NCBI RefSeq assembly: GCF_004006665.1
Contig: NZ_QOCL01000013.1
Span: 1-64,000 of the forward strand
DNA length: 64,000 bases
Source of the DNA: Halobacteriovorax sp. HLS
GTDB lineage: Bacteria > Bdellovibrionota > Bacteriovoracia > Bacteriovoracales > Bacteriovoracaceae
Direction: 5' to 3'
A model generated the notes under the pieces. It was not told the origin of the DNA. It saw only the letters and a list, made by a program, of their open reading frames with translations, and ran no database searches. Position numbers and translations under genes: made by a program. Below are positions 1 through 64,000 of this stretch, piece by piece (position 1 is the stretch's first letter; the number at the start of each line of letters is the position of its first letter).

Positions 1-1
1 A

Positions 2-643
2 GACTTGGTACTAATGACAGCACTAGTTTTAGAAGATTACGATGAAAAAACTAAATTAGCTAAAATACGTCTTGGAGATGGATTTGCCTATTTTTCTGCT
101 AAAAAAATGAGTATTCAATATTTACACAGACCACCACTACGGACAATGGATCACTATGGTGTTGATCCAATAAAGCTTGCTAAGCATATTGAGTCTAAGT
201 TTACTGAATATTTAAAAAATCGAAGGGATCGTTTTAAACCTAAAGTAAGTGGTGAGACTTTTGAGCAGCGATACGGACTAGAGAGTTACTTTTCTCTATC
301 TAATCTTGACTGGATGAATAAATATGGTGCTAAGGAATATAAAGAGAGCTTAATTAAGAAATATGGAAAATTACAAATTATAAAGCATTTTGACTTTGAG
401 AATATGAATTTTTATGTAGCTAGATATAAGAATAAAACTAAAGGAAAGAAGGACATTATTGAAATAAATCTATGGAAAGAAGATATGAATAAAATTCTTC
501 TATGGAAGAATTTGGATAATGGCAATGTTAAGTACTATGAATTCTTCGAAATCGGTTTTTCTGATAAGATAAAAAGTTTTAAAGTTAATGCAAGTTTTAT
601 GATTCCTCAATTCGAATATGAAGGAACATGGGACGATTTTTAA
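2..643 (+). CDS. Hypothetical protein, 5' end probably cut by window edge
   Basis: I do not recognise a family. The reading frame is open to the window edge. An in-frame TTG lies at position 5 and an ATG at 14, but neither has a visible ribosome-binding site, so the true start is probably outside. The visible 213 residues are charged and mostly soluble, with no signal peptide or membrane segment. They end in an acidic/aromatic tail (EGTWDDF). The gene converges on the ABC-F gene, with a GC-rich hairpin between the two stops. No function can be offered; coding is supported by the long open frame and its lysine/glutamate-rich composition, like the neighbours. Confidence 0.6.
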   Translation, partial: DLVLMTALVLEDYDEKTKLAKIRLGDGFAYFSAKKMSIQYLHRPPLRTMDHYGVDPIKLAKHIESKFTEYLKNRRDRFKPKVSGETFEQRYGLESYFSLSNLDWMNKYGAKEYKESLIKKYGKLQIIKHFDFENMNFYVARYKNKTKGKKDIIEINLWKEDMNKILLWKNLDNGNVKYYEFFEIGFSDKIKSFKVNASFMIPQFEYEGTWDDF

Positions 644-707
644 TAACCATTTCTTGAATTTCGGCTAAATCTAAAGAGCTAACAAGCTTCATCTGAAATA
701 ATGGCCA

Positions 708-724
708 GGCCCTCTTATAGGGCC
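708..724. terminator. GC hairpin between convergent genes
   Basis: GGCCCT pairs with AGGGCC around a 5-nt loop (stem 708-713 and 719-724). On the plus strand it is followed by CCACTTTTCTT, a weak T-tract. It overlaps the stop codon of the minus-strand ABC-F gene and lies 65 bp after the first gene, so it may terminate the plus-strand transcript. Confidence 0.4.
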
Positions 725-2340
725 CCACTTTTCTTATCTAAGTAGTACTGATAATTTCCTGGATAGTGATTAACTCCACCTTTATCTACTTCAATAACTT
801 TATCTGTAAGCTCATGAAGAAAGTGCCTATCATGGGATACGAAAATAACCGTACCTTCAAATGTTTTTAAGGCCTCCATTAGAACTTCTCTAGAAGCTAT
901 ATCTAAATGGTTTGTAGGCTCATCAAGAACGAGTAGGTTATTATTTTTTGAAAAGATAACTGCTAGAATTAGACGACTCTTCTCTCCACCTGAAAGATAT
1001 TTAATTTTCTTATGAACATCATCTCCTCTAAAGAGAAATGCTGCTAGAAGATTCCTTAGGTATCCGTCTGTTGCTTGAGATAGGTGAGACTGAAGTTCTT
1101 CAAGAACTGTGAGTTCTGGTTTAAGGACATCCAGTGAGAACTGGCTAAAGTATCCAAGATTTATACTTGGTCCTAGTTTAACTTCACCACTCGTTGGCGC
1201 TGTCTGAGCACAAATACATTTTAAAAGAGTAGACTTTCCTGCACCATTTACACCAACGACAGCAATCTTCTCTTGTCTATGGATAGTCATAGTAAGACCA
1301 GAGAAGATATTCATATCTTCACCTTTAGTATTTACCCAATTCTTTGCAAGATCTTTAATGATGACAACATCATCACTTCCTCTTGGAGGAATAGGAAAAG
1401 TGAAGCTCATATTTTCTTCTTCCGGTGGAAGTTCGATACGATCAATCTTTTCTAGCTTCTTTACTCTCGATTGAACTTGGGCCGCATGAGAAGCTCTTGC
1501 TTTAAACTTAGCAATAAAGTCCTCTTCTTTGGCCAGCATATCCTGTTGTCTCTTATGTTCAGACTTTAGCTGATCAAGTCTAATTTTACTTTCTTTGATG
1601 TAGAAGTCGTAGTTTCCAGTATAGGTTGTGATTTTCTTATTAGCGATTTCAACTATCTTCTTACATACATTATTCATGAAGTCTCTATCGTGAGTCGTCA
1701 TGAAAATTGCACCCTTAAAAGTCTGGAGCCAGTTCTCAAGCCATAGGATTGTTTCCATATCTAGATAGTTGGTAGGCTCATCCATAATGATAAGATCAGG
1801 ATTTGTTACTAGTACCTTCGCTAGAGCAATTCTCATCTTCCAACCACCACTAAAGTCTTCAACCTTTGTGTGATGATCTTCTGGAAGGATACCAAGACCT
1901 GTTAAGATTTCTTCGGCCCTTGTCTCAAGGTCATAACCACCCACTTTTTCAAAATTGGTTTGAACTTCGCCCATTCTGTCGAGAATCTTATTCATCTCAT
2001 CTGGATCAAGTTCAGGGTCACAGAGTAATTCTTCAAACTCTCTAAGTTTAACCTTCATCTGGGCTATAGAGGCATCACCTTCGACAACTTCTTCTAGTGC
2101 CGTTCTACCTTTCATCTCTCCTACATTTTGGGAAAAGTAGGATAATCTTAGTTTATCAGGAATAGAGATTTGACCTTCATCAGGTCTATCTTCACCAATA
2201 ATCATTCTAAAGAGAGTAGACTTACCAGCACCATTTGGGCCAACAAGTCCTACTTTCTCACCAGGATTGATTTGAAAGTTAACTTTTGAATAAAGTGTTT
2301 CACCACCTTGAAGTTTTGAAATATTGGCAATATTAAGCAT
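715..2340 (-). CDS. ABC-F family ATPase (ribosome-associated translation factor type)
   Basis: A 541-residue protein with two ABC ATPase domains in tandem and no membrane segments, the ABC-F layout. Walker A motifs lie at residues 34-42 (GPNGAGKST) and 363-371 (GVNGAGKST). The signatures are SGGWKMR (164) and SGGEKSR (about 455), and both Walker B motifs end in DEPTN. A charged linker (about 245-320), rich in Lys/Glu/Gln, matches the P-site tRNA-interaction motif of the family. ABC-F proteins act on the ribosome (EttA, Uup, YbiT, YheS or antibiotic-protection types); I cannot assign the subgroup. The start overlaps the end of ccsA by 8 bp, so it is probably the last gene of the resB-ccsA transcript, without an obvious functional link. 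Confidence 0.93.
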   Translation of the reverse strand: MLNIANISKLQGGETLYSKVNFQINPGEKVGLVGPNGAGKSTLFRMIIGEDRPDEGQISIPDKLRLSYFSQNVGEMKGRTALEEVVEGDASIAQMKVKLREFEELLCDPELDPDEMNKILDRMGEVQTNFEKVGGYDLETRAEEILTGLGILPEDHHTKVEDFSGGWKMRIALAKVLVTNPDLIIMDEPTNYLDMETILWLENWLQTFKGAIFMTTHDRDFMNNVCKKIVEIANKKITTYTGNYDFYIKESKIRLDQLKSEHKRQQDMLAKEEDFIAKFKARASHAAQVQSRVKKLEKIDRIELPPEEENMSFTFPIPPRGSDDVVIIKDLAKNWVNTKGEDMNIFSGLTMTIHRQEKIAVVGVNGAGKSTLLKCICAQTAPTSGEVKLGPSINLGYFSQFSLDVLKPELTVLEELQSHLSQATDGYLRNLLAAFLFRGDDVHKKIKYLSGGEKSRLILAVIFSKNNNLLVLDEPTNHLDIASREVLMEALKTFEGTVIFVSHDRHFLHELTDKVIEVDKGGVNHYPGNYQYYLDKKSGAL

Positions 2341-3868
2341 TGGAATTGTGCCCTTTAATTGAAAAAGATGAATATGTAATTATTAGAAGTACTGTTTGTA
2401 CCGCAAAGAATGAGCCTAGAAAAAGAGCTCCACCTTCACTGAATCCATAAGAGTGAAGACCAGAGGCCAAAATATAATTCACACCAAACCAGGCCATCAT
2501 TACTGACATAAAGGCCGCGGCAACAAGTAAGAAGAATCTATGATTAGGAATCCAGTTCGTGTACTTACCGTGAAGTATGGCCATGTAAAGACAAAGTACA
2601 ATGAGTGACCAAGTTTCTTTAGGGTCCCAACCCCAAAATCTTCCCCAAGAGTAATCGGCCCACACTCCACCGAGAATAATTCCCGCTGCTAGCATAATCG
2701 TTCCGTACTTTAAACATGTGTAGATTAGTTCACTATAGTAATTTTCATCTTGCTTACTCATTACTGCAAATTTTTTCTTAATTAAAACAGTATTAGCAAG
2801 TACCCAGCTAAGAGCGAGTGCACCGTAGGATAGAATAATAGTCGTCACGTGAGTTGATAGCCAAAAGTTATCTCTTAGTACAGGAACGAGTGGGGAGATT
2901 GAGCTAGATAACATTCCATTAGCAAAATTAAGCATCATGAGTGTACAGAAGTTATAGGCCAGTCCAACAAAGATATAGAGTTTTTCATTTTTAAAGTGAC
3001 CAACAATCATTGCTAAAACAAGTGAGCCATATCCTGAAAAGAGAACCGTTTCGTACATATTTGTTATTGGAGCTCTACCTGAAATAGTAACTCTAAAGTA
3101 GAGAATTGCAGTTTGAGCAATAACAGTTAATACAGTAAACGCCAGTGCGATATTAAACTTCTTAAATCCTACAAGAGTTAAAAGCGCGATGAATGTAAAT
3201 AGTAGGGCCATGCTCGGTAGCCTCATTTTTACAAATGAGAGCTCTGTTAAATACTTTGTGCTTACTTTTGTGGAGTATTCTTCTTTAACACTTAAAAGCA
3301 CAGATAAGAATGGATTTTCCTCATTCTGTCTTTGCTTCACTTTATCTTCTGTTAGGTAAGAACCAATCGGTACCCAGACTACATCAGTTTTAGAGTTTAT
3401 AATCGGAAGCAACCAGTTGTTAGCACTTTTGATATCTTTATAAAGGTTGGTTTGATTTAGCAAAGTTGCAATAGATTTCTTATAACTACTATGTTCTTCG
3501 GCCTTTCTCCATTCTGAACGAAGTAGAGTTAGTTGATCCTCTAACTTGTCAAAAGATATTGAATGGGCCTGACCAATTTCAAGTAATTTCTTGAGATCAA
3601 CATGTTCAATCTTGGCCTCTAATTTCACATCACTTGGAATTCCTAAACCTTCACTTGAAAGAAGACAGAACGCCATCACAGCAGAATACTTTTCTGTTTT
3701 AGCTTTTCCCGTTAAGTAGCGAAGCATCTCACTGGCGTGAACATATAAAGGCTTTACCCTTCCGTCTTGTTGGATAGGTAAGGACTCAAGCTTTTCGCTA
3801 CAGAGTTGGGTTACTGATAGCGTATGAGTAGATAGTAACAAAGATGTAAGTAGTATTAGTAATTTCAT
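2333..3868 (-). CDS. ccsA: Cytochrome c biogenesis protein CcsA/ResC (system II)
   Basis: CcsA carries haem and, with ResB/CcsB, attaches it to apocytochromes c outside the cytoplasmic membrane. The protein begins with a signal-like hydrophobic stretch (MKLLILLTSLLLS), has a roughly 190-residue extracytoplasmic region, and then about eight membrane segments. The tryptophan-rich haem-handling WWD motif is clear near residue 405 (WGRFWGWDPKETWSLI). Conserved histidines occur in the membrane part, for example STHVTT. I prefer the ATG at 3868; an upstream TTG at 3880 abuts the resB stop. resB lies immediately upstream and the ABC-F gene overlaps the 3' end. The long N-terminal region before the CcsA core is unusual but occurs in some fused or extended homologues. 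Confidence 0.92.
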   Translation of the reverse strand: MKLLILLTSLLLSTHTLSVTQLCSEKLESLPIQQDGRVKPLYVHASEMLRYLTGKAKTEKYSAVMAFCLLSSEGLGIPSDVKLEAKIEHVDLKKLLEIGQAHSISFDKLEDQLTLLRSEWRKAEEHSSYKKSIATLLNQTNLYKDIKSANNWLLPIINSKTDVVWVPIGSYLTEDKVKQRQNEENPFLSVLLSVKEEYSTKVSTKYLTELSFVKMRLPSMALLFTFIALLTLVGFKKFNIALAFTVLTVIAQTAILYFRVTISGRAPITNMYETVLFSGYGSLVLAMIVGHFKNEKLYIFVGLAYNFCTLMMLNFANGMLSSSISPLVPVLRDNFWLSTHVTTIILSYGALALSWVLANTVLIKKKFAVMSKQDENYYSELIYTCLKYGTIMLAAGIILGGVWADYSWGRFWGWDPKETWSLIVLCLYMAILHGKYTNWIPNHRFFLLVAAAFMSVMMAWFGVNYILASGLHSYGFSEGGALFLGSFFAVQTVLLIITYSSFSIKGHNSNA

Positions 3869-3880
3869 AAAATCTCGCAA

Positions 3881-5530
3881 TTATGCTTTAGTATCTAGTT
3901 TAATTATGTCTCCGTCTGGAGACTTCTTTGATTTCTTCTTATTGAGGAAGTAGTGTCCCATCGCTCCAAGAACGAGAAGTAATGATCCAAGGTATTTAAG
4001 TGGTCTTCCTTGGTCTACATTCACACTCAGAGTAGAACTATATCTTCCGGTTTCTGGGTCTTGAGAATAACTGGCCTGGTAGAATGTAAAGCCGGCGTGC
4101 TTTAGAGGGTTATTCATAAAAACATGATGATCAGTTGGGCCTTCACTAGTAAACATTCTTACGAAAGATTCGTAACTTGCTGGCTTATTTGTTCCAGGGT
4201 CTTTATCCATTTTGAATTTCGTAAGAACAAATTCAAATGGAAGAGTAAGAATTTCTTTGTCTAAAACAAAGGATACTTTCTTTCCCTTTATTCTAAGAGT
4301 TATTGGCTTATCATCTAGAACCCAGTACTTCTTTCCGAGTACATTTATTTGGATGGCCTTAGTTTGACCTTTGATAAGTTGTCCATTTTTTTGAATTGGA
4401 CGAACCGCTACAGGTTTAAAGCTTGGGAATTTATTCTCTTCGTGATCTTTAAGGATCAGCTCAAATCCCATCCAAGGTAGCTCAAGTATGTCACTATCTG
4501 ATTTAAATTTTTGAACGGTCCACTTGTCATCAGAGTAGTAGGCGATTTCTCTACCAAAGAGAAAGAGGTTTGGCTTATCTTGAAAGAGCTTCTTACTAAA
4601 GATTCTTAAGTGGCTATCTTTTATGACTTCTAGATCACTATCTATTGGCCACGGATTAAAATCTGGGAAGAATGAATAGAGCTTTCCCTCTTCGCGAATA
4701 ACAAGGAACTTATTCTTCTCGCTTGTTTGTTTAATTTCAATATTTCTTTGTTCTGGCGTGTAACATTCGTTCTTCTTGCTATCCCAAACAATATAGCCTG
4801 ACTTATTATCCAGAGCGAAGCAGCCCGCTAAATCTTTTGGAAGGTAAGTCACATTAAGTGGACCTAGAGTAACAGAGGCCTCAAACTCAGTCGCTTCAGG
4901 GTGAAGGGATAGAGTAATCTCTTGGGACACATTTGGATTAGAAATAATATAGGTAGAAGAGTGAATATTGGCATTGAGTGGATAAGGATTACTAGCCGTG
5001 GCCCAAGTTCTTTCTTTTTGAGCAAATGGATAGAAGTCCGTTATCTCGATATCTTCATACTTATCATTGATCGTTGTGCTAAATGCTGTGTAAGGAAGTT
5101 TTCTAGTAACCGTCTTTCCTTCGTCGTGATAAATGATTCTTAAGATATCATCACTTAGAACAACTTTTCTATTTGGAGAGTTAGGGTCTAGATTTAAATG
5201 CCCATCAATTCCTGAAAACCATGTCACAAAAGATCCACAGGCAATCATAATGAGGCCAGTGTGAATAGTGTAGAATCCATATAGCCTCTTCTTAGGAGGC
5301 AGTCTTAAGAGCATTGCAAAGAAAATACTTATGAACATTCCAAATTGTAAGAACATAAATGGAAATCTCTTGTAGATTACTCTATTGGCAAAATCAGTAC
5401 CGTAGTAACTTTCAAAGAATGTTCCGATAATCATAAATACAGAGAAGATGGAGATTACGATAACAGCAAATTTAAGGCCTCCAAAGAAGCGCTCTGTTTT
5501 TCCTAATTTCTTTTGTAAATCAAAAGACAT
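3881..5530 (-). CDS. resB: ResB-like cytochrome c biogenesis protein
   Basis: ResB (CcsB/Ccs1) is the partner of CcsA in system II cytochrome c maturation and is thought to present reduced apocytochrome for haem attachment. This 549-residue protein has three N-terminal membrane segments (about 20-40, 55-75, 85-105). A large extracytoplasmic domain (about 110-510) and a final membrane segment near 515-533 follow. The order three helices, big periplasmic domain, last helix is diagnostic. The late segment containing HHVFMNNPLKHAGFTFYQASY is the typical ResB end motif. It is the first gene of a resB-ccsA-ABC-F run. The cytochrome c at 10130 is a possible client in this window. Confidence 0.92.
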   Translation of the reverse strand: MSFDLQKKLGKTERFFGGLKFAVIVISIFSVFMIIGTFFESYYGTDFANRVIYKRFPFMFLQFGMFISIFFAMLLRLPPKKRLYGFYTIHTGLIMIACGSFVTWFSGIDGHLNLDPNSPNRKVVLSDDILRIIYHDEGKTVTRKLPYTAFSTTINDKYEDIEITDFYPFAQKERTWATASNPYPLNANIHSSTYIISNPNVSQEITLSLHPEATEFEASVTLGPLNVTYLPKDLAGCFALDNKSGYIVWDSKKNECYTPEQRNIEIKQTSEKNKFLVIREEGKLYSFFPDFNPWPIDSDLEVIKDSHLRIFSKKLFQDKPNLFLFGREIAYYSDDKWTVQKFKSDSDILELPWMGFELILKDHEENKFPSFKPVAVRPIQKNGQLIKGQTKAIQINVLGKKYWVLDDKPITLRIKGKKVSFVLDKEILTLPFEFVLTKFKMDKDPGTNKPASYESFVRMFTSEGPTDHHVFMNNPLKHAGFTFYQASYSQDPETGRYSSTLSVNVDQGRPLKYLGSLLLVLGAMGHYFLNKKKSKKSPDGDIIKLDTKA

Positions 5531-5621
5531 ATTTAACCTTTAATATATTAATAATTTAGCGCAATTTTTATCATGAAAGAGGCGGAGTCGCAATTGAGAT
5601 TGCTAGACATCGATTAACTAT

Positions 5622-6293
5622 TTACTTTAAAAATAAGTAACTTAAGTAAACAATCGAGTAGAGAATTGGCTGGTGGATAAGGTATATCAATAAAGAGTGT
5701 TTCCCAAGGAATTCCAGAAATCTAGTAGGGCGGCCGTTAAACAGAGTAAGTTCGTGAAACTTATAATAATTTAGCCCAAAACCAATAAAGACACAGCCTA
5801 CCCATGGAAAGAGGGCGATGTAATCCATGCTAGAGTGGGCCATCTCAAACCAAGGAAGATTCCATCCAAGAAAGAGTTTGGCACATAGAAGCATTACTCC
5901 TAGAACTGCTGAAATTCTTGGAATCTTCATAAATGGTATTGCAAAGAGTGAAGCCGTTGCAATGCAGTGAAGAGTTCCAAAGTAAATCCAATTCTTAGGA
6001 AATGCGAAGTAGGTGTAGATAGATATTATGACCGCCGCAATAGCGATCTTAATCCATCTAGGCCAAAATTTCTTCCAGTTCACTTTAGGAGAGTGCACTA
6101 GTGGCATGGATAGGCCCATGGCCAAGAGAAAGAGAAACACGATAACTCTTGGTAACTCAAACCAGAAAATATCTTTTGAAAAATTGATATCTACAAACTT
6201 GAAAAGATCCAAGTCATAGGCAAAATGAAAAATGACCATTAAAACTATGGCCAGTCCTCTTATTTGATCTATTATATTGAATCGTTTTATCAT
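5622..6293 (-). CDS. DUF1624 / heparan-alpha-glucosaminide N-acetyltransferase-like membrane protein
   Basis: A 223-residue polytopic membrane protein with about seven hydrophobic segments. The N-terminus (IDQIRGLAIVLMVIFHFAYD) carries the D-x-x-R-G-x-A-x-x-x-M-x-x-x-H pattern of the DUF1624/acyltransferase-3-like group. In that group the histidine is implicated in transferring acetyl groups across the membrane to sugars. The C-terminal segment GKHSLLIYLIHQPI is also typical. Substrate unknown. The gene stands alone between resB and the divergently transcribed acylase gene, with about 50 bp between the two starts. Confidence 0.8.
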   Translation of the reverse strand: MIKRFNIIDQIRGLAIVLMVIFHFAYDLDLFKFVDINFSKDIFWFELPRVIVFLFLLAMGLSMPLVHSPKVNWKKFWPRWIKIAIAAVIISIYTYFAFPKNWIYFGTLHCIATASLFAIPFMKIPRISAVLGVMLLCAKLFLGWNLPWFEMAHSSMDYIALFPWVGCVFIGFGLNYYKFHELTLFNGRPTRFLEFLGKHSLLIYLIHQPILYSIVYLSYLFLK

Positions 6294-6342
6294 ACTTAAA
6301 TACTAATCGAATTTATCGAAGAAAAAAAGAGCAAGCCGCTAT

Positions 6343-8709
6343 ATGAACAAATATATTAAAATCACTACTGCACTCATACTTATTGTCAGTTCTCTATTTA
6401 TTGGAGGGATTTACTTTCTCTATCAAAGGGCCGTTCCCTATGGCAGTGGAACTTTAGAGATGCCGATCTTAGATCAAAAAGTATCTGTAACAAGAGATGT
6501 TGAAGGAATTCCTCATATCGTGGCCAAATCTAGAAAAGATGTCTATCGCGCCTTAGGATATGTGGTGGCCTCCGAGCGACTTTTTCAGATGGAGCTACTT
6601 CGTCGATTAGGTTCGGGAACTTTAAGTGAAGTCATCGGGCAAAAAGGGCTAGAGATTGATAAGACTTTTCGCACTATTGGAGTGAGAAGAGTTTTTAAAG
6701 AGAAGTTAGATAGAGGACTTATTAATAAAGACATGCTTGTGGAAGTTTCGGCCTTCTTTGAGGGAGTGAACTTCTTTGTGAAAAATGGTCCCATGCCGAT
6801 TGAGTTTGTGGTTGCTAATATCACACCTCGAGAGTTTGATGTGCTGGATTCTTATTCAATTATTGGATATTTCTCTTATGCCTTTGCCGCCTTTATTCGT
6901 CATGATCTTTTGATGGAGCAATTAAAAGACAAACTTCCAAAAGAGCTTTTTCAAGATCTCCAGATAGATCCATCACTCAACTCTACAATGACAGCTAAGG
7001 CAAGTGGGGATTTACAGACAATTTTCAATGGATTTAGAGATATATCTTCAATTTTCTATGGACTTGAAGGCTCCAACGCTTGGGCGGTTAACTCCAAAAG
7101 ATCTAAGTCTGGAGCACCTATTTTAGCTAGTGACCCGCATGTAACTCTATCAAGTCCTGGCATCTGGTTTGAGGCACACTTAAAAGTAGATGATGAATCT
7201 GACCCTTTTGAAACTTATGGTCACTTCATTCCAGGTATACCTTTTGCGGCGATGGCACATAATGAAAAAAGAGGCTGGGGAATAACTATTTCGTATCTTG
7301 ATGATATGGATTTCTTTAAAGAAGAGATTGTCGAGCAGGGAAATCAGTATTTATTCAAAGGAAAGAAAGTTGATGTTCGTCGATTCAGTGAAGAAATAAA
7401 GGTTAAGGGCGAAGACGATTATCACCTTCCTATTAGAATGACAGAGCATGGCCCTCTTCTTGACGAGATTATTGAAACTAAATCTATCGCTCTTAAGTGG
7501 AGCTTTCATCATATTCTTAACCGACCTCTCGAGAGCTTTTGGAAAATGAATAAGGCAAAGAGCTTTGAAGAATTTAAACAGGCAACCTCACTTGCAGCTT
7601 CTCCTGGATTAAATATTATTTACGCAGACTCTGATGACAATATTGCCAGGCTAAATCTAGGCCTTTATCCAAAAAGGGCCAGAGGAACAAATGGCATGAG
7701 CGTTCTTAGTGGAGCAGGTGATGAAGAGTACGTAGGTTATATGCCATTTGAAAAAATGCCTCACAGTATAAATCCTAGCTCTGGTATTGTCATTTCTGCT
7801 AATAATCGGCCCCTAGAGGCGAGTTCCGAGTTTACGGGGCTATGGCAACCAAGAGATAGGTTTATTACTCTTTATTCCAAGTTACACTCTAAAGATAAGT
7901 GGGATAGCGAAGCTTTTATGGAGTTGCAAAATAATATTAAAAACTCTGAGAACCAGTGGATGTTGGAGATATTAGTTAAAAACTTAGAAAGTTCCACATT
8001 TACAAAACTAGAAGCTCAAGCATTTTCAGAATTAAAAAGTTGGGATGGGCTATCTCATGCAACGAGTGTTGGGGCCTCGATTTATCATGAGACACTCTTT
8101 AATATTACGATGAATTCTCTAGATGAACTCGATCAAGAAGATCGGCTCGACTACTGCGCACTCTCGGCCCGATGGTTCTACTTACAAAGAATACTGAGAG
8201 ATAGCGAAAATAAGTGGTGGGATAATATTTCTACTAGTGAGGTAGAGTCTCAAAAAGAGATCATTTTTAAATCATTTCAACAAAGTATTTCCAAGTTGAG
8301 TGATCAACTTGGCAAGAATATTAAGAAGTGGAAGTGGGGCGCTATTCATCAAGTCGAATTTAGGCATGCGTTTGGACGCTCATGGCCGCTAGATCTTATT
8401 TTTAATATAGGTCCGACTCCGATCAGTGGTGCTTATAATGAGGTTAATAATCTTCGTATGGTTGGCTGTAAAGATGGACATGCGGTCAAAGCTGGGCCAA
8501 GTACAAGACGAATTATTGACTTTGCAAATCCTGGTAAGTCCTATGGAATTTTACCATTAGGTAATTCTGCTCACAGATTTAGCCCTTTCTATGATAATCA
8601 ACTTGAGCGCTATAAAGTAGGTAAGTATCGTTTGCAAATTATGGATGACGAACTACTTAAGGAAAATACTTTGCTAAAGCTAGATCTTGTTCCACGCTAT
8701 GAACAATAA
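6343..8709 (+). CDS. Penicillin acylase family protein (N-terminal nucleophile hydrolase)
   Basis: A 788-residue Ntn-hydrolase of the penicillin amidase/acyl-homoserine-lactone acylase family. A single N-terminal hydrophobic anchor (about residues 7-27) should send it to the periplasm. The alpha-chain features DVEGIPHI and ASERLFQMELLRR are followed by the autocatalytic nucleophile in EGSNAW (Ser244) and the family block SGAPILASDPH. Family members self-cleave just before this Ser to give alpha and beta chains. The real substrate is unknown: quorum-signal lactones, amides or N-acyl amino acids are all possible. The 3' end overlaps the convergent thiamine-pyrophosphokinase-like gene by 53 bp. 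Confidence 0.92.
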   Translation: MNKYIKITTALILIVSSLFIGGIYFLYQRAVPYGSGTLEMPILDQKVSVTRDVEGIPHIVAKSRKDVYRALGYVVASERLFQMELLRRLGSGTLSEVIGQKGLEIDKTFRTIGVRRVFKEKLDRGLINKDMLVEVSAFFEGVNFFVKNGPMPIEFVVANITPREFDVLDSYSIIGYFSYAFAAFIRHDLLMEQLKDKLPKELFQDLQIDPSLNSTMTAKASGDLQTIFNGFRDISSIFYGLEGSNAWAVNSKRSKSGAPILASDPHVTLSSPGIWFEAHLKVDDESDPFETYGHFIPGIPFAAMAHNEKRGWGITISYLDDMDFFKEEIVEQGNQYLFKGKKVDVRRFSEEIKVKGEDDYHLPIRMTEHGPLLDEIIETKSIALKWSFHHILNRPLESFWKMNKAKSFEEFKQATSLAASPGLNIIYADSDDNIARLNLGLYPKRARGTNGMSVLSGAGDEEYVGYMPFEKMPHSINPSSGIVISANNRPLEASSEFTGLWQPRDRFITLYSKLHSKDKWDSEAFMELQNNIKNSENQWMLEILVKNLESSTFTKLEAQAFSELKSWDGLSHATSVGASIYHETLFNITMNSLDELDQEDRLDYCALSARWFYLQRILRDSENKWWDNISTSEVESQKEIIFKSFQQSISKLSDQLGKNIKKWKWGAIHQVEFRHAFGRSWPLDLIFNIGPTPISGAYNEVNNLRMVGCKDGHAVKAGPSTRRIIDFANPGKSYGILPLGNSAHRFSPFYDNQLERYKVGKYRLQIMDDELLKENTLLKLDLVPRYEQ

Positions 8710-9286
8710 GCGCGCTGAGTGTTTCGATTCTCACGACTCCGTGACCAATATTACTTAGTCCTTGAGATGATAATGGACCTAATTCAAAGGTCTCACCATT
8801 GCCGTATTCGCATTGACCACTTAAGGACACTCGATTTTCATGGAGTGACATAAGACTGAAAATACCCTTTATTTCTATTTCGTAGATTCCTTTGGGTAGA
8901 AATAGAGTTCTACCTTCGAGAATCACTTGGCACTTTGTGCGCATTGTGTGTCTTGTAAATTCCCCTAGGTTGATCCACTCATGATCTCGTCTCTCACCAA
9001 GAAAGCCGAAGGCATAAATAGCTTTATTCTTTGGAGATAGGTGCTCTAGAGCAAGCTGAAGATCACTTTGAGATTTTCTAGTAGGAAAGTTGATATCCAT
9101 TTTAATATTAGAGCTATCACCATCTCCAATTGAGATACATTCTTTTGTATTTAGGTGTTTTACTCCACCGTCAACTGCCAAAATAGGCATAGTGTCTACG
9201 CAAGAGCTAAAAAGCTTCTGGTTAACAATAGAGCATGGCCCTAAAAGTAAGACGTCTGAGCTTTCAATGAGAGGTTCTTTATTCAT
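8657..9286 (-). CDS. Thiamine pyrophosphokinase-like protein
   Basis: Thiamine pyrophosphokinase makes thiamine diphosphate from thiamine and ATP. In 209 residues the family motifs are present in order: AVDGG (37-41), IGDGDSS (53-59), KSQSDLQLAL (71-80, usual form K-x-x-TD-x-x-x-AL) and GFLGERRDH (94-102), the last followed by NL. The first Asp of the usual D-x-D is retained as GDGDSS, so catalysis is plausible. The C-terminal beta domain is divergent. It is a single gene, convergent with and overlapping the acylase gene by 53 bp. A thiN-type annotation is likely but not certain. Confidence 0.75.
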   Translation of the reverse strand: MNKEPLIESSDVLLLGPCSIVNQKLFSSCVDTMPILAVDGGVKHLNTKECISIGDGDSSNIKMDINFPTRKSQSDLQLALEHLSPKNKAIYAFGFLGERRDHEWINLGEFTRHTMRTKCQVILEGRTLFLPKGIYEIEIKGIFSLMSLHENRVSLSGQCEYGNGETFELGPLSSQGLSNIGHGVVRIETLSALIVHSVEQDLALAKYFP

Positions 9287-9399
9287 ATGGCCTTAGGTAT
9301 AAATGGATTTTGATAATGATAGTCTGGGATATTTTCTTTCACAAGAGCTAGTTTATGCACTATATTCACTAACGTTACACAATTTTATAGGTTAGTTTG

Positions 9400-10071
9400 A
9401 TGAAATATTCTAAAAGAATGCATACATTCTCCCAAGATAAGAGCTTTATAGGAAATGAGGGAGAACTTCACTTTGAATTAACTCTTCAAAAAGAGCTGCC
9501 GGTAAATTTCTACGCTACTCTATCTCGAAATGGTGTCTCCAAGATCAATTACCAACTCTCTGAGCAAGATTTAAGTGACCCGAGATCTGCGATATTCTTT
9601 GGAATATCTAAGCTTTTACACAATTCGAACCTAGAGAGAATTAAAAGTTTCACAGCTCGAGAGCTAGATAGCTTTCTAAGAGATGAGAACCATATTGAGT
9701 GTATGGAGAGTTTTCCTACTCTTTTTATCAGTGAATTTATCAATAGACTTATAGCTGAGCTCTTCTATTATGAGATTTCTGAGGAGATTGAAGGCTGGAA
9801 TATTTCCAGAGAGTCTGGTTATGTGCAGAAAATAGCTGCACTTGGGGACTTCTTTGCTATTAAGCTGAACACTCATCAAGTCATTAGCTCTGAAAATTAT
9901 GAAATTCACCTTGTTCACCTAACTGATGAGAAAGTATTCATAGAGCTTAGAGGCGTGAGTAACGGTCTTAAAATGGATCATTCGCTGCTAACTAAAGACA
10001 TATTTTCTAAGTTGGAAATTGTTGTGAGACGCATTATTGATAGTGAAACTATAAAATTGGTTGCCGAGTAG
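9400..10071 (+). CDS. NifU/IscU-shaped protein lacking the cluster-binding cysteines
   Basis: I prefer the ATG at 9400 over the TTG one codon earlier. By eye the 223 residues follow the NifU order. The start YSKRMHTFSQDKSFIGNEG resembles the IscU opening YS-x-K-V-x-x-H-F-x-N-P-x-N-x-G. The segment FPTLFISEFINRLIAELFYY sits where IscU has its conserved CS-x-L-AE block. The C-terminal EKVFIELRGVSNG resembles the NifU C-terminal domain, where a C-x-x-C normally follows the glycine. The scaffold cysteines are absent; the only Cys is in HIECMES. If homologous, it cannot hold an Fe-S cluster in the usual way. The family call is by motif resemblance only. A cytochrome c follows. Confidence 0.5.
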   Translation: MKYSKRMHTFSQDKSFIGNEGELHFELTLQKELPVNFYATLSRNGVSKINYQLSEQDLSDPRSAIFFGISKLLHNSNLERIKSFTARELDSFLRDENHIECMESFPTLFISEFINRLIAELFYYEISEEIEGWNISRESGYVQKIAALGDFFAIKLNTHQVISSENYEIHLVHLTDEKVFIELRGVSNGLKMDHSLLTKDIFSKLEIVVRRIIDSETIKLVAE

Positions 10072-10129
10072 CGCTAAGATCGTTAATATTCAGTGTATTA
10101 CGTCAATTTTAGATATATTTGGGAGAGAG

Positions 10130-10435
10130 ATGAAAAAACTTCTAGGACTTGTTGTCGCCATAACATTACTTTCAACTTCTGTAGCTGCTCAAGATGCTGC
10201 TCGTGGAAAGACTTTATACGCTAAGTGTGTTCAGTGCCATGGACAAAATGGTGAAGGTAATGAAGCTATGAAGGCCCCTAAAATAGCCGGGCAACATGAT
10301 TGGTATATTATTAGCTCAATCAACCAATTTAAAGCAGGTGTAGAGAGAAAGAACCCTACAATGCTTCCTTTCATAAAGAATCTTTCTAGTACTGATATTG
10401 CTGATCTTGCGGCATTTATTAGCTCTTTGAAATAA
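10130..10435 (+). CDS. Small periplasmic class I cytochrome c (c553-like)
   Basis: A 101-residue monohaem cytochrome with a cleavable signal peptide (MKKLLGLVVAITLLSTSVAAQ). The haem-binding CVQCH lies at residues 33-37 and a likely axial Met78 in NPTMLPF. The start at 10130 is chosen because a GGGAGAGAG-type ribosome-binding site precedes it and the signal peptide begins there; a longer upstream frame has neither. Likely a soluble electron carrier to a terminal oxidase or peroxidase. Haem would be attached by the CcsA/ResB system encoded at 2.3-5.5 kb. A hairpin follows the stop. Confidence 0.92.
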   Translation: MKKLLGLVVAITLLSTSVAAQDAARGKTLYAKCVQCHGQNGEGNEAMKAPKIAGQHDWYIISSINQFKAGVERKNPTMLPFIKNLSSTDIADLAAFISSLK

Positions 10436-10455
10436 ATTCGTTTAATATTATATAA

Positions 10456-10478
10456 TAGAGACTTGCAAAGAGTCTCTA
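10456..10478 (+). terminator. Intrinsic terminator after cytochrome c gene
   Basis: TAGAGACT pairs perfectly with AGTCTCTA (10456-10463 with 10471-10478) around a 7-nt loop. A short T-rich run (TTTCTCGATTT) follows. It lies 20 bp past the cytochrome stop and before the GNAT gene. Confidence 0.6.
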
Positions 10479-10514
10479 TTTCTCGATTTGCAGTAACTAA
10501 AGCGAAGGATTGCT

Positions 10515-10961
10515 ATGAGTTTAAAGTTTATTAAGGCCAATAATTCAAAAGATATTAAAACAATCTATGATTACAACATTGATGCTTTTTCTGATTCACC
10601 AGGGTTTAACTGGAATTATGATGAAATTATGAAAGAAGTAAAAGATGGTTGGGAATTGTATGGTGTTGAAGAGAATGGAGAGATTATAGCTGCTCTTTTC
10701 TATAAATTAGACGGTAAAACGCTCTTTTCAAAGAATACATCGATAAAAATCTCTCATCAAGGAAGTGGTTTTTCTCACAAAATTAAAGACTTTTTTGAAG
10801 TACAAGCACGTAAAGATAAAGTTAAAGAGATCGTCCACTACTGTAGTATTGATAATTTTAGAATGTACTCCCTCAATGAGAGTCACGGCTATGAGAAGTC
10901 TAATCGTCGATTAGGTGAGAACGGACAAGTCGTTGAGTGGATCAAAAAAATCAAAAAGTAA
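10515..10961 (+). CDS. GNAT family N-acetyltransferase-like protein
   Basis: A 148-residue protein with the GNAT fold pattern. A central strand and helix carry HQGSGFSHKIKDFF, comparable to the acetyl-CoA-binding Q/R-x-x-G-x-G/A motif A. A strand ending HYCSIDN follows, then the late motif NESHGYEKS (the usual N-x-x-x-x-x-x-GF/Y). The acceptor substrate cannot be read from sequence. An AGCGAAGGA ribosome-binding site precedes the ATG. The gene is monocistronic, with hairpins on both sides. Confidence 0.7.
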   Translation: MSLKFIKANNSKDIKTIYDYNIDAFSDSPGFNWNYDEIMKEVKDGWELYGVEENGEIIAALFYKLDGKTLFSKNTSIKISHQGSGFSHKIKDFFEVQARKDKVKEIVHYCSIDNFRMYSLNESHGYEKSNRRLGENGQVVEWIKKIKK

Positions 10962-10977
10962 TTTCTTAGTTTCAAAA

Positions 10978-11009
10978 GTGGCCTCACTTTCATAGGGGCC
11001 ACACTTTTT
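10978..11009 (+). terminator. Intrinsic terminator, GTGGCC/GGCCAC stem
   Basis: GTGGCC (10978-10983) pairs with GGCCAC (10997-11002), followed by a five-T run and a pyrimidine tract. It sits just after the GNAT stop and before an A-rich leader of the SWIB gene. Confidence 0.65.
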
Positions 11010-11132
11010 CCCTTTCAAAAAAAAATTAAAAAAACTTAAAAAAACTCAAGTGTTTTCGTAAACTTTCGATTAGACTATTAATAATTATAAAATTAATAAA
11101 GAATTTCAAATAACACAATTTCGGAGGATGTT

Positions 11133-11720
11133 ATGGCAAAGAAGAAAGTGGCTAAAAAAGCAACTAAGAAAGTAGCTAAGAAAACTGCTAAGAAAGCAAC
11201 TAAGAAAGTAGCTAAAAAAGCAACTAAGAAAGTAGCTAAGAAAGCAACTAAGAAAGTAGCTAAGAAAGCAGCTAAGAAAGCAACTAAGAAAGTAGCTAAG
11301 AAAGCAACTAAGAAAGTAGCTAAGAAAGCAGCTAAGAAAGCAACTAAGAAAGTAGCTAAGAAAGCAGCTAAGAAAGCAACTAAGAAAGTAGCTAAGAAAG
11401 CAACTAAGAAAGTAGCTAAGAAAGCAACTAAGAAAGTAGCTAAGAAAGCAGCAAAGAAAACTAAAACTAAAAGAAAGCCAAATGCAGCGTTCATGAAGCC
11501 AATGACTCCATCTGCTGACCTTGCTGCTGTAATTGGAGCTAAAGCAGTTCCAAGAACTGAAGTAGTTAAGAAAATTTGGGATTATATTAAGAAGCACAAC
11601 CTTCAAAACCCTAAGAACAAGAGAAATATTCTTGCTGACGACAAACTTAAGAAAGTTTTCGGAAAGAAAGAAATCACTATGTTCGAACTAGCTGGGATCG
11701 TTGGAAAGCACCTATCTTAA
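11133..11720 (+). CDS. SWIB/MDM2-domain protein with lysine-rich histone H1-like tail
   Basis: A 195-residue basic protein. Residues 1 to about 113 are almost entirely Lys, Ala, Thr and Val in an eight-residue repeat (ATKKVAKK and variants), like histone H1 tails, and should bind DNA non-specifically. Residues about 116-195 form a SWIB domain: PMTPSADLAAVIG, then VVKKIWDYIKKHNLQ, NKRNILADDKLKKVFG and ITMFELAGIVGKHL. SWIB domains are known from chromatin remodellers and, in bacteria, chlamydial and related proteins. A strong GGAGG site precedes the ATG. It is monocistronic with a good terminator. A nucleoid-architecture role is likely, but the target is unknown. Repeat copy number may vary between strains. 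Confidence 0.92.
   Translation: MAKKKVAKKATKKVAKKTAKKATKKVAKKATKKVAKKATKKVAKKAAKKATKKVAKKATKKVAKKAAKKATKKVAKKAAKKATKKVAKKATKKVAKKATKKVAKKAAKKTKTKRKPNAAFMKPMTPSADLAAVIGAKAVPRTEVVKKIWDYIKKHNLQNPKNKRNILADDKLKKVFGKKEITMFELAGIVGKHLS
11153..11457 (+). repeat. Coding tandem repeat, 24-bp unit encoding ATKKVAKK
   Basis: Near-identical units of GCAACTAAGAAAGTAGCTAA-type sequence (24 bp, eight codons) are repeated about a dozen times with shortened variants. They encode the basic tail of the SWIB protein. Sequence identity at the DNA level, not just the protein level, suggests recent expansion by slippage or recombination. Confidence 0.85.
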
Positions 11721-11748
11721 TTTTCGAATAGATTTTAAGTATAAAATT

Positions 11749-11772
11749 GGCCATCTTTTGATGGCCTTTTTT
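11749..11772 (+). terminator. Intrinsic terminator after SWIB gene
   Basis: GGCCATC (11749-11755) pairs with GATGGCC (11760-11766) around a TTTT loop, followed by six T. It touches the stop of the convergent minus-strand gene and may also work for that gene. Confidence 0.85.
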
Positions 11773-12910
11773 ATTTCTTAATTGAAGAGAATTGAATTTT
11801 AAGAGTTTGATTCACCCAAGGCCTATCCTTGGTTATTTTAAAAAGATCGTTACAGTGAAGAGTTGGAATACCGGTAGGGTAGTTTCCAATTCCTTTATAG
11901 AAATTTACACAAGTTCTTGCGTAGTGATCTATATACTCTGGGAAGTTAGAATGAAAAAGCCCTGCTACGGCCTCTCTCTTAAGTCCTACTCTGTGGGCAA
12001 AAATATTTCCCGGTAAAGGATCGAGAGTGAGTAGATACTTATAAACATTCATTCTTCTACCATAGTTTTGACCTAAAGTTTCCACAGTCGCCCATGCTCT
12101 ATTAAAGAGGTCTCCATTCACTGGATTATCTAGCAAATAGAAAGTGTGAAAAGAATCTCTCTCTACCTGTGATAGAGCGTCTTGGGTATCAAGAATCTTA
12201 TAGGCAAACTCCCTCATTATAGGAGCATTTGTAAAAAGTAGTCCCTTGAGATCATCGACAATACTAAACCAGCAAGTGGCGCCGATATTGGCCTTGATAA
12301 ATCGATTAATAACTTTCTTATCCTCAATTTCCATGAGGTTATTTTTTAAGTGAGAAAAAACTGCTTTCTTTAAGTGAGGCTTAGAACAGTAGTATTCCTG
12401 AAGATCACTTCTGGTTACTTTCTCATAAAATCCCCAGAAGTCTTTATGGTCAGTGTAGAGCTTCAAGTACTCCACCAGTGACATGGCCAGTTCTGGTCTT
12501 TGATTACTGGAGTGCCAGAAGCTAAAGAGTTGAGATTTACAATATTTAGCCGCCTTCTCGAAACAACTTTTAAGGTATTTCTGTGCATAGTTATTTCTTT
12601 TTACTTGAAAAAAGCTATCACTATTAAGGGTTGGCCATAGGGAGATCTTTTCAATAAGCTCGAACTGAGATTTATTATAGATTTTCTTATCAATTAAAAA
12701 ATCCACCTGACCAATGGCCATGGACTGAACCAGGTCTTTCCAATACTTATCTCTTTTAGATGGTCTGATATCTCTGGCGTGAGCTAGAAATTCTTCATAA
12801 TTCTTACTGTCAGCTAGTTGCTCAAGGTCTTTAATGTCATAGCTCTGCGCAAATGAGCTAGAAGTGAAAATTAAAATGTAGATTGCCACAGAAGTGATTA
12901 CATTAACCAT
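11771..12910 (-). CDS. Secreted hypothetical helical protein
   Basis: I recognise no family. The 379 residues start with a signal peptide (VITSVAIYILIFTSSSFAQS), so export to the periplasm or beyond is likely. The mature part looks all-helical and repeat-like, as in TPR/HEAT-type solenoids, with several single cysteines. Near the C-terminus HARTCVNFYKGIGNYPTG and PTLHCNDLFKITK may form a disulfide-linked cap. It is transcribed singly, converging on the SWIB gene. A lone receiver-domain gene lies 40 bp upstream on the same strand and could be co-transcribed. Confidence 0.65.
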   Translation of the reverse strand: MVNVITSVAIYILIFTSSSFAQSYDIKDLEQLADSKNYEEFLAHARDIRPSKRDKYWKDLVQSMAIGQVDFLIDKKIYNKSQFELIEKISLWPTLNSDSFFQVKRNNYAQKYLKSCFEKAAKYCKSQLFSFWHSSNQRPELAMSLVEYLKLYTDHKDFWGFYEKVTRSDLQEYYCSKPHLKKAVFSHLKNNLMEIEDKKVINRFIKANIGATCWFSIVDDLKGLLFTNAPIMREFAYKILDTQDALSQVERDSFHTFYLLDNPVNGDLFNRAWATVETLGQNYGRRMNVYKYLLTLDPLPGNIFAHRVGLKREAVAGLFHSNFPEYIDHYARTCVNFYKGIGNYPTGIPTLHCNDLFKITKDRPWVNQTLKIQFSSIKK

Positions 12911-12949
12911 TATAAATAATTGTAATGAGTAGAGCTCGGCGTGTCAATT

Positions 12950-13318
12950 TTAGAAGTTAAATTTATCTAAGAGCTCTTGAAGATGTCTTCTCTTATAAGG
13001 TTTTTTTAAATAGTGAAAATTTGAATCACTCTCTAGTAGGCCGTCGATTTCATCAAGAGCAGCACCGCTGGTAAGAACGCATGGGATGTCTGTATCAATG
13101 AGTCTAACCTTTGCTATGAGGTCGAGCCCTGAGAGTTCAGGCATTGTATGATCGGTAATAATCATCTTATAAGCGCTAGGATTATTTTGAAAGGCTTCAA
13201 GAGCTAGGGCCGATTTGGGCTGCATTTCCACATCGTGTCCCATGTCTTCAACAAAGTCTCCAAGTAAATCTAATAATCTTTCTTCATCGTCTATAAGTAG
13301 AATTTTCTTTTTTGTCAT
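12950..13318 (-). CDS. Single-domain response regulator (receiver only)
   Basis: A 122-residue CheY-like receiver with no output domain. The acidic pocket is DDE (10-12). The phospho-acceptor is Asp56 in ITDHTMP, the switch Thr/Ser is in LTSGA (82-86), and Lys106 is in LKKPY. All key residues are present, so it should be phosphorylated. No cognate kinase is adjacent: the nearest kinase genes, at 19.7 and 30.4 kb, have their own regulators. It may act in a phosphorelay or bind a partner protein. The stop lies 40 bp upstream of the secreted hypothetical protein start. Confidence 0.9.
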   Translation of the reverse strand: MTKKKILLIDDEERLLDLLGDFVEDMGHDVEMQPKSALALEAFQNNPSAYKMIITDHTMPELSGLDLIAKVRLIDTDIPCVLTSGAALDEIDGLLESDSNFHYLKKPYKRRHLQELLDKFNF

Positions 13319-13479
13319 ATAAGCATTGTAAGCGAAACCAGGGTTAAATCAAACAGAATTATTTTGTGTGCCATGCGTCTTTATGAGCCTACACTTTGGT
13401 AGTTTCTAGTAGTCTAATTTCTATAAATACGGTAAATATAATCGATTAATTTAATTCAACTTTTTATATTCATTACTAA

Positions 13480-16400
13480 ATGAAAGAGATCAGAAATATG
13501 AAAATTACATTAGTTCCATCATTGGCAACTGCTGAGCTAAAAGATGGCTGGAAAGTTATTTACAATAGTGATTATAATGAATCTATTCTTAATGAAGGTG
13601 TTGTTGAACAAAGTGTTCTCAATGAACTTAGTCAGCATTTTAAACTCGAGTTTGGGGATTTTCGAAAGCAGATGATTCTTAGAAGTGCCCCTTATTTAGT
13701 CGGGTACTTTTATGAAGATAAAATTGTTCGCCTCTATAGCCCACGTCTAAATTATGAACTCTTTTTAATTCCTGAAGTTGAAAAGCTTACGAACTTAGAT
13801 CAAGAAGAACTTGATACTTTAAATCTATTTAAAGCTCATACAGAAAAAGTTGCGGAACTTTCTTCTAGAAGCTTTCCTTCTGTGTATCAAGTCATTACTA
13901 AGAGCTCTGAGCTTCCTGATTTAATGGAGGATGAGTATTATGCAAATCTAGAAGGTGAATCGGCTAAGAAGATTGATAAACTTCTTATATATTTAAATGG
14001 ATATTCGCCTTCGCTATTTGAAAAAGTTTCTGACTGGGGTCTGGGTCTTACTGCCCAGTATGCTCTTTTGAGAATTCACTTATTAAAGTTTTTAGCCATT
14101 CTTCCTTCACTAGACCACGATACTCAAGGTCACGAAGTTAAGAGAATTCTGCTCGAGGCCATTCGAAGACTGATCAATGACTCGATGAAGTCAAAAAGAT
14201 TACTACTTAAAGGTCAGAATAAAGCACTGCCGCTTTCTCTTTTTATTTGGTGTCGAGTGGCGTTTTATATTTGTAAATTCTTCCCGGCAAAGTCTTTGGC
14301 AAGCATTGTACGTTTTAAAGTTCGCTTTATGGCCAAACGCTTTATTGCTGGAGAAACAATCGAAACATCACAAGAGGCCTTAAAGTCTCTTTTTGAAACA
14401 GGTCGAGATGTAACTCTTGATCAGTTAGGAGAGCTTGTTGTTTCGGAAAAAGAAGCTGACCATTATTGCAATGAGGTCATTAAACTAATCAAAGGTTTTT
14501 CATTACACGTTAAAAAAGGTGATAGAAATGCTGCTGGAATTAATAGGGCCCATGTTTCTATAAAGGTTTCTGCTCTTTGTTCGGATTTTAAGCCTTACGC
14601 ACCTGAGTATACTTATGAACACGTTGCTCCTAGACTGAAGAAAATTCTATTAGCTGCCAAGCAAGAAGATGTCTTCATTAATATCGATGCTGAACACTAC
14701 GACTATAGAGATATAGTATTCAAAGTATATAAGAGGGTTCTTTTAGAAACTGAAGAACTTAAAGACTATAGTGCTACAGGTATTGTTCTACAGGCATATT
14801 TAAGAGATGCTCATGAACATTTAAATGAAATCGTTGAACTTGCAAATGAAAGAGGCATCGTTATGCCAATAAGACTAGTTAAAGGTGCTTATTGGGATGC
14901 TGAAACAGTGGAAGCAGATGCCCATAGTTTTGATGCTCCAGAGTTTCTCAATAAAGAAGAAACTGATCTACACTTTAGACAACTCATTGTTAAAATCTTT
15001 GAGGCAAGTAAGAATATTCAGCTTTGTTTAGCATCTCATAACTTTGCAGATCACTGCTTTGCTGAGGCCTTAAGAGATGATCGCTTTAGTGATATTCCTA
15101 TTATTGAACACCAATGTTTACATATGACTTATGAAGCACTCTCTACGGCAATGGCCAAGATGAATTGGGTCGTAAGAAACTATGTGCCAATTGGTTCACT
15201 CATTGTTGGGATGGCCTATCTCGTTCGTAGAATTATGGAGAACTCCTCTCAAGTTGGTGTTCTAACAATTATGCGCTCCCATAAGAAACAACTCTCTCTA
15301 GTTTCACCGTATGACACTCATAGAGAGAAGATTGAAAATGGTCACCTTGAACGTGATAAGAGTCAGACTCACTTAACTGGAAAGTTTTTCAATGTAACTC
15401 CTCTTAGAACCTACTTAGATGAGCAAAGGCAATGGAGTGAAAGTGAATTAGATGTTTTTAGAGCCTCTTCTCTTGGAAAGTTCTATGATAACGAATTTGT
15501 AAAAGAAGGAAAGAAGACTCAGATCGTTTCTTCTTCGAATCCAGAGCTTCTTGTTGGTGAGATTAACTTCGCTACTATTGATGATGCTCATAGAGCAGTT
15601 CAAACAGTTGATGAAGCTTATAATAGTGGTGATTGGGCCAAGGCACCTTGGATAAGAAGAGCATCTACACTTTTAAGGGCGGCAAACTTCATGCTGGCAA
15701 GAAGAAATGAGCTTTCTTCTCTGATCGTTTATGAAGCAGGCAAGAGTATCAATGAAGCCCTCGGTGATGTTGATGAGGCCATAGACTTTTTAACATTCTA
15801 CGCTCGAGAAGAGTTTAGATTGCAAGAGCACAATGATAGATTAGAATCAAGAGGTGCTATCGCAGTTATCTCTCCTTGGAACTTTCCTCTAGCTATTCCT
15901 TGTGGGATGGTGGTTAGTTCATTAGTTGTAGGAAATACAGTGATCCTAAAGTCAGCGGAACAGACTCCTTTGATTTCACAGATTCTAGTAGATATTCTCC
16001 ATTCAAGTGGTGTTCCAAAAGATGTACTTATTCACCTTCCTGGTGATGGAGAGACTGTAGGTGATGCTCTTGTTAAGAATGAAAGAATTGCTGGTATTGT
16101 TTTTACAGGTTCAAAGTTTGTAGGAACTCTAATTGCGAAAACAGCGCATAAGAGAATCTATGAAAATAAACTCTTAAATATGTCTTACCCTGTGCGCATC
16201 ATAACTGAAATGGGCGGGAAGAATGCTGTTATTGTCACAGCTAATGCTGAATTAGATGAAACTGTTTCTGGAATTCTCTATTCGGCCTTTGGTCACGCAG
16301 GTCAAAAGTGTTCTGCTGCTTCAAGGGTTTTGGTCGATAATGCTGTAAAAGATAAGCTCATCGAAAGACTTAAAGAAGCATGTCATACAATTGAAGTTGG

Positions 16401-17658
16401 CGTTGCTTATGATTTTAAAACAACGATTAACCCTGTCATCACTTTAGAAGATAAGAAGAGATTAATCTCACAAGTTGAGTTGGCGACAAAAGAGGCCAAT
16501 GAATTTGGTGGAAAAGTACATATTGATAGATCTAAAGATGATTTACCTGGATATTGTGTAGGTCCGACTGTAATTGAATTGCCGATGACTCGTGCGATTA
16601 ATAAAGAGAGCTTTGCACTTAGAGAGTTATTTGGACCTGTTGTACATATTGTTGGCTTTAATCATCTAGATCAGGCCTTACGAATTTATAATGCGTCTGA
16701 GTACGCTCTGACGGGAGGAGTTTTTAGTCAGTCACAAGATGATATTGATTATTTAACTTCAAAAATGGAAAGCGGTAATATCTATGTGAATAGAACTATT
16801 ACTGGAGCTCGTGTAGGAATTGAACCTTTTGGTGGATTTAAATTATCTGGAACAGGACCGAACGCTGGTGGGAAGGCCTATCTAAGTTATTTGCACCTAA
16901 ATCCTGCGAGAGACTTTAAAAGAGAGGATAGCAAGACTGAGCTTGGAAGTGAGTATAGCTTTGATCTTAGTCGTGATAGTGGACTTAGCTCCAAGGGGAG
17001 AGTGCAAAGAATTGATAAAGTGTTATCGCACTTCACTAGACACTTCGAACATCTCTTTAGAGGGATACGAGGTGAAGAAAAAATTGTCTTAACTAAATTT
17101 CACAAATGGATTGTAAACAATTTCGAAGAGTATATGGCCAAAGAGCATTGGAATAAGAAGATTCCAGGTCAACTTAGTTATGATGACTATAAGCTATCTT
17201 CTGGTAAAACTGTTATTGTCTCCTTTAATACTGCAATAGATTTTGAAATTGTTATTCATTCTATGGCGGCCATTGCTTGTGGTTCAGGTGTTACTGTTCT
17301 ATGTAGAAATAATGCTGCCTATGATTGGTGGATGGGAATTAGAGATGTGCTCGTTGAGTATGGCTTCTCAAAAGAGAACTTCGAAGTTTATTTTGTTACT
17401 AATCAACTATTAGAAGATACGCTTAAAATTGGTGACATTAAAAATGTTCTTCTAGATGGGTCTGTAGATGATTTAGCGCAAGTTATCGAAGCAAGTTATT
17501 TAGCAAGTGATAAGCATACCGTTATGAGAAGCTTTTCTTCTAAGTATGACTCTAGTGATATTTATGACTTTAAAAGGATTTGCCGCCAGTTTATTAATAT
17601 TAGATCATTTGCGGTTAATACTATGAGACATGGAGCTCCTATGGATGTGATTCTATGA
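13480..17658 (+). CDS. putA: Bifunctional proline dehydrogenase / P5C (glutamate-semialdehyde) dehydrogenase
   Basis: PutA oxidises proline to glutamate in two steps. This 1392-residue protein has the FAD-dependent proline dehydrogenase barrel (about 320-620), with VSIKVSAL, RLVKGAYWD, CLASHN and the ending RRIMENSSQVG. The NAD-dependent aldehyde dehydrogenase follows (about 680-1150), with SPWNFPLAIPC, VFTGS, EMGGKN, catalytic Cys near 941 in GQKCSAAS, and EPFGGFKLSG. A C-terminal part (about 1180-1392) resembles the aldehyde-dehydrogenase-like extension of long PutAs. No ribbon-helix-helix domain is visible, so autorepression as in E. coli is unlikely. The start is ATG 13480; ATG 13498 is possible. 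proC overlaps the stop by 4 bp. Confidence 0.96.
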   Translation: MKEIRNMKITLVPSLATAELKDGWKVIYNSDYNESILNEGVVEQSVLNELSQHFKLEFGDFRKQMILRSAPYLVGYFYEDKIVRLYSPRLNYELFLIPEVEKLTNLDQEELDTLNLFKAHTEKVAELSSRSFPSVYQVITKSSELPDLMEDEYYANLEGESAKKIDKLLIYLNGYSPSLFEKVSDWGLGLTAQYALLRIHLLKFLAILPSLDHDTQGHEVKRILLEAIRRLINDSMKSKRLLLKGQNKALPLSLFIWCRVAFYICKFFPAKSLASIVRFKVRFMAKRFIAGETIETSQEALKSLFETGRDVTLDQLGELVVSEKEADHYCNEVIKLIKGFSLHVKKGDRNAAGINRAHVSIKVSALCSDFKPYAPEYTYEHVAPRLKKILLAAKQEDVFINIDAEHYDYRDIVFKVYKRVLLETEELKDYSATGIVLQAYLRDAHEHLNEIVELANERGIVMPIRLVKGAYWDAETVEADAHSFDAPEFLNKEETDLHFRQLIVKIFEASKNIQLCLASHNFADHCFAEALRDDRFSDIPIIEHQCLHMTYEALSTAMAKMNWVVRNYVPIGSLIVGMAYLVRRIMENSSQVGVLTIMRSHKKQLSLVSPYDTHREKIENGHLERDKSQTHLTGKFFNVTPLRTYLDEQRQWSESELDVFRASSLGKFYDNEFVKEGKKTQIVSSSNPELLVGEINFATIDDAHRAVQTVDEAYNSGDWAKAPWIRRASTLLRAANFMLARRNELSSLIVYEAGKSINEALGDVDEAIDFLTFYAREEFRLQEHNDRLESRGAIAVISPWNFPLAIPCGMVVSSLVVGNTVILKSAEQTPLISQILVDILHSSGVPKDVLIHLPGDGETVGDALVKNERIAGIVFTGSKFVGTLIAKTAHKRIYENKLLNMSYPVRIITEMGGKNAVIVTANAELDETVSGILYSAFGHAGQKCSAASRVLVDNAVKDKLIERLKEACHTIEVGVAYDFKTTINPVITLEDKKRLISQVELATKEANEFGGKVHIDRSKDDLPGYCVGPTVIELPMTRAINKESFALRELFGPVVHIVGFNHLDQALRIYNASEYALTGGVFSQSQDDIDYLTSKMESGNIYVNRTITGARVGIEPFGGFKLSGTGPNAGGKAYLSYLHLNPARDFKREDSKTELGSEYSFDLSRDSGLSSKGRVQRIDKVLSHFTRHFEHLFRGIRGEEKIVLTKFHKWIVNNFEEYMAKEHWNKKIPGQLSYDDYKLSSGKTVIVSFNTAIDFEIVIHSMAAIACGSGVTVLCRNNAAYDWWMGIRDVLVEYGFSKENFEVYFVTNQLLEDTLKIGDIKNVLLDGSVDDLAQVIEASYLASDKHTVMRSFSSKYDSSDIYDFKRICRQFINIRSFAVNTMRHGAPMDVIL

Positions 17659-18458
17659 CTAAGACCCTACTAAGTTTTGGTTGTGGAAATATGGCCAATG
17701 CAATTATTCAAGGACTTTATAACTCTCAGGCCGATTTGTCCTATACACTCTTTACGCCTTCACAAACCAAGGCCGTTTCACTAAGTCAGATTGTCGCTGG
17801 AGAAGTTCTAACGAGTTTAAATAAGATTCCAAGCTCTAATTACTTCATGATCTCTTGCAAGCCTCAGCAGTTAGAAGAACTTGCAAAAGATATTAAATCT
17901 AAGCTCAATGAAGATAGTATTATTATTTCTATCTTGGCCGGAACAACTGTAGAAACTTTACAGAAATTACTTGGTGTTCAGAAAGTTCTAAGAGTTATGC
18001 CAAATACTCCAATACTAGTTGGTGCAGGTGTTAATGCATTTTACTTTTCTAAGGAAGTTTCCAAGTCAGAGCGCCAAGAGCTGATTGAGTTATTTTCTAA
18101 GTTTTCTAAAGTATTTACATTTGAATCAGAGTTAGAGATCGATAAAATTACGGGCTTTTCTGGCTCTGGACCGGCGTATCTTTTTGAGTTCTCTAGACTT
18201 CTAACGGAAAAAATGATCTCAATGGGAATAGAAGAGCAAATCGCTACGGATATGATTAAGTGGACAATTTATGGTTCCGCAAAACTTCAACTAGATAGTA
18301 ATGATAGTAGTGAAAGACTTCGTGAGAATGTAACTAGTAAAAATGGTGTAACTTACGAGGCCCTAGAAGTATTCAAACAAATGGATTTTAAAAATATGGT
18401 GGATAACGCACTTGATGCCGCATATAATAGATCCATTGAATTATCTAAACAGAACTAG
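17655..18458 (+). CDS. proC: Pyrroline-5-carboxylate reductase
   Basis: ProC reduces pyrroline-5-carboxylate to proline with NAD(P)H. The 267 residues carry the N-terminal Rossmann pattern LLSFGCGNMANAI, the middle motif RVMPNTPILVGAG and the family signature FSGSGPAYLFEF. A C-terminal TSKNGVTYEAL stretch is close to the usual T-x-P-G-G-T-T. The start codon overlaps the putA stop as ATGA, so the two are translationally coupled. Pairing the catabolic enzyme with the biosynthetic reductase for the same intermediate is notable: it could recycle excess intermediate or control proline level. The third gene, a DUF4442 protein, follows 9 bp later. Confidence 0.95.
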   Translation: MTKTLLSFGCGNMANAIIQGLYNSQADLSYTLFTPSQTKAVSLSQIVAGEVLTSLNKIPSSNYFMISCKPQQLEELAKDIKSKLNEDSIIISILAGTTVETLQKLLGVQKVLRVMPNTPILVGAGVNAFYFSKEVSKSERQELIELFSKFSKVFTFESELEIDKITGFSGSGPAYLFEFSRLLTEKMISMGIEEQIATDMIKWTIYGSAKLQLDSNDSSERLRENVTSKNGVTYEALEVFKQMDFKNMVDNALDAAYNRSIELSKQN

Positions 18459-18467
18459 GAACTATAT

Positions 18468-18971
18468 ATGAGTAGTGTTGCACAGAATATTTTAAATCAA
18501 ATACCTTCTAAGTACCGTGATACGGCAATGATTAGATTATTTGGTTTAATGAAAATACCACTACTTTTTTGGATTCGTCCTTCTGTTATAGAGCTAAGTG
18601 AGACACGTTGTGAAGTCAAAATTCCTCTCACTAGAAGAACTAAGAATCATTTAAATTCTATGTACTTTGGAGTTCTTGCTTGTGGTGCAGACTGTGCTGG
18701 TGGCCTTTCTGCTATGAAACAAATTGAACAATCTGGTAAGAAAGTTTCATTGGCCTTCAAAGAGTTTGATGCTAAGTTTTTAAAGCGTCCAGAAGCCGAT
18801 ACTCACTTTATATGTGAGCAAGGTGAAGAGATAAAGCAATTTGTTCAAAAAGTTCTAGCAAGTGACGAAAGGCATAATATGCCAGTAAAGATCATTGCCA
18901 CTTGCCCTAAAAAACTTGGCGATGAGATTGTTGCTGAATTTACTCTAATGCTTTCTTTAAAAAAGAAGTAA
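18468..18971 (+). CDS. DUF4442 hotdog-fold protein (possible thioesterase)
   Basis: 167 residues matching the DUF4442 group of hotdog-fold proteins: RPSVIELSETRCEVKIPLTRRTKNHLNS is followed by MYFGVLACGADCAGGLSAM. This corresponds to the central helix of thioesterase-type hotdogs, where HN-x-x-G/M-x-x-G-x-L-x-x-x-D is usual. The substrate is unknown; acyl-CoA or a similar thioester is the family expectation. It lies 9 bp behind proC and is probably co-transcribed with putA-proC. The last residues are KKK, and a hairpin shared with the convergent deoC follows. Confidence 0.75.
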   Translation: MSSVAQNILNQIPSKYRDTAMIRLFGLMKIPLLFWIRPSVIELSETRCEVKIPLTRRTKNHLNSMYFGVLACGADCAGGLSAMKQIEQSGKKVSLAFKEFDAKFLKRPEADTHFICEQGEEIKQFVQKVLASDERHNMPVKIIATCPKKLGDEIVAEFTLMLSLKKK

Positions 18972-18979
18972 TTCAGCTT

Positions 18980-18999
18980 CAGACTCTAATAAGAGTCTG
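18980..18999. terminator. Bidirectional hairpin between DUF4442 gene and deoC
   Basis: CAGACTCT and AGAGTCTG pair perfectly around an AATA loop. The hairpin overlaps the deoC stop codon. The flanks are only modestly T-rich, so termination strength is uncertain. Confidence 0.5.
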
Positions 19000-19648
19000 A
19001 TACTTCTCCATTTATTATTTTAATTCCAGAACTTGTTCCAAGTCTATTCGCTCCAGCTGCTATCATTTCTTTGGCGGCCGCAAGATCTCTTACTCCACCA
19101 GATGCCTTAACGAGAACCTTCTCACTAACTGATGATTTCATAAGTTTTACATGATCTAGAGTTGCTCCACCTGTTGAGAAGCCAGTGGATGTTTTTACAA
19201 AACGTGCTCCGGCCTTTTCGCAAAGTTTGCAAGCTCTTATAATTTCTTCGTCATTTAAGAGACATGTTTCGAGGATTACTTTTACTGGTACGGATAGCGC
19301 CGCATCTACGACGGCCTTTATATCATTTAACACAAGTTCATCTTGCTTATCTTTTAGAGCACCAATGTTGATTACCATATCTACTTCACTTGCGCCTGCT
19401 TCAATGGCCGCATTAGTTTCAAATGCTTTGACACTACTTAGAGTTGCTCCCAATGGGAAGCCTATAACTGTACATACCCCAACGTCAGTTCCTCTTAATT
19501 GTTCGTAAGCTGTTTCAATCCAACTTGGGTTGATACAAACTGTAGCGAAATTATACTTCTTAGCTTCTAGGCATAGGTCTAGTATTTGCTGCCTTGTGGC
19601 ATCTTGTTTTAAAAGAGTGTGATCAATATAGCTATTTATTTCTGACAT
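18986..19648 (-). CDS. deoC: Deoxyribose-phosphate aldolase
   Basis: DeoC splits 2-deoxyribose-5-phosphate into glyceraldehyde-3-phosphate and acetaldehyde, feeding DNA-derived sugar into glycolysis. The 220 residues show the family motifs [28 protein letters not shown] and the Schiff-base lysine Lys152 in FVKTSTGF, then VKASGGVR. The start at 19648 is chosen because GGAG lies 8 nt upstream; a longer frame to 19666 lacks such a site. It is monocistronic. In a predatory or scavenging bacterium this enzyme would help use prey deoxynucleosides (inference). Confidence 0.95.
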
Positions 19649-19734
19649 ATTTTTCTCCTGACACATATAAGTTACTTTATTGTAAAAGGAGTTGCAATTG
19701 GCATATTGAGTATTAATTTGCTAATTTATCCTTT

Positions 19735-20679
19735 ATGAAATCATTTAAGTGGTACTTCCACCCAATATTTATTTTTACGTTCTCATTGATCGCTCTCATG
19801 ACCTCTTTATTCATGTATATTCGATCCTACTTACAGGTAGATGATTCGATTCGATTATTTATTGCGAAAAATAACTTGGCCGAATCTCAACTATTACAGA
19901 CTGATACTTGGGTAAATATTCTATTTCTTTCAATACTCGTTGCCATTATTTTGGCAGGAACTATCATCATTTTTGTCTACTATCAAAAAGTTATTCAACT
20001 CTATAGAATGCAACAGAATTTTATAAATGGATTTACCCATGAACTAAAGACTCCCATAGCTTCGATGAAGTTATTCTTAGATACTTTTAAAAAGCATGAA
20101 CTTTCAAGGGAAGACCAACTTAAGTATTTGGAGTTTATGATTAGGGATACAGATAGACTTGCTGATAATGTTAATCAAATTCTTAACTTAGGAAAGATCG
20201 AAGAAAAGAATGCTGCTATAAATACAACAAAAGTTGAATTCTATGAATTTGTAGAAAGCTTTATTGCAAAGAATCCACACTTATTTGAAGAGTGTGAGAT
20301 CAACGTTAAGAAGATTGATCATATCGAGTACTCTTCGGCCATAGATACTTCTTTAATGGAAATGGTTTTGATGAATATCATTACAAATGCTATTCGCTAT
20401 AACGACTCCAAATCTCCTAAGATTGAAATTAAGTTTCGCTCACTTGGAAAGAAATTTGCTGTGGACTTTATTGACAATGGAATGGGAATCGATAAGAGCA
20501 ATCATAAGAATATTTTTAAAAAGTTCTACCAAGTTGGAAAAACAACAAAAGGTAGTGGGCTTGGTCTATATTTGACTTCGCAAATTCTTAGATTACATAA
20601 AGGAAATGTCGAAGTTGACAGCTCTGGAAATGGACTTGGTTCAACATTTACGATCACTTTAAATCGAGAAGTATTATGA
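19735..20679 (+). CDS. Sensor histidine kinase
   Basis: A 314-residue membrane kinase. Two membrane segments (about 11-29 and 60-82) frame a short extracytoplasmic loop of some 30 residues. A HisKA domain follows with the phospho-acceptor His102 in THELKTPIAS. The HATPase domain shows NIITNAIRYN (N box), DNGMGI (G1), and KGSGLGLYL (G2). The signal is unknown, and the small loop suggests membrane or intramembrane sensing. The regulator gene overlaps the stop as ATGA, a coupled two-component pair. No target gene is obvious; fabI lies downstream after 115 bp. Confidence 0.93.
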   Translation: MKSFKWYFHPIFIFTFSLIALMTSLFMYIRSYLQVDDSIRLFIAKNNLAESQLLQTDTWVNILFLSILVAIILAGTIIIFVYYQKVIQLYRMQQNFINGFTHELKTPIASMKLFLDTFKKHELSREDQLKYLEFMIRDTDRLADNVNQILNLGKIEEKNAAINTTKVEFYEFVESFIAKNPHLFEECEINVKKIDHIEYSSAIDTSLMEMVLMNIITNAIRYNDSKSPKIEIKFRSLGKKFAVDFIDNGMGIDKSNHKNIFKKFYQVGKTTKGSGLGLYLTSQILRLHKGNVEVDSSGNGLGSTFTITLNREVL

Positions 20680-21398
20680 AAACTAAAATCTTAATAGTGG
20701 AAGATGAAAAGCATTTAGCAGAAGGATTGAAACTCAATCTCTTACTTGCTGGTCATGAAGTTGAATTGGCCGAAAATGGAATTATTGCTCTTAAGAAGTG
20801 GAGAGAGTGGTCACCAGATTTGATTCTTCTAGATATTATGATGCCGGGAATTGATGGAATAACTGTTTTAGAAGAAATTAGAAAAGAGAATGAGCGTCTA
20901 CCAATTCTCATTCTTTCGGCCAAGGACGCATCGGTTGATAAGGTGAATGCTCTGGATAAAGGGGTTGATGATTACTTGGCAAAACCATTTGATTTGAATG
21001 AGCTAATGTTAAGAATTGAGAGACTTTTGAAGAGATCTCAATGGTCTGCTAAGTCTGAAAGTTCTGATGATAATATTCTTGATACTTTTGATGGGGACTC
21101 TTTTAGTTTTTCAAATATAGTAATAGATTTTAAACTACTAACGGCGACAGTTGATCAAAAGAAGATTCAATTAACTGAACAAGAAACGAAGCTTCTGAAG
21201 GTTTTTATATCTCATGTAGGAAGACCGGTTTCTAGAAAAGAGCTACTAGAAACAGCGTGGGGTTATGATGGAGAGACTTCCACTAGAACTGTAGATAATT
21301 TCATTGTTAGGTTCAGAAAATACTTTGAAAAAGATCCAAAGAATCCTAAATTCTTTAAATCACTTCGCTCTGTTGGTTATGTTTTTGATATTAAGTAA
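20676..21398 (+). CDS. OmpR/PhoB-family response regulator
   Basis: A 240-residue regulator with a receiver (acidic residues 10-11, phospho-acceptor Asp53 in LLDIMMPG, Lys103 in LAKPF). A C-terminal winged-helix DNA-binding domain follows (about 140-240), with LTEQETKLLKVF, TVDNFIVRFRKYFE and the ending FKSLRSVGYVF. It overlaps the kinase gene by 4 bp. Its regulon cannot be read here. It is a separate system from the one inside the haem operon, although both regulators share the TVDN-F/Y-IV-R/S-LR recognition-helix pattern of the family. Confidence 0.94.
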   Translation: MKTKILIVEDEKHLAEGLKLNLLLAGHEVELAENGIIALKKWREWSPDLILLDIMMPGIDGITVLEEIRKENERLPILILSAKDASVDKVNALDKGVDDYLAKPFDLNELMLRIERLLKRSQWSAKSESSDDNILDTFDGDSFSFSNIVIDFKLLTATVDQKKIQLTEQETKLLKVFISHVGRPVSRKELLETAWGYDGETSTRTVDNFIVRFRKYFEKDPKNPKFFKSLRSVGYVFDIK

Positions 21399-21513
21399 TT
21401 GAAATGATTGACTAAAATGTATTGTGCGACTTGTTGCTCTTTGTGATTGTGATAATGATTAAGGCCTTGTAAACTTGTCGGGTTTAAACCAAGAAAAAAC
21501 AAAGGATAAATAT

Positions 21514-22281
21514 ATGACTTTATTAGCTGGAAAAAAAGCGCTTATTTTAGGTGTGGCAAATGAGAGATCAATTGCATGGGGAATTGCAAGAGCGTTTAAA
21601 GATCAAGGTGCTCAAATTGGAATGACTTTTTTAAATGATGCTCTTAAAAAAAGAGTAGAGCCTTTAGCACAGGAAATTGGAGCAGACTTCTTAGTTGAAA
21701 TGGATGTGACTAACGATGATCATTACCAAAGCCTTCACGATGCAGTTAAAGAGAACTGGGGAAAGTTTGATATTATTATTCACTCTCTAGCATTTGCTGA
21801 TAAAGAAGACTTAAAGAAAAGATTTACTGATACTTCTAGAGAAGGTTTTAAAATGGCCTGTGATATTTCAGCATTTTCTTTAATTGGGATTTGTAATTCC
21901 CTAAAGCCTCTTCTTAATGAAGGAGCTTCAGTAGTTGCTTTAACGTATCACGGCTCTGTTAAAGTTCTAAAAGGTTACAATGTAATGGGTGTAGCTAAAG
22001 CTGCACTTGAATCGTCAACTAGATACCTCGCTGATGATTTAGGACCAGATGGAATTAGAGTTAATTGTATTTCTGCAGGACCTATTAGAACATTAGCAGC
22101 TAGTGGTGTTCCAGGACTTAAGGGATTTCTTAAAGATGTGGAAGAGAAAGCTCCACTTAGAAAGAATGTTAGTACTGAAGAAGTTGGGGGAGCCGCTGTG
22201 TTTCTTGCAAGTTCTCTAGGCTCAGGCGTAACAGGAGAAATCCTCTATGTTGATAGTGGCCTTAATATAATGGGTGCTTAA
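21514..22281 (+). CDS. fabI: Enoyl-[acyl-carrier-protein] reductase, NADH-dependent
   Basis: FabI performs the last reduction of each fatty-acid elongation cycle. The 255 residues have the divergent glycine-rich cofactor motif GVANERSIAWGIA, the loop IIHSLAFA and the catalytic Tyr155-x6-Lys162 (YNVMGVAK). The end GEILYVDSGLNIMG is also typical. The start at 21514 follows an AAAGGA site and gives the standard N-terminus (LLAGKKALI); a frame beginning at 21475 adds 13 unlikely residues. It is a single gene with its own terminator. Known triclosan-target family. Confidence 0.95.
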   Translation: MTLLAGKKALILGVANERSIAWGIARAFKDQGAQIGMTFLNDALKKRVEPLAQEIGADFLVEMDVTNDDHYQSLHDAVKENWGKFDIIIHSLAFADKEDLKKRFTDTSREGFKMACDISAFSLIGICNSLKPLLNEGASVVALTYHGSVKVLKGYNVMGVAKAALESSTRYLADDLGPDGIRVNCISAGPIRTLAASGVPGLKGFLKDVEEKAPLRKNVSTEEVGGAAVFLASSLGSGVTGEILYVDSGLNIMGA

Positions 22282-22296
22282 TTTGTTAATTATAAA

Positions 22297-22320
22297 GGCC
22301 ACAATTTGTGGCCTTTTTTA
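22297..22320 (+). terminator. Intrinsic terminator after fabI
   Basis: GGCCACAA and TTGTGGCC form a perfect palindromic stem, followed by seven T (interrupted only at the end). It ends 4 bp before the stop of the convergent membrane-protein gene. Confidence 0.85.
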
Positions 22321-22323
22321 TTC

Positions 22324-23220
22324 CTAGTAAATTGGAACTAGAAAATACTCTCTATAATCCCATCCTACAATTTCACATTGAATTTGAATTTCCCAAAAAT
22401 TCGCGGGATACGAGGATAAGGAACTCTTATACTTTTCCTCGTTTGGAATAGCGATTATAGCGTTTAAACTTCTTTGACTAGATATCTCAGATCTCTTGTA
22501 TTCTTTAGTTTCTTGGTAAACCTCTTTTAAAGAGATCGTTTTTTGATTCTTACTATTTTTCGTTTCATACTCTTCATAGTATCTCAAAGTTACAATTACA
22601 TTATCGACGGTATCCTTGGGAGGTAAGCCAGTAAAGGTGACATTGAGCTCTTGGCCTAATTTAAAAGGAAATTGGTTATACTTTAGGTAGGCCTTTCCAT
22701 AGCGAATTCTTTTACTAATCATTGTGTAGAACCACATTAGAATCAGGATAGCAAAGAAACTCATGACGTAAAAAGGGATTTTAAAATTAGCTCTATCGAC
22801 AAAGCCAATCCAATAAGTAATGGCCCAGAGACCTAGTACGATTGAGAAACCTAAAATATGGCCTATAATACTATTTTGACTTCTGCTTTCGATGCCTCTT
22901 CGATTCCACTTATAGTCCCATAGCCATGGACTATTGAATTGTCTTCTTCTTTGCTTTTCTAAATTCTTCTTTGCAGCAAGCTTAGTAATGCCTTGGATAA
23001 GTACTGAAAGTCCAGCGAGAAAGAAAATAGAACCAGCTATTGCGACAATTTCTTTTGGTGCATTCATTTTTACTTCAGCGTTAATAAGGCCGAATGAAAC
23101 ACCAATGATTATGGTTCCAGTAAATAAAAAGATTAATGAGAATAGAATAAATCCGACTGGAGACATATTGGCAGTTGAGATTGCCTGCTGACTTTTGAAT
23201 GAGCTTTTAGAAATTTTCAT
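22324..23220 (-). CDS. Hypothetical membrane protein (DUF3592-like layout)
   Basis: A 298-residue protein with two N-terminal membrane segments (about 20-45 and 58-78). A basic loop follows (KKNLEKQRRRQFNSPWLWDYKW), then two further segments (about 122-142 and 150-168), and a C-terminal soluble beta-rich domain of about 120 residues. The alternation of helices and a late beta domain resembles DUF3592-type proteins, but I see no diagnostic motif. Function unknown. The gene converges on fabI, and its start faces the YihY gene across a 57-bp divergent promoter region. Confidence 0.7.
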   Translation of the reverse strand: MKISKSSFKSQQAISTANMSPVGFILFSLIFLFTGTIIIGVSFGLINAEVKMNAPKEIVAIAGSIFFLAGLSVLIQGITKLAAKKNLEKQRRRQFNSPWLWDYKWNRRGIESRSQNSIIGHILGFSIVLGLWAITYWIGFVDRANFKIPFYVMSFFAILILMWFYTMISKRIRYGKAYLKYNQFPFKLGQELNVTFTGLPPKDTVDNVIVTLRYYEEYETKNSKNQKTISLKEVYQETKEYKRSEISSQRSLNAIIAIPNEEKYKSSLSSYPANFWEIQIQCEIVGWDYREYFLVPIY

Positions 23221-23277
23221 AATGTAATAATTGTAACAAAAATCTCAAGAATAACTCATAATTTCCGATAGTTAAGT

Positions 23278-24189
23278 ATGTCTAAAATCAAGAGTCTCAG
23301 TGATTACGGTGAGTTAGCTGAGAAGAAAAGTTACGATACATTTAAAATAATTGTCACTAGATTAGTGCAGGGACTTTTTCTATTTAAAAAAAGAAAAGGC
23401 GAAGTTATCGCAGGTGCCTCAACTTTTTTTACTCTACTAAGCTTTGCTCCTGTTTTACTTATATTTATAAGTCTCTTAGGTGTTGTTCTTTCAGATAATG
23501 CAACGGCAAGAGATTATGTCATGGGACTTATTAGTGAGTCCTTTCCTAGAGTAGATAAGTGGCTCTATAGTAGTCTTGAAAATGTGATCAATAATCAACT
23601 TCATGACCATAGTTTTGGCTTCATAGAATTACTCTTTTTAGCATTTACTTCTATGGGGATATCAACTTCAATTGTATTTGGTATTAATATTATTTCGAAG
23701 GTTGACCCAGATGGTGGTCTTCTAGGAGATGATATTAGATCATTTATTACTGGACTTGGAATTACTTTCTATATTGTTTTACTTGTCTGTCTTGGACAGC
23801 ATGGGCCTTTGCAGGAGATTATTAAGTCCTTACCTTATGGTAAAGGTTTTGTATTTCTCTTTCAAAATAGTATCGCTAGTTCAATCTTTTCATTTATCTT
23901 CTTTTCTCTATTTTATAAATGGTGTCCGTCTATAAAAATAAAGTATCGGGACGCATTTTTAGGAGGAGCTACATTCGTTATGAGCTTTCTAGTGGGAAGA
24001 AGCTTTTATTGGCTCTATTTAAAATTCTTTAAAGAAGATCTTATTAAGGACTATGGAGAGTTTACAAACTTTATGATCGCTCTGATATGGGTGTATTTCT
24101 TGCTGTGTTGTTTTTACTATGGTGCCAGTGTGGCGTATTCAGCAAATGTGAAACTCTTTGAGAAACCGAAGAAGAAAAGGAAATCATAA
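23278..24189 (+). CDS. YihY/BrkB family inner-membrane protein
   Basis: A 303-residue protein with about six membrane helices, in the YihY/virulence-factor-BrkB family (once called ribonuclease BN in error). Recognisable pieces are AGASTFFTLLSFAPVLLIFISLLG, the glycine/aromatic segments around FIFFSLFYKWCP, the loop DAFLGGATFV, and YGEFTNFMIALIWVYFLLCCFYYGA near the end. The last matches the family pattern YG-x-x-x-x-x-x-x-LLW-x-Y-x-x-x-x-x-x-x-G-A. Function unsettled; transport or lipid flipping is proposed for some members. Its stop and the next start share a base (TAATG), so the TerB-like gene is coupled. Confidence 0.88.
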   Translation: MSKIKSLSDYGELAEKKSYDTFKIIVTRLVQGLFLFKKRKGEVIAGASTFFTLLSFAPVLLIFISLLGVVLSDNATARDYVMGLISESFPRVDKWLYSSLENVINNQLHDHSFGFIELLFLAFTSMGISTSIVFGINIISKVDPDGGLLGDDIRSFITGLGITFYIVLLVCLGQHGPLQEIIKSLPYGKGFVFLFQNSIASSIFSFIFFSLFYKWCPSIKIKYRDAFLGGATFVMSFLVGRSFYWLYLKFFKEDLIKDYGEFTNFMIALIWVYFLLCCFYYGASVAYSANVKLFEKPKKKRKS

Positions 24190-25712
24190 TGGAAATTATA
24201 TCAAAATCTATATTTGCATTAATTGACTATTCAATGGACTGTCTACGGTTGGAATATCCAATTAGAGAAAAGTATTTAAAATATCTAACAAGTTATTATG
24301 AACTTGAAGAAGAGACTATTAGAAAGTGGTCTAAAGTAGGTAAAGGCCTTGACTATTATACTTTTAAAGATTGGATTGCTAAAGATAATAGATTTAAAAA
24401 AGTAGATAAAGAATTAGAGCTTTCAGTCTATGGTGATATTTCATACTACCATGATATAGGAGCAATTATCTCATGCGTTCTAGAAAATAGTTATGAACAG
24501 CTTATTCAACTCTACCAGTGTTTGGGTCTTCTTGTACTAGTTGATAAAAAACGTATCACAAAGAGAATTGATTACTTAAATTGGTGTGGACGTGCTCTTT
24601 GTCTTGATGAAGAGGATTGTGCCATTATTAGAGAAAGTATTTTAATTGAATTTAAGTTAGATTTTAACGATCAAAAGCTCGATATATTTAAAAAGAAGTC
24701 TATCTTCGTACAAGGGGTTTCAATGGCCCTCGTTTCAGATGAGATTATTGATGATCATGAGACGAAATTTCTTGATCATCTTTCAAGCAAACTGAATTTA
24801 GATTTTGAACAAGATGGGCTATCGCTCTATCTTAAGTATTTAACGCAGGAACTTTTTGCTGAAGATAAGCAAAGTGTCGCAAAAATAGCTGCATTTCTAT
24901 TGCATCTAATCGGTTGTGATGAAGATATTAGCAAGTCCGAAATTAAATGGTTTAAGAAGATGGTCGGCCCTATGAACCTTGAACGTGTTAAGCAGTTTAT
25001 GGACTCAGATAAAAGTCAGTTACTGAGATCTTTATCAGCAAACGAATTATGCTTAACCTATATTTTAGCTCTTGAAGTCTCTTTGGCAGACCTTGAAATT
25101 CATGCAAGTGAACGCTACTGGCTAGACGAAATTAAAAGTTGTTTCTCTCCAGGATTTGAAGTCTCTAAAGAGCTCTATTTTATCTTCTTAAGTGTAGCTG
25201 AGCGAAATCTCGCTTTTGTAAGTAAGTATAGAGATTACTTTGATTTTATTACTAATAAGTACAATGGACATAAGAAAGAAGATTTTAAGGTTTGGGTTTA
25301 TGGACAAACTCTGAATGATTCGAAAATAAATTATTCCGATCTATTTAGTACTTTATTCAATGAAGAACTAGAACTTACAAGTATGGATCAATTAGACTTT
25401 CTTGTGCAAATTTCGTCACCACTAATTAACTATAAGAGTAATGAAGTTCTTATGAGAAATTATAAGCTCATGGCCAAATTATATTTTGAGTCAAATGTGG
25501 AGGGCTTCTATAGTGAACTACTCATTTGTGAACTTTTAAAGATCTCACTGATCGATGGTGTTATTGAAGAGCTAGAAGATGACTTTATTCGCGCTCTGCA
25601 GTATAGATTTAGTGTCTCTGAGTCATCAATCTTTGATGTGATCTTCTATACATCCTTTCTTTTAGGAAGACAGATAAGTCTAAGAGAGCGGGTTAATTAC
25701 GATCATCTATAG
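24189..25712 (+). CDS. Helical-repeat protein with TerB-like segments
   Basis: A 507-residue soluble protein, translationally coupled to YihY (TAATG). I see at least four helical hairpins with the TerB-like pattern A/S-L-x-D-x-x-I-x-x-x-E: FVQGVSMALVSDEIIDDHETKFL (about 172-194), LLHLIGCDEDISKSEIKWF (about 237-255), LALEVSLADLEIHASERYWL (about 295-314) and LLKISLIDGVIEELEDDFI (about 448-466). Repeated TerB-like units occur in tellurite-resistance-type and COG4103-like proteins, where acidic residues may bind metal. The similarity is by eye, so no resistance role is claimed. Likely a cytoplasmic partner of the membrane protein. Confidence 0.65.
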   Translation: MEIISKSIFALIDYSMDCLRLEYPIREKYLKYLTSYYELEEETIRKWSKVGKGLDYYTFKDWIAKDNRFKKVDKELELSVYGDISYYHDIGAIISCVLENSYEQLIQLYQCLGLLVLVDKKRITKRIDYLNWCGRALCLDEEDCAIIRESILIEFKLDFNDQKLDIFKKKSIFVQGVSMALVSDEIIDDHETKFLDHLSSKLNLDFEQDGLSLYLKYLTQELFAEDKQSVAKIAAFLLHLIGCDEDISKSEIKWFKKMVGPMNLERVKQFMDSDKSQLLRSLSANELCLTYILALEVSLADLEIHASERYWLDEIKSCFSPGFEVSKELYFIFLSVAERNLAFVSKYRDYFDFITNKYNGHKKEDFKVWVYGQTLNDSKINYSDLFSTLFNEELELTSMDQLDFLVQISSPLINYKSNEVLMRNYKLMAKLYFESNVEGFYSELLICELLKISLIDGVIEELEDDFIRALQYRFSVSESSIFDVIFYTSFLLGRQISLRERVNYDHL

Positions 25713-25772
25713 CTTCTTTGACAATCAATATTGTTTTTGATCTCATATAGTAAATCACACTATGGAGATCAT

Positions 25773-26177
25773 ATGAAAAAGCTATTATTACTTTCACTTT
25801 TGTTTTTTTCTACTTTAACACTAGCTCAAGACCAGACAGATAAGAATGTATATCCATCTTACTGTTCAAATTACTCGTCAACGAATATTCCAGTAAGTTA
25901 CAGTTTCTCAAGTTGTGTAAATAACAACTTCAATAGCTTCTCAAGAGAGTTAGATCACGGAATTTATCTATCTTATTGTTCAAATTTTGGAAATACTGTT
26001 AGCTTCTCTTATATTAATTGTATTAATAGTAACTTTAATACTCTCTCTAGAGAGCTCGACGGAATGTATCTTTCATACTGTAGCAACTTCTCTTCAACTG
26101 AGCTTTCTTTCTCATTCCAATCATGTGTAAATAGAAATAATGATCAAATTGCTTACGCGCTAAATAGAAGAGATTAA
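25773..26177 (+). CDS. Small secreted protein with three cysteine-pair repeats
   Basis: A 134-residue exported protein. The start at 25773 is chosen because GGAG lies just upstream and a signal peptide (KKLLLLSLLFFSTLTLAQ) begins there. The mature part is three copies of a unit of about 32 residues with the pattern Y-x-SYCSN-(F/Y)-x(6-8)-SFS-(F/Y)-x-x-C-(V/I)-N-x-NFN-x-x-SRELD. Each copy holds two cysteines, presumably one disulfide each. The third copy degenerates at the end. I recognise no named family. A monocistronic surface or extracellular role is possible. Compare the similar-style genes at 42.1 and 52.2 kb. Confidence 0.8.
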   Translation: MKKLLLLSLLFFSTLTLAQDQTDKNVYPSYCSNYSSTNIPVSYSFSSCVNNNFNSFSRELDHGIYLSYCSNFGNTVSFSYINCINSNFNTLSRELDGMYLSYCSNFSSTELSFSFQSCVNRNNDQIAYALNRRD

Positions 26178-26193
26178 TTCATTAAGAGGGAGT

Positions 26194-26490
26194 TTAAATA
26201 TCTCCCTCTATTAAAACTCTTCTAGAAATTTTATACTTACCCTTTAAGTTCTCACTTACTTTACTGCGCATACTTGGCGCAATATTTAGTAGGTAATTAT
26301 CTAATGAAACTTTGGAATCAAATAGGTAACGGATACAAATAACCTTCTGCTCTAAAACCTCTACATTAAAGATCTTAGCGTCACTTATGCCTTTAACTTT
26401 AAGCATTTCATTAATATGTTCTTTGAGCCATTTGAGGTATTGGTCAAGTACATCGGTTTCAATTTGAATAGTTACTTCATACTCAATCAT
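26194..26490 (-). CDS. DUF4286 family protein
   Basis: A 98-residue protein with the DUF4286 layout: IEYEVTIQIETDVLDQYLKWLKEHINEML at the start, a middle strand VICIRYLFDS, then DNYLLNIAPSMRSKVSENLKGKYKISRRVL. It is a ferredoxin-like small fold of unknown role, found as a single domain in many bacteria. It lies 17 bp after hemN and ends the haem operon, so it is probably co-transcribed with haem biosynthesis genes. A haem-related role would be inference from position only. Confidence 0.75.
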   Translation of the reverse strand: MIEYEVTIQIETDVLDQYLKWLKEHINEMLKVKGISDAKIFNVEVLEQKVICIRYLFDSKVSLDNYLLNIAPSMRSKVSENLKGKYKISRRVLIEGDI

Positions 26491-26507
26491 TAATATCTCA
26501 TCTATTA

Positions 26508-27773
26508 CTAATTATAAACAAAGCTCTCAATTGTCTGGCAGATTGTTCTTAGAAAGTGCTTTCCAGTTTCTGTTATTAGGTACTTTTGATCTCTTAGTTC
26601 AATAAGCTCATTATTTTCTAAGTAGGTTAGGTTCTTTAGAAGATAGTCTTTATTTTCACCTAGGGCCATGACCTCTTCTAGAACAAATTCATATTCACAG
26701 GTTAATTTTAAGAAAATCTCTTCGAGCTTAGTTTCAAGTTCATTTTTCTTGTGTGAAATCTTGATAGTATTCTTGCTTATTAAATACTTGTCTAAAATTT
26801 TATCGTTTTGGAATAGAATCCCGTTAAAATTTGAAATGGCCGAAACACCAAGACCTAGTACGGAATAAGTTTTATTAGTTGTATAACCCATTATATTTCT
26901 AGAATGAGAATTTCTAGATTTTGAATAATGTCCCATTCCTAAGAGCTGATAACCTCCAGCTTTTAGGGCCTCATCAGATTCTAAGTAGAGATCGAACATC
27001 TCTTCGGTTTTTAATGTCTTATAGATACCAAAAGCATTTTGTGGACCTTTTTGCCAAGGAACTTTTGCTAGAGGGTAATTACAAATTCTTGTAGGAGATA
27101 ACTCTAGTACTTGTTGTATCGTCTTTTTAAATGACTCACTTGTTTGAAAAGGAAGTCCATAAATAAGATCAAGAGATGTTTCGTTAAAACCTTCTTCTAC
27201 TGCACAATTCATTGTTCTTTTAACATCATCAATAGTTTGAATACGGTTTACATTGTGTAGTGTTTTTTCGTCAAAGTCTTGAACACCAATGCTAATGGAA
27301 TTAAAACCAAAAGAATTTAAAACTCTAAGTTGTTCTCTTTGCTCTAGTCTTGGGTCTGTCTCAACTGTTCCTTGGAAAGTCTCAGTCTTAGGAGTCTGAT
27401 CTAAGATCGTTGCTATTAGTCTTTGTAATTGATGGGGGAGTAGACTCGTTGGAGTTCCTCCTCCTAGGAAGATAGAGTTTAAAACTAAATCAGGGATCTT
27501 TGCTTTATATTCTTTCCATTCGCTTAGAACCTTGTCGATATATTCATCAAACTGTGCCTTTTCTTTTGTAATTTTAATATTACAACCACAAAAAGTGCAC
27601 AGGTTCTCACAATATGGAATATGTATATAGAGATCAACTTCTTTAGAATTTAACGACTTCAAAATCTCTTCACGCTCAAGTGAGTGTTCCCACTTTGGGA
27701 GAGAAGGATAGTAACTATACCTTCTCCCTGGAGAGTGAAAGTTGATTAAAAGTTGTTTAAGCTTTTCTTTCAT
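26508..27773 (-). CDS. hemN: Oxygen-independent coproporphyrinogen III oxidase (radical SAM)
   Basis: HemN decarboxylates two propionates of coproporphyrinogen III using S-adenosylmethionine and a [4Fe-4S] cluster. The 421 residues contain the radical-SAM cysteines Cys55, Cys59, Cys62 (YCENLCTFCGC) and the following Cys64 found in true HemN. FLGGGTPT, ISIGVQDFD and DLIYGLPFQ follow. The opening SYYPSLPKW is typical of HemN rather than of HemW. The ATG directly follows the hemE stop with no gap. It allows haem synthesis at low oxygen. Confidence 0.93.
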   Translation of the reverse strand: MKEKLKQLLINFHSPGRRYSYYPSLPKWEHSLEREEILKSLNSKEVDLYIHIPYCENLCTFCGCNIKITKEKAQFDEYIDKVLSEWKEYKAKIPDLVLNSIFLGGGTPTSLLPHQLQRLIATILDQTPKTETFQGTVETDPRLEQREQLRVLNSFGFNSISIGVQDFDEKTLHNVNRIQTIDDVKRTMNCAVEEGFNETSLDLIYGLPFQTSESFKKTIQQVLELSPTRICNYPLAKVPWQKGPQNAFGIYKTLKTEEMFDLYLESDEALKAGGYQLLGMGHYSKSRNSHSRNIMGYTTNKTYSVLGLGVSAISNFNGILFQNDKILDKYLISKNTIKISHKKNELETKLEEIFLKLTCEYEFVLEEVMALGENKDYLLKNLTYLENNELIELRDQKYLITETGKHFLRTICQTIESFVYN

Positions 27774-28811
27774 TTAATATAAAAAATTCTCGTGGATATG
27801 TTTTACTGCATTTCTAACATTGTCCTGAGGCGTATGTTGTAGAACACCATGCCCAAGACCTGCAATCCATCTTTCAAAAGGTACGTTGGCATCATTAAGC
27901 TCTTGCCACCATGCTTTTAAATTTGCTTCGCAATGCTCCCATGGAAGGTGAAGCCAACTTGGGTCAAAGTTTCCTTGAATATAGTAATCTTTTCCAAGAG
28001 TATTTAATGCATTTCCAAGATCCATTCTCCAATCAACACCAAGAACATCAATATTGTCGTCTTCAATTGATTGTAGATATTCCATATGAGTTAATTTTGA
28101 GTAATAGATAACTTTCTTGTCAGGATACTTTGCTTTAAATGCTTTTGTTACGGCCTTTAGTGCTGGCAAGATGTATTTTTTGAAGTCTCTAATATGTAAT
28201 TCTCCAACAGCAGTGTCGAATAGGCACATAGCATCTGCTCCACCTTCTGCTTGAATACACATATTTTCAACTAGCTCTGGAAGTAACTTCTCTACAAAGC
28301 CTTGGAAGCGTCCGTCGTAGAGACCAAGTTTAGAGCTCGTTAAATTTCCTGCATGCCCACCTTCTACTGCATATGCGTAAAGTGTAAATGGTGCACCAAC
28401 AAATCCTAATAATGTTTTTTCAGGGGCAAGGGACTTTCTAAGAAGCGAACACGCATCTTTTTGAAATTTGTAGTACTCACTAGCAGGTTGTTTCGCATTA
28501 AGTACTTTTAGGTCTTCTAGTGTTTCAAGTCTCTTATCAAGAATCGGACCTGGGTTGTAGACTAGGCCCATATTTAATTGTTCTAAAGGAAAGAGAAGGT
28601 CTGAAAAGAGAATCGCAGCATCAAAACCAAAGTCATCAATTGGTCCATGTGTAATTTCATTTGCAAGTTCTGGGTTCTTACACATCGTCATGAAATCAGA
28701 ATTCTTCTTAATTCCCTGATAGTGGTCGTGATATCTTCCCGCCTGTCTCATAAACCAAACTGGTACTCCAGTTTTCCCATTAACTTGTGTTCTGTCGTTA
28801 AATAATCCCAT
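27774..28811 (-). CDS. hemE: Uroporphyrinogen decarboxylase
   Basis: HemE removes four carboxyl groups from uroporphyrinogen III to give coproporphyrinogen III. The 345 residues carry the signature PVWFMRQAGRY, the Asp-containing AAILFSDLLFPL, GFVGAPFTLYAYA, and the late GNFDPSWL and GLGHGVLQHTP segments. An AAGAGGA site precedes the ATG. It lies 17 bp after the response regulator gene and abuts hemN, in the hemA-hemCD-hemL-kinase-regulator-hemE-hemN order. Confidence 0.95.
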   Translation of the reverse strand: MGLFNDRTQVNGKTGVPVWFMRQAGRYHDHYQGIKKNSDFMTMCKNPELANEITHGPIDDFGFDAAILFSDLLFPLEQLNMGLVYNPGPILDKRLETLEDLKVLNAKQPASEYYKFQKDACSLLRKSLAPEKTLLGFVGAPFTLYAYAVEGGHAGNLTSSKLGLYDGRFQGFVEKLLPELVENMCIQAEGGADAMCLFDTAVGELHIRDFKKYILPALKAVTKAFKAKYPDKKVIYYSKLTHMEYLQSIEDDNIDVLGVDWRMDLGNALNTLGKDYYIQGNFDPSWLHLPWEHCEANLKAWWQELNDANVPFERWIAGLGHGVLQHTPQDNVRNAVKHIHENFLY

Positions 28812-28828
28812 AGTTTTCCTCTTATTTA

Positions 28829-29524
28829 TTACTTGTTTATAACAAGCTTGTATCCGATTCCTCGGATACTTTTAATTTCTAAAATATTTTCTTTGGATGA
28901 ATCGCACCACTTTCTTAGTGACACAATGTAGTTATCTACTGTTCTGTTTGATGGAAATTTATCCTCTCCCCAAACTTTCTCAATAATTTGTTCTCTGGTC
29001 GTTGCCTCATTCTCCCTGCTAAGTAGAAAGTGCAGAATGGAGCACTCTTTTTGAGAAATCGCCTGAATTTCTCCTTGTCCATTTTGTACTTCAAAACTTT
29101 TAAACCAAATTTTTAAATCTCCATAGACAAGCTCATCTGGAGTTTGTTCTTTAGAGTTTTGATTTTCAAGAATCCTGCCTAAACGAAGTACTAGCTCTTT
29201 TAAGGCAAATGGCTTCGTAATATAGTCTTCTGCTCCAATTTCTAGACCTTCAACTCTCGTTTCTGGATCATTTTGAGCTGAGAGGAATAATAGAACAAAG
29301 TCCTTTCTATCTTTTCTAAAATCTCTTGCGATATCAAGACCACTGTCATCTGGCAGACCAATATCCATGAGGACTATTTCTGGGTTGTGTTGCTGAAAAA
29401 GCTCTCTTGCAATAGCGCCAGTCGTTGCCAAGTGACAAGTATGACCGAGACTATTGAGGTATTCTTGTAGTGTAATACCTAAGTTCTTCTCATCTTCTAC
29501 TATCAGAATATTACCATTAATCAT
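28829..29524 (-). CDS. OmpR/PhoB-family response regulator inside the haem operon
   Basis: A 231-residue regulator with a receiver (acidic pair Glu10-Asp11, phospho-acceptor Asp54 in LMDIGLPD, Ser82 in FLSAQ, Lys104 in ITKPF). A winged-helix domain (about 130-231) contains SQKECSILHFL, RTVDNYIVSLRKW and the ending IRGIGYKLV. All key residues are intact. The start overlaps the end of the kinase gene by 8 bp, and hemE follows after 17 bp. It is thus embedded in the haem biosynthesis transcript and is a candidate regulator of it; the target is inferred from position. Confidence 0.94.
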   Translation of the reverse strand: MINGNILIVEDEKNLGITLQEYLNSLGHTCHLATTGAIARELFQQHNPEIVLMDIGLPDDSGLDIARDFRKDRKDFVLLFLSAQNDPETRVEGLEIGAEDYITKPFALKELVLRLGRILENQNSKEQTPDELVYGDLKIWFKSFEVQNGQGEIQAISQKECSILHFLLSRENEATTREQIIEKVWGEDKFPSNRTVDNYIVSLRKWCDSSKENILEIKSIRGIGYKLVINK

Positions 29525-30407
29525 TGATGTACCTTTGGAAGTAAAGTCTTGTCATGAGGGATGGCTCATTGGAAAAAATAGCATCTCCATTCATAAGCTT
29601 CATAAATTTCTTTATTAAGTATAGACCAATTCCTGATCCTTTCTTGCTGTCATGTTTATAGAATAGTTCTCCCAATCTACTTACTTGACCATCAAAAGTT
29701 CCATTGTCGCTATAGGCGAGGATTACTTTGTCACCTTCATCCGATAGAACTATTTTGACATTCTTTGACTTAGAGTGATTTTTTGTATTTTCAATCAAGT
29801 TCTTAACTATAATCTCTGTTGCGAACTCATCGGCATAAACCTCTGAATCAGTTTTTGATTCAATGGAGATTTCCATTTCATAGTTCAGTGACTTAATAAC
29901 TTTGTTTATTAGAGGCGCAAGTTCAACAGCTGTTGAGTTTAATTTTCCACCTCTTTCAAGTCTTGAAAGCTGAAGAATCTTGTCCATTTGAACTTCTAAG
30001 TTTGTTGTATCTTCGATAAGTCTCTTTGTTAAATTTTCAAGAGGTTTACCTTGAGCAAGATCAGTTATGACTTCTGATTGTAATCTGATACTTGCTAGAG
30101 GAGTTTTTAATTCATGAGTTAAGCTCGCAAAGAAATCTTGTAGCGCCTTCGTTTTCTTTCTGTCCTTTAAATAGACGATAAGAAAACTGAAGCTTAGTAG
30201 CAGCATAAAGATAATAAAAGTTGAAATTTCCCACTTCAACATTCTTACAATACTAGGCTTAACTCCCAATTCAGGATTTGCTAAAAAGAAAGTTTCCAAC
30301 TTAAGAGCATAAGTCGATAATAGATAAAACCACCACGCACCAAGTGCCGTGGAGGTCGCTATTATCAGTGAAGTGAGAATGAGCAGTAGGTTACTTTCTT
30401 TTTTCAA
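29517..30407 (-). CDS. Sensor histidine kinase inside the haem operon
   Basis: A 296-residue membrane kinase with two membrane segments (about 8-30 and 61-80). The loop between them is only about 30 residues. HisKA carries His98 in LTHELKTPLAS. The HATPase domain shows KNLIENTKNHS (N box), YSDNGTFDG (G1, lacking the second glycine of the usual D-x-G-x-G) and KKGSGIGLYL (G2). It lies 1 bp after hemL and overlaps the regulator gene by 8 bp. Likely senses something at the membrane such as haem, porphyrin, oxygen or redox state; this is inference from its setting. Confidence 0.93.
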   Translation of the reverse strand: MKKESNLLLILTSLIIATSTALGAWWFYLLSTYALKLETFFLANPELGVKPSIVRMLKWEISTFIIFMLLLSFSFLIVYLKDRKKTKALQDFFASLTHELKTPLASIRLQSEVITDLAQGKPLENLTKRLIEDTTNLEVQMDKILQLSRLERGGKLNSTAVELAPLINKVIKSLNYEMEISIESKTDSEVYADEFATEIIVKNLIENTKNHSKSKNVKIVLSDEGDKVILAYSDNGTFDGQVSRLGELFYKHDSKKGSGIGLYLIKKFMKLMNGDAIFSNEPSLMTRLYFQRYIND

Positions 30408-30408
30408 C

Positions 30409-31677
30409 TTAGTTCCACAATCTCTTTTCTAACTCTGCAATAAGCTCATCATTGTGTGCCATACTTGTAAAACCAACTTCATAAGCATTAGGCGATAAGT
30501 AGATTCCTTTATTTAATAATACTTCAAATAATGGATTAAATTTTTCTGTAATATCTGTTGGTATTTTATCAACACAATTAATTTCTTCTCCTGGAACAAT
30601 CCAGAAGAGTGAACTGTGAGAAATCAGCGAATAATGAGAGAATTGACCATCATTATATTCATTTAACCACTTCTTAAAGAGGGTAACAATTTTCTGTGTA
30701 TATCCGTTAACTATAGCGTAATTCTCATCCACCATTTGAGTTAAAGTCTCTAGACCTCCAACCATTGCAAGAGGGTTAGCACTAAGTGTTCCGGCCTGAT
30801 AGACGTCACCAAGTGGTGCTAAGTTTTGCATAATTTCTTTTTTGGCAGCAATCGCTCCAACTGGTAAACCACCACCGATAATTTTTCCGTAAGTCACGAT
30901 ATCTGGAGTAATTCCTGTTAACTCGGCCATTCCACCAAAAGCAACTCTAAAACCAGAGATTACTTCATCAAAGATGAGAAGAGAGTTATTATCTTTTGTA
31001 ATTTGTCTTAGAAATTCTAAGAAGCTCTTGTCTTGAATAAGTAGACCATTGTTTGCCGGAAGTGGTTCAACAATAATCGCAGCGATCTGGTCTTTATGAT
31101 CTTTAAAGCAATTAATAATACCTTCTTTATCACCTAATTCTAAAATAAGAGTATCTTGGGCGGTTCCTTCAGGAACTCCTGCACTTGAGGCCGCACTTGT
31201 TCCGGCCAGACCAGAGCCAGCTTTGATTAACATACTATCAACATGTCCGTGATAGCAGCCATTGAATTTAATAATCTTATTCTTCTTTGTGGCTCCTCTG
31301 GCCAGACGTAATGCCGTCATAACTGCCTCTGTTCCGGAGTTAACAAAACGAATTTGATCCACAAATTTCAACCTAGAAAGTAGATAGTCCGCCAAATCAA
31401 GAGAGTAGGGCTCACAAGCTCCGTAGCTCCATCCTCTTGAAAGAGCGCTCACTAGTTTCTGTTCAACTGCTGTATTCTTGTGACCTAGGATTAGTGGTCC
31501 AAAACTCATACAGAAATCAATATAATTATTTCCTTCAGTATCATATATATATGCACCGTCTGCCTTTTCCACAAAGCGAGGTGTCGTGTGTAGACCTTTA
31601 AAGCTTCTAACAGGAGAGTGAACTCCTCCTGGAACTAATTCTTTAGATTTATTAAATAACTCATTTTGATTTCTCAT
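30409..31677 (-). CDS. hemL: Glutamate-1-semialdehyde 2,1-aminomutase
   Basis: HemL converts glutamate-1-semialdehyde to 5-aminolevulinate with pyridoxamine/pyridoxal phosphate. The 422 residues include PGGVHSPVRSF, FVNSGTEAVMTALRLAR, CYHGH and IFDEVISGFR. The PLP lysine Lys265 lies in TYGKIIGGGLPVGA, and GTLSANPLAM follows. With HemA this is the C5 pathway for tetrapyrroles. It follows hemCD by 10 bp and is followed by the kinase gene after 1 bp. Confidence 0.95.
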   Translation of the reverse strand: MRNQNELFNKSKELVPGGVHSPVRSFKGLHTTPRFVEKADGAYIYDTEGNNYIDFCMSFGPLILGHKNTAVEQKLVSALSRGWSYGACEPYSLDLADYLLSRLKFVDQIRFVNSGTEAVMTALRLARGATKKNKIIKFNGCYHGHVDSMLIKAGSGLAGTSAASSAGVPEGTAQDTLILELGDKEGIINCFKDHKDQIAAIIVEPLPANNGLLIQDKSFLEFLRQITKDNNSLLIFDEVISGFRVAFGGMAELTGITPDIVTYGKIIGGGLPVGAIAAKKEIMQNLAPLGDVYQAGTLSANPLAMVGGLETLTQMVDENYAIVNGYTQKIVTLFKKWLNEYNDGQFSHYSLISHSSLFWIVPGEEINCVDKIPTDITEKFNPLFEVLLNKGIYLSPNAYEVGFTSMAHNDELIAELEKRLWN

Positions 31678-31687
31678 TTCTATACCT

Positions 31688-33220
31688 TTACTTTAACCAG
31701 TCTCTAAATTCAGCAAGCCCACTAAAAGGTCTAACTGAGATATTATTTTCTTTAAATTTTGTTAATGTTTTTCCAAGTCCACAGCAGTGGTACTTGTCTT
31801 CGATTGAAGGAACAAGTTTGATAAAATCTTGGTATTGCGGATAACTTGTCCAATAGAATATATCGCACTCTTCTAGCTGGGTCTTATACTCTTGTGAAAT
31901 TTCAGAAAGTTCACGCGAGTAGCTTGCAACGACTTCTCCTATTTCAGAACTGGCACTATCATGAGAGAGAACTTTTAAGTTTGTTTTCGTTCTCATTTGC
32001 TGAATGCACTTTGAATTTCTTAAGTTTTCAAGTTCAACTTCTCCGAGGGAGTCACTTGTACCATTTACCCAAAAGCCATTCTTTACAAGTGCTTCCATCG
32101 TTTTTGTTCCTGCTGCCCAAAGGTTTTCGATCTTATCGAATTTCTTTGCCGCCTCTATGCAGTAAGAGCTTGTGACGAAAAGATCACAAACTTGATCATT
32201 ATTAGGAATCTCAATATCGGTTTTTTGAGATAGTTCATCACTTAATGTTCTTTCTAGAGTATTTTTTGATTTTGGTAGTCCTACGAAAGTCTTTTTTGAG
32301 TTCCCTTCAAATGTAGTGGCCACATTCTCTAGTTTCATCTCACTAATTGGACCTTTCTCTGTTGTACCTTGATGAATGTGAAGGTAGGTATCCTCAAACT
32401 TTCTAACGTTGATACCAACGGCCAAGTGACAACCACCTCCGTAACTTGCAAAGGCCGATCTCTCTCTTATAATTTCAGAAACTGTGTCTTCATGCTCTAC
32501 TTTCTTAAGCATTTCTAGCATCTCAGAGTTAGTTTCTAAGCACTCAATACCAAGTGCTCCTTGAGATGCAGCACTTGGAAAGACAGTTTGAGGAAGAATC
32601 ATATAATTTAAGTCTTTTAAAAGAACTTTTAATTGTTCCAGTGAGCTATCTGTAAGGGCCAGTCTTTCGATACCAGGTAACGCAAGAACAACAGCATCGT
32701 AATCACCGTCAACAAGCTTTTGGATTCTGGTATTCACGTTTCCTCTGAGCATCTTTGTTTTTACATTAAGAGTGTTTTTACTTGGAATAAATCTATGTAG
32801 ATGTTTTTCTAAATTCGTAATCCTTCTAGGCGAAGATGTTCCTACCACAAACTCAGACATTTCATTTAGTTTTGCAATGGTCTCATTTCTTATAAAGAGA
32901 ATATCGTGGGCATAGGTTCTCTTTGTAACTGCACCAAGCTTTATTCCCTCAGGTCTCTCGCTACCTAGGTCTTTATAGGAGTGTACAACTAAATCAACTG
33001 CTTCTGTAAGCAGAGCGTGATCAAGTTCTTTAGTAAAGAAGTCTTTACCATCTAGTTGCCATAGAGGTTTATCAACTATGAGGTCTCCTTGAGTCTTAAT
33101 AACTTCAAGCTCAAACTTCTCTCCGGTAACTCTTTCGAGTTCGTCTTTGATTTGGTTGCATTGAGTGAGGGCAAGTAAGCTTCCTCGAGTTCCGATTTTA
33201 AAAGTTTTCTGATTAGGCAA
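31688..33220 (-). CDS. hemC: Porphobilinogen deaminase fused to uroporphyrinogen-III synthase-like domain
   Basis: Residues 1 to about 310 are HemC: KIGTRGSLLAL, HSYKDLG with the catalytic Asp, GTSSPRR, RGNVNTRI, and the dipyrromethane-attaching Cys264 in YGGGCHLAVG. Residues about 340-510 look like HemD: LFVTSSYCIEAAKKF, LWAAGTKTMEALVKNGF and a final GLGKTLTKF segment. One protein would make hydroxymethylbilane and close it to uroporphyrinogen III. The start is probably the TTG at 33220, which has GGGAGG 8 nt upstream and overlaps the hemA stop; an in-frame ATG at 33259 lies deep in hemA and would give 523 residues. The HemD half is divergent, as usual for that family. Confidence 0.9.
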   Translation of the reverse strand: MPNQKTFKIGTRGSLLALTQCNQIKDELERVTGEKFELEVIKTQGDLIVDKPLWQLDGKDFFTKELDHALLTEAVDLVVHSYKDLGSERPEGIKLGAVTKRTYAHDILFIRNETIAKLNEMSEFVVGTSSPRRITNLEKHLHRFIPSKNTLNVKTKMLRGNVNTRIQKLVDGDYDAVVLALPGIERLALTDSSLEQLKVLLKDLNYMILPQTVFPSAASQGALGIECLETNSEMLEMLKKVEHEDTVSEIIRERSAFASYGGGCHLAVGINVRKFEDTYLHIHQGTTEKGPISEMKLENVATTFEGNSKKTFVGLPKSKNTLERTLSDELSQKTDIEIPNNDQVCDLFVTSSYCIEAAKKFDKIENLWAAGTKTMEALVKNGFWVNGTSDSLGEVELENLRNSKCIQQMRTKTNLKVLSHDSASSEIGEVVASYSRELSEISQEYKTQLEECDIFYWTSYPQYQDFIKLVPSIEDKYHCCGLGKTLTKFKENNISVRPFSGLAEFRDWLK

Positions 33221-34220
33221 ATTGAAGTTCCTCCCAGCCAAAAGGAAAGCTGAGAGCAAATGAGTTCTTACGTTTTGTTACCAGATCTTCAATCGCCGCG
33301 TGTGCTTTTTCTACTTTCTGCTGTTTTTTCTGATTTAATGTTTCACCGTATTTGAAAATATCCTCAAGTCGATAAACATTTTGTTCAACTGAATAGCTTG
33401 TTTCTAGCACAGAAGGAGAGCCTAAATCAATGAATAGTCCACTTGATTTGTTGGCCGACCAGGTTTGGAAAAAAATGTGATTAAAGATAATCGAGTCCGT
33501 TCCAATTGTATTTAAAATGAATGGGTGATTAGTCCAATTTTCTTTATTTTCCCAAGGGACAGACTCTATATTTATTTGTGGATATTTTTCAATTAATTGT
33601 TGTACTTTCTCAGTAGATCTCGCAGTAATACAAATTTCATATTTCCTCGCGAGTAACTTAATTAAGTCTTCTGCAAGACTTCCTGAACCCACAATGAGAA
33701 CCTTTGCAGATGAAGCTCTTTGCATGATCAGCTTTCTAGAAATTCCTGCATATGTTTGTTGACCGATTTCTTTTAAGAAAGTAGTTCTAATTTTCTTTGC
33801 ATCCTTGAATAACTTCTCAAGAATAGACATAATTTGTGAGTTAGTGTTTCCAGATTGTAGATATTCAGAGTATGATTTTTTAAATTGCGATGTAATTTCA
33901 TTCTCACCAAGTAGTTTGCTCTTTAAACCACAAATAGTCTCAAGTAGATAGGAATAGGCTTCTTCTGCCACATAAGTTTCCATGTCGTTGATGCAATCTT
34001 TTAAGTGATGAAAAGGAACAAAGTTAAATCCTAGAACTAAAGTTCTTTGACAAGTTTCAAGGATAAACAATTCCCCGAAATTTGGTTTTTCAATTCTTGT
34101 TCCTGCCGGAAGATTTATAACTTTCAATCCACTTATCATTCTTTGATCCAATTTGATAAACTTGTTGTCGCTATGCGCTGTAAATAAGGTATATACCAAT
34201 ATAACCAAAGGTTTGCACAT
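33213..34220 (-). CDS. hemA: Glutamyl-tRNA reductase
   Basis: HemA reduces glutamyl-tRNA to glutamate-1-semialdehyde, the first committed step of C5 haem synthesis. The 335 residues have the catalytic Cys57 in LETCQRT (usual S/T-CNRT), the block GLKSKLLGENEIT, a Rossmann region KVLIVGSGSLAEDL, and a late helix pattern. It is shorter than most HemA proteins (about 410-420), lacking much of the C-terminal dimerisation helix region. The ATG at 34220 is preferred over GTG 34229. It heads the haem operon and overlaps hemC by 8 bp. Confidence 0.88.
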   Translation of the reverse strand: MCKPLVILVYTLFTAHSDNKFIKLDQRMISGLKVINLPAGTRIEKPNFGELFILETCQRTLVLGFNFVPFHHLKDCINDMETYVAEEAYSYLLETICGLKSKLLGENEITSQFKKSYSEYLQSGNTNSQIMSILEKLFKDAKKIRTTFLKEIGQQTYAGISRKLIMQRASSAKVLIVGSGSLAEDLIKLLARKYEICITARSTEKVQQLIEKYPQINIESVPWENKENWTNHPFILNTIGTDSIIFNHIFFQTWSANKSSGLFIDLGSPSVLETSYSVEQNVYRLEDIFKYGETLNQKKQQKVEKAHAAIEDLVTKRKNSFALSFPFGWEELQFA

Positions 34221-34298
34221 TTTTGTCACGGATTTGTAGAAATGAAATATTTTTCAAATTGTTTCACATACCTAACTTTCTTTGCTAAATATTACGCC
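34221..34298. promoter_or_regulatory. Divergent promoter region between hemA and the 34.3-kb membrane-protein gene
   Basis: Only about 78 bp separate the preferred hemA start (34220) from the preferred start of the divergent gene (34299). Both promoters must lie here or inside the coding ends. The stretch is AT-rich, but I see no clear -35/-10 pair or operator. It is the natural place to look for a site bound by the haem-operon regulator. Confidence 0.4.
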
Positions 34299-34646
34299 AT
34301 GAGAAAAGTAATAGATAATAAGCACGAAAATGTTGATGGGCCTTTCTGGGAGAGGTGGTCTAGTGCATTCTATGCATTTGTTTTAAGAATTACTCCAATT
34401 TTCGTCAAAAATGCTTTTATTAAATTAGATAGAAAAATTGATGGTGGCTTAAGTTTCTTTTTTAAGCACTATGGTAAGACTCCTTTTATGATCGCAATGA
34501 GTAAAAAAGTTCAATACTTAGGTATTGAGAAATTATGGAATAAAGGCCCAAAAGCTTTTATTTATTTTTTTCTATTTTACTTAGTTCGCGATACAATTTT
34601 GTATATTATTATACCGATCTTTTTTGCGAGGATGACTACAGTCTAA
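34299..34646 (+). CDS. Small hypothetical membrane protein
   Basis: A 115-residue protein (134 if started at ATG 34242). Neither start has a good ribosome-binding site; I prefer 34299 because it leaves room for the divergent promoter. The C-terminus holds one or two hydrophobic segments (AFIYFFLFYLVRDTILYIIIPIFFA). Before them comes a basic, aromatic region. No family recognised. The stop codon is immediately followed by the ATG of the NptA-like transporter, so the two are one transcript and possibly one complex. Confidence 0.6.
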   Translation: MRKVIDNKHENVDGPFWERWSSAFYAFVLRITPIFVKNAFIKLDRKIDGGLSFFFKHYGKTPFMIAMSKKVQYLGIEKLWNKGPKAFIYFFLFYLVRDTILYIIIPIFFARMTTV

Positions 34647-36224
34647 ATGATAACTGACTTTATTAATCAAAACTGGACATTACTTGGTGGTATTGGTTTT
34701 TTCATTTTCGCCATTAACTTTCTAGTTCATTCGATGCAATCCCTTTCAGGAAAAATGATTCGCGGACTTCACGCCAAGTCTGATATTAATAATACAACTT
34801 CCTTGGGTATAGGCTTTATTAGTGGCGCTAGTGTTCTTAGTGTTTCTTCATGTACAAATATGATCGTCGGCCTAGTAAATTCAGGAATTGTTAATTTTAA
34901 AAACTCTGCAATATTGATAATGGGAATAAATATTGGAGCAAGTCTCTTTCCTTGGTTGCTAACTTTCGATTTAGGGAATTGGTCATATTTGTTTATATTT
35001 GCGGGGGCAATGGGTCATTACTTCATAAGAACTCTGGTTGTACGACTTGTTTCTAGAGTTATTCTGAGTATTGGAATGCTTTATTTAGGTCTAAATCTTT
35101 CTGTGAATTTCTTCTCTTCTGACCATTTGCTAAATATTGAATTTCTAATGAATACGGGCTTTCTCTATCTTCTTATTTCATTTATTGCAGGTGCCTTAGT
35201 TTCATACCTTCTGAACAGTACGGCCTTGTTAGTTGGAATTTTTATGGCCTTTTTCTACACTCATAGTATTTCCGTTGAAATTGCTTGTGCGATTTTACTG
35301 GGAGCTAATCTAGGGCCTAGTTTTAAGCTCTACCTTAATTCATTACAGGGGAATATAGATGGTTCTAGAACGGCCCTTTTCAATATACTCTTAAATGGTG
35401 CACCAGTTCTGCTATACTTGTTACTACTTAGTTATTATGGAAGACACTTACACTTCTTCGAAGATATGATGGGAACAGTTTTTGTTCTTCCAGTATTCTA
35501 TACATCAATTCAGATTTTAAATGCTCTATTCGCAACGATCTTCTATAGATTTTTAGAAAATAGTATTCATCAATATATTAAAACTCCGAATGTAAAAATA
35601 CCTCAAAAGTTAATAAGTTTTGGAGGCTCAAGATCAATGGTTCCCGCAACAAGCTTGTGGCAGGCCAATAGAGAGCTTAAGAAGTTAAAAAGTATCTTAG
35701 ATCGTATGTTTACTAGTTCGAGTGATTATATTCAAACTCTCGAAGGGCATCCAAAGGCCTTGGCGCGTATTAAAAAATATGAAGATGTCACCGATAGAAT
35801 AAATAGTGAAATGGTAGATTACGTTGAAGACCTGATTGAACATTCTTTAAACGCTCATCAGTCTAGAGAATGTTTGAAGTTATTAAATACTTCGAGAGAA
35901 TTTGAAAATATCGCAGACTATATCAATAAGTTTGTAACCTATAAGACAACTCTTTCTATAAATAATGAAATTACCGAGGAGCAATTACAAATAGTTTCGG
36001 AACTATTTAATGAAGCTCATTCGCTATTTTATAGCTCTTGTCAGTCCCTAACTGGTGTTGAAAAAATGGACCCAATTGTTATGAGAGACCTGTCGCAAGA
36101 GTTTAAGAGTAAGTGTGAAGAGGTTCGCTTTACACTCGCAAGTGGGAACTTGGTTTTTTCAGATATGATCTTTGCGCTTCGCAAAATTCGCTCTCATAGT
36201 TATCGACTCTTTGTTGAATTATAA
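34647..36224 (+). CDS. Na/Pi-cotransporter (NptA/PNaS) family protein with PhoU-like C-terminus
   Basis: A 525-residue protein. The membrane part (1 to about 320) has the two inverted repeats of the Na/Pi cotransporter II family: SLGIGFISGASVLSVSSCTNMIVGLVNSGI ... MGINIGAS, and FIAGALVSYLLNSTALLVGIFMAF ... LLGANLGPS. The C-terminal 200 residues are helical and PhoU-like. The hallmark QSSS signature is altered in both repeats (SVSSCT at 65-70; LNSTA in repeat 2), so phosphate specificity is doubtful. It directly abuts the small membrane protein gene. A role in phosphate or another anion balance is inference. Confidence 0.85.
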   Translation: MITDFINQNWTLLGGIGFFIFAINFLVHSMQSLSGKMIRGLHAKSDINNTTSLGIGFISGASVLSVSSCTNMIVGLVNSGIVNFKNSAILIMGINIGASLFPWLLTFDLGNWSYLFIFAGAMGHYFIRTLVVRLVSRVILSIGMLYLGLNLSVNFFSSDHLLNIEFLMNTGFLYLLISFIAGALVSYLLNSTALLVGIFMAFFYTHSISVEIACAILLGANLGPSFKLYLNSLQGNIDGSRTALFNILLNGAPVLLYLLLLSYYGRHLHFFEDMMGTVFVLPVFYTSIQILNALFATIFYRFLENSIHQYIKTPNVKIPQKLISFGGSRSMVPATSLWQANRELKKLKSILDRMFTSSSDYIQTLEGHPKALARIKKYEDVTDRINSEMVDYVEDLIEHSLNAHQSRECLKLLNTSREFENIADYINKFVTYKTTLSINNEITEEQLQIVSELFNEAHSLFYSSCQSLTGVEKMDPIVMRDLSQEFKSKCEEVRFTLASGNLVFSDMIFALRKIRSHSYRLFVEL

Positions 36225-36333
36225 AGAATTAAATGGATTAAATTCCTTTTGCGCTCTTTGTCAATCATTGTAATACAAACAATTCCAATGTATTTTTAGC
36301 TTACACAACACAATTCATATTTTGGAGATCATG

Positions 36334-37395
36334 ATGGAACTCGTTTTTAATGCACAACAAATTCTTAGACGAAGTAAAGGACTAACTTTTGATGACGTAC
36401 TTATGATTCCACGTCATTCGGAAATTGCCTCTAGAACTATTCCAAGTTTAAAGACCTTAGCAACTAAGAATCACTCAATTGATATACCAATTATTTCAGC
36501 AAATATGGACACTGTTACAGGTGTTGAGATGGCCTGTGCGATGGCAAAGCTTGGTGGGATGGGAATACTCCATAGATTTATGACACCAGAAGAGCAAGTA
36601 GAAGATGTAAAACTAATTCAAAAATATATTTCAGACAATGGACTAAAGTCTCCAGTAGCGGCTTCCATTGGAGTGAAAGAAGAAGGAAAGAAGAGGGCCT
36701 CTCTTCTTGCTGATCTTGGCGTCGACATATTAACAATTGATATTGCTCATGGTGATTCAGTTATGATGTTAGAGACTCTTGAGTATGTAAAAAAGACATG
36801 GCCTCATATCGATGTGATTGCTGGTAATGTTGCTACTGGTGATGGTGTTAAAAGAATGATTGACCTTGGTGCCGATGCTGTAAAGGTTGGAATTGGTCCA
36901 GGTTCTATGTGTACGACTCGAATTATAACAGGTCATGGAGTTCCTCAGCTATCTGCAATCGCAATGTGTGTTGAAGAAGCTGTAAAGCATGGTGTGCCTG
37001 TGATTGCTGATGGAGGAATTAAAACTTCTGGTGATATCGTTAAGGCCCTAAGCGCTGGTGCTCAAACAATTATGGCCGGATCTCTTTTGGCCGCAACTCT
37101 TGAGACTCCTGGAGAGTTAAAAGGTGGGATGAAGCAATATAGAGGAATGGCGTCTAAGGCCGCTCAAGTTTCTTGGAGAGGAGAGCTTCCTAAGGGAATG
37201 GCCGCAGAAGGTGTAGATACACTTGTTCCTTGTAAAGGACCAGCTGAGGACGTTATTATGGAACTTACAGGTGGTCTAAGATCTGGAATGACTTACCTAG
37301 GTGTTGATAATATTCAGGCCATGAAAGAAGTTGCATTATTCATGGAGATGACATCATCTGGAATGACTGAATCTAAACCACATGGAAAGAACTAA
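36334..37395 (+). CDS. IMP dehydrogenase/GMP reductase family enzyme without CBS domains
   Basis: A 353-residue TIM-barrel enzyme: [12 protein letters not shown] at the N-terminus, SANMDTVTG, the catalytic loop [15 protein letters not shown] with Cys193, IADGGI, and [11 protein letters not shown]. The end [10 protein letters not shown] resembles IMP dehydrogenase (usual AG-x-x-ESH-x-H). The two CBS domains normally inserted after about residue 95 are replaced by a short linker, as in a few known GuaB proteins and all GMP reductases. The motifs favour IMP dehydrogenase (guaB), but GMP reductase is not excluded. Start: GGAG at 36324 suits ATG 36334; ATG 36331 and TTG 36322 are alternatives. Confidence 0.85.
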
Positions 37396-37407
37396 GGTTT
37401 TAATTTA

Positions 37408-39201
37408 ATGAGTTTATTTAATAGTCAGGAAAAAATCGTTCTCTCTTATCCTAAGCTGAAAGAGAGAATTGAAAATAGAGAAGATTCTAAGGCCGAAAAG
37501 CAAAAGGCCTTGATGAATTTGAGAGAGATTAGGGCAGAGTTTTCGAAAACATATATTAATAGTTTTCAAAAACTTCTAGATAACGCAATTCCTAAACTCT
37601 ACGATAGTGTAAACTTTAATGAAAATGGGGTTGATTTTAGACAGTTGGTAAAAGATACATCTGTTGTTCTTGTTCCTAATCATCAATCTCACGCTGATTA
37701 TGTGGCCATTAATTATATGGTTTATAAGAAGTACGGCTTCCCACTATATGTTGCTGGTGGGAATAACTTAAATATTTTTCCAATAGGTAAATTATTTAGA
37801 AAGTCAGGATGTTTCTTCATTAGAAGATCTTTTGCAAATGATATTCTCTATAAACTTACTCTCGAAGCTTATCTTTACTATCTACTAATGGAGCAAAAAC
37901 CGATTGAGTTTTTCTTTGAAGGTGGTCGTTCTCGTACAGGAAAATTACTTTCTCCAAAATATGGACTCTATCAAATGTTGCTAGAGGCCCACAGCCATTT
38001 ACCGCAAGCGAAGAAGAAAGATTTAATGTTTGTTCCTGTGAGTATTGTTCATGAATATGTTCCTGAGCAAAAGTCTCTCGCAAGTGAGCTGCACGGAGCG
38101 AAGAAGAAAAAGGAAAGTTCAGGACAGCTTCTTAGTTTATTTAAACTCTTTAGTTATCAGTTTGGTTCTGTTCATATTAATTTGGGAAATCCAATTAAGG
38201 CCTTAAAGTCTGATGAAGAATCTCTAAAAGGTGACGTTCAAAATCTTGCCTTTGAATGCTTTAGATCAGTTGGCGCTAATATGTGTGTGACACCTTCTTC
38301 TGTTTTAGGACTCGTTCTACTAGATGAACCAGGTGGAGCTCTAGAGTGGAGTGATATTATGGGCAAAGCGAAAGTCCTTATCGACTTTTGCGAAAAATTT
38401 GGAATTCCATACACCGACTCTATGAAAGGTGATGAACTCGAAGATAGCCTTGGGCGTGCTCTTGATATCATGATTGGTAATAAGAAAATCGACGTTATTG
38501 GAAGATCGACTCGCTCTCATACTTTCTATACGATTAAAGAAGATAAACGCCAGGAGTTGCTCTACTTTAAAAATACAATATTGCACCACTTTCTAATCCC
38601 TTGGGTTATTAACTACGCATGGATTAATTTATTCAGTGGGAAAATTGAAGACGTTTCTGACTTAAAGAAACTCTTTATCGATCATAGAAAATTATTAAAA
38701 CACGAGTTCTATTTACCGACAGTTAAAGACTTCTTAGAGAAGACATTCTTTATGATCTCGACCATTATAAAAAGAGATATAAAGAACTTAGAAGAGTGTT
38801 TAGAGTTATCACATAAAGAACTTTATCTAATTGCTTCTAGTCTAAGTGTTTTCTCTCGATCATTTAATTACATTATTGAAGCCTATTATACGAGTGCCGT
38901 TGCATTGAAGAATCTGAATGCTCAATTTCCAGAAGTCGGATTCAAAAATGATGACTATGTAAAAGCATTTAAAGCAACTCATTTAGAAGAAGCGAAGCTG
39001 GCAATTGTTGTAAAGTTTCCTGAGTCAAACTCAGAGCCACTTACTAAGTCTAGTTTTAAATATTTTCAGCATGAAGGGATTGTTGAAAATAATGCGGGCT
39101 CTATAAAGGTTGTTAACTTAGATATGCTTAATGAAAATATATTAAACTTTGAAAATCTCCTATTAGAGCTTAGAAAGTTCAACTTACGGGCCAGTGTGTG
39201 A
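37408..39201 (+). CDS. PlsB-like glycerol-3-phosphate acyltransferase
   Basis: A 597-residue acyltransferase of the PlsB/LPLAT family. The HX4D catalytic motif is His92-Asp97 (NHQSHADY), with a substrate block FFFEGGRSRTGKLL (168-180) and FVPVSIVHE later. It is shorter than E. coli PlsB (about 807 residues), in the range of dihydroxyacetone-phosphate or lysophosphatidate acyltransferase relatives. It would acylate glycerol-3-phosphate or a similar acceptor at the membrane to start phospholipid synthesis. The stop overlaps the GTG start of the cation transporter gene by 4 bp. Confidence 0.88.
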   Translation: MSLFNSQEKIVLSYPKLKERIENREDSKAEKQKALMNLREIRAEFSKTYINSFQKLLDNAIPKLYDSVNFNENGVDFRQLVKDTSVVLVPNHQSHADYVAINYMVYKKYGFPLYVAGGNNLNIFPIGKLFRKSGCFFIRRSFANDILYKLTLEAYLYYLLMEQKPIEFFFEGGRSRTGKLLSPKYGLYQMLLEAHSHLPQAKKKDLMFVPVSIVHEYVPEQKSLASELHGAKKKKESSGQLLSLFKLFSYQFGSVHINLGNPIKALKSDEESLKGDVQNLAFECFRSVGANMCVTPSSVLGLVLLDEPGGALEWSDIMGKAKVLIDFCEKFGIPYTDSMKGDELEDSLGRALDIMIGNKKIDVIGRSTRSHTFYTIKEDKRQELLYFKNTILHHFLIPWVINYAWINLFSGKIEDVSDLKKLFIDHRKLLKHEFYLPTVKDFLEKTFFMISTIIKRDIKNLEECLELSHKELYLIASSLSVFSRSFNYIIEAYYTSAVALKNLNAQFPEVGFKNDDYVKAFKATHLEEAKLAIVVKFPESNSEPLTKSSFKYFQHEGIVENNAGSIKVVNLDMLNENILNFENLLLELRKFNLRASV

Positions 39202-40091
39202 ATAATCAGCTGATTAATAGAAAAAAAGAGATTCGCAAAGTTTTAATTATAACAATGTTCCTTAATTGGCTTGTTGCGATTTTAAAATTCGTTGCTGGTA
39301 TTCAATTTGGTTATCTCTCCCTTAAATCCTCTGGGATTGAATCATTCTTTGATGGTGGGGCCAATATCTTGGCACTTATTTCTATTACTCTTGCCGCTAG
39401 ACCTGCTGATGATGATCACAACTATGGACATCATAAGTATGAAACTCTAGGAAGTATTATTATAGGCTTAACTCTAACTTACTCGGCCATTCAAGTTGCA
39501 ATGGACTGGAGTGAAATGAGCCTTAAGGGTTCCAGTCATGCGCGCTTTGGATTTATCCCAGTGGCAAGTATTATCTTCTCAATGTGTGTGAGCTACTTTG
39601 TTTCTTGGTACGAAGGAAAGAAAGGGCAGGAGCTTAATTCTTCATTATTAATTGCAGATGCTAGTCATACCTATGGCGACTTTATTATTAGTGGTGGAGT
39701 TCTGATTTCTATCATTCTTTCTTACTATGGATTTATGTGGCCGGATATTATCTTTGGTGGTGTTATCTGCCTTTACTTATTCTATTTAGCGTTTAAAATT
39801 TTTAAGTCCAATGTTCCTGAAATGTTGGATGCTTCACCTTTAATTGAAGAAGGTTTAATCAAGTCTGTAGAAAATATTCAACACGTTTATGATATTCATA
39901 ACTTTAGGGCCAGGGGAAATTCGAACTTTATGCAGGTCGATTTTCACTTACACTTAGAGCCTAGTTTATCACTTGTACAGGCCCATCTCGTAGGTAAGAA
40001 AGTTGAGGCAAAGATGAGAGAGCTCTTAGTTGATTTTGCTGATGAAATAGATATCCTCATTCACATCGAACCATATGAGGAATCTAAATGA
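39198..40091 (+). CDS. Cation diffusion facilitator family transporter
   Basis: A 297-residue CDF metal/proton antiporter with about five or six membrane helices and a C-terminal ferredoxin-like domain. Metal-site residues are in place: Glu48-x3-Asp52 in helix 2 (the first usually Asp) and His157-x3-Asp161 in helix 5 (ASHTYGD). The family block NYGHHKYETLGS follows helix 2. Substrate could be Zn, Fe, Mn or others; Glu at the first position may shift it. The start is GTG overlapping the plsB-like stop (GTGA). The next gene overlaps by ATGA. Confidence 0.92.
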   Translation: MNNQLINRKKEIRKVLIITMFLNWLVAILKFVAGIQFGYLSLKSSGIESFFDGGANILALISITLAARPADDDHNYGHHKYETLGSIIIGLTLTYSAIQVAMDWSEMSLKGSSHARFGFIPVASIIFSMCVSYFVSWYEGKKGQELNSSLLIADASHTYGDFIISGGVLISIILSYYGFMWPDIIFGGVICLYLFYLAFKIFKSNVPEMLDASPLIEEGLIKSVENIQHVYDIHNFRARGNSNFMQVDFHLHLEPSLSLVQAHLVGKKVEAKMRELLVDFADEIDILIHIEPYEESK

Positions 40092-40519
40092 AAGAGACTT
40101 GCGGTAATAGCAGACTTCTTTATAAGCAAGTTGATTTTTCAAATTTTAATTTTGAAGAAGATTATAATTTAATTAATAACTTTATAGAGAATAATCCTAA
40201 ACTGATGAAGTCTAATGCTTCTAAGTTTTTATACTTCTTTGTTCCCTCAGACCATAGTGACTTTTCGCAGACCCCTTTTTGGATTGGCGTCGAGGTCGTT
40301 GGTTTTTGTTCAGAAGACTTACTAGAGGACTTTGGATTATCATTCAAAGATCTTGATAGTAGTGAGGTACACTCTTTTGAAGAGGTTAGTGATTTAAACT
40401 TGGATACACTTTTTAGTAAAGAAAGGGCCATTCGAGAGCAAAATTACTTTGTTGAGACATGGAGAGTTAAGATAAATTTCAATTTTGACCGTGGCGCAGT
40501 GCTTCAGTTCTGGGAATAG
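40088..40519 (+). CDS. Hypothetical acidic protein downstream of CDF transporter
   Basis: A 143-residue soluble protein with no signal peptide. It is rich in Asp, Glu, Phe and Ser (for example the SDLNLDTLFSKERAIREQ region), and its two short cysteine-containing ends (ETCGN, VVGFCSED) are the only cysteines. No family recognised. The start overlaps the CDF stop as ATGA, so it is translated in step with the transporter and ends the plsB-like/CDF transcript. Confidence 0.65.
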   Translation: MKETCGNSRLLYKQVDFSNFNFEEDYNLINNFIENNPKLMKSNASKFLYFFVPSDHSDFSQTPFWIGVEVVGFCSEDLLEDFGLSFKDLDSSEVHSFEEVSDLNLDTLFSKERAIREQNYFVETWRVKINFNFDRGAVLQFWE

Positions 40520-40622
40520 TTGATTAATTCTGGAAAATAGGTGAAAATTGGAATAAATTACACTTTAATAATATGTAAGAGCATGATAATTCATAGCTCA
40601 AAGTTTTTTATAGAATTCATCT

Positions 40623-40630
40623 GGAGGTGA
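40623..40630 (+). promoter_or_regulatory. Strong ribosome-binding site deciding the infC ATT start
   Basis: GGAGGTGA, almost the full anti-16S sequence, lies 3 nt before an in-frame ATT at 40634. No ATG, GTG or TTG nearby gives a full-length IF-3, so this site fixes the unusual start. Confidence 0.9.
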
Positions 40631-40633
40631 TTT

Positions 40634-41260
40634 ATTAAAGATAAGCGTCGCGGCGGTAGAACTAAAGAAGTTGGTCCACGTATAAATGATCAAATTCGTA
40701 TCCCCGAGTGTAGACTAATTGGAGACGATGGTACTGCTTACGGTATTGTTAAACTTGATAAGGCGAGAGAAATCGCTGATGAACTAGGTCTTGATCTAGT
40801 TGAAGTATCTCCTACGGCGAAACCACCAGTAGTTAAAGTAATTGATTTTGGTAAGTTTAAATATGACCAGCAAAAGAAGGCCAATGAGGCCAAGAAAAAG
40901 CAGGCACAGGTTTCTCTAAAAGAAATCCAATTTAGACCAAATATTGAAAAGCATGACCTTGAAACTAAGCTTAAGAGAGCTGAGAAGTTCATTGATCAAG
41001 GTGATAAAATAAAGATGGTAATGCAATTTCGTGGTCGTGAAATGGCATACAAAGATCTCGGTATGGCCAAGTTTAGAGATATACTTAGCACTGTTGAGAA
41101 ACTAGGTTCAGCTATTGAATCTAATCCGAAAATGATGGGAAATAGAATTATAACTATCGTTGCTCCAAATAAGAAGCCGAAGCAAATCTCTTTCCTTCAT
41201 GTAGAGGATAGCAAGACTGCCGACGATAACGATGTTAAGTCTGACGATCAAGACGAATAA
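40634..41260 (+). CDS. infC: Translation initiation factor IF-3 (ATT start codon)
   Basis: IF-3 binds the 30S subunit and checks start-codon/fMet-tRNA pairing. Translating from ATT 40634 gives 208 residues: a basic N-terminus, RINDQIRIPECRLIGDDGTAYG and LDLVEVSPTAKPPVVKVIDFGK (N domain), then a lysine-rich linker. The C domain has LKEIQFRPNIEKHD, MVMQFRGREMAYKDLG and a typical end. An acidic tail (DDNDVKSDDQDE) extends beyond most homologues. ATT as start is the known autoregulatory arrangement: IF-3 rejects its own non-canonical start codon. rpmI and rplT follow in the conserved order. Confidence 0.96.
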   Translation: MKDKRRGGRTKEVGPRINDQIRIPECRLIGDDGTAYGIVKLDKAREIADELGLDLVEVSPTAKPPVVKVIDFGKFKYDQQKKANEAKKKQAQVSLKEIQFRPNIEKHDLETKLKRAEKFIDQGDKIKMVMQFRGREMAYKDLGMAKFRDILSTVEKLGSAIESNPKMMGNRIITIVAPNKKPKQISFLHVEDSKTADDNDVKSDDQDE

Positions 41261-41272
41261 TCAGTAGTTTAT

Positions 41273-41297
41273 GGGACTTAACTCTGCGTTAAGTCCC
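41273..41297 (+). terminator. Strong hairpin between infC and rpmI
   Basis: GGGACTTAAC (41273-41282) pairs perfectly with GTTAAGTCCC (41288-41297) around TCTGC, followed by TATTATTTCTTC. It may be a terminator or attenuator separating infC from rpmI-rplT. A structure here also fits L20 autocontrol of this operon in other bacteria. Confidence 0.65.
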
Positions 41298-41425
41298 TAT
41301 TATTTCTTCAAAATACTTCATTTAGCCTTTTACTTTCTATTTTTAATTTGTTATAAATTGCTGCTTCAATTATTTAGTTTGATACAGACCTAATGGGTCT
41401 AGGTGAAATCAGAGGAGATTTAGCG

Positions 41426-41623
41426 ATGCCTAAGATGAAGACCAGAAGAGCGGCTGCAAAGAGATTTAAAGCTGTTGGTAATGGAAAATTTAAGAGAAAG
41501 AGAGCTAACTTAAGACACATTCTTGAGAAAAAGCCAAACAGTGCTAAGAAAAGAGCACTAAAAACTGACTACGTTGATAAAGCCGATTTAGGTCGTGTTA
41601 AAACAATGTTACCGTACGCTTAA
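41426..41623 (+). CDS. rpmI: 50S ribosomal protein L35
   Basis: 65 residues starting PKMKTRRAAAKRFKAVGNGKFKR, the standard L35 N-terminus, and very basic. The start at 41426 has AGAGGAGAT upstream; the longer frame from 41393 is not supported. It assembles into the 50S subunit. It follows infC after a hairpin and precedes rplT by 76 bp, the usual infC-rpmI-rplT order. Confidence 0.97.
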   Translation: MPKMKTRRAAAKRFKAVGNGKFKRKRANLRHILEKKPNSAKKRALKTDYVDKADLGRVKTMLPYA

Positions 41624-41699
41624 TTAATTAAGCATTTTGAAACTGAGGCTTGGGAAATTAAAAGAGCAACTGCCCCCAAGATTTCGTTAAGGAGATTTT

Positions 41700-42047
41700 A
41701 TGTCTAGAGTAAGAAGAGGCTTTAAGGCCAGAAGAAGAAGAAACAAAATCGCTAAGCTTGCTAAAGGTTTTCACTTTTCAAGAAGAACTAAGTACAAATT
41801 AACAGCTGATACTGTTAAGAGAGCATTACACTACTCATACATCGGTAGAAAACTACTTAAGAGAGATATGAGAAGACTATGGATTACAAGAATTTCTGCT
41901 GCGGCAAAACAACTTGATGGTTCATACTCTAAATTTATGGGTAACCTTAAAAAAACAGGTTCTACTCTAAATAGAAAAATGCTTGCTGAGATCGCTGCAA
42001 CTGACTTTGAATCATTCAAAGCAATTTACAACGCATCTAAGAAGTAA
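41700..42047 (+). CDS. rplT: 50S ribosomal protein L20
   Basis: 115 residues with typical L20 features: SRVRRGFKARRRRNKIAKLAKGF, RDMRRLWITRISAA and the ending of about 40 residues with LAEIAATDFESFKAI. An AAGGAGA site precedes the ATG. L20 is an early 23S-rRNA assembly protein and in several bacteria a repressor of its own operon. A strong terminator follows. Confidence 0.97.
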   Translation: MSRVRRGFKARRRRNKIAKLAKGFHFSRRTKYKLTADTVKRALHYSYIGRKLLKRDMRRLWITRISAAAKQLDGSYSKFMGNLKKTGSTLNRKMLAEIAATDFESFKAIYNASKK

Positions 42048-42076
42048 TTAATAATTATACAATAATTGAAAGCTTA

Positions 42077-42103
42077 AAGGCCTCGTTTAATGAGGCCTTT
42101 TTT
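42077..42103 (+). terminator. Intrinsic terminator after rplT
   Basis: AAGGCCTC (42077-42084) pairs with GAGGCCTT (42092-42099) around GTTTAAT, followed by a T run to 42103. It ends 10 bp before the stop of the convergent small cysteine-rich gene. Confidence 0.88.
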
Positions 42104-42112
42104 ATTTCCAAA

Positions 42113-42409
42113 TTAGAAACAAGTAACTCTTTGAGCACAAACTTTACGTGTTGTTCTAGCATACTGAGAGCAATTATTTATTGCACTCAGTACATCATCT
42201 CCTGCGTGAGCTGAAGACTCACAATGGGTCTTATAGGTTGTACACTCAACATCTCTAGAGCATGCTTCTCTTCGTCTTGAAGAGTGCTGAGCACACGCTT
42301 CAATGGCCTGCTTTACTGAGTCTGCAGCAAAGCCATTAGACTCACAAATAATTTTATACTCGCCAGCTAAAGTTGTTAGGCTTAGTAAAAATAGAACTAA
42401 AAATTTCAT
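42113..42409 (-). CDS. Small secreted cysteine-rich repeat protein
   Basis: A 98-residue exported protein: signal peptide KFLVLFLLSLTTLAG, then a mature chain of about 82 residues with eight cysteines. It has two copies of a unit of about 40 residues (CES-x(9-13)-A-x-x-x-C-x-x-(H/Y)-x(4-5)-R-x-x-C-x-x-x-V-x-C). The copies start IICESNGFAADSV and THCESSAHAGDDV. Four cysteines per copy imply two disulfides each. No family recognised. An AGGAGAGAGA site precedes the ATG. Monocistronic. Confidence 0.78.
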   Translation of the reverse strand: MKFLVLFLLSLTTLAGEYKIICESNGFAADSVKQAIEACAQHSSRRREACSRDVECTTYKTHCESSAHAGDDVLSAINNCSQYARTTRKVCAQRVTCF

Positions 42410-42598
42410 CTCTCTCTCCTATGGTTCGTTTAGTGTTTATCAAATCATCTTATTCTCATTTTCACAGGCCAGGTTTTGTAAAGCTTTTGTAAAAGAAATT
42501 ATATTTAACCTTAAGAAAACTTAACTTAGATTGTTAGTATTCAAGCCGATAGATATGAAGTGAATTGGTAATTAAAAGTAGAGAAGGAATGTTATCTG

Positions 42599-43867
42599 AT
42601 GAAAAAAGTTTTTACATTTATCATGAAACCAAAAGTTGACCATCTCGCTCTTACTGAAATTAGTCAAAACCCTGGAGTTAAATATATTATGGACTCAAGT
42701 CTAGTGGGACTTAGATCATCTATTGAAAATATCGGGAGGCCAGATATTATTTTGACGGATACTAATTCAATGGCGCTACTCTCTGAGATTAGTGACTTAG
42801 AAAATGTAGAAAAGAAAATTATCCTGTGTCCAAATGAACAAGCTAATAGTGAAATTGATTATATTGAAATTTCTAAGATTGATGAATATATAAATTCTTT
42901 TTTAAATTTAGGAAGAAGCTTTGAAAAAATTCCTCTTAACTTCTTTTATAGTATGGAGAAGGCGAGCGTGGATATTTTTATTCGCCTGCAAAAGCAAGGG
43001 CAGAGCAAGTTTATCCTTCGATATGCCAAGAATGATATAATTGAACTATCTGATCTAACAAGCTATAGCGAAAAGGGGATGGTTGATCTCTATGTAAAGT
43101 CCACTGATAAAGATGAACTCTACAATATGCTATCAAATTCCTTATGTTATGAAATAGGTGTTAATGACTCGTTAGACGCTATGAAAAATGGTTTAGAACT
43201 CTCTAGGAGCTTATTTCTAGAAAGTGGCTATACTCCTTGCTCTATCCAACTTATTGAAGAATTAAATACCAGTTTATTTAATAGATTAGAACAGGAGGCT
43301 AGCTCAAGCTCAGAAGCTGAATTATTGCAAAGTATTTTGAGCTCAAAAGATTCTCTATACTATAAAAAAGTAGCACTTCAAATGATTCTAGGAATGGATA
43401 TTTTAAAAAAAGAAGACTGGTCCATGGATCGTCACTTTGAACTCTACTCATTTATTTCTTTATTTGCTGATATTGCTTTAACTGATACAAAGATGGGCCT
43501 TATTTCGACTGATGATGAATATGATAAGAGTAAGTTCGATGAAATGGATGCAGAAATTCTTGAAAATCACGCACTCTTAGCATTTGAATTACTTGCAAAT
43601 TATGAAGCTAGGCCAATCAATGTTGATCTGCTAATTCTTGAGCATCATGGGATGAAGTCAGGAATTGGTTTTAGTAAAAATATTGGTGTAGGCTTAAATA
43701 AGATCGTTGTCATCTTTAGGATTGCGGAAAATATAGCGATAGAAATGTTGAAAAAAGAAGAATCGGGTAAGTCATTCTTTATGGATGAAATTCTTGATTT
43801 AGTTGAGAAGAAGTTTGATTCGCCAAGAACGAGAAAAATATTAGATCAATTAGAATTGAGTATTTAA
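42599..43867 (+). CDS. Degenerate receiver/HD-GYP-like protein
   Basis: A 422-residue cytoplasmic protein. The N-terminus (about 1-100) looks like a receiver that has lost its acidic pocket, although IILTDTNSM remains. A middle region (about 120-190) has the YAKNDIIELSDLTSYSEKGMVDLYVK pattern found ahead of HD-GYP-like domains in this type of bacterium. The C-terminal 200 residues follow HD-GYP: FADIALTDTKMG in place of HDIGK, then ILENHALLAFELL, and LLILEHHGMKSGIGF in place of HHE-x-x-x-G-x-GYP. The HD histidine is missing, so it may bind cyclic-di-GMP without cutting it. It stands alone. Confidence 0.6.
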   Translation: MKKVFTFIMKPKVDHLALTEISQNPGVKYIMDSSLVGLRSSIENIGRPDIILTDTNSMALLSEISDLENVEKKIILCPNEQANSEIDYIEISKIDEYINSFLNLGRSFEKIPLNFFYSMEKASVDIFIRLQKQGQSKFILRYAKNDIIELSDLTSYSEKGMVDLYVKSTDKDELYNMLSNSLCYEIGVNDSLDAMKNGLELSRSLFLESGYTPCSIQLIEELNTSLFNRLEQEASSSSEAELLQSILSSKDSLYYKKVALQMILGMDILKKEDWSMDRHFELYSFISLFADIALTDTKMGLISTDDEYDKSKFDEMDAEILENHALLAFELLANYEARPINVDLLILEHHGMKSGIGFSKNIGVGLNKIVVIFRIAENIAIEMLKKEESGKSFFMDEILDLVEKKFDSPRTRKILDQLELSI

Positions 43868-43887
43868 ACCGGTCTCGAAAGACCGGT
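43868..43887 (-). terminator. Hairpin with TTCG loop for the protease gene
   Basis: On the minus strand ACCGGTCT and AGACCGGT enclose a TTCG tetraloop, followed by TTTAAAT. It lies 11 bp past the protease stop and abuts the stop of the convergent gene, so it may serve both. Confidence 0.55.
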
Positions 43888-43898
43888 AAGTTGAACTT

Positions 43899-44657
43899 CT
43901 ATTGAGGCTCAGTTGCTAGACAAGCTGTAATAGCGTCCATATAAACTTGATGAGCAGAAATTAGAGTAGAAGAGTTTGAACCCCCTCTAGACGAACACCC
44001 ACCATGAGTATGGATAGCAACAACTTCTCCAGTTATTTCATTGATGATTGAAGAACCTGAGTTTCCACCCATTGTGTCTGCAATATGATTCATTTGAGAT
44101 GCATTAGATCTGCTACCCGCTACTGTGATTTCTCCAGTGTGAGTTTGTTGAGCAAGATTTCTTACTCTATCATTTCTATCCAGGCCATAACCAGTAATTC
44201 TAATTATGTCTCCAACATTTGGCTTTTCAAAAGAAACATTATAACTACCTTGAACGTCACCGGCATAAGCTCCAGTTTTCTTGTTCGGTAGAACTTTCAT
44301 TACTGCATAGTCATTACCAATTCCACCATTCTTATATACGATAGAATCTTGATCAATCTCATAAACATCTTCTTCGCCAGGATGTTGAATTCTTCCTCGT
44401 GAGTCTGACATTGGAGTATTAAATTCTGCAATTTTAAGTACTGATTTACAGTGTCCTGCAGAGATGGCACATGTTCTACCTATCATTGTTACAGTACAAC
44501 CACCTGTTCCCGTTCTAGAATCAAGTGCTCTTGCGACTTTTGGATTATTTGATGGAACTCTATCATCTGTTGCACCACAGATAGATTTTTCTGAAGCGAA
44601 AGATGAAAGTGAAAGTAGTCCCGTGAATGCTATTACAGCAGTAGCTTTAGTTAACAT
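43899..44657 (-). CDS. Secreted trypsin-like serine protease
   Basis: A 252-residue exported protease of the chymotrypsin fold. The signal peptide ends near SSFASE. The catalytic triad is His69 in ISAGHC, Asp116 in GNDYAVMKV and Ser200 in MGGNSGSS. GGC-type cysteines could form disulfides, for example around residue 54 and 63-70. The layout resembles V8/glutamyl-endopeptidase-like and S1B proteases more than digestive trypsins. The start at 44657 has GGAGG five bases upstream; the longer frame to 44678 lacks one. It may act outside the cell, consistent with a predatory or proteolytic lifestyle (inference). Confidence 0.9.
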   Translation of the reverse strand: MLTKATAVIAFTGLLSLSSFASEKSICGATDDRVPSNNPKVARALDSRTGTGGCTVTMIGRTCAISAGHCKSVLKIAEFNTPMSDSRGRIQHPGEEDVYEIDQDSIVYKNGGIGNDYAVMKVLPNKKTGAYAGDVQGSYNVSFEKPNVGDIIRITGYGLDRNDRVRNLAQQTHTGEITVAGSRSNASQMNHIADTMGGNSGSSIINEITGEVVAIHTHGGCSSRGGSNSSTLISAHQVYMDAITACLATEPQ

Positions 44658-44748
44658 AGTTTCCTCCTTGAAATTCAATGTATATCTAATGCTATAGGAG
44701 CTTCTTTATTTCGTACACTTACAATTTCTCACTTCTAATGAGTAAGTT

Positions 44749-45681
44749 TTAATTACCTGAGCAACTCGCTCCACCAAGAACGCAGAACTTAGAACAAAAG
44801 GGGTGTTTGAGGTGTATATTTTTAAAAGAGTCTTTAAGTGTTTTTCCCATTTCAAATGCTTCATCATATGCAAGAAGTGTGCAGGAGAGAACGCTAGGTG
44901 TGGCCTGCCCTTTTCTTTTTACAATCATTCTTTCAGAAGAGCACATTTGAGATTCCGGTTTAACTTTTAGAATATCCCAGCAGCCAACTGAAATTTCTGG
45001 AACATCTTCATCTTCTTTCATCTCTGGAAAGATGACCAAGTTACTTGAGTCAAGTTCGATATCTATTTGATGCTTTCTCATTAGCTCCTGATATCCATTT
45101 GCTGCGAGCTGTGGTGTTTCATCGATTAGTGAGCGACCAGCAATGCTGATATTAAAGCCGTTATCATAGAGCCACTTAAGTGAGGCTAGAGACTTTAAAA
45201 AAGTTCCAGCTCCTCTTTGTTGTTCATGAATATGTTCTGTGTAGTGATCTAGAGAGACTCGCATTTTAAGTTTCTCACCAAATTTGCTATTCATTTCTAG
45301 CAATGGTCTCTCCCAGCGCTTGATGACATTGTAGGCATTGGTAAGCACAAGAACTGGAACATCAAGCTCTAGTGTATTATTTAAAATAGAGATAATATTA
45401 GGATTTAGAAAAGGCTCTCCACCTGTAAAGCCAATACTGTCTAGCTTCCATTTATTGGTTTTAATTTCGTTGAGATACTGATTTACATCCTCAACACTAA
45501 GATAGCTCAAACGATCATTGGTAGGGCTAGATTCAATATAGCAGTTTTCACAACTTAAATTACAGAGAGTTCCTGTATTAAACCAGAGGGTTTTAAGTCC
45601 GCTAAAGGGGACATGTGCTCTTTGCTCTCCCTTGGCCGTTTGCTTAAGGTCTTCCCATTTCCTAGGTGTTCCTATTTCCAT
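44749..45681 (-). CDS. Radical SAM protein in the arsM operon
   Basis: A 310-residue radical-SAM enzyme with the cluster motif Cys40-x3-Cys44-x2-Cys47 (CNLSCENCY), the SAM block GFTGGEPFLNP and an ending rich in cysteines (HPFCSKFCVLGGASCSGN). The tail may bind an auxiliary cluster as in SPASM/Twitch proteins. The start at 45681 has GGAG upstream and overlaps the DUF547 gene by 10 bp. Its position behind an arsenosugar-type arsM suggests a step in organoarsenical synthesis. It lacks the usual ArsS opening (C-N-x-x-C-x-H-CH-V-x-AGP), so ArsS itself is not claimed. Confidence 0.82.
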   Translation of the reverse strand: MEIGTPRKWEDLKQTAKGEQRAHVPFSGLKTLWFNTGTLCNLSCENCYIESSPTNDRLSYLSVEDVNQYLNEIKTNKWKLDSIGFTGGEPFLNPNIISILNNTLELDVPVLVLTNAYNVIKRWERPLLEMNSKFGEKLKMRVSLDHYTEHIHEQQRGAGTFLKSLASLKWLYDNGFNISIAGRSLIDETPQLAANGYQELMRKHQIDIELDSSNLVIFPEMKEDEDVPEISVGCWDILKVKPESQMCSSERMIVKRKGQATPSVLSCTLLAYDEAFEMGKTLKDSFKNIHLKHPFCSKFCVLGGASCSGN

Positions 45682-46385
45682 TCGTTTAAACTCCAATCAT
45701 AATCTAACCATTCTATTTCTTCTGTTTTTACATCTTCAGAAAGTCTTCTCTTTATAAAGAGGCGCATATCCTGAAAGTCAGACCCATACCATTTAAAGAT
45801 TTTTGAAAGATAGAGTTTCTTACCTATGACGGTATTTTTCTTTTGATCATTAATAAAGTAGATCGCTGCAGACTCTAGTTGCTTTTCTAGGTTCTTTGCA
45901 ACAAAGACCTTAGTTTGTAGGTTTGGACAGCTCATACTTGCGCAAACAACAGCAAAATGAATCCTTGGCTCCTTGAAGTCTTTGCGAATTTTCTTATGTT
46001 CGAGCCAGTCAAGACTTCTCTTTTTATCTAAGAGGGTGAAGAAAGTTTTATTCCAAGGGCTTTGAAAAAATGTTCCAATATCTCTAATGCTCTTTACGGG
46101 GTAGTTTCGAATAATAAGCTCAATAGTAAAGGCATTGTAGGCATTTATTAAAAAGGCCAAGCGTTGCTCTCTATTCCATGAATCGTATTGAGACGTTGTT
46201 ACTGAACTTAGCTTCTTTAAATAGGCTTCAAGTAACAGAGGAGACTTCTTTATCGCACGATAATTGATTAGTGCTTGTTTCTTTTCAACTTTTAAATTCT
46301 TATCTAATAGATTTTGAAAATCTGTATGATTGTGATCAAAGGCGTATAGACTAAATGAGTAGAGAAAGAGTAGTAGTATTCTCAT
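45672..46385 (-). CDS. Secreted DUF547 protein
   Basis: 237 residues with a signal peptide (MRILLLFLYSFSLYAF) and a DUF547 domain: REQRLAFLINAYNAFTIELII, PWNKTFFTL, KEPRIHFAVVCASMSCPNL and the later LYLSKIFKWYGSDF. DUF547 resembles a papain-like or transglutaminase-like fold with Cys and His positions (VVCASMSCP), but its activity is unknown. The start at 46385 is 1 bp after the arsM stop; a longer frame overlapping arsM is not supported. It overlaps the radical SAM gene by 10 bp, so the three are one transcript. Confidence 0.85.
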   Translation of the reverse strand: MRILLLFLYSFSLYAFDHNHTDFQNLLDKNLKVEKKQALINYRAIKKSPLLLEAYLKKLSSVTTSQYDSWNREQRLAFLINAYNAFTIELIIRNYPVKSIRDIGTFFQSPWNKTFFTLLDKKRSLDWLEHKKIRKDFKEPRIHFAVVCASMSCPNLQTKVFVAKNLEKQLESAAIYFINDQKKNTVIGKKLYLSKIFKWYGSDFQDMRLFIKRRLSEDVKTEEIEWLDYDWSLNEWK

Positions 46386-46386
46386 C

Positions 46387-47466
46387 TTAACAACAACTAG
46401 CTTTACTTGAAGATTCATCAAATGGCATTGAACCACCACAGCCTTCAAAAATTCCTAGATGTTCTTTCATATCACCACTAAATTCGAAGTGATCTTTAAA
46501 TCTAGATTCTTGGAGCATTAGAAATGAGTTACCACAGACTCTAAAGGAAACACCTTTTTTCATTACGTGGTGTTCATCAAGTCTGAATTCTTCAGGACAC
46601 TCGCTTATTGTTCCTTTATATGTGACAGCTTGACCATAGTCTTCACAGTCCGCTTCAAGCTGGTCAATTTTAAAAAGTCTATAGGTAACAGAGTAGAACT
46701 TTATTTGTCCTACTTTCTTTTGAAGTTGTTCATTTTCAATCGTGATTACTTCTGCTTCAACATTTCTTGGGTCAAGAAAACCATTGTTCTTAGACATTTG
46801 AAGAAAATCATTCCAGTAGAGAGCACCACTTAAGCACTCACCATAGAGGACAGGGTCCTTAACAAGTTCAGCTGGAATTCTTCTATCACTATATACATCT
46901 GAGAAGTACATCTCTCCACCTGGTCTTAAAATACGGTACACTTCTTTAAGAACAGCATTTTTATCTGTTGCTAGGTTAATTACGCAGTTAGAAATAATTA
47001 CGTCAAAGTAATTATCTTCTAAATCAAGCTCATGAAGCTTTTCTATGTCTCCTTTGATAAAGCGAGTATTTGGTTTATTATAACCAAACTTCTTGGTGTG
47101 ATAGTCAATATGTCTATTTGCCACTTCTAGCTGTTCGTCTGTCATATCAACACCTATGACTTCGCCTTCTTCTCCAACTAGGTAGGAGAGTAGGTAACAG
47201 TCTCTTCCTGCTCCACTTCCTAAGTCTAGAACTCGCTTTCCTTTTAAAGAATGAGGAATGGTAAGGCCACAGCCGTAATACTTTTGCATAACTTCGTCAT
47301 GAATTAACTTCATGGCATCCTTAACATACTGTGGGTATATATCTCCTGTGCAACAGGCGTTCGTTTTTAAGTCACTACTTTGTTGCAATGTTTTTCCGTA
47401 GTACTCTTTTACTTCCTCTTTTGTTTGCGCACTATTTGGAGCACAACAGTTATTGCTATCAGTCAT
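46387..47466 (-). CDS. arsM: Arsenite S-adenosylmethyltransferase (ArsM, arsenosugar type)
   Basis: ArsM methylates As(III) with S-adenosylmethionine. The 359 residues show YYGKTLQQSSDLKTNACC with Cys38/39, YGCG (Cys66), the SAM motif VLDLGSGAGRDCYLLS, and the arsenic-binding Cys161 in ISNCVINL and Cys211 in YGECLSGALYW. The tail is CSKASCC-like. The long C-terminal part (GTISECPEEFRLDEHH) matches the group linked to arsenosugar synthesis rather than simple volatilisers. The start at 47466 has AAGGACG upstream. It is the first gene of arsM-DUF547-radical SAM. Confidence 0.9.
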   Translation of the reverse strand: MTDSNNCCAPNSAQTKEEVKEYYGKTLQQSSDLKTNACCTGDIYPQYVKDAMKLIHDEVMQKYYGCGLTIPHSLKGKRVLDLGSGAGRDCYLLSYLVGEEGEVIGVDMTDEQLEVANRHIDYHTKKFGYNKPNTRFIKGDIEKLHELDLEDNYFDVIISNCVINLATDKNAVLKEVYRILRPGGEMYFSDVYSDRRIPAELVKDPVLYGECLSGALYWNDFLQMSKNNGFLDPRNVEAEVITIENEQLQKKVGQIKFYSVTYRLFKIDQLEADCEDYGQAVTYKGTISECPEEFRLDEHHVMKKGVSFRVCGNSFLMLQESRFKDHFEFSGDMKEHLGIFEGCGGSMPFDESSSKASCC

Positions 47467-47575
47467 ATATCGTCCTTTTTTCAATTAGTGAGTTCTTTTA
47501 AGCTTATGTTACAAAATTATTAAGGCCAAAGAAAGTTTAATTAGTATCTAGTAGAAATTTGTCTAGTATTAAAGT

Positions 47576-48172
47576 ATGATTTTAAAAATGAAAACAAACT
47601 TTAGCTCTATTGAATTTCTCGAGTCGATCAAAAATGGTGAAGACAGCGCCAGAGATGCAATTGTAAGAGCTTATACCGAGCATCTTTATAAAGCAGCTCT
47701 AGGTCAAGGGCTTTCAAATGAACAGGCCCATGACGTGGCCCATTCGACTTGGATGACTTTCTTTGATGTCGTTCATCGTTTTGAAGGTAGAAGCCATATC
47801 AGAACTTTTCTCTTTGGGATTTTCTATAATAAAGTTAGTGAACTTAGACGATCTAACTTGAAGTACTCTCAATCTGATCCAATCGATGAGATCATGGAGT
47901 CTAAATTTCAAGATAATGGTCACTGGAAAGAGGGACTTCCGGGAGATCCTGAGAGGTTTCTTGATTCTTCCCAAGGACTTGATATTATTTCTCTTTGTTT
48001 GGATGAACTGCCGGAGCTGCAAAAGGCCGTTTTTCAGCTCAAGGTGGTCGAGGAAGATGAGAGCGAAGAAATTTGTAACATATTAGACATAACTACCACT
48101 AATCTAAGACAGCTCTTATACAGGGCAAAAAGTCGTCTTAGAGAATGTGTCGAAAGAAAGAGCAATGCTTAA
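47576..48172 (+). CDS. ECF-type RNA polymerase sigma factor
   Basis: A 198-residue sigma-70-family factor with only regions 2 and 4. Region 2 includes AHDVAHSTWMTFFDVVHRFEGRSHIRTFLFGIFYNKVSELRR. Region 4 includes SLCLDELPELQKAVFQLKVVEEDESEEICNILDITTTNLRQLLYRAKSRLRECVE. The order and length fit the extracytoplasmic-function class. A likely anti-sigma factor follows 14 bp downstream. The start is ATG 47576; ATG 47588 is an alternative. Target promoters cannot be told from this window. Confidence 0.92.
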   Translation: MILKMKTNFSSIEFLESIKNGEDSARDAIVRAYTEHLYKAALGQGLSNEQAHDVAHSTWMTFFDVVHRFEGRSHIRTFLFGIFYNKVSELRRSNLKYSQSDPIDEIMESKFQDNGHWKEGLPGDPERFLDSSQGLDIISLCLDELPELQKAVFQLKVVEEDESEEICNILDITTTNLRQLLYRAKSRLRECVERKSNA

Positions 48173-48186
48173 GGGAGGAGGGAGTT

Positions 48187-48438
48187 TTGAAATTGAAAAT
48201 GTTTTCATGTAAGCAAATTTCCAAAATTTCTTGTAGCGAAGAAGAGCTTACAGGTATCGATAAGCTAAACTACCGAATGCATCTCATGCTTTGTGCAAAA
48301 TGCAAAAAGTACGTTCGCTCTTTACGAAAAGTTGAGCAAAAGTTTAGACAAATTATTCTAAATAGGTCTGTGGTAAAGGATACAGATATCAGAAAAATTG
48401 AAGACGAAGTTCTTGAAAAAATTAAAAATGACTCTTAA
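48187..48438 (+). CDS. Small zinc-finger (zf-HC2-type) anti-sigma factor candidate
   Basis: 83 residues with the zinc-binding anti-sigma pattern: MFSCKQISKISC followed by HLMLCAKCKKY (H-x3-C-x2-C). There is no membrane segment, so it is cytoplasmic, unlike most anti-sigma factors. The start is probably TTG 48187, with GGAGGAGGGAG just upstream; ATG 48199 is possible, while the frame from 48145 overlaps the sigma gene. It sits directly behind the ECF gene, and a soluble redox or metal-sensing anti-sigma is inferred. The 3' end overlaps the convergent metalloprotease gene by 17 bp. Confidence 0.72.
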   Translation: MKLKMFSCKQISKISCSEEELTGIDKLNYRMHLMLCAKCKKYVRSLRKVEQKFRQIILNRSVVKDTDIRKIEDEVLEKIKNDS

Positions 48439-49261
48439 TTAGTTTTCCATTCTTATAGTGTCTACATTCACCACTAGCGTATAGTTCTATTACGCCATGA
48501 TATTCAGTTCCATCAGGAATTGAACTTCTTTTAACACTACTTCCTAATACAAGTCCCGAAGCGGTTAGCGCTGGCTTTGAACTGGAGTAATTATCTTGAA
48601 TTCTTTGTGAGTCATTTGTAAAAAGAGATCTATTAGATTGCCAAATACTCATATAAGGCTGCATCACCGCTGCTACTGTGTAATCAAATTGATGACCAAG
48701 TCCTAGTAGGTGACCAAATTCATGTAGGAGAACTGAGGGCATATCGTAGTTTGAAGTTGAAGAAGCATTGTAGCTAAAGTCAAAGTCTCTATTATTAACA
48801 ATGATATCAGCGTGAGTTAGCTCATAGTAATCGCCCCAGGACGCGGATTGCTTAAAGGCATAGAACTGAGTGATAGCGAGGGCCGATGAACTTACATTTG
48901 AGAACCAATCATCAGACATATAGACTCCAATTACAGAGTCTCTATAAGTTGATAGTGCATCGAGACCTTTTGAGGCCGCCCTTGGAACAGGGTAGTTAAA
49001 TAATACTTTCCCTGTGACAGCGTCATCCCAAACTTTTTGCATCTGCTCTACTGGGTTTAATCCTCCTGAAATATCGGAAGGATTAAATACAAAATCAGAA
49101 GAAATATTAATAGTGAGAGGTAGCTTTGAATCAGACCATTTAATAGGAATATCATTAATTAGATCTAGTGGAGCGTTCGCTCCTTGAGTAACGTTCTCAA
49201 CCGTCTTAGGCTTACAGCCAAATAGTAAACAAGAGAATAAGATAGCAATTATGATATACAT
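48422..49261 (-). CDS. Matrixin-like zinc metalloprotease lipoprotein
   Basis: 279 residues with a lipobox LLFGC (Cys16), hence a lipid-anchored exported protein. The catalytic zinc site is HEFGHLLGLGH (His180, His184, His190 with Glu181), the matrixin/astacin-type HExxHxxGxxH, preceded by a helix after ADIIVNNRDF. A methionine-turn MQPYMS follows about 15 residues later. The start at 49261 has GAGGG upstream. It is opposite in direction to the ECF/anti-sigma pair and overlaps it by 17 bp. Substrate unknown; extracellular proteolysis is likely. Confidence 0.88.
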   Translation of the reverse strand: MYIIIAILFSCLLFGCKPKTVENVTQGANAPLDLINDIPIKWSDSKLPLTINISSDFVFNPSDISGGLNPVEQMQKVWDDAVTGKVLFNYPVPRAASKGLDALSTYRDSVIGVYMSDDWFSNVSSSALAITQFYAFKQSASWGDYYELTHADIIVNNRDFDFSYNASSTSNYDMPSVLLHEFGHLLGLGHQFDYTVAAVMQPYMSIWQSNRSLFTNDSQRIQDNYSSSKPALTASGLVLGSSVKRSSIPDGTEYHGVIELYASGECRHYKNGKLIKSHF

Positions 49262-49349
49262 TAAATAACCCTCAATCCTTAAGAGAAGTAGGTGAGACAC
49301 CTAATATAAACTTGTCGGTTATAGAATAAGGGAATTAAGGAAATTTATT

Positions 49350-49378
49350 AAAAAAAAGGAGGAACTAAAAGTTCCCCC
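49350..49378 (-). terminator. Intrinsic terminator after transaldolase gene
   Basis: On the minus strand GGGGGAAC pairs with GTTCCTCC (one G-T pair) around TTTTA, followed by a run of eight T. It lies 31 bp downstream of the transaldolase stop. Confidence 0.82.
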
Positions 49379-49408
49379 TTGGTAAAAAACACGATAAATA
49401 CTATGGTT

Positions 49409-50053
49409 TTAGCTATTTGCTTTAGCATGGTCTGCAAGAAATTGTTCTAGACCATTTGCTGTAAGTGGGTGTTTAAAAAGACCTTTGACTACATTAATTG
49501 GCATTGTTCCAACATCTGCTCCAACTAGTAGGGCCTCTCTCACATGGGAAGAATGTCTAATAGATGCAGCAAGGATTTTTGTTGTAAATCCGTAGTTGTC
49601 ATATACTGTTCTAATTTCCTCAATTAAATCCATTCCACTATGTCCAATATCATCTAGTCTTCCGATAAATGGAGAAATATATGTGGCACCATTCTTAGCG
49701 GCCAAGAACGCCTGATTAACCGAGAAACATAGTGTGACATTTGTCTTTATTCCATTGTCAGAAAACCACTTACAAGCAGCAATTCCATCTTCAGTTAATG
49801 GTAATTTAATAACTACGTTCTTATGAATTTTTGCAAGTTCTGCACCTTCTTTTATCATTCCTTCTGTATCTGTAGCGATAACTTCAGCAGAGATTGGTCC
49901 ATCAACGATGTCACAGATTTCTTTGATAACGTCTTCTTGAGTTCTTCCCGTCTTAGCGATAAGGCTTGGGTTAGTTGTTACACCATCGATAACTCCCCAT
50001 TTCGCTGCTTCACGGATCTCGTCTACCATTCCTGTATCTAAAAATATTTCCAT
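49409..50053 (-). CDS. Small transaldolase (TalC/FSA family)
   Basis: A 214-residue enzyme of the short transaldolase/fructose-6-phosphate aldolase family. It opens with MEIFLDTG and GVTTNPSL. The Schiff-base lysine is Lys83 in NVVIKLPLT, followed by TNVTLCFS and [11 protein letters not shown], and [11 protein letters not shown] comes later. It moves dihydroxyacetone units in the pentose phosphate pathway. The standard length supports a complete gene. A GGAGTAAA-type site precedes the ATG. Monocistronic with its own terminator. Confidence 0.94.
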
Positions 50054-50195
50054 TATTTACTCCTAAAAAATTAATTTGCTACAGCTTAACTGTCTTTCTA
50101 TCACTAGTAAATAATCATTTCTCTTATATTTTAGTAGGGTTAGGAACTCTCTTCCTAGGGAAGACCTTTTTGGGCAGATGGGTCATAATAGAAGA

Positions 50196-51038
50196 ATGAA
50201 ATCTTTTATACTGTGGTTTCTATTTATAACTTCTATTCTCTTCACTTGGAACGCCTTGGCGATTAATAGTGAAGACGGTGTCGATTACTCTAAATTCTCT
50301 AAAGAGTTGGCCAAAGAGTTACAAGAAGATATTTCTAACTTAGAAAAGACTAGTGAAGAGGACTCATTCTATGATGAGAAAAGAGATTATTCTAAGTTTT
50401 CAGCTAGAGTTACAGATCGTGATCAGTCCTCAAATATTATCAAAGTTACTTCAGAAAATAGAAACTTAAAATTCTTTAGGGCAGGAGACGAAATAGAGTT
50501 TAATATTGCCTCGATGCAAGATCGTGACAAATGCGTTGCTCATGTAAGAAGTATTGAGCCTAAGTATTTTGTGGCCTACGTTAAAGATCTTATCCCTTGC
50601 TGGGGAGATAAAGAATATTTTAGACGAGGAACAGTATTAGTTATTCGTTCATATCGCTTGGCAGAAAGAGTGAGAGAGGCATCAATTTACAGAAGAGTAT
50701 TACTTAATAGAAAGAAATCATTCTTTAACCAACTCAACAAAGTGAATCACTTCGTTTGGTCATATGATCAACAGAAAATAAAAGTTGCTGCAGAGTATGA
50801 CAAACAGATTATGGAAATTAGAAAGAAAAAACAAAATGCTCTCGAGGAGCTTCAGCTTTCTAAGAAAGATCAAATCTATCTTCAAAAAGAGCTTATTTAT
50901 AGACTTGATACAATCGATAAAGATCTTGAGTTCTATAGAATTGAGTCAGATGAACTTGCGATCGATAGATGGCATATGGACCACGATCTAGGAGTGCCGG
51001 TAGGTAAGAGACCAGCACCAATAAAGCCGAAGCTTTAA
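50196..51038 (+). CDS. Secreted hypothetical protein with beta domain and coiled coil
   Basis: 280 residues beginning with a signal peptide (MKSFILWFLFITSILFTWNALA). A beta-rich, SH3-like section (about 50-150) contains ARVTDRDQSSNIIKV, AGDEIEFNI and two cysteines (DKCVAHV, IPCWGDK). A charged helical section (about 160-260) has coiled-coil character (RKKKQNALEELQLSKKDQ). The end is Pro/Lys-rich (VGKRPAPIKPKL). I do not know the family; two adhesion-like modules suggest an envelope protein. The stop overlaps the convergent recombinase-fold gene by 4 bp. The start at 50178 is an alternative. Confidence 0.65.
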   Translation: MKSFILWFLFITSILFTWNALAINSEDGVDYSKFSKELAKELQEDISNLEKTSEEDSFYDEKRDYSKFSARVTDRDQSSNIIKVTSENRNLKFFRAGDEIEFNIASMQDRDKCVAHVRSIEPKYFVAYVKDLIPCWGDKEYFRRGTVLVIRSYRLAERVREASIYRRVLLNRKKSFFNQLNKVNHFVWSYDQQKIKVAAEYDKQIMEIRKKKQNALEELQLSKKDQIYLQKELIYRLDTIDKDLEFYRIESDELAIDRWHMDHDLGVPVGKRPAPIKPKL

Positions 51039-52027
51039 TTCTTTGACAAGTAATTACTATAAAGTTCTGTTAAGAATCTGTCGTGATAGAGATATTGCTC
51101 CATGTGTGCCTTATAGAGTTTTAAGCTATACGTCGGCGCCACTCCCATCCATTCTTTTATTGTATTTTCATTCTCTCCAGCACTAAGCCATTTAAAAATA
51201 CAGGCCTGACGTAAAGATTTTGGTGTAAGTACGATTTGAAGCTTCTTTCTATACTCTTCGAAAACTATTTCTATTCCTCTAGGGCTAAGGCCTCCAGATA
51301 GAATTCTATATGGATTGGCATTAAATAGAAGCTCATCAAAATTCACTCCAGACTTTATTTTCATATCACTGAGTTTAAGAATATAGTCGTAGTAAACTTT
51401 TTTAAAAATTTCAGGTACAGGGATTGTGTACGGGTCTCTTTTTTCATGATGAACTAGTACACGTGGGTTATCTGCATCTAAAAATATTTGCGAAACTTTT
51501 ATTTTACATAAGTCTGAAACTTTTAAGCCAGAGCCAAATATTAATAGCATCACGACTTGATTTCTTTTAGCAATTAATGAAAGCATCTCGTTTTTTGAGT
51601 CAGCTTCTTCAAGTAAGTTAACCCATAGAGTTTTGACATCTATGAAAGGGGTAGGTCTTGGTATATCTAAAAACTTAGGCGAAGTTGGAAGTTTTCTTAC
51701 AGGGTTTGATTCGTATAAGTTGATCTCGACAAGATAATCAAAGAATATTCTTAGGGCCTGAACTCTTCTTCTTCTCGAATTATCTGAAGTGTACTTAGTT
51801 TCTAAAAACTGTCCATATAGTTGAACTTGGTCAATTGAGAAGTTCGCAATATCAAGCTTGATATTATGTGTTTTGATATAATGATTAAAACAGTCAAGGT
51901 CAGTTTTATAGTTCTTAAGTGTGTTTGAGCTTCGACCCTTACTTTTCAACTTCGAAAAGAAATCCGTTTGTAACTTATAAAGGTCAACATTCTTGTACGA
52001 TCTTGTTGAATTAATTTCCATATCCAT
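51035..52027 (-). CDS. Tyrosine-recombinase-fold protein with missing catalytic residues
   Basis: 330 residues with an N-terminal core-binding domain (NTLKNYKTDLDCFNHYI ... RVQALRIFFDYLV) and a C-terminal catalytic-fold domain. Compared with XerC/XerD, the first arginine is Lys169 (GSGLKVSDL), the H-x-x-R histidine is Lys270 (TPKSLRQ, Arg273 kept, next His now Gln), and the late H/W is Val296 (EWMGVAP). A tyrosine remains (Tyr305, LKLYKAH). At least three of the six core residues are changed, so strand cutting is doubtful. No attachment site, tRNA or phage gene is near. It could be a DNA-binding relative. Confidence 0.82.
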   Translation of the reverse strand: MDMEINSTRSYKNVDLYKLQTDFFSKLKSKGRSSNTLKNYKTDLDCFNHYIKTHNIKLDIANFSIDQVQLYGQFLETKYTSDNSRRRRVQALRIFFDYLVEINLYESNPVRKLPTSPKFLDIPRPTPFIDVKTLWVNLLEEADSKNEMLSLIAKRNQVVMLLIFGSGLKVSDLCKIKVSQIFLDADNPRVLVHHEKRDPYTIPVPEIFKKVYYDYILKLSDMKIKSGVNFDELLFNANPYRILSGGLSPRGIEIVFEEYRKKLQIVLTPKSLRQACIFKWLSAGENENTIKEWMGVAPTYSLKLYKAHMEQYLYHDRFLTELYSNYLSKN

Positions 52028-52217
52028 TCTATTTACCTAGGTAGTGTGTACTTTTTATTTTAACTTCGCAGAATATTGAATGTCTACTTTGTAACATCTT
52101 ATTTTTACTTAGTTCAATATTATTAATGTATTTTTTTCAAATAGTCTTATCGTGGTGACGCTTTGTGTTATAAGTTGTCTCAATTAATTTTTACTTAGTA
52201 ATCAACCGGAGAATTAT

Positions 52218-52958
52218 ATGAAGAAGTCTTTATTAGCACTATCTATACTCGCAGTATCTAGCTCGGCAGTAGCAGACAGACTTAATGTCGATGTTAACTT
52301 TAATGGAGACAGACTAAGAAATTGTAGAGAAACAGTTAGAAATCTGAAGCAAGATAATTCGATTCTTAATCAGACAGTTTCGTCTCTACAAGATAGCCTA
52401 TCTAGTTGCAGAAGAAATAACGATGGTGGTGGAAATAGCAGAAGATTGAGGCGTCAATTAGAAGAGGCAAATGAAACGATCTCACAAAATAATCAAACAA
52501 TTACACGTTTAGAAAATACGATTGATAGAAAGAATGACAAAATCGCTGAGTTAAGACTTGAGATTAGAGATTTGCAAGACCAATTAAATCCTCTTCCTCC
52601 ATATTTTAACCTAGCTGATTCAGTTAGAGCGTGCGGAAATATTCAAAACTCTTCTTACTCTAGAGATTGTGCCGCATATGCAAGACAATTTGAAATTGCC
52701 GCTCCTGTGATACTTAACTGTACTAAAATTTCAAACACTTTCTATGCCAAAGAATGCGTTAAGGCCGCAGGAGAGTTTTCTGCAAACGAATTTCAGGTTA
52801 AGGAATGTACAAATATTCAAAATGCAACTTATGCTAAAGACTGTGTAGCTTACGCTGGTAAAGGAAATGTTCCAGCTGATGTTGTTGCTTCATGTGTAGC
52901 AACTACAAGCAATACTTACTACCAGGCCCAATGTGTAAAAGACATGATGAGTAACTAA
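52218..52958 (+). CDS. Secreted coiled-coil protein with four cysteine-pair repeats
   Basis: 246 residues: signal peptide (KKSLLALSILAVSSSAVADR), a coiled-coil region (about 25-125; LRRQLEEANETISQNNQTI, DRKNDKIAELRLEIRDLQDQ), then four repeats of about 28 residues (about 133-246). The repeat is C-x-x-I-x-N-x-(T/S)-Y-(A/S)-(K/R)-(D/E)-C-(V/A)-x-(Y/A)-A, for example CGNIQNSSYSRDC, CTNIQNATYAKDC and CVATTSNTYYQAQC. Each repeat has two cysteines spaced 12-13 apart. No named family recognised. CCGGAGAATT precedes the ATG. Monocistronic with a long hairpin downstream. Confidence 0.8.
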   Translation: MKKSLLALSILAVSSSAVADRLNVDVNFNGDRLRNCRETVRNLKQDNSILNQTVSSLQDSLSSCRRNNDGGGNSRRLRRQLEEANETISQNNQTITRLENTIDRKNDKIAELRLEIRDLQDQLNPLPPYFNLADSVRACGNIQNSSYSRDCAAYARQFEIAAPVILNCTKISNTFYAKECVKAAGEFSANEFQVKECTNIQNATYAKDCVAYAGKGNVPADVVASCVATTSNTYYQAQCVKDMMSN

Positions 52959-53012
52959 GAAATATCTTACTTGGCACCCACACACGCCATATAGATAAAC
53001 TAAAAAAGTTTG

Positions 53013-53059
53013 GGGGTATAAATGCAGAAAAAACATGCATTTATATCCCGATACTTTTT
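53013..53059 (+). terminator. Long hairpin terminator after the coiled-coil gene
   Basis: GGGGTATAAATGCA (53013-53026) pairs with TGCATTTATATCCC (53036-53049), with one mismatch, around a 9-nt loop. GATAC and a run of six T at 53054-53059 follow. It lies 54 bp past the stop. Confidence 0.75.
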
Positions 53060-53115
53060 TCAAAAGACTTGTATCCAAAGCGAATTATTGTTACAAAGAA
53101 TTATAAAATTCGAAT

Positions 53116-53937
53116 ATGAGTGAGAAAACGATGACCTTTAATAGCAATGAGACTTTGTCTGCAGCATTTATGCATACAAATATTGATTCAGTAATTAGTG
53201 ATTTTAGTCACTTAACTGCGCTATTAGAGCAAACTCCCCAAATTCTTACTCTTCTTAAAACAATCAATTATAAATTCAACTCTAATGATTTGCTCTTTCA
53301 AGCAATCGGGCATTCTTCTTTTGGACACGAAGTTTTAGGTGACTCCTCTAAGTCCTATGAAACATTAGAGTTTCTTGGAGATAGTGTTTTAGGTCTCATC
53401 ATCACCGAGATGCTTCAGCAGAAGTATCCAACTCTTTCTGAAGGGCGTTTATCGAAGTTTAGGGCCTCACTAGTTAATGAGCAATCATTAGTAAAGCTAG
53501 CGAGCTCCATTAATCTTGAGTCTGTCATACTTGTTGGAAAGGGCGAGTTGTCTAATGAAGGCAATAAGAGAGACTCGGTTATGGCCGATGTATTTGAGGC
53601 CTTATTAGGGGCGATTTATAAAGACTCTTCTCTAGAGTCAGTTAAAGAAGTCCTTGTGACCATTATTGATCTCTTTGAGCAAAAGAGTGGAACCCAGTTT
53701 TTTAATGTAGATAATATTATTCAGTTTGATTCAAAGACTCGTCTGCAAGAGTTGACTATGGCGCTATTTAAGACATTGCCTAGTTATAAATCGGTAGAAG
53801 TGACGGGTAATTTATTTGAGATTGAATTGAGTATTAATAATGAAATCTGTGACAGCGGAACTTTCTCTTCTAAGAAAAAAGGTGAAAGAGAGCTTGCAGC
53901 AAAAGTTTTAAAGAAATTAGAAAAAGAAAATAAATAA
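53116..53937 (+). CDS. rnc: Ribonuclease III
   Basis: RNase III cuts double-stranded RNA in rRNA processing and mRNA turnover. The 273 residues include the signature YETLEFLGDSVLG (81-93) with catalytic acidic residues, EGRLSKFRASLVNE, and RDSVMADVFEALLGAIYKD. A C-terminal double-stranded-RNA-binding domain (about 200-273) ends KKKGERELAAKVLKKL. It has an extra N-terminus of about 45 residues compared with E. coli. It is followed 20 bp later by era, the common rnc-era order. Confidence 0.94.
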   Translation: MSEKTMTFNSNETLSAAFMHTNIDSVISDFSHLTALLEQTPQILTLLKTINYKFNSNDLLFQAIGHSSFGHEVLGDSSKSYETLEFLGDSVLGLIITEMLQQKYPTLSEGRLSKFRASLVNEQSLVKLASSINLESVILVGKGELSNEGNKRDSVMADVFEALLGAIYKDSSLESVKEVLVTIIDLFEQKSGTQFFNVDNIIQFDSKTRLQELTMALFKTLPSYKSVEVTGNLFEIELSINNEICDSGTFSSKKKGERELAAKVLKKLEKENK

Positions 53938-53957
53938 ATTAATCTAAAGGAGATTTT

Positions 53958-54944
53958 ATGCTTATTGAACATCAACACCCAGATAATAAGTCGATTATGG
54001 TAGCTGTACTTGGTGCTCCAAACGTTGGAAAGAGTTCTCTAATTAATTATCTTCTTGGTGTAGATCTATCTGTTGTTACAAGCAAAGCTCAAACAACAAG
54101 AAATAAGTTTCACTGTGTTTTTGCAGTTGATAGAACTGAGATCGTTCTTGTTGATACTCCGGGTCTGCATAAGACAAATCAGGAACTTAATAAGAGATTA
54201 AATGATCAAGCAAGGTCTGGACTTGAAGGTGCTGATCTTAACCTTTTATTGATCGATCTTACTCGTCCAGTAATAGGTCAGTTACAAGACTTTATTGAGA
54301 ATATGGAAACTGAAAACTTCCAAAAGACGTGGATCATCTTCACTAAGTGCGACAGAGTTGAAAATTATAAAGAATTACCGCTTTCTATGGCCTTAGATAA
54401 AATGATGGAAATTATGCCGGCCATTGAGCGTGCGATAGTTGTTTCGACAAAAGATGGAACGAATATGCATAATTTAACAGGTTCGCTAGTTGATGCCGCT
54501 ATTCCTGGACCTCACTACTATGATGACGGTTCAGTATCTAATAAGAATGAAAGATTCTTTGCAACTGAATATATTAGAGAGCAGGCCTTTGAACTTTTAA
54601 ATGATGAGCTTCCATACGAAATTGCTGTTGTTGTTGATGAGTACAAAGACATGAGACCTAAAAAAGGTGAGCCAATGGATAAAGAGAAAATTAAGTCTCA
54701 TATCTCGGCCTCTATTCTAGTTAATCGTCCTTCGCAAAGAGCAATTGTTGTTGGAACTAAGGGTGGAATGATTAAAGAAATTGGAACTCGCTCAAGAAAG
54801 AAAATTGAAGCTATGGTTGGTGGACAAGTTCACTTAAACCTACACGTAAAAGTGTCTCCAAAATGGTTTAAAAATAATTTTGTACTTGAAGAAATTGGTC
54901 TTCCAAGAGCAAAAGATTCTAACAGAGTTTGGCGAAGCAAATAG
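53958..54944 (+). CDS. era: GTPase Era
   Basis: Era is a 16S rRNA maturation GTPase. The 328 residues have G1 GAPNVGKSS (19-27), the G2 TTRNKF, G3 DTPGLH and G4 TKCD. A KH RNA-binding domain (about 230-328) carries the GXXG loop in KGGMIKEIGTRSRKKIE. An AAAGGAG site precedes the ATG. It lies between rnc and der, all on the plus strand, a compact ribosome-maturation cluster. Confidence 0.96.
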   Translation: MLIEHQHPDNKSIMVAVLGAPNVGKSSLINYLLGVDLSVVTSKAQTTRNKFHCVFAVDRTEIVLVDTPGLHKTNQELNKRLNDQARSGLEGADLNLLLIDLTRPVIGQLQDFIENMETENFQKTWIIFTKCDRVENYKELPLSMALDKMMEIMPAIERAIVVSTKDGTNMHNLTGSLVDAAIPGPHYYDDGSVSNKNERFFATEYIREQAFELLNDELPYEIAVVVDEYKDMRPKKGEPMDKEKIKSHISASILVNRPSQRAIVVGTKGGMIKEIGTRSRKKIEAMVGGQVHLNLHVKVSPKWFKNNFVLEEIGLPRAKDSNRVWRSK

Positions 54945-54953
54945 GAAATAATT

Positions 54954-56792
54954 ATGAAAAACAGATCAATGGTTGTTTCATTAATTGGTAGACCAAATGT
55001 TGGGAAGAGTTCTCTCTTTAACCGATTAATGCAAAAACAACATAAAGCAATTACCCACGACCAGCCCGGTGTAACAAGAGATCGTCACTACGGGATTACA
55101 ACATTTGATGAACTGCCAAATGTTGATCCTGCCGATATCATTCTCGTTGATACAGGTGGATTCTACCCTGAGAAAATAGATGAAAGAGGGAAGAATGATG
55201 ATGAGAAGAATGCAAATAAGTTCTTCAATATAATGACAGATCATGCACAAATTGCAATCCAAGAGTCCGACTTAGTTCTCTTTGTAGTAGATGTCCGTGA
55301 AGGAGTCCTACCTTTTGATAGAACGATTGCAGATTATATTAGAACAACAAAGAAACCTTTTTGGGTTGTTGTAAATAAGTTTGACTCTGATAAGCAATGG
55401 GGAGAGGAAGCAGAATTCTACTCTCTAGGAATTAATTCGGACGAAATGTTCTTAACAAGTTCTACCCACGGTAGAGGTGTAATAGACCTTAGAGAAAAGT
55501 TACAACAAATCTCTGATGACTTTTCAAAAGGATCAACTAAGGGGTCGCTTAAAAATGCACCTGAACTCTCTAAAGGGGTGACTCCTAGAGAGCAAGTTGT
55601 TTCTAAGATTGCTCTAATTGGGGCACCAAACGCAGGAAAGTCGACTCTTTTAAATCTACTAGTAGGGGCCGAAAGAGCACTTGTTTCTGATATTGCAGGA
55701 ACTACTGTAGACCCAATCGAAGGTTTCTTTGATATTTACTTTGGTCAAGATGCTAAGATTTTAGAAGAAGATCAAGGTTTCTCAGGTAATGATGGACTTC
55801 TCTTTAGTCAGTACGAAGAGTTCAGAAGTAATAATCCAGAAGTTTACCAGGCCATGGTCGATGCTTACGCGATTGAAGAAGATGATGATAAGAATGCGGG
55901 AATGGAGCACTTTGAAGTTGACTATGAATTAACAGAGTTAATGAATGAGAGTATCGAAGAGCAAGAGCTTACTTCATTAGAAAAGAATTATGAACAAGTG
56001 TTTAGTGAATCTGATGACGAAGAAGAGTTAGATGACTCTGTATCAGAGGTTGCTAACGAGTCAGAAAGTAGTAACTTTTGGCGCTCTATTCATATCGTAG
56101 ATACTGCTGGGATTAGAAGACAGAAAACAGTTAATGGCTTCATTGAGTCTCAGTCTGTTTATAGATCTTTAAGAAGTATTACTGAATCAGACGTTATTGT
56201 TGTAATGATTGATGCTACTAACGGAATTGGTCATCAAGATAGACGTTTAATTGATATCGCCCTTGAAAAAGGGAAGTCAGTAATTGTTGCTCTTAATAAG
56301 TTTGATCTTTTAAAGAATGAACTTCCTGATGAGCGTGCAAAGAAAGCATGGATTGAAAAATTACGTATCGACGTTCCTTGGTTGAGCTTTTGCGATATTA
56401 TAACTATCTCTGCAAAGTATAATAAAGGTATTAAAGGGCTTAAGAATGCTCTTAAGAAAACCATTTTAGTTCGTAACAAGAATATTCCTACTGGTCAGTT
56501 AAATAGATTCGTATTTGACTTAGTAGAAAGAAATCCAGTTATTGCTAAAGTTGGCGGGGCCAAGAGATTTAAAGTTAAGTATACTTCAATGATTAAGCCA
56601 AATCCTCCGACATTTCTTTTATTCTCTAATAAGTCTCAGGGGATTCCTGATCACTATAGAAGATACTTACAAAATGCTATAAGAAATGGATTTGGTCTTG
56701 TGAATACACCGGTGCACTTAATTTTTAGAACTGGTAATGAGCTTGCTCAGAGAATGAAAAAATCAAAGGCAAATATTAGCTTTGATGATTAG
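54954..56792 (+). CDS. der: GTPase Der (EngA) with large acidic insertion in the second G domain
   Basis: Der is a double-GTPase factor for 50S assembly. G domain 1 begins [10 protein letters not shown] with GVTRDR and DTGG. G domain 2 begins [12 protein letters not shown] (about residue 221) with AGTTVDP, then DTAGIRR only at about 382. The usual gap between these two motifs is about 20-25 residues; here about 130, because of an acidic, Ser/Glu/Asp-rich insertion (about 263-372). A KH-like end ([13 protein letters not shown]) closes the protein. At 612 residues it is much longer than the usual 440-490. It is followed closely by an App1-like gene. Confidence 0.93.
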
Positions 56793-56799
56793 GAGAGAT

Positions 56800-57657
56800 A
56801 TGAAAAGTCTTTTTCTTTTAGTACTTCTTTTAAGTACAAGTGTTAGCGCAAAAGTTCTTATGGTATCTGATATTGACGATACGATTAAAAGAACTCATGT
56901 TCTTGGCTATATGACAGGTGGATTACGCTCAACAAATCCATTTATCGGTTTGCCAGAGCTATACACAGCGTTCTTATGTAATCAGGAAGTGACAAAGAAA
57001 GAAAAAGATTTTTGTATTAAAAAGAAAGGAGTGATCCATAATAATAAGAGATGGATCACTTATGTGACGGCCGCCAGTGGCCGTTTACAAATGTTTGGTA
57101 GAGAGTTTATTGCTAGGTCTAATTTTCCAATGGCCGTAGTCAAGGGCAAGAACTCAGAACAAGATTCTTATAAATTTAAATCAGCTGAAATAGCTTCTTT
57201 ACTAGATGGCTATCCACAATATGAAATAGTTCTAATTGGTGATAACGGACAACACGATGCAGGTGTTTACGATCATATCTCAAAGAAGTTTCCTTTTAGA
57301 AAAATAACTTCTTTTATCCACCAAGTTTATTCTTCTGTTGAAGAAGATAAAGAAAAGCGTGGTAGTTCACTTGCTAAAGGTCAAATCGCTTATCTTACAG
57401 CGACAGATTTAGGACTTCATTTCTTAAAGAGAAATTTTATTGAAGAAAAAGACCTTGCAAATATTTCTCGTAATGTTTGGAAACATTTAAATACTGATGA
57501 TGATGATCTCTATGAACAAGTTATTCCTTCGTGGACTAGTTGTGAAGAGTTTGTAAGCTCTTACAAAAGAGCTGATGTAAAAATTTCTGTAGAGTTGAGC
57601 ACTTTGATTAGTAAAATCGAAAAAAGGGTAGAACAGCTCTGCTTAAGTAAGCGGTAG
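56800..57657 (+). CDS. Exported DUF2183/App1-like phosphatase
   Basis: 285 residues with a signal peptide (KSLFLLVLLLSTSVSA) and a haloacid-dehalogenase-like fold of the DUF2183 (App1, phosphatidate phosphatase catalytic) type. SDIDDTIK (Asp24, Asp26) is the catalytic loop, YVTAASGR the second motif, and LIGDNGQHD the metal-binding third. The family removes phosphate from lipids or other substrates; the substrate here is unknown. The start at 56800 has AGGAGAG upstream, right after the der stop at 56792, so it shares the rnc-era-der transcript. Confidence 0.82.
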   Translation: MKSLFLLVLLLSTSVSAKVLMVSDIDDTIKRTHVLGYMTGGLRSTNPFIGLPELYTAFLCNQEVTKKEKDFCIKKKGVIHNNKRWITYVTAASGRLQMFGREFIARSNFPMAVVKGKNSEQDSYKFKSAEIASLLDGYPQYEIVLIGDNGQHDAGVYDHISKKFPFRKITSFIHQVYSSVEEDKEKRGSSLAKGQIAYLTATDLGLHFLKRNFIEEKDLANISRNVWKHLNTDDDDLYEQVIPSWTSCEEFVSSYKRADVKISVELSTLISKIEKRVEQLCLSKR

Positions 57658-57659
57658 TT

Positions 57660-58427
57660 CTACCAATTCCAGATATATGAAACAATTGTCGTAAAAACAG
57701 CACCTGTAAAGTCGGTCTGTGCAGGTTGGTATCTACCAGAGTATTTATCTTCAAAGTTAATACTATGGTAGAGAAATTCCACTCCAAGATAGGACTGCTT
57801 TAGTTTAATTGGAAATTCTAGTCCGCCACCAAGTCCTACACCAAGAGCACCAGTACTTTCATTTTCGATGGCCTTATTGTCTATGAACTTATCTGTTTTA
57901 TACCAATACTCTAATCTTCCGGTTAAATATGGATTTGAATAAGTAATAGCTGTTCCAAGATTACTTGTGTCTAGGTAGTACTTATAACCAACATACGTTC
58001 TGAGCATGCTGACTTGAACAAGTCCAGGAGCTTCCCCTCCGAATCCATCTAAATCAGTTTGGTCAAAGTACATATTATGTCTTGAAAACTCTAGCCCTAA
58101 TGAGACAGCAGTTTGAAAGTCTTTAAAGACACTGAGTTGCATACTATATGTAGGAGGTTCATTCTCGTAGGCAATTCCACGGTTACCCGTAAAGGTTGTT
58201 AAACCTAGACCAAAAGAGAAAGTGAAGAATCTTCCGTAGCGGTAAAATCTCTCGTCTTCCATTACTTGTGAGCTTTCAATATCTTCGTTAAAGTCCGAAA
58301 AGATATCTCCACCAATATTTAAATCATCTTCTTCCTGGCTAAAACCATCATTCACTCCTGCTTGAGCAAAACATTGAAAGCATATAAGAAAAGTTAGGAT
58401 AATTTTGCTAATATTTTTAAAATTCAT
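57660..58427 (-). CDS. Outer-membrane beta-barrel protein
   Basis: 255 residues: signal peptide (ILTFLICFQCFAQAG), an acidic N-terminal stretch (SQEEDDLNIGGDIFSDFNEDIE), then about eight alternating hydrophobic/hydrophilic strands (for example YRYGRFFTFSFGLGLTTF, GVGLGGGLEFPIKLKQSYLGVEFLY). The end is aromatic (TTIVSYIWNW), which fits Bam-dependent barrels. No named family. The next barrel gene is 7 bp upstream on the same strand, so both are one unit. They converge on the App1-like gene. Confidence 0.7.
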   Translation of the reverse strand: MNFKNISKIILTFLICFQCFAQAGVNDGFSQEEDDLNIGGDIFSDFNEDIESSQVMEDERFYRYGRFFTFSFGLGLTTFTGNRGIAYENEPPTYSMQLSVFKDFQTAVSLGLEFSRHNMYFDQTDLDGFGGEAPGLVQVSMLRTYVGYKYYLDTSNLGTAITYSNPYLTGRLEYWYKTDKFIDNKAIENESTGALGVGLGGGLEFPIKLKQSYLGVEFLYHSINFEDKYSGRYQPAQTDFTGAVFTTIVSYIWNW

Positions 58428-58434
58428 TTACACC

Positions 58435-58929
58435 TTATAAGTAAAAATGTGCAGCAGCTACGATAAATGAATCACCAACTGTTTGTACTCTAAAGTCATC
58501 AATCTTATTAAAGGACAGTCCGAACTCAAAGCTAAAGCCAATACTTGATAATCCAGAAAAGCTAAACTCGCTTCCAAGAGTAGCATCAATTTGAAAGCCA
58601 GTTTTAGAAACAGCTACACCTTGTTTTTGACTCATGATTCCGGCCATTAGTGCTCCGTAAAAATTCAGTTGAGGCTCATCGAAGATATTTCTATATAGCT
58701 TTACTCCAGCTCCCCATCCTCCTGCCTTAGAATCAGTATCAAGACCTAGCAAGGCACCAAAAGCAGTACTCTTAGACTTTTGAATTTTAAAAGATAGAGC
58801 AGGTAGACTGTTCTTGAGTTGATTGGTCATTCCAAGGCCTAAACGGCCAGTTCTTTCAATAGCATTTGCAGATGTTGCTAACAAAAATAGTGAAATGAAT
58901 AAAAGTAACTTATTTTTTAAATCTTTCAT
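58435..58929 (-). CDS. Small outer-membrane beta-barrel protein
   Basis: 164 residues: signal peptide (NKLLLFISLFLLATSANA), then an alternating barrel pattern (GRLGLGMTNQL, WGAGVKLYRNIF, SIGFSFEFGLSFNKI) and the aromatic end AAHFYL. The start at 58929 has AAGGA upstream; five more upstream codons in frame are not supported. It lies 7 bp before the larger barrel gene in the same direction. Function unknown. Confidence 0.68.
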   Translation of the reverse strand: MKDLKNKLLLFISLFLLATSANAIERTGRLGLGMTNQLKNSLPALSFKIQKSKSTAFGALLGLDTDSKAGGWGAGVKLYRNIFDEPQLNFYGALMAGIMSQKQGVAVSKTGFQIDATLGSEFSFSGLSSIGFSFEFGLSFNKIDDFRVQTVGDSFIVAAAHFYL

Positions 58930-59089
58930 TATGCTTCCTTGCACAAGTTTTTGAATATTCAGCTACTTCTATGATAAACCAAACTTTCTATTTTTGACAA
59001 CTTAGGGCAAGAATTCTAAAATCTTTTATCAATTATAAGGATATTAATTGCGCCAAGAGTCATTGGCCTAAATGTAAGGAACAACAAAT

Positions 59090-59755
59090 ATGTCTACTTC
59101 ACCTACTGCACACAATCCTGTGGATGAAATTTTAAAAGAAACTGAGTTAGGAACTTTTATCGCAAATTATAAAACTCCTATTATAGCTTTTGTTATAGCT
59201 GTTATCGTTGGTGTATTTGCATGGGGTGGATATTCAAGTTTTAAATCTAGTAAAAATGATGAACTAGGTGCAATAGTTTACAACTTTAAAAAAGCAAATC
59301 TTCAAAGCCTAGTTGAAAAGAAAATTACTACGACTGAGTTCGAAAAATCTTTTAGCGCAATGGCTTCAGGTGTTGCAAACTTTGAAGGTCTTACGCCATT
59401 TGCGATTCAAGCAAGTGATGAACTAGTTGCTCAAAACGATTTAAACTCCGCTTTAGCAGTATTAAAAACTGTAACATTCAATAAGAATCCTTATGCAGTT
59501 TACTTCGTAAGATCTAGAATGGCCGTTATTCATGAAGACTTAGGTCAAAATGATAAAGCAATCGAAGACCTCGAATTAATTGTTAAGAATAATATTAAGA
59601 CTATGGAGTCAAAGACATACCTTGACCTTGGTCGTCTCTATGTGAAGAAAGGTGATCAGGCTAAAGCTAAGTCTAACTTCCAATATGTAATTGATAATGT
59701 TGGTCAGGCCGAGTTTGTAAAGTTAGCGAAACTTTATATGTCTGAAATGGAGTAA
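59090..59755 (+). CDS. YfgM-like membrane-anchored TPR protein
   Basis: 221 residues with one N-terminal membrane helix (about 30-48; TPIIAFVIAVIVGVFAWGG) and a periplasmic TPR region, including the typical QNDKAIEDLELIV, YLDLGRLYVKKGDQAKA. It resembles YfgM, a periplasmic-chaperone-network protein. bamB follows 2 bp later, as yfgM-bamB does in E. coli. An AAGGAACAA site precedes the ATG. Confidence 0.8.
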   Translation: MSTSPTAHNPVDEILKETELGTFIANYKTPIIAFVIAVIVGVFAWGGYSSFKSSKNDELGAIVYNFKKANLQSLVEKKITTTEFEKSFSAMASGVANFEGLTPFAIQASDELVAQNDLNSALAVLKTVTFNKNPYAVYFVRSRMAVIHEDLGQNDKAIEDLELIVKNNIKTMESKTYLDLGRLYVKKGDQAKAKSNFQYVIDNVGQAEFVKLAKLYMSEME

Positions 59756-59757
59756 TA

Positions 59758-60861
59758 GTGCATAAATTATTAATAGCAACGCTTTTGTGCCTTGCTTATT
59801 CTTGCTCAAAACTTCCAACGATTGAAGGGGTTAGAGAAAAAGAAAATCCTTTTAGAGTTATGTGGAGCAAGAATCATGACCCTGCTCATGAGACAGGTAA
59901 TTTACCTATTGCTCTAAATTCTCCTTTAATACATGAGGGAATCGTCTATGTTGGAAATAACAATGGTCATATGCAGGCCTTTCAACTAGATAATGGAAAA
60001 GAGATTTGGTCTAAGTTTGATGATAGTGCCTATAGTTCAAAGCCTGTTATATATAAAGACTGGGTTGTTTATGGTAATTCTAATGGCCGTGTTTTTTCTA
60101 GACACCTATTAACAGGTAAGGAGCAATTCTTAGTTGATTTAGGTTCTGCAATTGAGACTCAAGGTGTTATCTACAAAGAAAGAGTTTTCTTTCAAACTAG
60201 AAATCACAAAGTTTTTTGCTTAGATGTTAATACAGGTAAAATCCAGTGGAGTTATAAGAGAGCTGTTCCTTTTCTTACAACTGTTCAAAGAGCGTCTCGA
60301 CCTTTCATTTATAAAGATAAGGTCTACGTGGGTTTTGCTGATGGTCAAATTGCGGCATTTAGCCTCGAAGAGGGCGTTATTCTATGGGAGAGAAGACTAT
60401 CGACAGGGGCTAAATTTGTTGATGTAGACTCTTCTCCAATCATTTTCAGAGATAATATAATTGCTGGTTCTGTAAATGGTGATTTAGCAGTGATAGACCC
60501 TGAAACAGGTGCTATTCTACGTCGTCTGGACTATAAAGTTTCTCGTTACCCAGTTGAGCACAAAGGACAACTTCTTGTTTCAACGATCTTCGGTGACGTT
60601 ATACTTCTTGATAAGAATTTAATGGAAATTAAGAGAGTTAAAATTGGAGATGGTCCAATGAGTTCTATTATTCCATGGAAAGGATCTCTTGTGGCCAGTA
60701 GTGTTACGCAGGAAATAGTCCTCTTAGATGAAGAGACGCTAGATATTAAAGCGGAGTTCTTTTTAGGACATACATTTAGTGGGATTTTAGGTGAGTTAGA
60801 TGAGCAGGAAAATTATCTTGCTGCGTTAAGTTCGCGAAATAGATTATATATCTTTAAATAG
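59758..60861 (+). CDS. bamB: Outer-membrane assembly lipoprotein BamB
   Basis: BamB is the beta-propeller lipoprotein of the Bam complex that inserts barrel proteins into the outer membrane. The 367 residues have a lipobox (LAYSC, Cys16) and repeated PQQ-like blades (DNGKEIWSKFDD, NTGKIQWSYKRA, EEGVILWERRLS). Blade VDVDSSPIIFRDNIIAGSVNGDLAVIDPETG is typical. The start is GTG 59758, 2 bp after the YfgM stop. It is shorter in some blades than E. coli BamB but complete. Two barrel genes upstream are potential substrates. Confidence 0.9.
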   Translation: MHKLLIATLLCLAYSCSKLPTIEGVREKENPFRVMWSKNHDPAHETGNLPIALNSPLIHEGIVYVGNNNGHMQAFQLDNGKEIWSKFDDSAYSSKPVIYKDWVVYGNSNGRVFSRHLLTGKEQFLVDLGSAIETQGVIYKERVFFQTRNHKVFCLDVNTGKIQWSYKRAVPFLTTVQRASRPFIYKDKVYVGFADGQIAAFSLEEGVILWERRLSTGAKFVDVDSSPIIFRDNIIAGSVNGDLAVIDPETGAILRRLDYKVSRYPVEHKGQLLVSTIFGDVILLDKNLMEIKRVKIGDGPMSSIIPWKGSLVASSVTQEIVLLDEETLDIKAEFFLGHTFSGILGELDEQENYLAALSSRNRLYIFK

Positions 60862-60963
60862 TGGTGTCATTTTAGCTTACAGTTTTCTTACATTGTAAGA
60901 TTAATAAAGTTGATTTATTGGCCCAACTATAAGAAATTGATTTAATAATTATAAGGAGAGAAT

Positions 60964-61413
60964 ATGAAGAAATTATTGAGCATATTAATGGTACTTACAG
61001 TTGCTGTTTCTTGTGCATCTGGAACGAAAAAAGAAATTCAAGCTGATAAAGCAGCGATCGGAACTGTTGGAACTGAGAAAGAATTAGTTTCTAAGGCACA
61101 AGCGATGCTTAAGAACTCTAAAATCTCTCAAGAGAAAAAAGACAAGTTCATTGAAATTGCAAAGAAACACCGTAAAGAAATAGCTGCGATTACTGCAGAA
61201 ATTAAGCAACATAGATTATTACTTGTTAAGACTATTACTGATGAAAAATTCAGCAATAAGAAATTTAATAAGATTCAAAAGCATTTAAAGAAACTTGTTA
61301 ACAAGAGATTTGATGTTTATATGGATCAATACATGGACGCAAAAGAAGTTCTTGGTGTTGAGCTAAAGAATGTATATGACGATCCTTGGTTTGAGACTCA
61401 CCACAGATTCTAA
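60964..61413 (+). CDS. Small helical lipoprotein
   Basis: 149 residues: lipobox VAVSC (Cys17) and a highly charged helical mature part (KKDKFIEIAKKHRKEIAAITAEIKQHRLLL). A Lys-rich middle follows, and the end is YDDPWFETHHRF. It may be a Spy-like periplasmic helical protein, but no motif proves it. A strong AAGGAGAG site precedes the ATG and a strong terminator follows, so it is expressed on its own, probably highly. Confidence 0.7.
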   Translation: MKKLLSILMVLTVAVSCASGTKKEIQADKAAIGTVGTEKELVSKAQAMLKNSKISQEKKDKFIEIAKKHRKEIAAITAEIKQHRLLLVKTITDEKFSNKKFNKIQKHLKKLVNKRFDVYMDQYMDAKEVLGVELKNVYDDPWFETHHRF

Positions 61414-61420
61414 TTATTCT

Positions 61421-61448
61421 AGGCCTTCTTTTTGAAGGCCTTTTTTTT
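61421..61448 (+). terminator. Intrinsic terminator after small lipoprotein gene
   Basis: AGGCCTTC (61421-61428) pairs with GAAGGCCT (61434-61441) around TTTTT, followed by eight T. It reaches the stop of the convergent barrel-like gene. Confidence 0.9.
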
Positions 61449-61989
61449 ATAGACTAAATCTTACTCCGCTGAATAGTCTTGTCATGCTAGCTTCGAGACT
61501 AGGAATATTCTCAATACCTACATATACTGATCTAATATTTAACTTCCTTAGAAGTTTTGAATTATGTTCAAATTCAACACCATATGAAAGTGACTTTTGT
61601 CCGTCTTCTGTAAAGTAAGCACCAGCTTTGAGAGATACCTCTAATTCCCTGGAGGTTTTTATGGCAAAGTAAAAGTCAGCTTGAGAAGATATGATTATAT
61701 TCTTCTGAGCTTCATCTTTTACGAAAGTGGCCTCAAGATTTGATTTTAGTGATACCTTTTTAGAAAGTGTGTACTTTGTCATCCAAGAAATACTAGGGGA
61801 GAGTGTATCTACGCCGTTGTCATCTCTTTGATAGTTAAGCCCTGTCCCAATGATAAATGGATTAAAATTCTTAGTTGCTCTTATTGAGTTATTAAAAGTT
61901 GGAAAAAAGGGAGAAGACTCAAGCGCATGAGCACCATAGCTCAGTAAAAAAGATGTGAAAATAAGGTTTATTTTTGAGACCATTTTCAT
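61447..61989 (-). CDS. Barrel-like exported hypothetical protein
   Basis: 180 residues with a signal peptide (SKINLIFTSFLLSYGAHA) and alternating strands (SPSISWMTKYTLSKKVSLKSNLEATF, FYFAIKTSRELEVSLKAGAYF) ending SGVRFSL. This looks like a small outer-membrane barrel. The terminal residue is Leu rather than the usual Phe. The start could also be ATG 61983; neither has a strong ribosome-binding site. No family known. It sits between a strong terminator and the thiolase gene. Confidence 0.62.
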   Translation of the reverse strand: MKMVSKINLIFTSFLLSYGAHALESSPFFPTFNNSIRATKNFNPFIIGTGLNYQRDDNGVDTLSPSISWMTKYTLSKKVSLKSNLEATFVKDEAQKNIIISSQADFYFAIKTSRELEVSLKAGAYFTEDGQKSLSYGVEFEHNSKLLRKLNIRSVYVGIENIPSLEASMTRLFSGVRFSL

Positions 61990-62055
61990 TGGACTATGAT
62001 AACGGCCAGTGCTGGACTTTAATAGGGAGACAAAGTCTCCCTAGTAAATATTTAT

Positions 62056-63252
62056 TTATACTCTTTTAACTGATAGGGCAATTCCTTGGCCGACACCAAT
62101 ACACATCGTCGCAAGACCTTGTTTTAATTTAGGATTCTTCTTCATTTGATGGGCCAAAGTCGTAAGGATACGAGCTCCTGAACAGCCTAGCGGATGTCCT
62201 AGAGCGATTGCTCCACCGTTTAGATTAACTACAGATTCATCTATTTCAAGCTCTCTCATACATGCCAGTGCTTGTGCTGCAAAAGCTTCATTCAGTTCAA
62301 CAATATCAAAGTCTGAAACTTTTAGGTTGAAGTCCTTACAAAGTTTTTTTGTGGCCTCTATAGGTCCAAGCCCCATGACATTCGGGTGAACACCTCTAAC
62401 GGCAGCACCAGTAATTTCTACTATTGGTGTCAGGTTATGTTTTTTTAAGAACTCTTCTGAAACAACAACCACTGCGCTTGCTCCATCATTCATTGTCGAA
62501 GCGTTTCCAGCTGTCACTGTTCCATCTTTTCTAAATACTGCTCTTAATTTAGAAAGCTGTTCTAGATTAGTGGAAGCACGCGGCCCTTCGTCAGTAGTAA
62601 CCATGTGAGAGCTCTTTCTTAGTTTTACTTCAACAGGAAGTATCTCATCATCAAAGGCTCCATTTTCCATGGCCGCACATGCTTTCTTGTGAGAGTTGAG
62701 TGCAAAGTTATCCTGATCAACTCTTGAGATTTTATATTGTTCAGCAACTTCTTCTGCTGTTTCTCCCATTCCGTAAAGGGGAAATAGTTCAGTCATTGCA
62801 GGGTTTGGAAAACGCCAACCAAATGTAGTGTCATACATTTTAGAGTCTCTTCCAAACGCAGTGGAACCTTTAGAGATAACTAGAGGAGCTCTGGTCATAC
62901 TCTCTGCACCACCAATAATGAAACAATCGCCAAAGCCTGCACTAATTCTTCCAACAGCATCCATTACTGCATCTAGAGAAGAACCACACAATCTATTAAT
63001 TGTTGTAGCAGGAACTTCATATGGAAAACCTGCGAGAACTGCGGCCATTCTCCCTAGATTTCTATTATCTTCACCAGCTTGATTTGCACAGCCTACGATA
63101 ACATCATCAATTTCTTTGAGATCAAAATTTGCCCAAGATTTAATATCTTTGAAAAGTCCAGCTAGCATATCATCGACTCTGACTTGTGAAAGCGAGCCAC
63201 CTATTTTTCCCATCGGAGTTCTCTTGGCATATACAAGATATGTTTTTTTCAT
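62056..63252 (-). CDS. Acetyl-CoA C-acyltransferase (thiolase)
   Basis: A 398-residue thiolase of the degradative type. The nucleophilic Cys89 lies in NRLCGSSLDAV, His353 in GHPLGCSGAR, and Cys384 in CIGVGQGIAL, in family-standard positions. It cleaves 3-ketoacyl-CoA with CoA, or runs in reverse. It is 9 bp after the 3-hydroxyacyl-CoA dehydrogenase piece, so the cluster performs the last two steps of beta-oxidation or of a phenylacetate/hydroxybutyrate-type pathway. An exact FadA, PhaA or PaaJ assignment is not possible by eye. Confidence 0.93.
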   Translation of the reverse strand: MKKTYLVYAKRTPMGKIGGSLSQVRVDDMLAGLFKDIKSWANFDLKEIDDVIVGCANQAGEDNRNLGRMAAVLAGFPYEVPATTINRLCGSSLDAVMDAVGRISAGFGDCFIIGGAESMTRAPLVISKGSTAFGRDSKMYDTTFGWRFPNPAMTELFPLYGMGETAEEVAEQYKISRVDQDNFALNSHKKACAAMENGAFDDEILPVEVKLRKSSHMVTTDEGPRASTNLEQLSKLRAVFRKDGTVTAGNASTMNDGASAVVVVSEEFLKKHNLTPIVEITGAAVRGVHPNVMGLGPIEATKKLCKDFNLKVSDFDIVELNEAFAAQALACMRELEIDESVVNLNGGAIALGHPLGCSGARILTTLAHQMKKNPKLKQGLATMCIGVGQGIALSVKRV

Positions 63253-63261
63253 TTTTAATTC

Positions 63262-63942
63262 CTATATTTTTGAAGCGGCAAGCCTAAGCTTGCTAGACGC
63301 TCTATATCTTTGATCTCTTGTCACATCATAAAGAGTATCAAGAAGCATTAGTATATTCTTTGCACCAATTGATTTTGCCCATTGAAAAGGTCCAAGCGGA
63401 TAATTCACTCCAAACTTCATGGCCGTATCAATGTCTTTTTCTTCTGCTAGACCATCTTCAAGGGAAAAGTAGGCTTCATTGATAACCATAGAAATAACTC
63501 TAGGGTAGGTGAACCCTATTCCTGCACTTTTAACTCTAATTGAATTGAGCCCTAAAAGTGAGTGAAATTCCTCTATGGCACTATTTGTTTCTTCATCAGC
63601 TGCAAAGTACTCATGAGTGTTCTTTGGTGATGGAAAAGAAAGAGAAATAGCTCCTTTTAATGTTTTTACTGTTTCAAAGAGTTGCTCTCCCCAATAGCAA
63701 GCAAGGTCACTTACAATAGGGCAGTCTGATTGAACTCTTAAATTCTTAAGTAGCGAGACCTTCTTTTCAATAGGCGTTAGTGAGAAGTCCATGATGTAGT
63801 CATAGTCACTATAATGTGAACGCTTGTCTTCAAATGGAGACTTATCTTCAATATCATAGAAAGACACATCAAGAGCTTTAAGTTGTTCATACATAGGGTG
63901 ATTCTTGGTCGCTAGAACAAGAAAATTTCTATTCGTAGTCAT
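63262..63942 (-). CDS. 3-hydroxyacyl-CoA dehydrogenase, separate C-terminal part
   Basis: 226 residues. The last 95 match the 3HCDH C-terminal domain as found in the second half of long PaaH-type enzymes: FTYPRVISMVINEAYFSLEDGLAEEKDIDTAMKFGVNYPLGP ... RYRASSKL. The first 130 lack a complete NAD-binding glycine motif but look like the diverged Rossmann half of such proteins. Its start overlaps the stop of the upstream gene by 14 bp (TATGAC), so the two parts are translated in step and presumably assemble. Confidence 0.82.
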   Translation of the reverse strand: MTTNRNFLVLATKNHPMYEQLKALDVSFYDIEDKSPFEDKRSHYSDYDYIMDFSLTPIEKKVSLLKNLRVQSDCPIVSDLACYWGEQLFETVKTLKGAISLSFPSPKNTHEYFAADEETNSAIEEFHSLLGLNSIRVKSAGIGFTYPRVISMVINEAYFSLEDGLAEEKDIDTAMKFGVNYPLGPFQWAKSIGAKNILMLLDTLYDVTRDQRYRASSKLRLAASKI

Positions 63943-64000
63943 AGAATCCTCCCTTTACTTTCTTACCAATTCGTCCACTATCGACCATCTGTTTCTGAAG
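63929..64000 (-). CDS. 3' end of 3-hydroxyacyl-CoA dehydrogenase (partial, cut by window)
   Basis: The last 23 residues of a minus-strand gene running out of the window read QMVDSGRIGKKVKGGFYDYE, then TAG at 63931-63929. The pattern M-V-x-x-G-x-x-G-x-K-x-x-x-GFY-x-Y is the usual end of the first 3HCDH C-terminal domain. The next gene starts inside this ending. The gene is too short in the window for its N-terminus or function to be judged further. Confidence 0.85.
   Translation of the reverse strand, partial: LQKQMVDSGRIGKKVKGGFYDYE

Follow-up and report, generated by a model that had tools for sequence, protein, structure and literature searches.

The GTPase Der (EngA) of Halobacteriovorax sp. 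HLS holds 129 residues between the G2 and G3 motifs of its second G domain (GD2), the stretch known as the interswitch, compared with 16 in the Der proteins of other families of the same phylum. The protein, encoded in the 64,000-nucleotide stretch of DNA analysed here (the window), is a known one in a previously undescribed form, as judged from a partial coverage of the literature: among the titles and abstract openings listed for open-licence PMC papers, none describes this insertion, and a description may be in print elsewhere. The added stretch, or arm, is real and confined to one family among the genomes tested, and it is built in the order stem, helix-predicted segment and acidic tail. 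We tentatively regard it as a lineage-specific interaction (docking) arm in the β2-β3 hairpin of GD2 that would tune the residence of Der on the pre-50S particle, a reading held with somewhat less than even confidence.

The der (engA) gene lies on the forward strand at 54954-56792, and its 612 codons form one open frame free of stops. The 612-aa product, composed of GD1, GD2 and a C-terminal KH-like domain, is the single Der found by a search of the 3.84 Mb genome. It passes the cut-off of the NCBIfam equivalog model for Der, TIGR03594 (404.6 bits against 306.7), the KH-like domain PF14714 is matched at residues 511-592 (82.5 bits against a cut-off of 27.3), and sequence and alignment reveal two tandem G domains with motifs G1 to G4 in each. 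Like the Der/EngA proteins of this type (YphC, TIGR03594), it exhibits intact motifs in both G domains, the Asn of the P-loop in GxPNxGKS and a KH-like C-terminus, and it differs from them in the GD2 interswitch (129 residues against 16) and in belonging to a family in which the GD1 interswitch is mostly 22 residues long, against 16 or 20. Binding to the 50S subunit and a requirement in its assembly are the known function of Der/EngA, and the same function is predicted from sequence for this Der. Upstream, rnc (53116-53937, identified by an NCBIfam model) and era (53958-54944, forward strand, over the cut-offs of TIGR00436 and NF000908) are transcribed in the same direction as der, with a gap of only nine bases between era and der. 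The three genes are arranged head to tail and are followed by a gene for an APP1-type phosphatidate phosphatase (PF09949, about 56806-57657) on the 3' side of der, the whole region covering 53116-57657. Probably, rnc, era and der, with their roles in RNA processing and ribosome assembly, form one transcription unit.

The first-pass annotation of this DNA had described an addition that stays in frame, adjoins the GD2 switches and has well-conserved flanks, and these statements have been borne out. The P-loop (G1) of GD2 is GAPNAGKST (residues 223-231, 55620-55646), G2 in switch I is GTTVD (249-253, 55698-55712) and G3 in switch II is DTAG (383-386, 56100-56111), all of them on the forward strand. 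G1, G2, G3 and G4 of GD2 are all present in the 93 distinct family proteins examined, every one of which conserves the P-loop pattern and the sequence DTAGIR. Between G2 and G3, the lengthened interswitch occupies residues 254-382 (55713-56099, forward strand) without leaving the open frame. The reference for its normal size is the Der encoded at L110, a Bdellovibrionaceae-type protein from another family of the phylum, which has 16 residues between GD2 G2 and G3. Since this protein aligns without gaps to the Der of B. subtilis, Coxiella and E. coli across this region, 113 residues are extra in the window's Der. The earlier estimate of about 110 additional residues and its coordinates were therefore right; the usual length, given there as 20-25, was slightly off, as it is 16, and the abnormal lengthening itself stands.

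The composition of the interswitch in the window's Der (29% Asp/Glu and 4% Lys/Arg, for a net charge of -33) is consistent with its first description as an acidic insertion, a label that fits the whole and not every part, because the first ~45 residues include a conserved helix-predicted segment. The most acidic 100 residues of the interswitch come third in a comparison of 418 ORFs of at least 100 aa, called mechanically in 464 kb of the genome. The more acidic 100-residue stretches belong to two other ORFs of the same genome, L167:13047-14579 and L157:45-2174 on contig C3, with net charges of -55 and -40. A Pfam search with 35 inserts of the family returned three scattered weak matches and none for the window's insert, NCBIfam showed no match to the insert, and a profile of the 35 inserts detected no chain among PDB sequences at E values up to 1. 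According to these searches, a known domain inserted in Der was rejected, as no similarity appeared in Pfam, NCBIfam or PDB sequences. An intein was likewise discarded, given the lack of database similarity and of splice residues in a by-eye check of the insert.

The distribution of the lengthened form was established in the window's family, in which the named relatives are Bacteriovoracaceae and Halobacteriovoraceae records, and in other families of the phylum. Der is present, at the threshold used, in 121 of the 129 genomes of the window's family, including all five genomes of its genus. The measurements comprise 98 Der genes from 98 family genomes and, from 20 further families of the phylum, 36 genes from as many genomes; the remaining 31 of the 129 family genomes stay outside the counts due to the absence of a match at threshold, a gene split between contigs or a sequence that was not obtained. 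The GD2 interswitch is lengthened in 98 of the 98, with a range of 22-188 residues and a median of 125, and it reaches at least 60 residues in 91 genomes and at least 100 in 76. Outside the family, it is exactly 16 in 36 of 36, so that the lengthening is as unexpected as had first been claimed.

The first-pass annotation had also stated that absence from the proteins of close relatives, explained by a sequencing or assembly error, would speak against the addition. An error of this kind, or a separate element private to this one genome, now has a practically negligible probability. Versions of the stretch occur throughout the independent genomes of the family, in frame in 98 assemblies, one of which is a single contig (G104), and this excludes an assembly error. 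In addition, the GC content of the interswitch equals that of its flanks (0.372, against 0.367 in the remainder of the gene), and synonymous changes exceed non-synonymous ones. The window's copy contains no tandem repeat; two weakly similar 24-nt pieces, 111 bases apart, were discounted as a repeat. Together, the 98 genomes, the GC content and the lack of a tandem repeat rule out an assembly error, an insertion private to this genome, the expansion of a repeat and an origin in foreign DNA.

Other G domains of the same genome were inspected for their G2-G3 spacing. Both the Era encoded by the adjacent gene and MnmE show the normal 16 residues in by-eye counts, and a genome-wide trend towards long interswitches in related GTPases was discarded on these grounds. 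Within Der itself, GD1 (54954-55580 in the window's gene) has a G2-G3 spacing of 22 in 66 of 93 family proteins; of the 28 non-family proteins that match the pattern, 27 have 16 or 20, five more being unmatched; the G3-G4 stretch of GD1 is also longer in family Der. MnmE of this genome (L004:865-2382, contig C2) exceeds the length of its model by some 48 residues and scores just below the TIGR00450 cut-off. After its G domain it carries the near-repeats GPMGADSKFGSIEPV and GPMGAISKFGPIEPV, and its G4 motif is apparently SHAD instead of the usual NKxD.

The anatomy of the arm was derived from column counts over 81 aligned inserts, each of at least 85 residues, and from two AlphaFold2 models. 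Its first part is the stem strand β2 (residues 254-264, 55713-55745, forward strand), nearly invariant in the family: among the first eleven residues of the 81 inserts, P and I are each found in 80, F in 79, G in 78 and, at another position, 76, and D in 77. At the other end, the strand β3, FWRSIHIV (375-382, 56076-56099, forward strand), runs directly into G3, and the last eight insert residues are xWRSIHIV-like across the alignment (R in 78, S in 74 and W in 65 of 81). β3 is a strand in both models, while β2 is assigned at 255-262 in the full-length model and unassigned in the second one. The ends of the insert are thus the two strands of a lengthened β-hairpin.

After the β2 strand comes a conserved segment predicted to be helical (residues 279-306, 55788-55871, forward strand), a definition based on the two low-confidence models, on conservation and on omega values like those of the core. 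In the 81 aligned inserts, the L, Y, F, R and N residues conserved in this segment can be written LL..QYE.FR.NN....Y. AlphaFold2 places one helix at 279-293 and another that starts at 295 and ends at 306, or at 305 in the second model, and nothing confident further on, so that the structure prediction suggested by the first-pass annotation has yielded helices in this part of the arm and no confident fold beyond it. The two models were built from seven sequences and have mean pLDDT values of 61.6 and 63.3; their core can be used, and the arm is not reliable. The helix-predicted segment is weakly amphipathic (mean z of 0.89 over 280-305 and 0.21 over 279-293). The modelled GD2-KH portion aligned best with the PDB Der chains 6xrs, 2hjg, 9bsl and 3j8g (Z 20.6-24.1). 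Among the Foldseek top matches listed, 16 Der or mt-EngA entries have Z values of 20.0-24.1, the next one falls to 16.8, and no non-Der family comes near the Der chains.

The rest of the arm is an acidic and variable tail (residues 307-373, 55872-56072, forward strand), predicted to be disordered by a pLDDT mostly below 40, by its charge-hydropathy values and by its composition. Asp and Glu account for 38% of the distal part and for 23% of the proximal part in inserts of at least 95 residues, and 76 of 76 distal parts lie in the disordered region of the charge-hydropathy plot, as does the proximal part. With a disorder-side composition and no confident fold in the models, the tail is, as far as prediction goes, an acidic disordered region. 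Distal sequences are poorly alignable except for a YxxVF-like spot, which in the window's Der is the candidate motif YEQVF (346-350, 55989-56003, forward strand). Of 76 inserts, 36 match the pattern [YF]xx[VIL]F in their distal part, compared with 2.6 on average and never more than 9 in 500 shuffles, a count inflated by the kinship of the sequences and obtained with a pattern picked after reading them; it is missing from the other 40. One of the two models shows an extra low-confidence helix at 337-350, which covers this motif.

The selection acting on these parts was estimated from within-genus pairs, 21 of which, out of the 138 considered, had a usable core dS. Omega is 0.00-0.13 in the core, 0.00-0.20 in the proximal 45 residues (values from 13 pairs) and 0.00-0.41 in the tail (values from 18 pairs), all of them rough figures, as synonymous distances are often above 1 and the pairs have branches in common. 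In most pairs, the tail lies above both the core and the proximal part. Synonymous change exceeds amino-acid change, and the arm is therefore a translated and constrained sequence. In these comparisons, it is under purifying selection, strong in the helix-predicted part and weak in the tail.

The values for the tail bear on the possibility that the arm is a tolerated expansion, in which a permissive hairpin turn let an acidic, disordered loop lengthen and shorten, with little function beyond solubility. This reading, which we hold to be rather unlikely, is compatible with the higher omega of the tail, with the range of 22-188 residues and with changes of tail length between close relatives, such as L027 and L031, whose inserts measure 157 and 165 residues and whose cores are identical in the columns used for the trees. 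The acidic arm of another member (L062, genome G055) is a low-complexity EQEREQEQE run of the type expected under such an expansion, and suggests growth by slippage in that lineage. Short interswitches also exist: seven of the 98 family genomes have only 22-45 residues, which implies that the long form is not essential for Der in every member. This dispensability in evolution has to be counted against a docking arm as well. Nevertheless, a merely tolerated loop fits poorly with proximal 45 residues that are almost as constrained as the GTPase core, with the complete absence of extra residues in every other family measured (36 of 36 at 16) and with inserts that are net negative in 93 of 93 proteins.

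The short forms also inform on the history of the arm. In trees of the Der core with the stretch removed, the family forms one clade (SH-aLRT 100 and 99). Several deep branches hold forms of 22, 30, 41 and 45 residues, and others of 24, 29 and 38 are apparently nested among long ones, all of them on long branches whose placement is unsure. Based on the presence of short forms both on deep branches and among long ones, the arm has probably grown stepwise and has at times been trimmed back. The two shortest forms, L139 and L140 (24 and 22 residues), are not included in the analyses that rely on at most 93 distinct proteins. One Halobacteriovoraceae sequence (PASN01000019.1, L103:3262-3264) has a single in-frame stop in Der, VRE*LLPFD, at a position held by Gly in its relatives, which is probably a single-base error.

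As a phylogenetic character, the arm can be compared to conserved signature indels, which are usually short and fixed in length. It resembles them in being confined to one clade (98 of 98 inside, none of 36 outside) and flanked by conserved blocks, and differs from them in its variable length (22-188) and in its sequence, which is variable over the greater part of the addition.

All 93 distinct proteins have a net negative insert, with a mean charge of -26.4, and the domains around it are more basic in the family than outside it (93 against 33 proteins): GD2 has a charge of +7.0 against +0.1, and KH of +13.8 against +8.7. For GD1, no clear difference emerges (-6.6 against -9.1, p 0.16). This pattern would be expected if the tail worked as a built-in RNA mimic, lying over the basic surface of GD2 and KH in free Der, where it would keep unspecific RNA from binding until pre-50S RNA displaced it in the GTP-bound state. 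However, the difference between family and outsiders is a single evolutionary contrast, and within the family the charge of the insert does not correlate with that of GD2, KH or the core (r from -0.04 to 0.01 in 92 independent contrasts). Moreover, GD2 is equally basic (+7.3) in the 12 proteins with inserts shorter than 80 residues. Because the charges do not track each other within the family, self-masking is ranked below docking and is considered improbable.

It has also been contemplated that the arm acts in cis to regulate the GD2 GTPase, replacing a trans-acting partner such as YihI, the partner of Der in enterobacteria. The arm directly connects both switches, and a search of this genome for YihI (PF04220) gave no match, its E. 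coli control being positive. This absence says little, as 13 of 14 control genomes lack YihI too. Also cited in its favour is B. subtilis EngA, in which GD2 has the lower GTPase activity and a switch II devoid of acidic residues (PMC3466195). Against it, no catalytic residue has been identified in the arm, and this explanation is the least credited of those that take the stretch as genuine. Altogether, the docking arm is placed first, followed by the tolerated loop, the RNA mimic and, finally, the regulator in cis.

Hairpins of this type have a precedent in Arf-type small GTPases, in which the β2-β3 hairpin (interswitch) couples both switches in a membrane context; the coupling of hairpin and switches would be alike in Der, and Arf proteins lack the long insertion. 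Additions to Der are also found elsewhere in the protein. E. coli Der has 490 residues, with its GD2 match starting at residue 203, and the linker between its GD1 and GD2 is acidic; it is similar to the arm as an added, reportedly acidic stretch, unlike it in lying between the G domains and not inside GD2. Mycobacterial EngA carries another lineage-specific addition, which is N-terminal and not between the GD2 switches (PMC3323550).

In favour of the docking arm are its presence in all 98 family genomes measured and in none of the 36 others, the single clade, the low omega values, the conserved stem and helix-predicted pattern, the excess of YxxVF-like spots, the uniformly negative charge and the intact GD2 motifs. 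Besides the short forms, the weak amphipathicity, the disorder-side composition of both parts, the 40 inserts that lack YxxVF and the low confidence of the models count against it. The docking arm, tentative as it is, would operate as follows. As the arm hangs between switch I and switch II, its presentation may differ between the GTP-bound and GDP-bound states. As recounted in PMC13278734, E. coli EngA on the 50S subunit has GD2 in the P-site space, KH directed toward the PTC and GD1 toward the L1 stalk, and in B. subtilis EngA (YphC) GTP favours binding to the 45S particle and hydrolysis frees the protein (PMC12560758). Given the location of GD2 in the P-site space, the arm might extend into the maturing 50S at its intersubunit face. 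Docking on a partner there, be it Der itself, a component of the 50S or a further assembly factor, would be the task of the helix-predicted segment, joined in some lineages by the YxxVF motif, and the acidic tail would hold the arm soluble and away from rRNA. The outcome would be a lineage-specific tuning of the binding of Der to the pre-50S particle and of its departure from it. A bolder version, which we consider unlikely, is that the interswitch hairpin is a nucleotide-gated arm that, by means of the conserved helix and, in certain lineages, YxxVF on an acidic tether, recruits or excludes a lineage-specific factor across the P-site face of the pre-50S.

The interswitch joins two parts of the GTPase that move on nucleotide exchange, and the addition of up to 172 residues at this point of a factor that is essential in other bacteria is a natural experiment with two possible answers: the hairpin between the switches can accommodate a loop of very large size, or 50S assembly has an extra input in these bacteria. 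If the nucleotide-gated arm were true, they would possess a checkpoint of 50S maturation not known elsewhere. The lengthened interswitch is, in any case, a clean molecular marker for the family.
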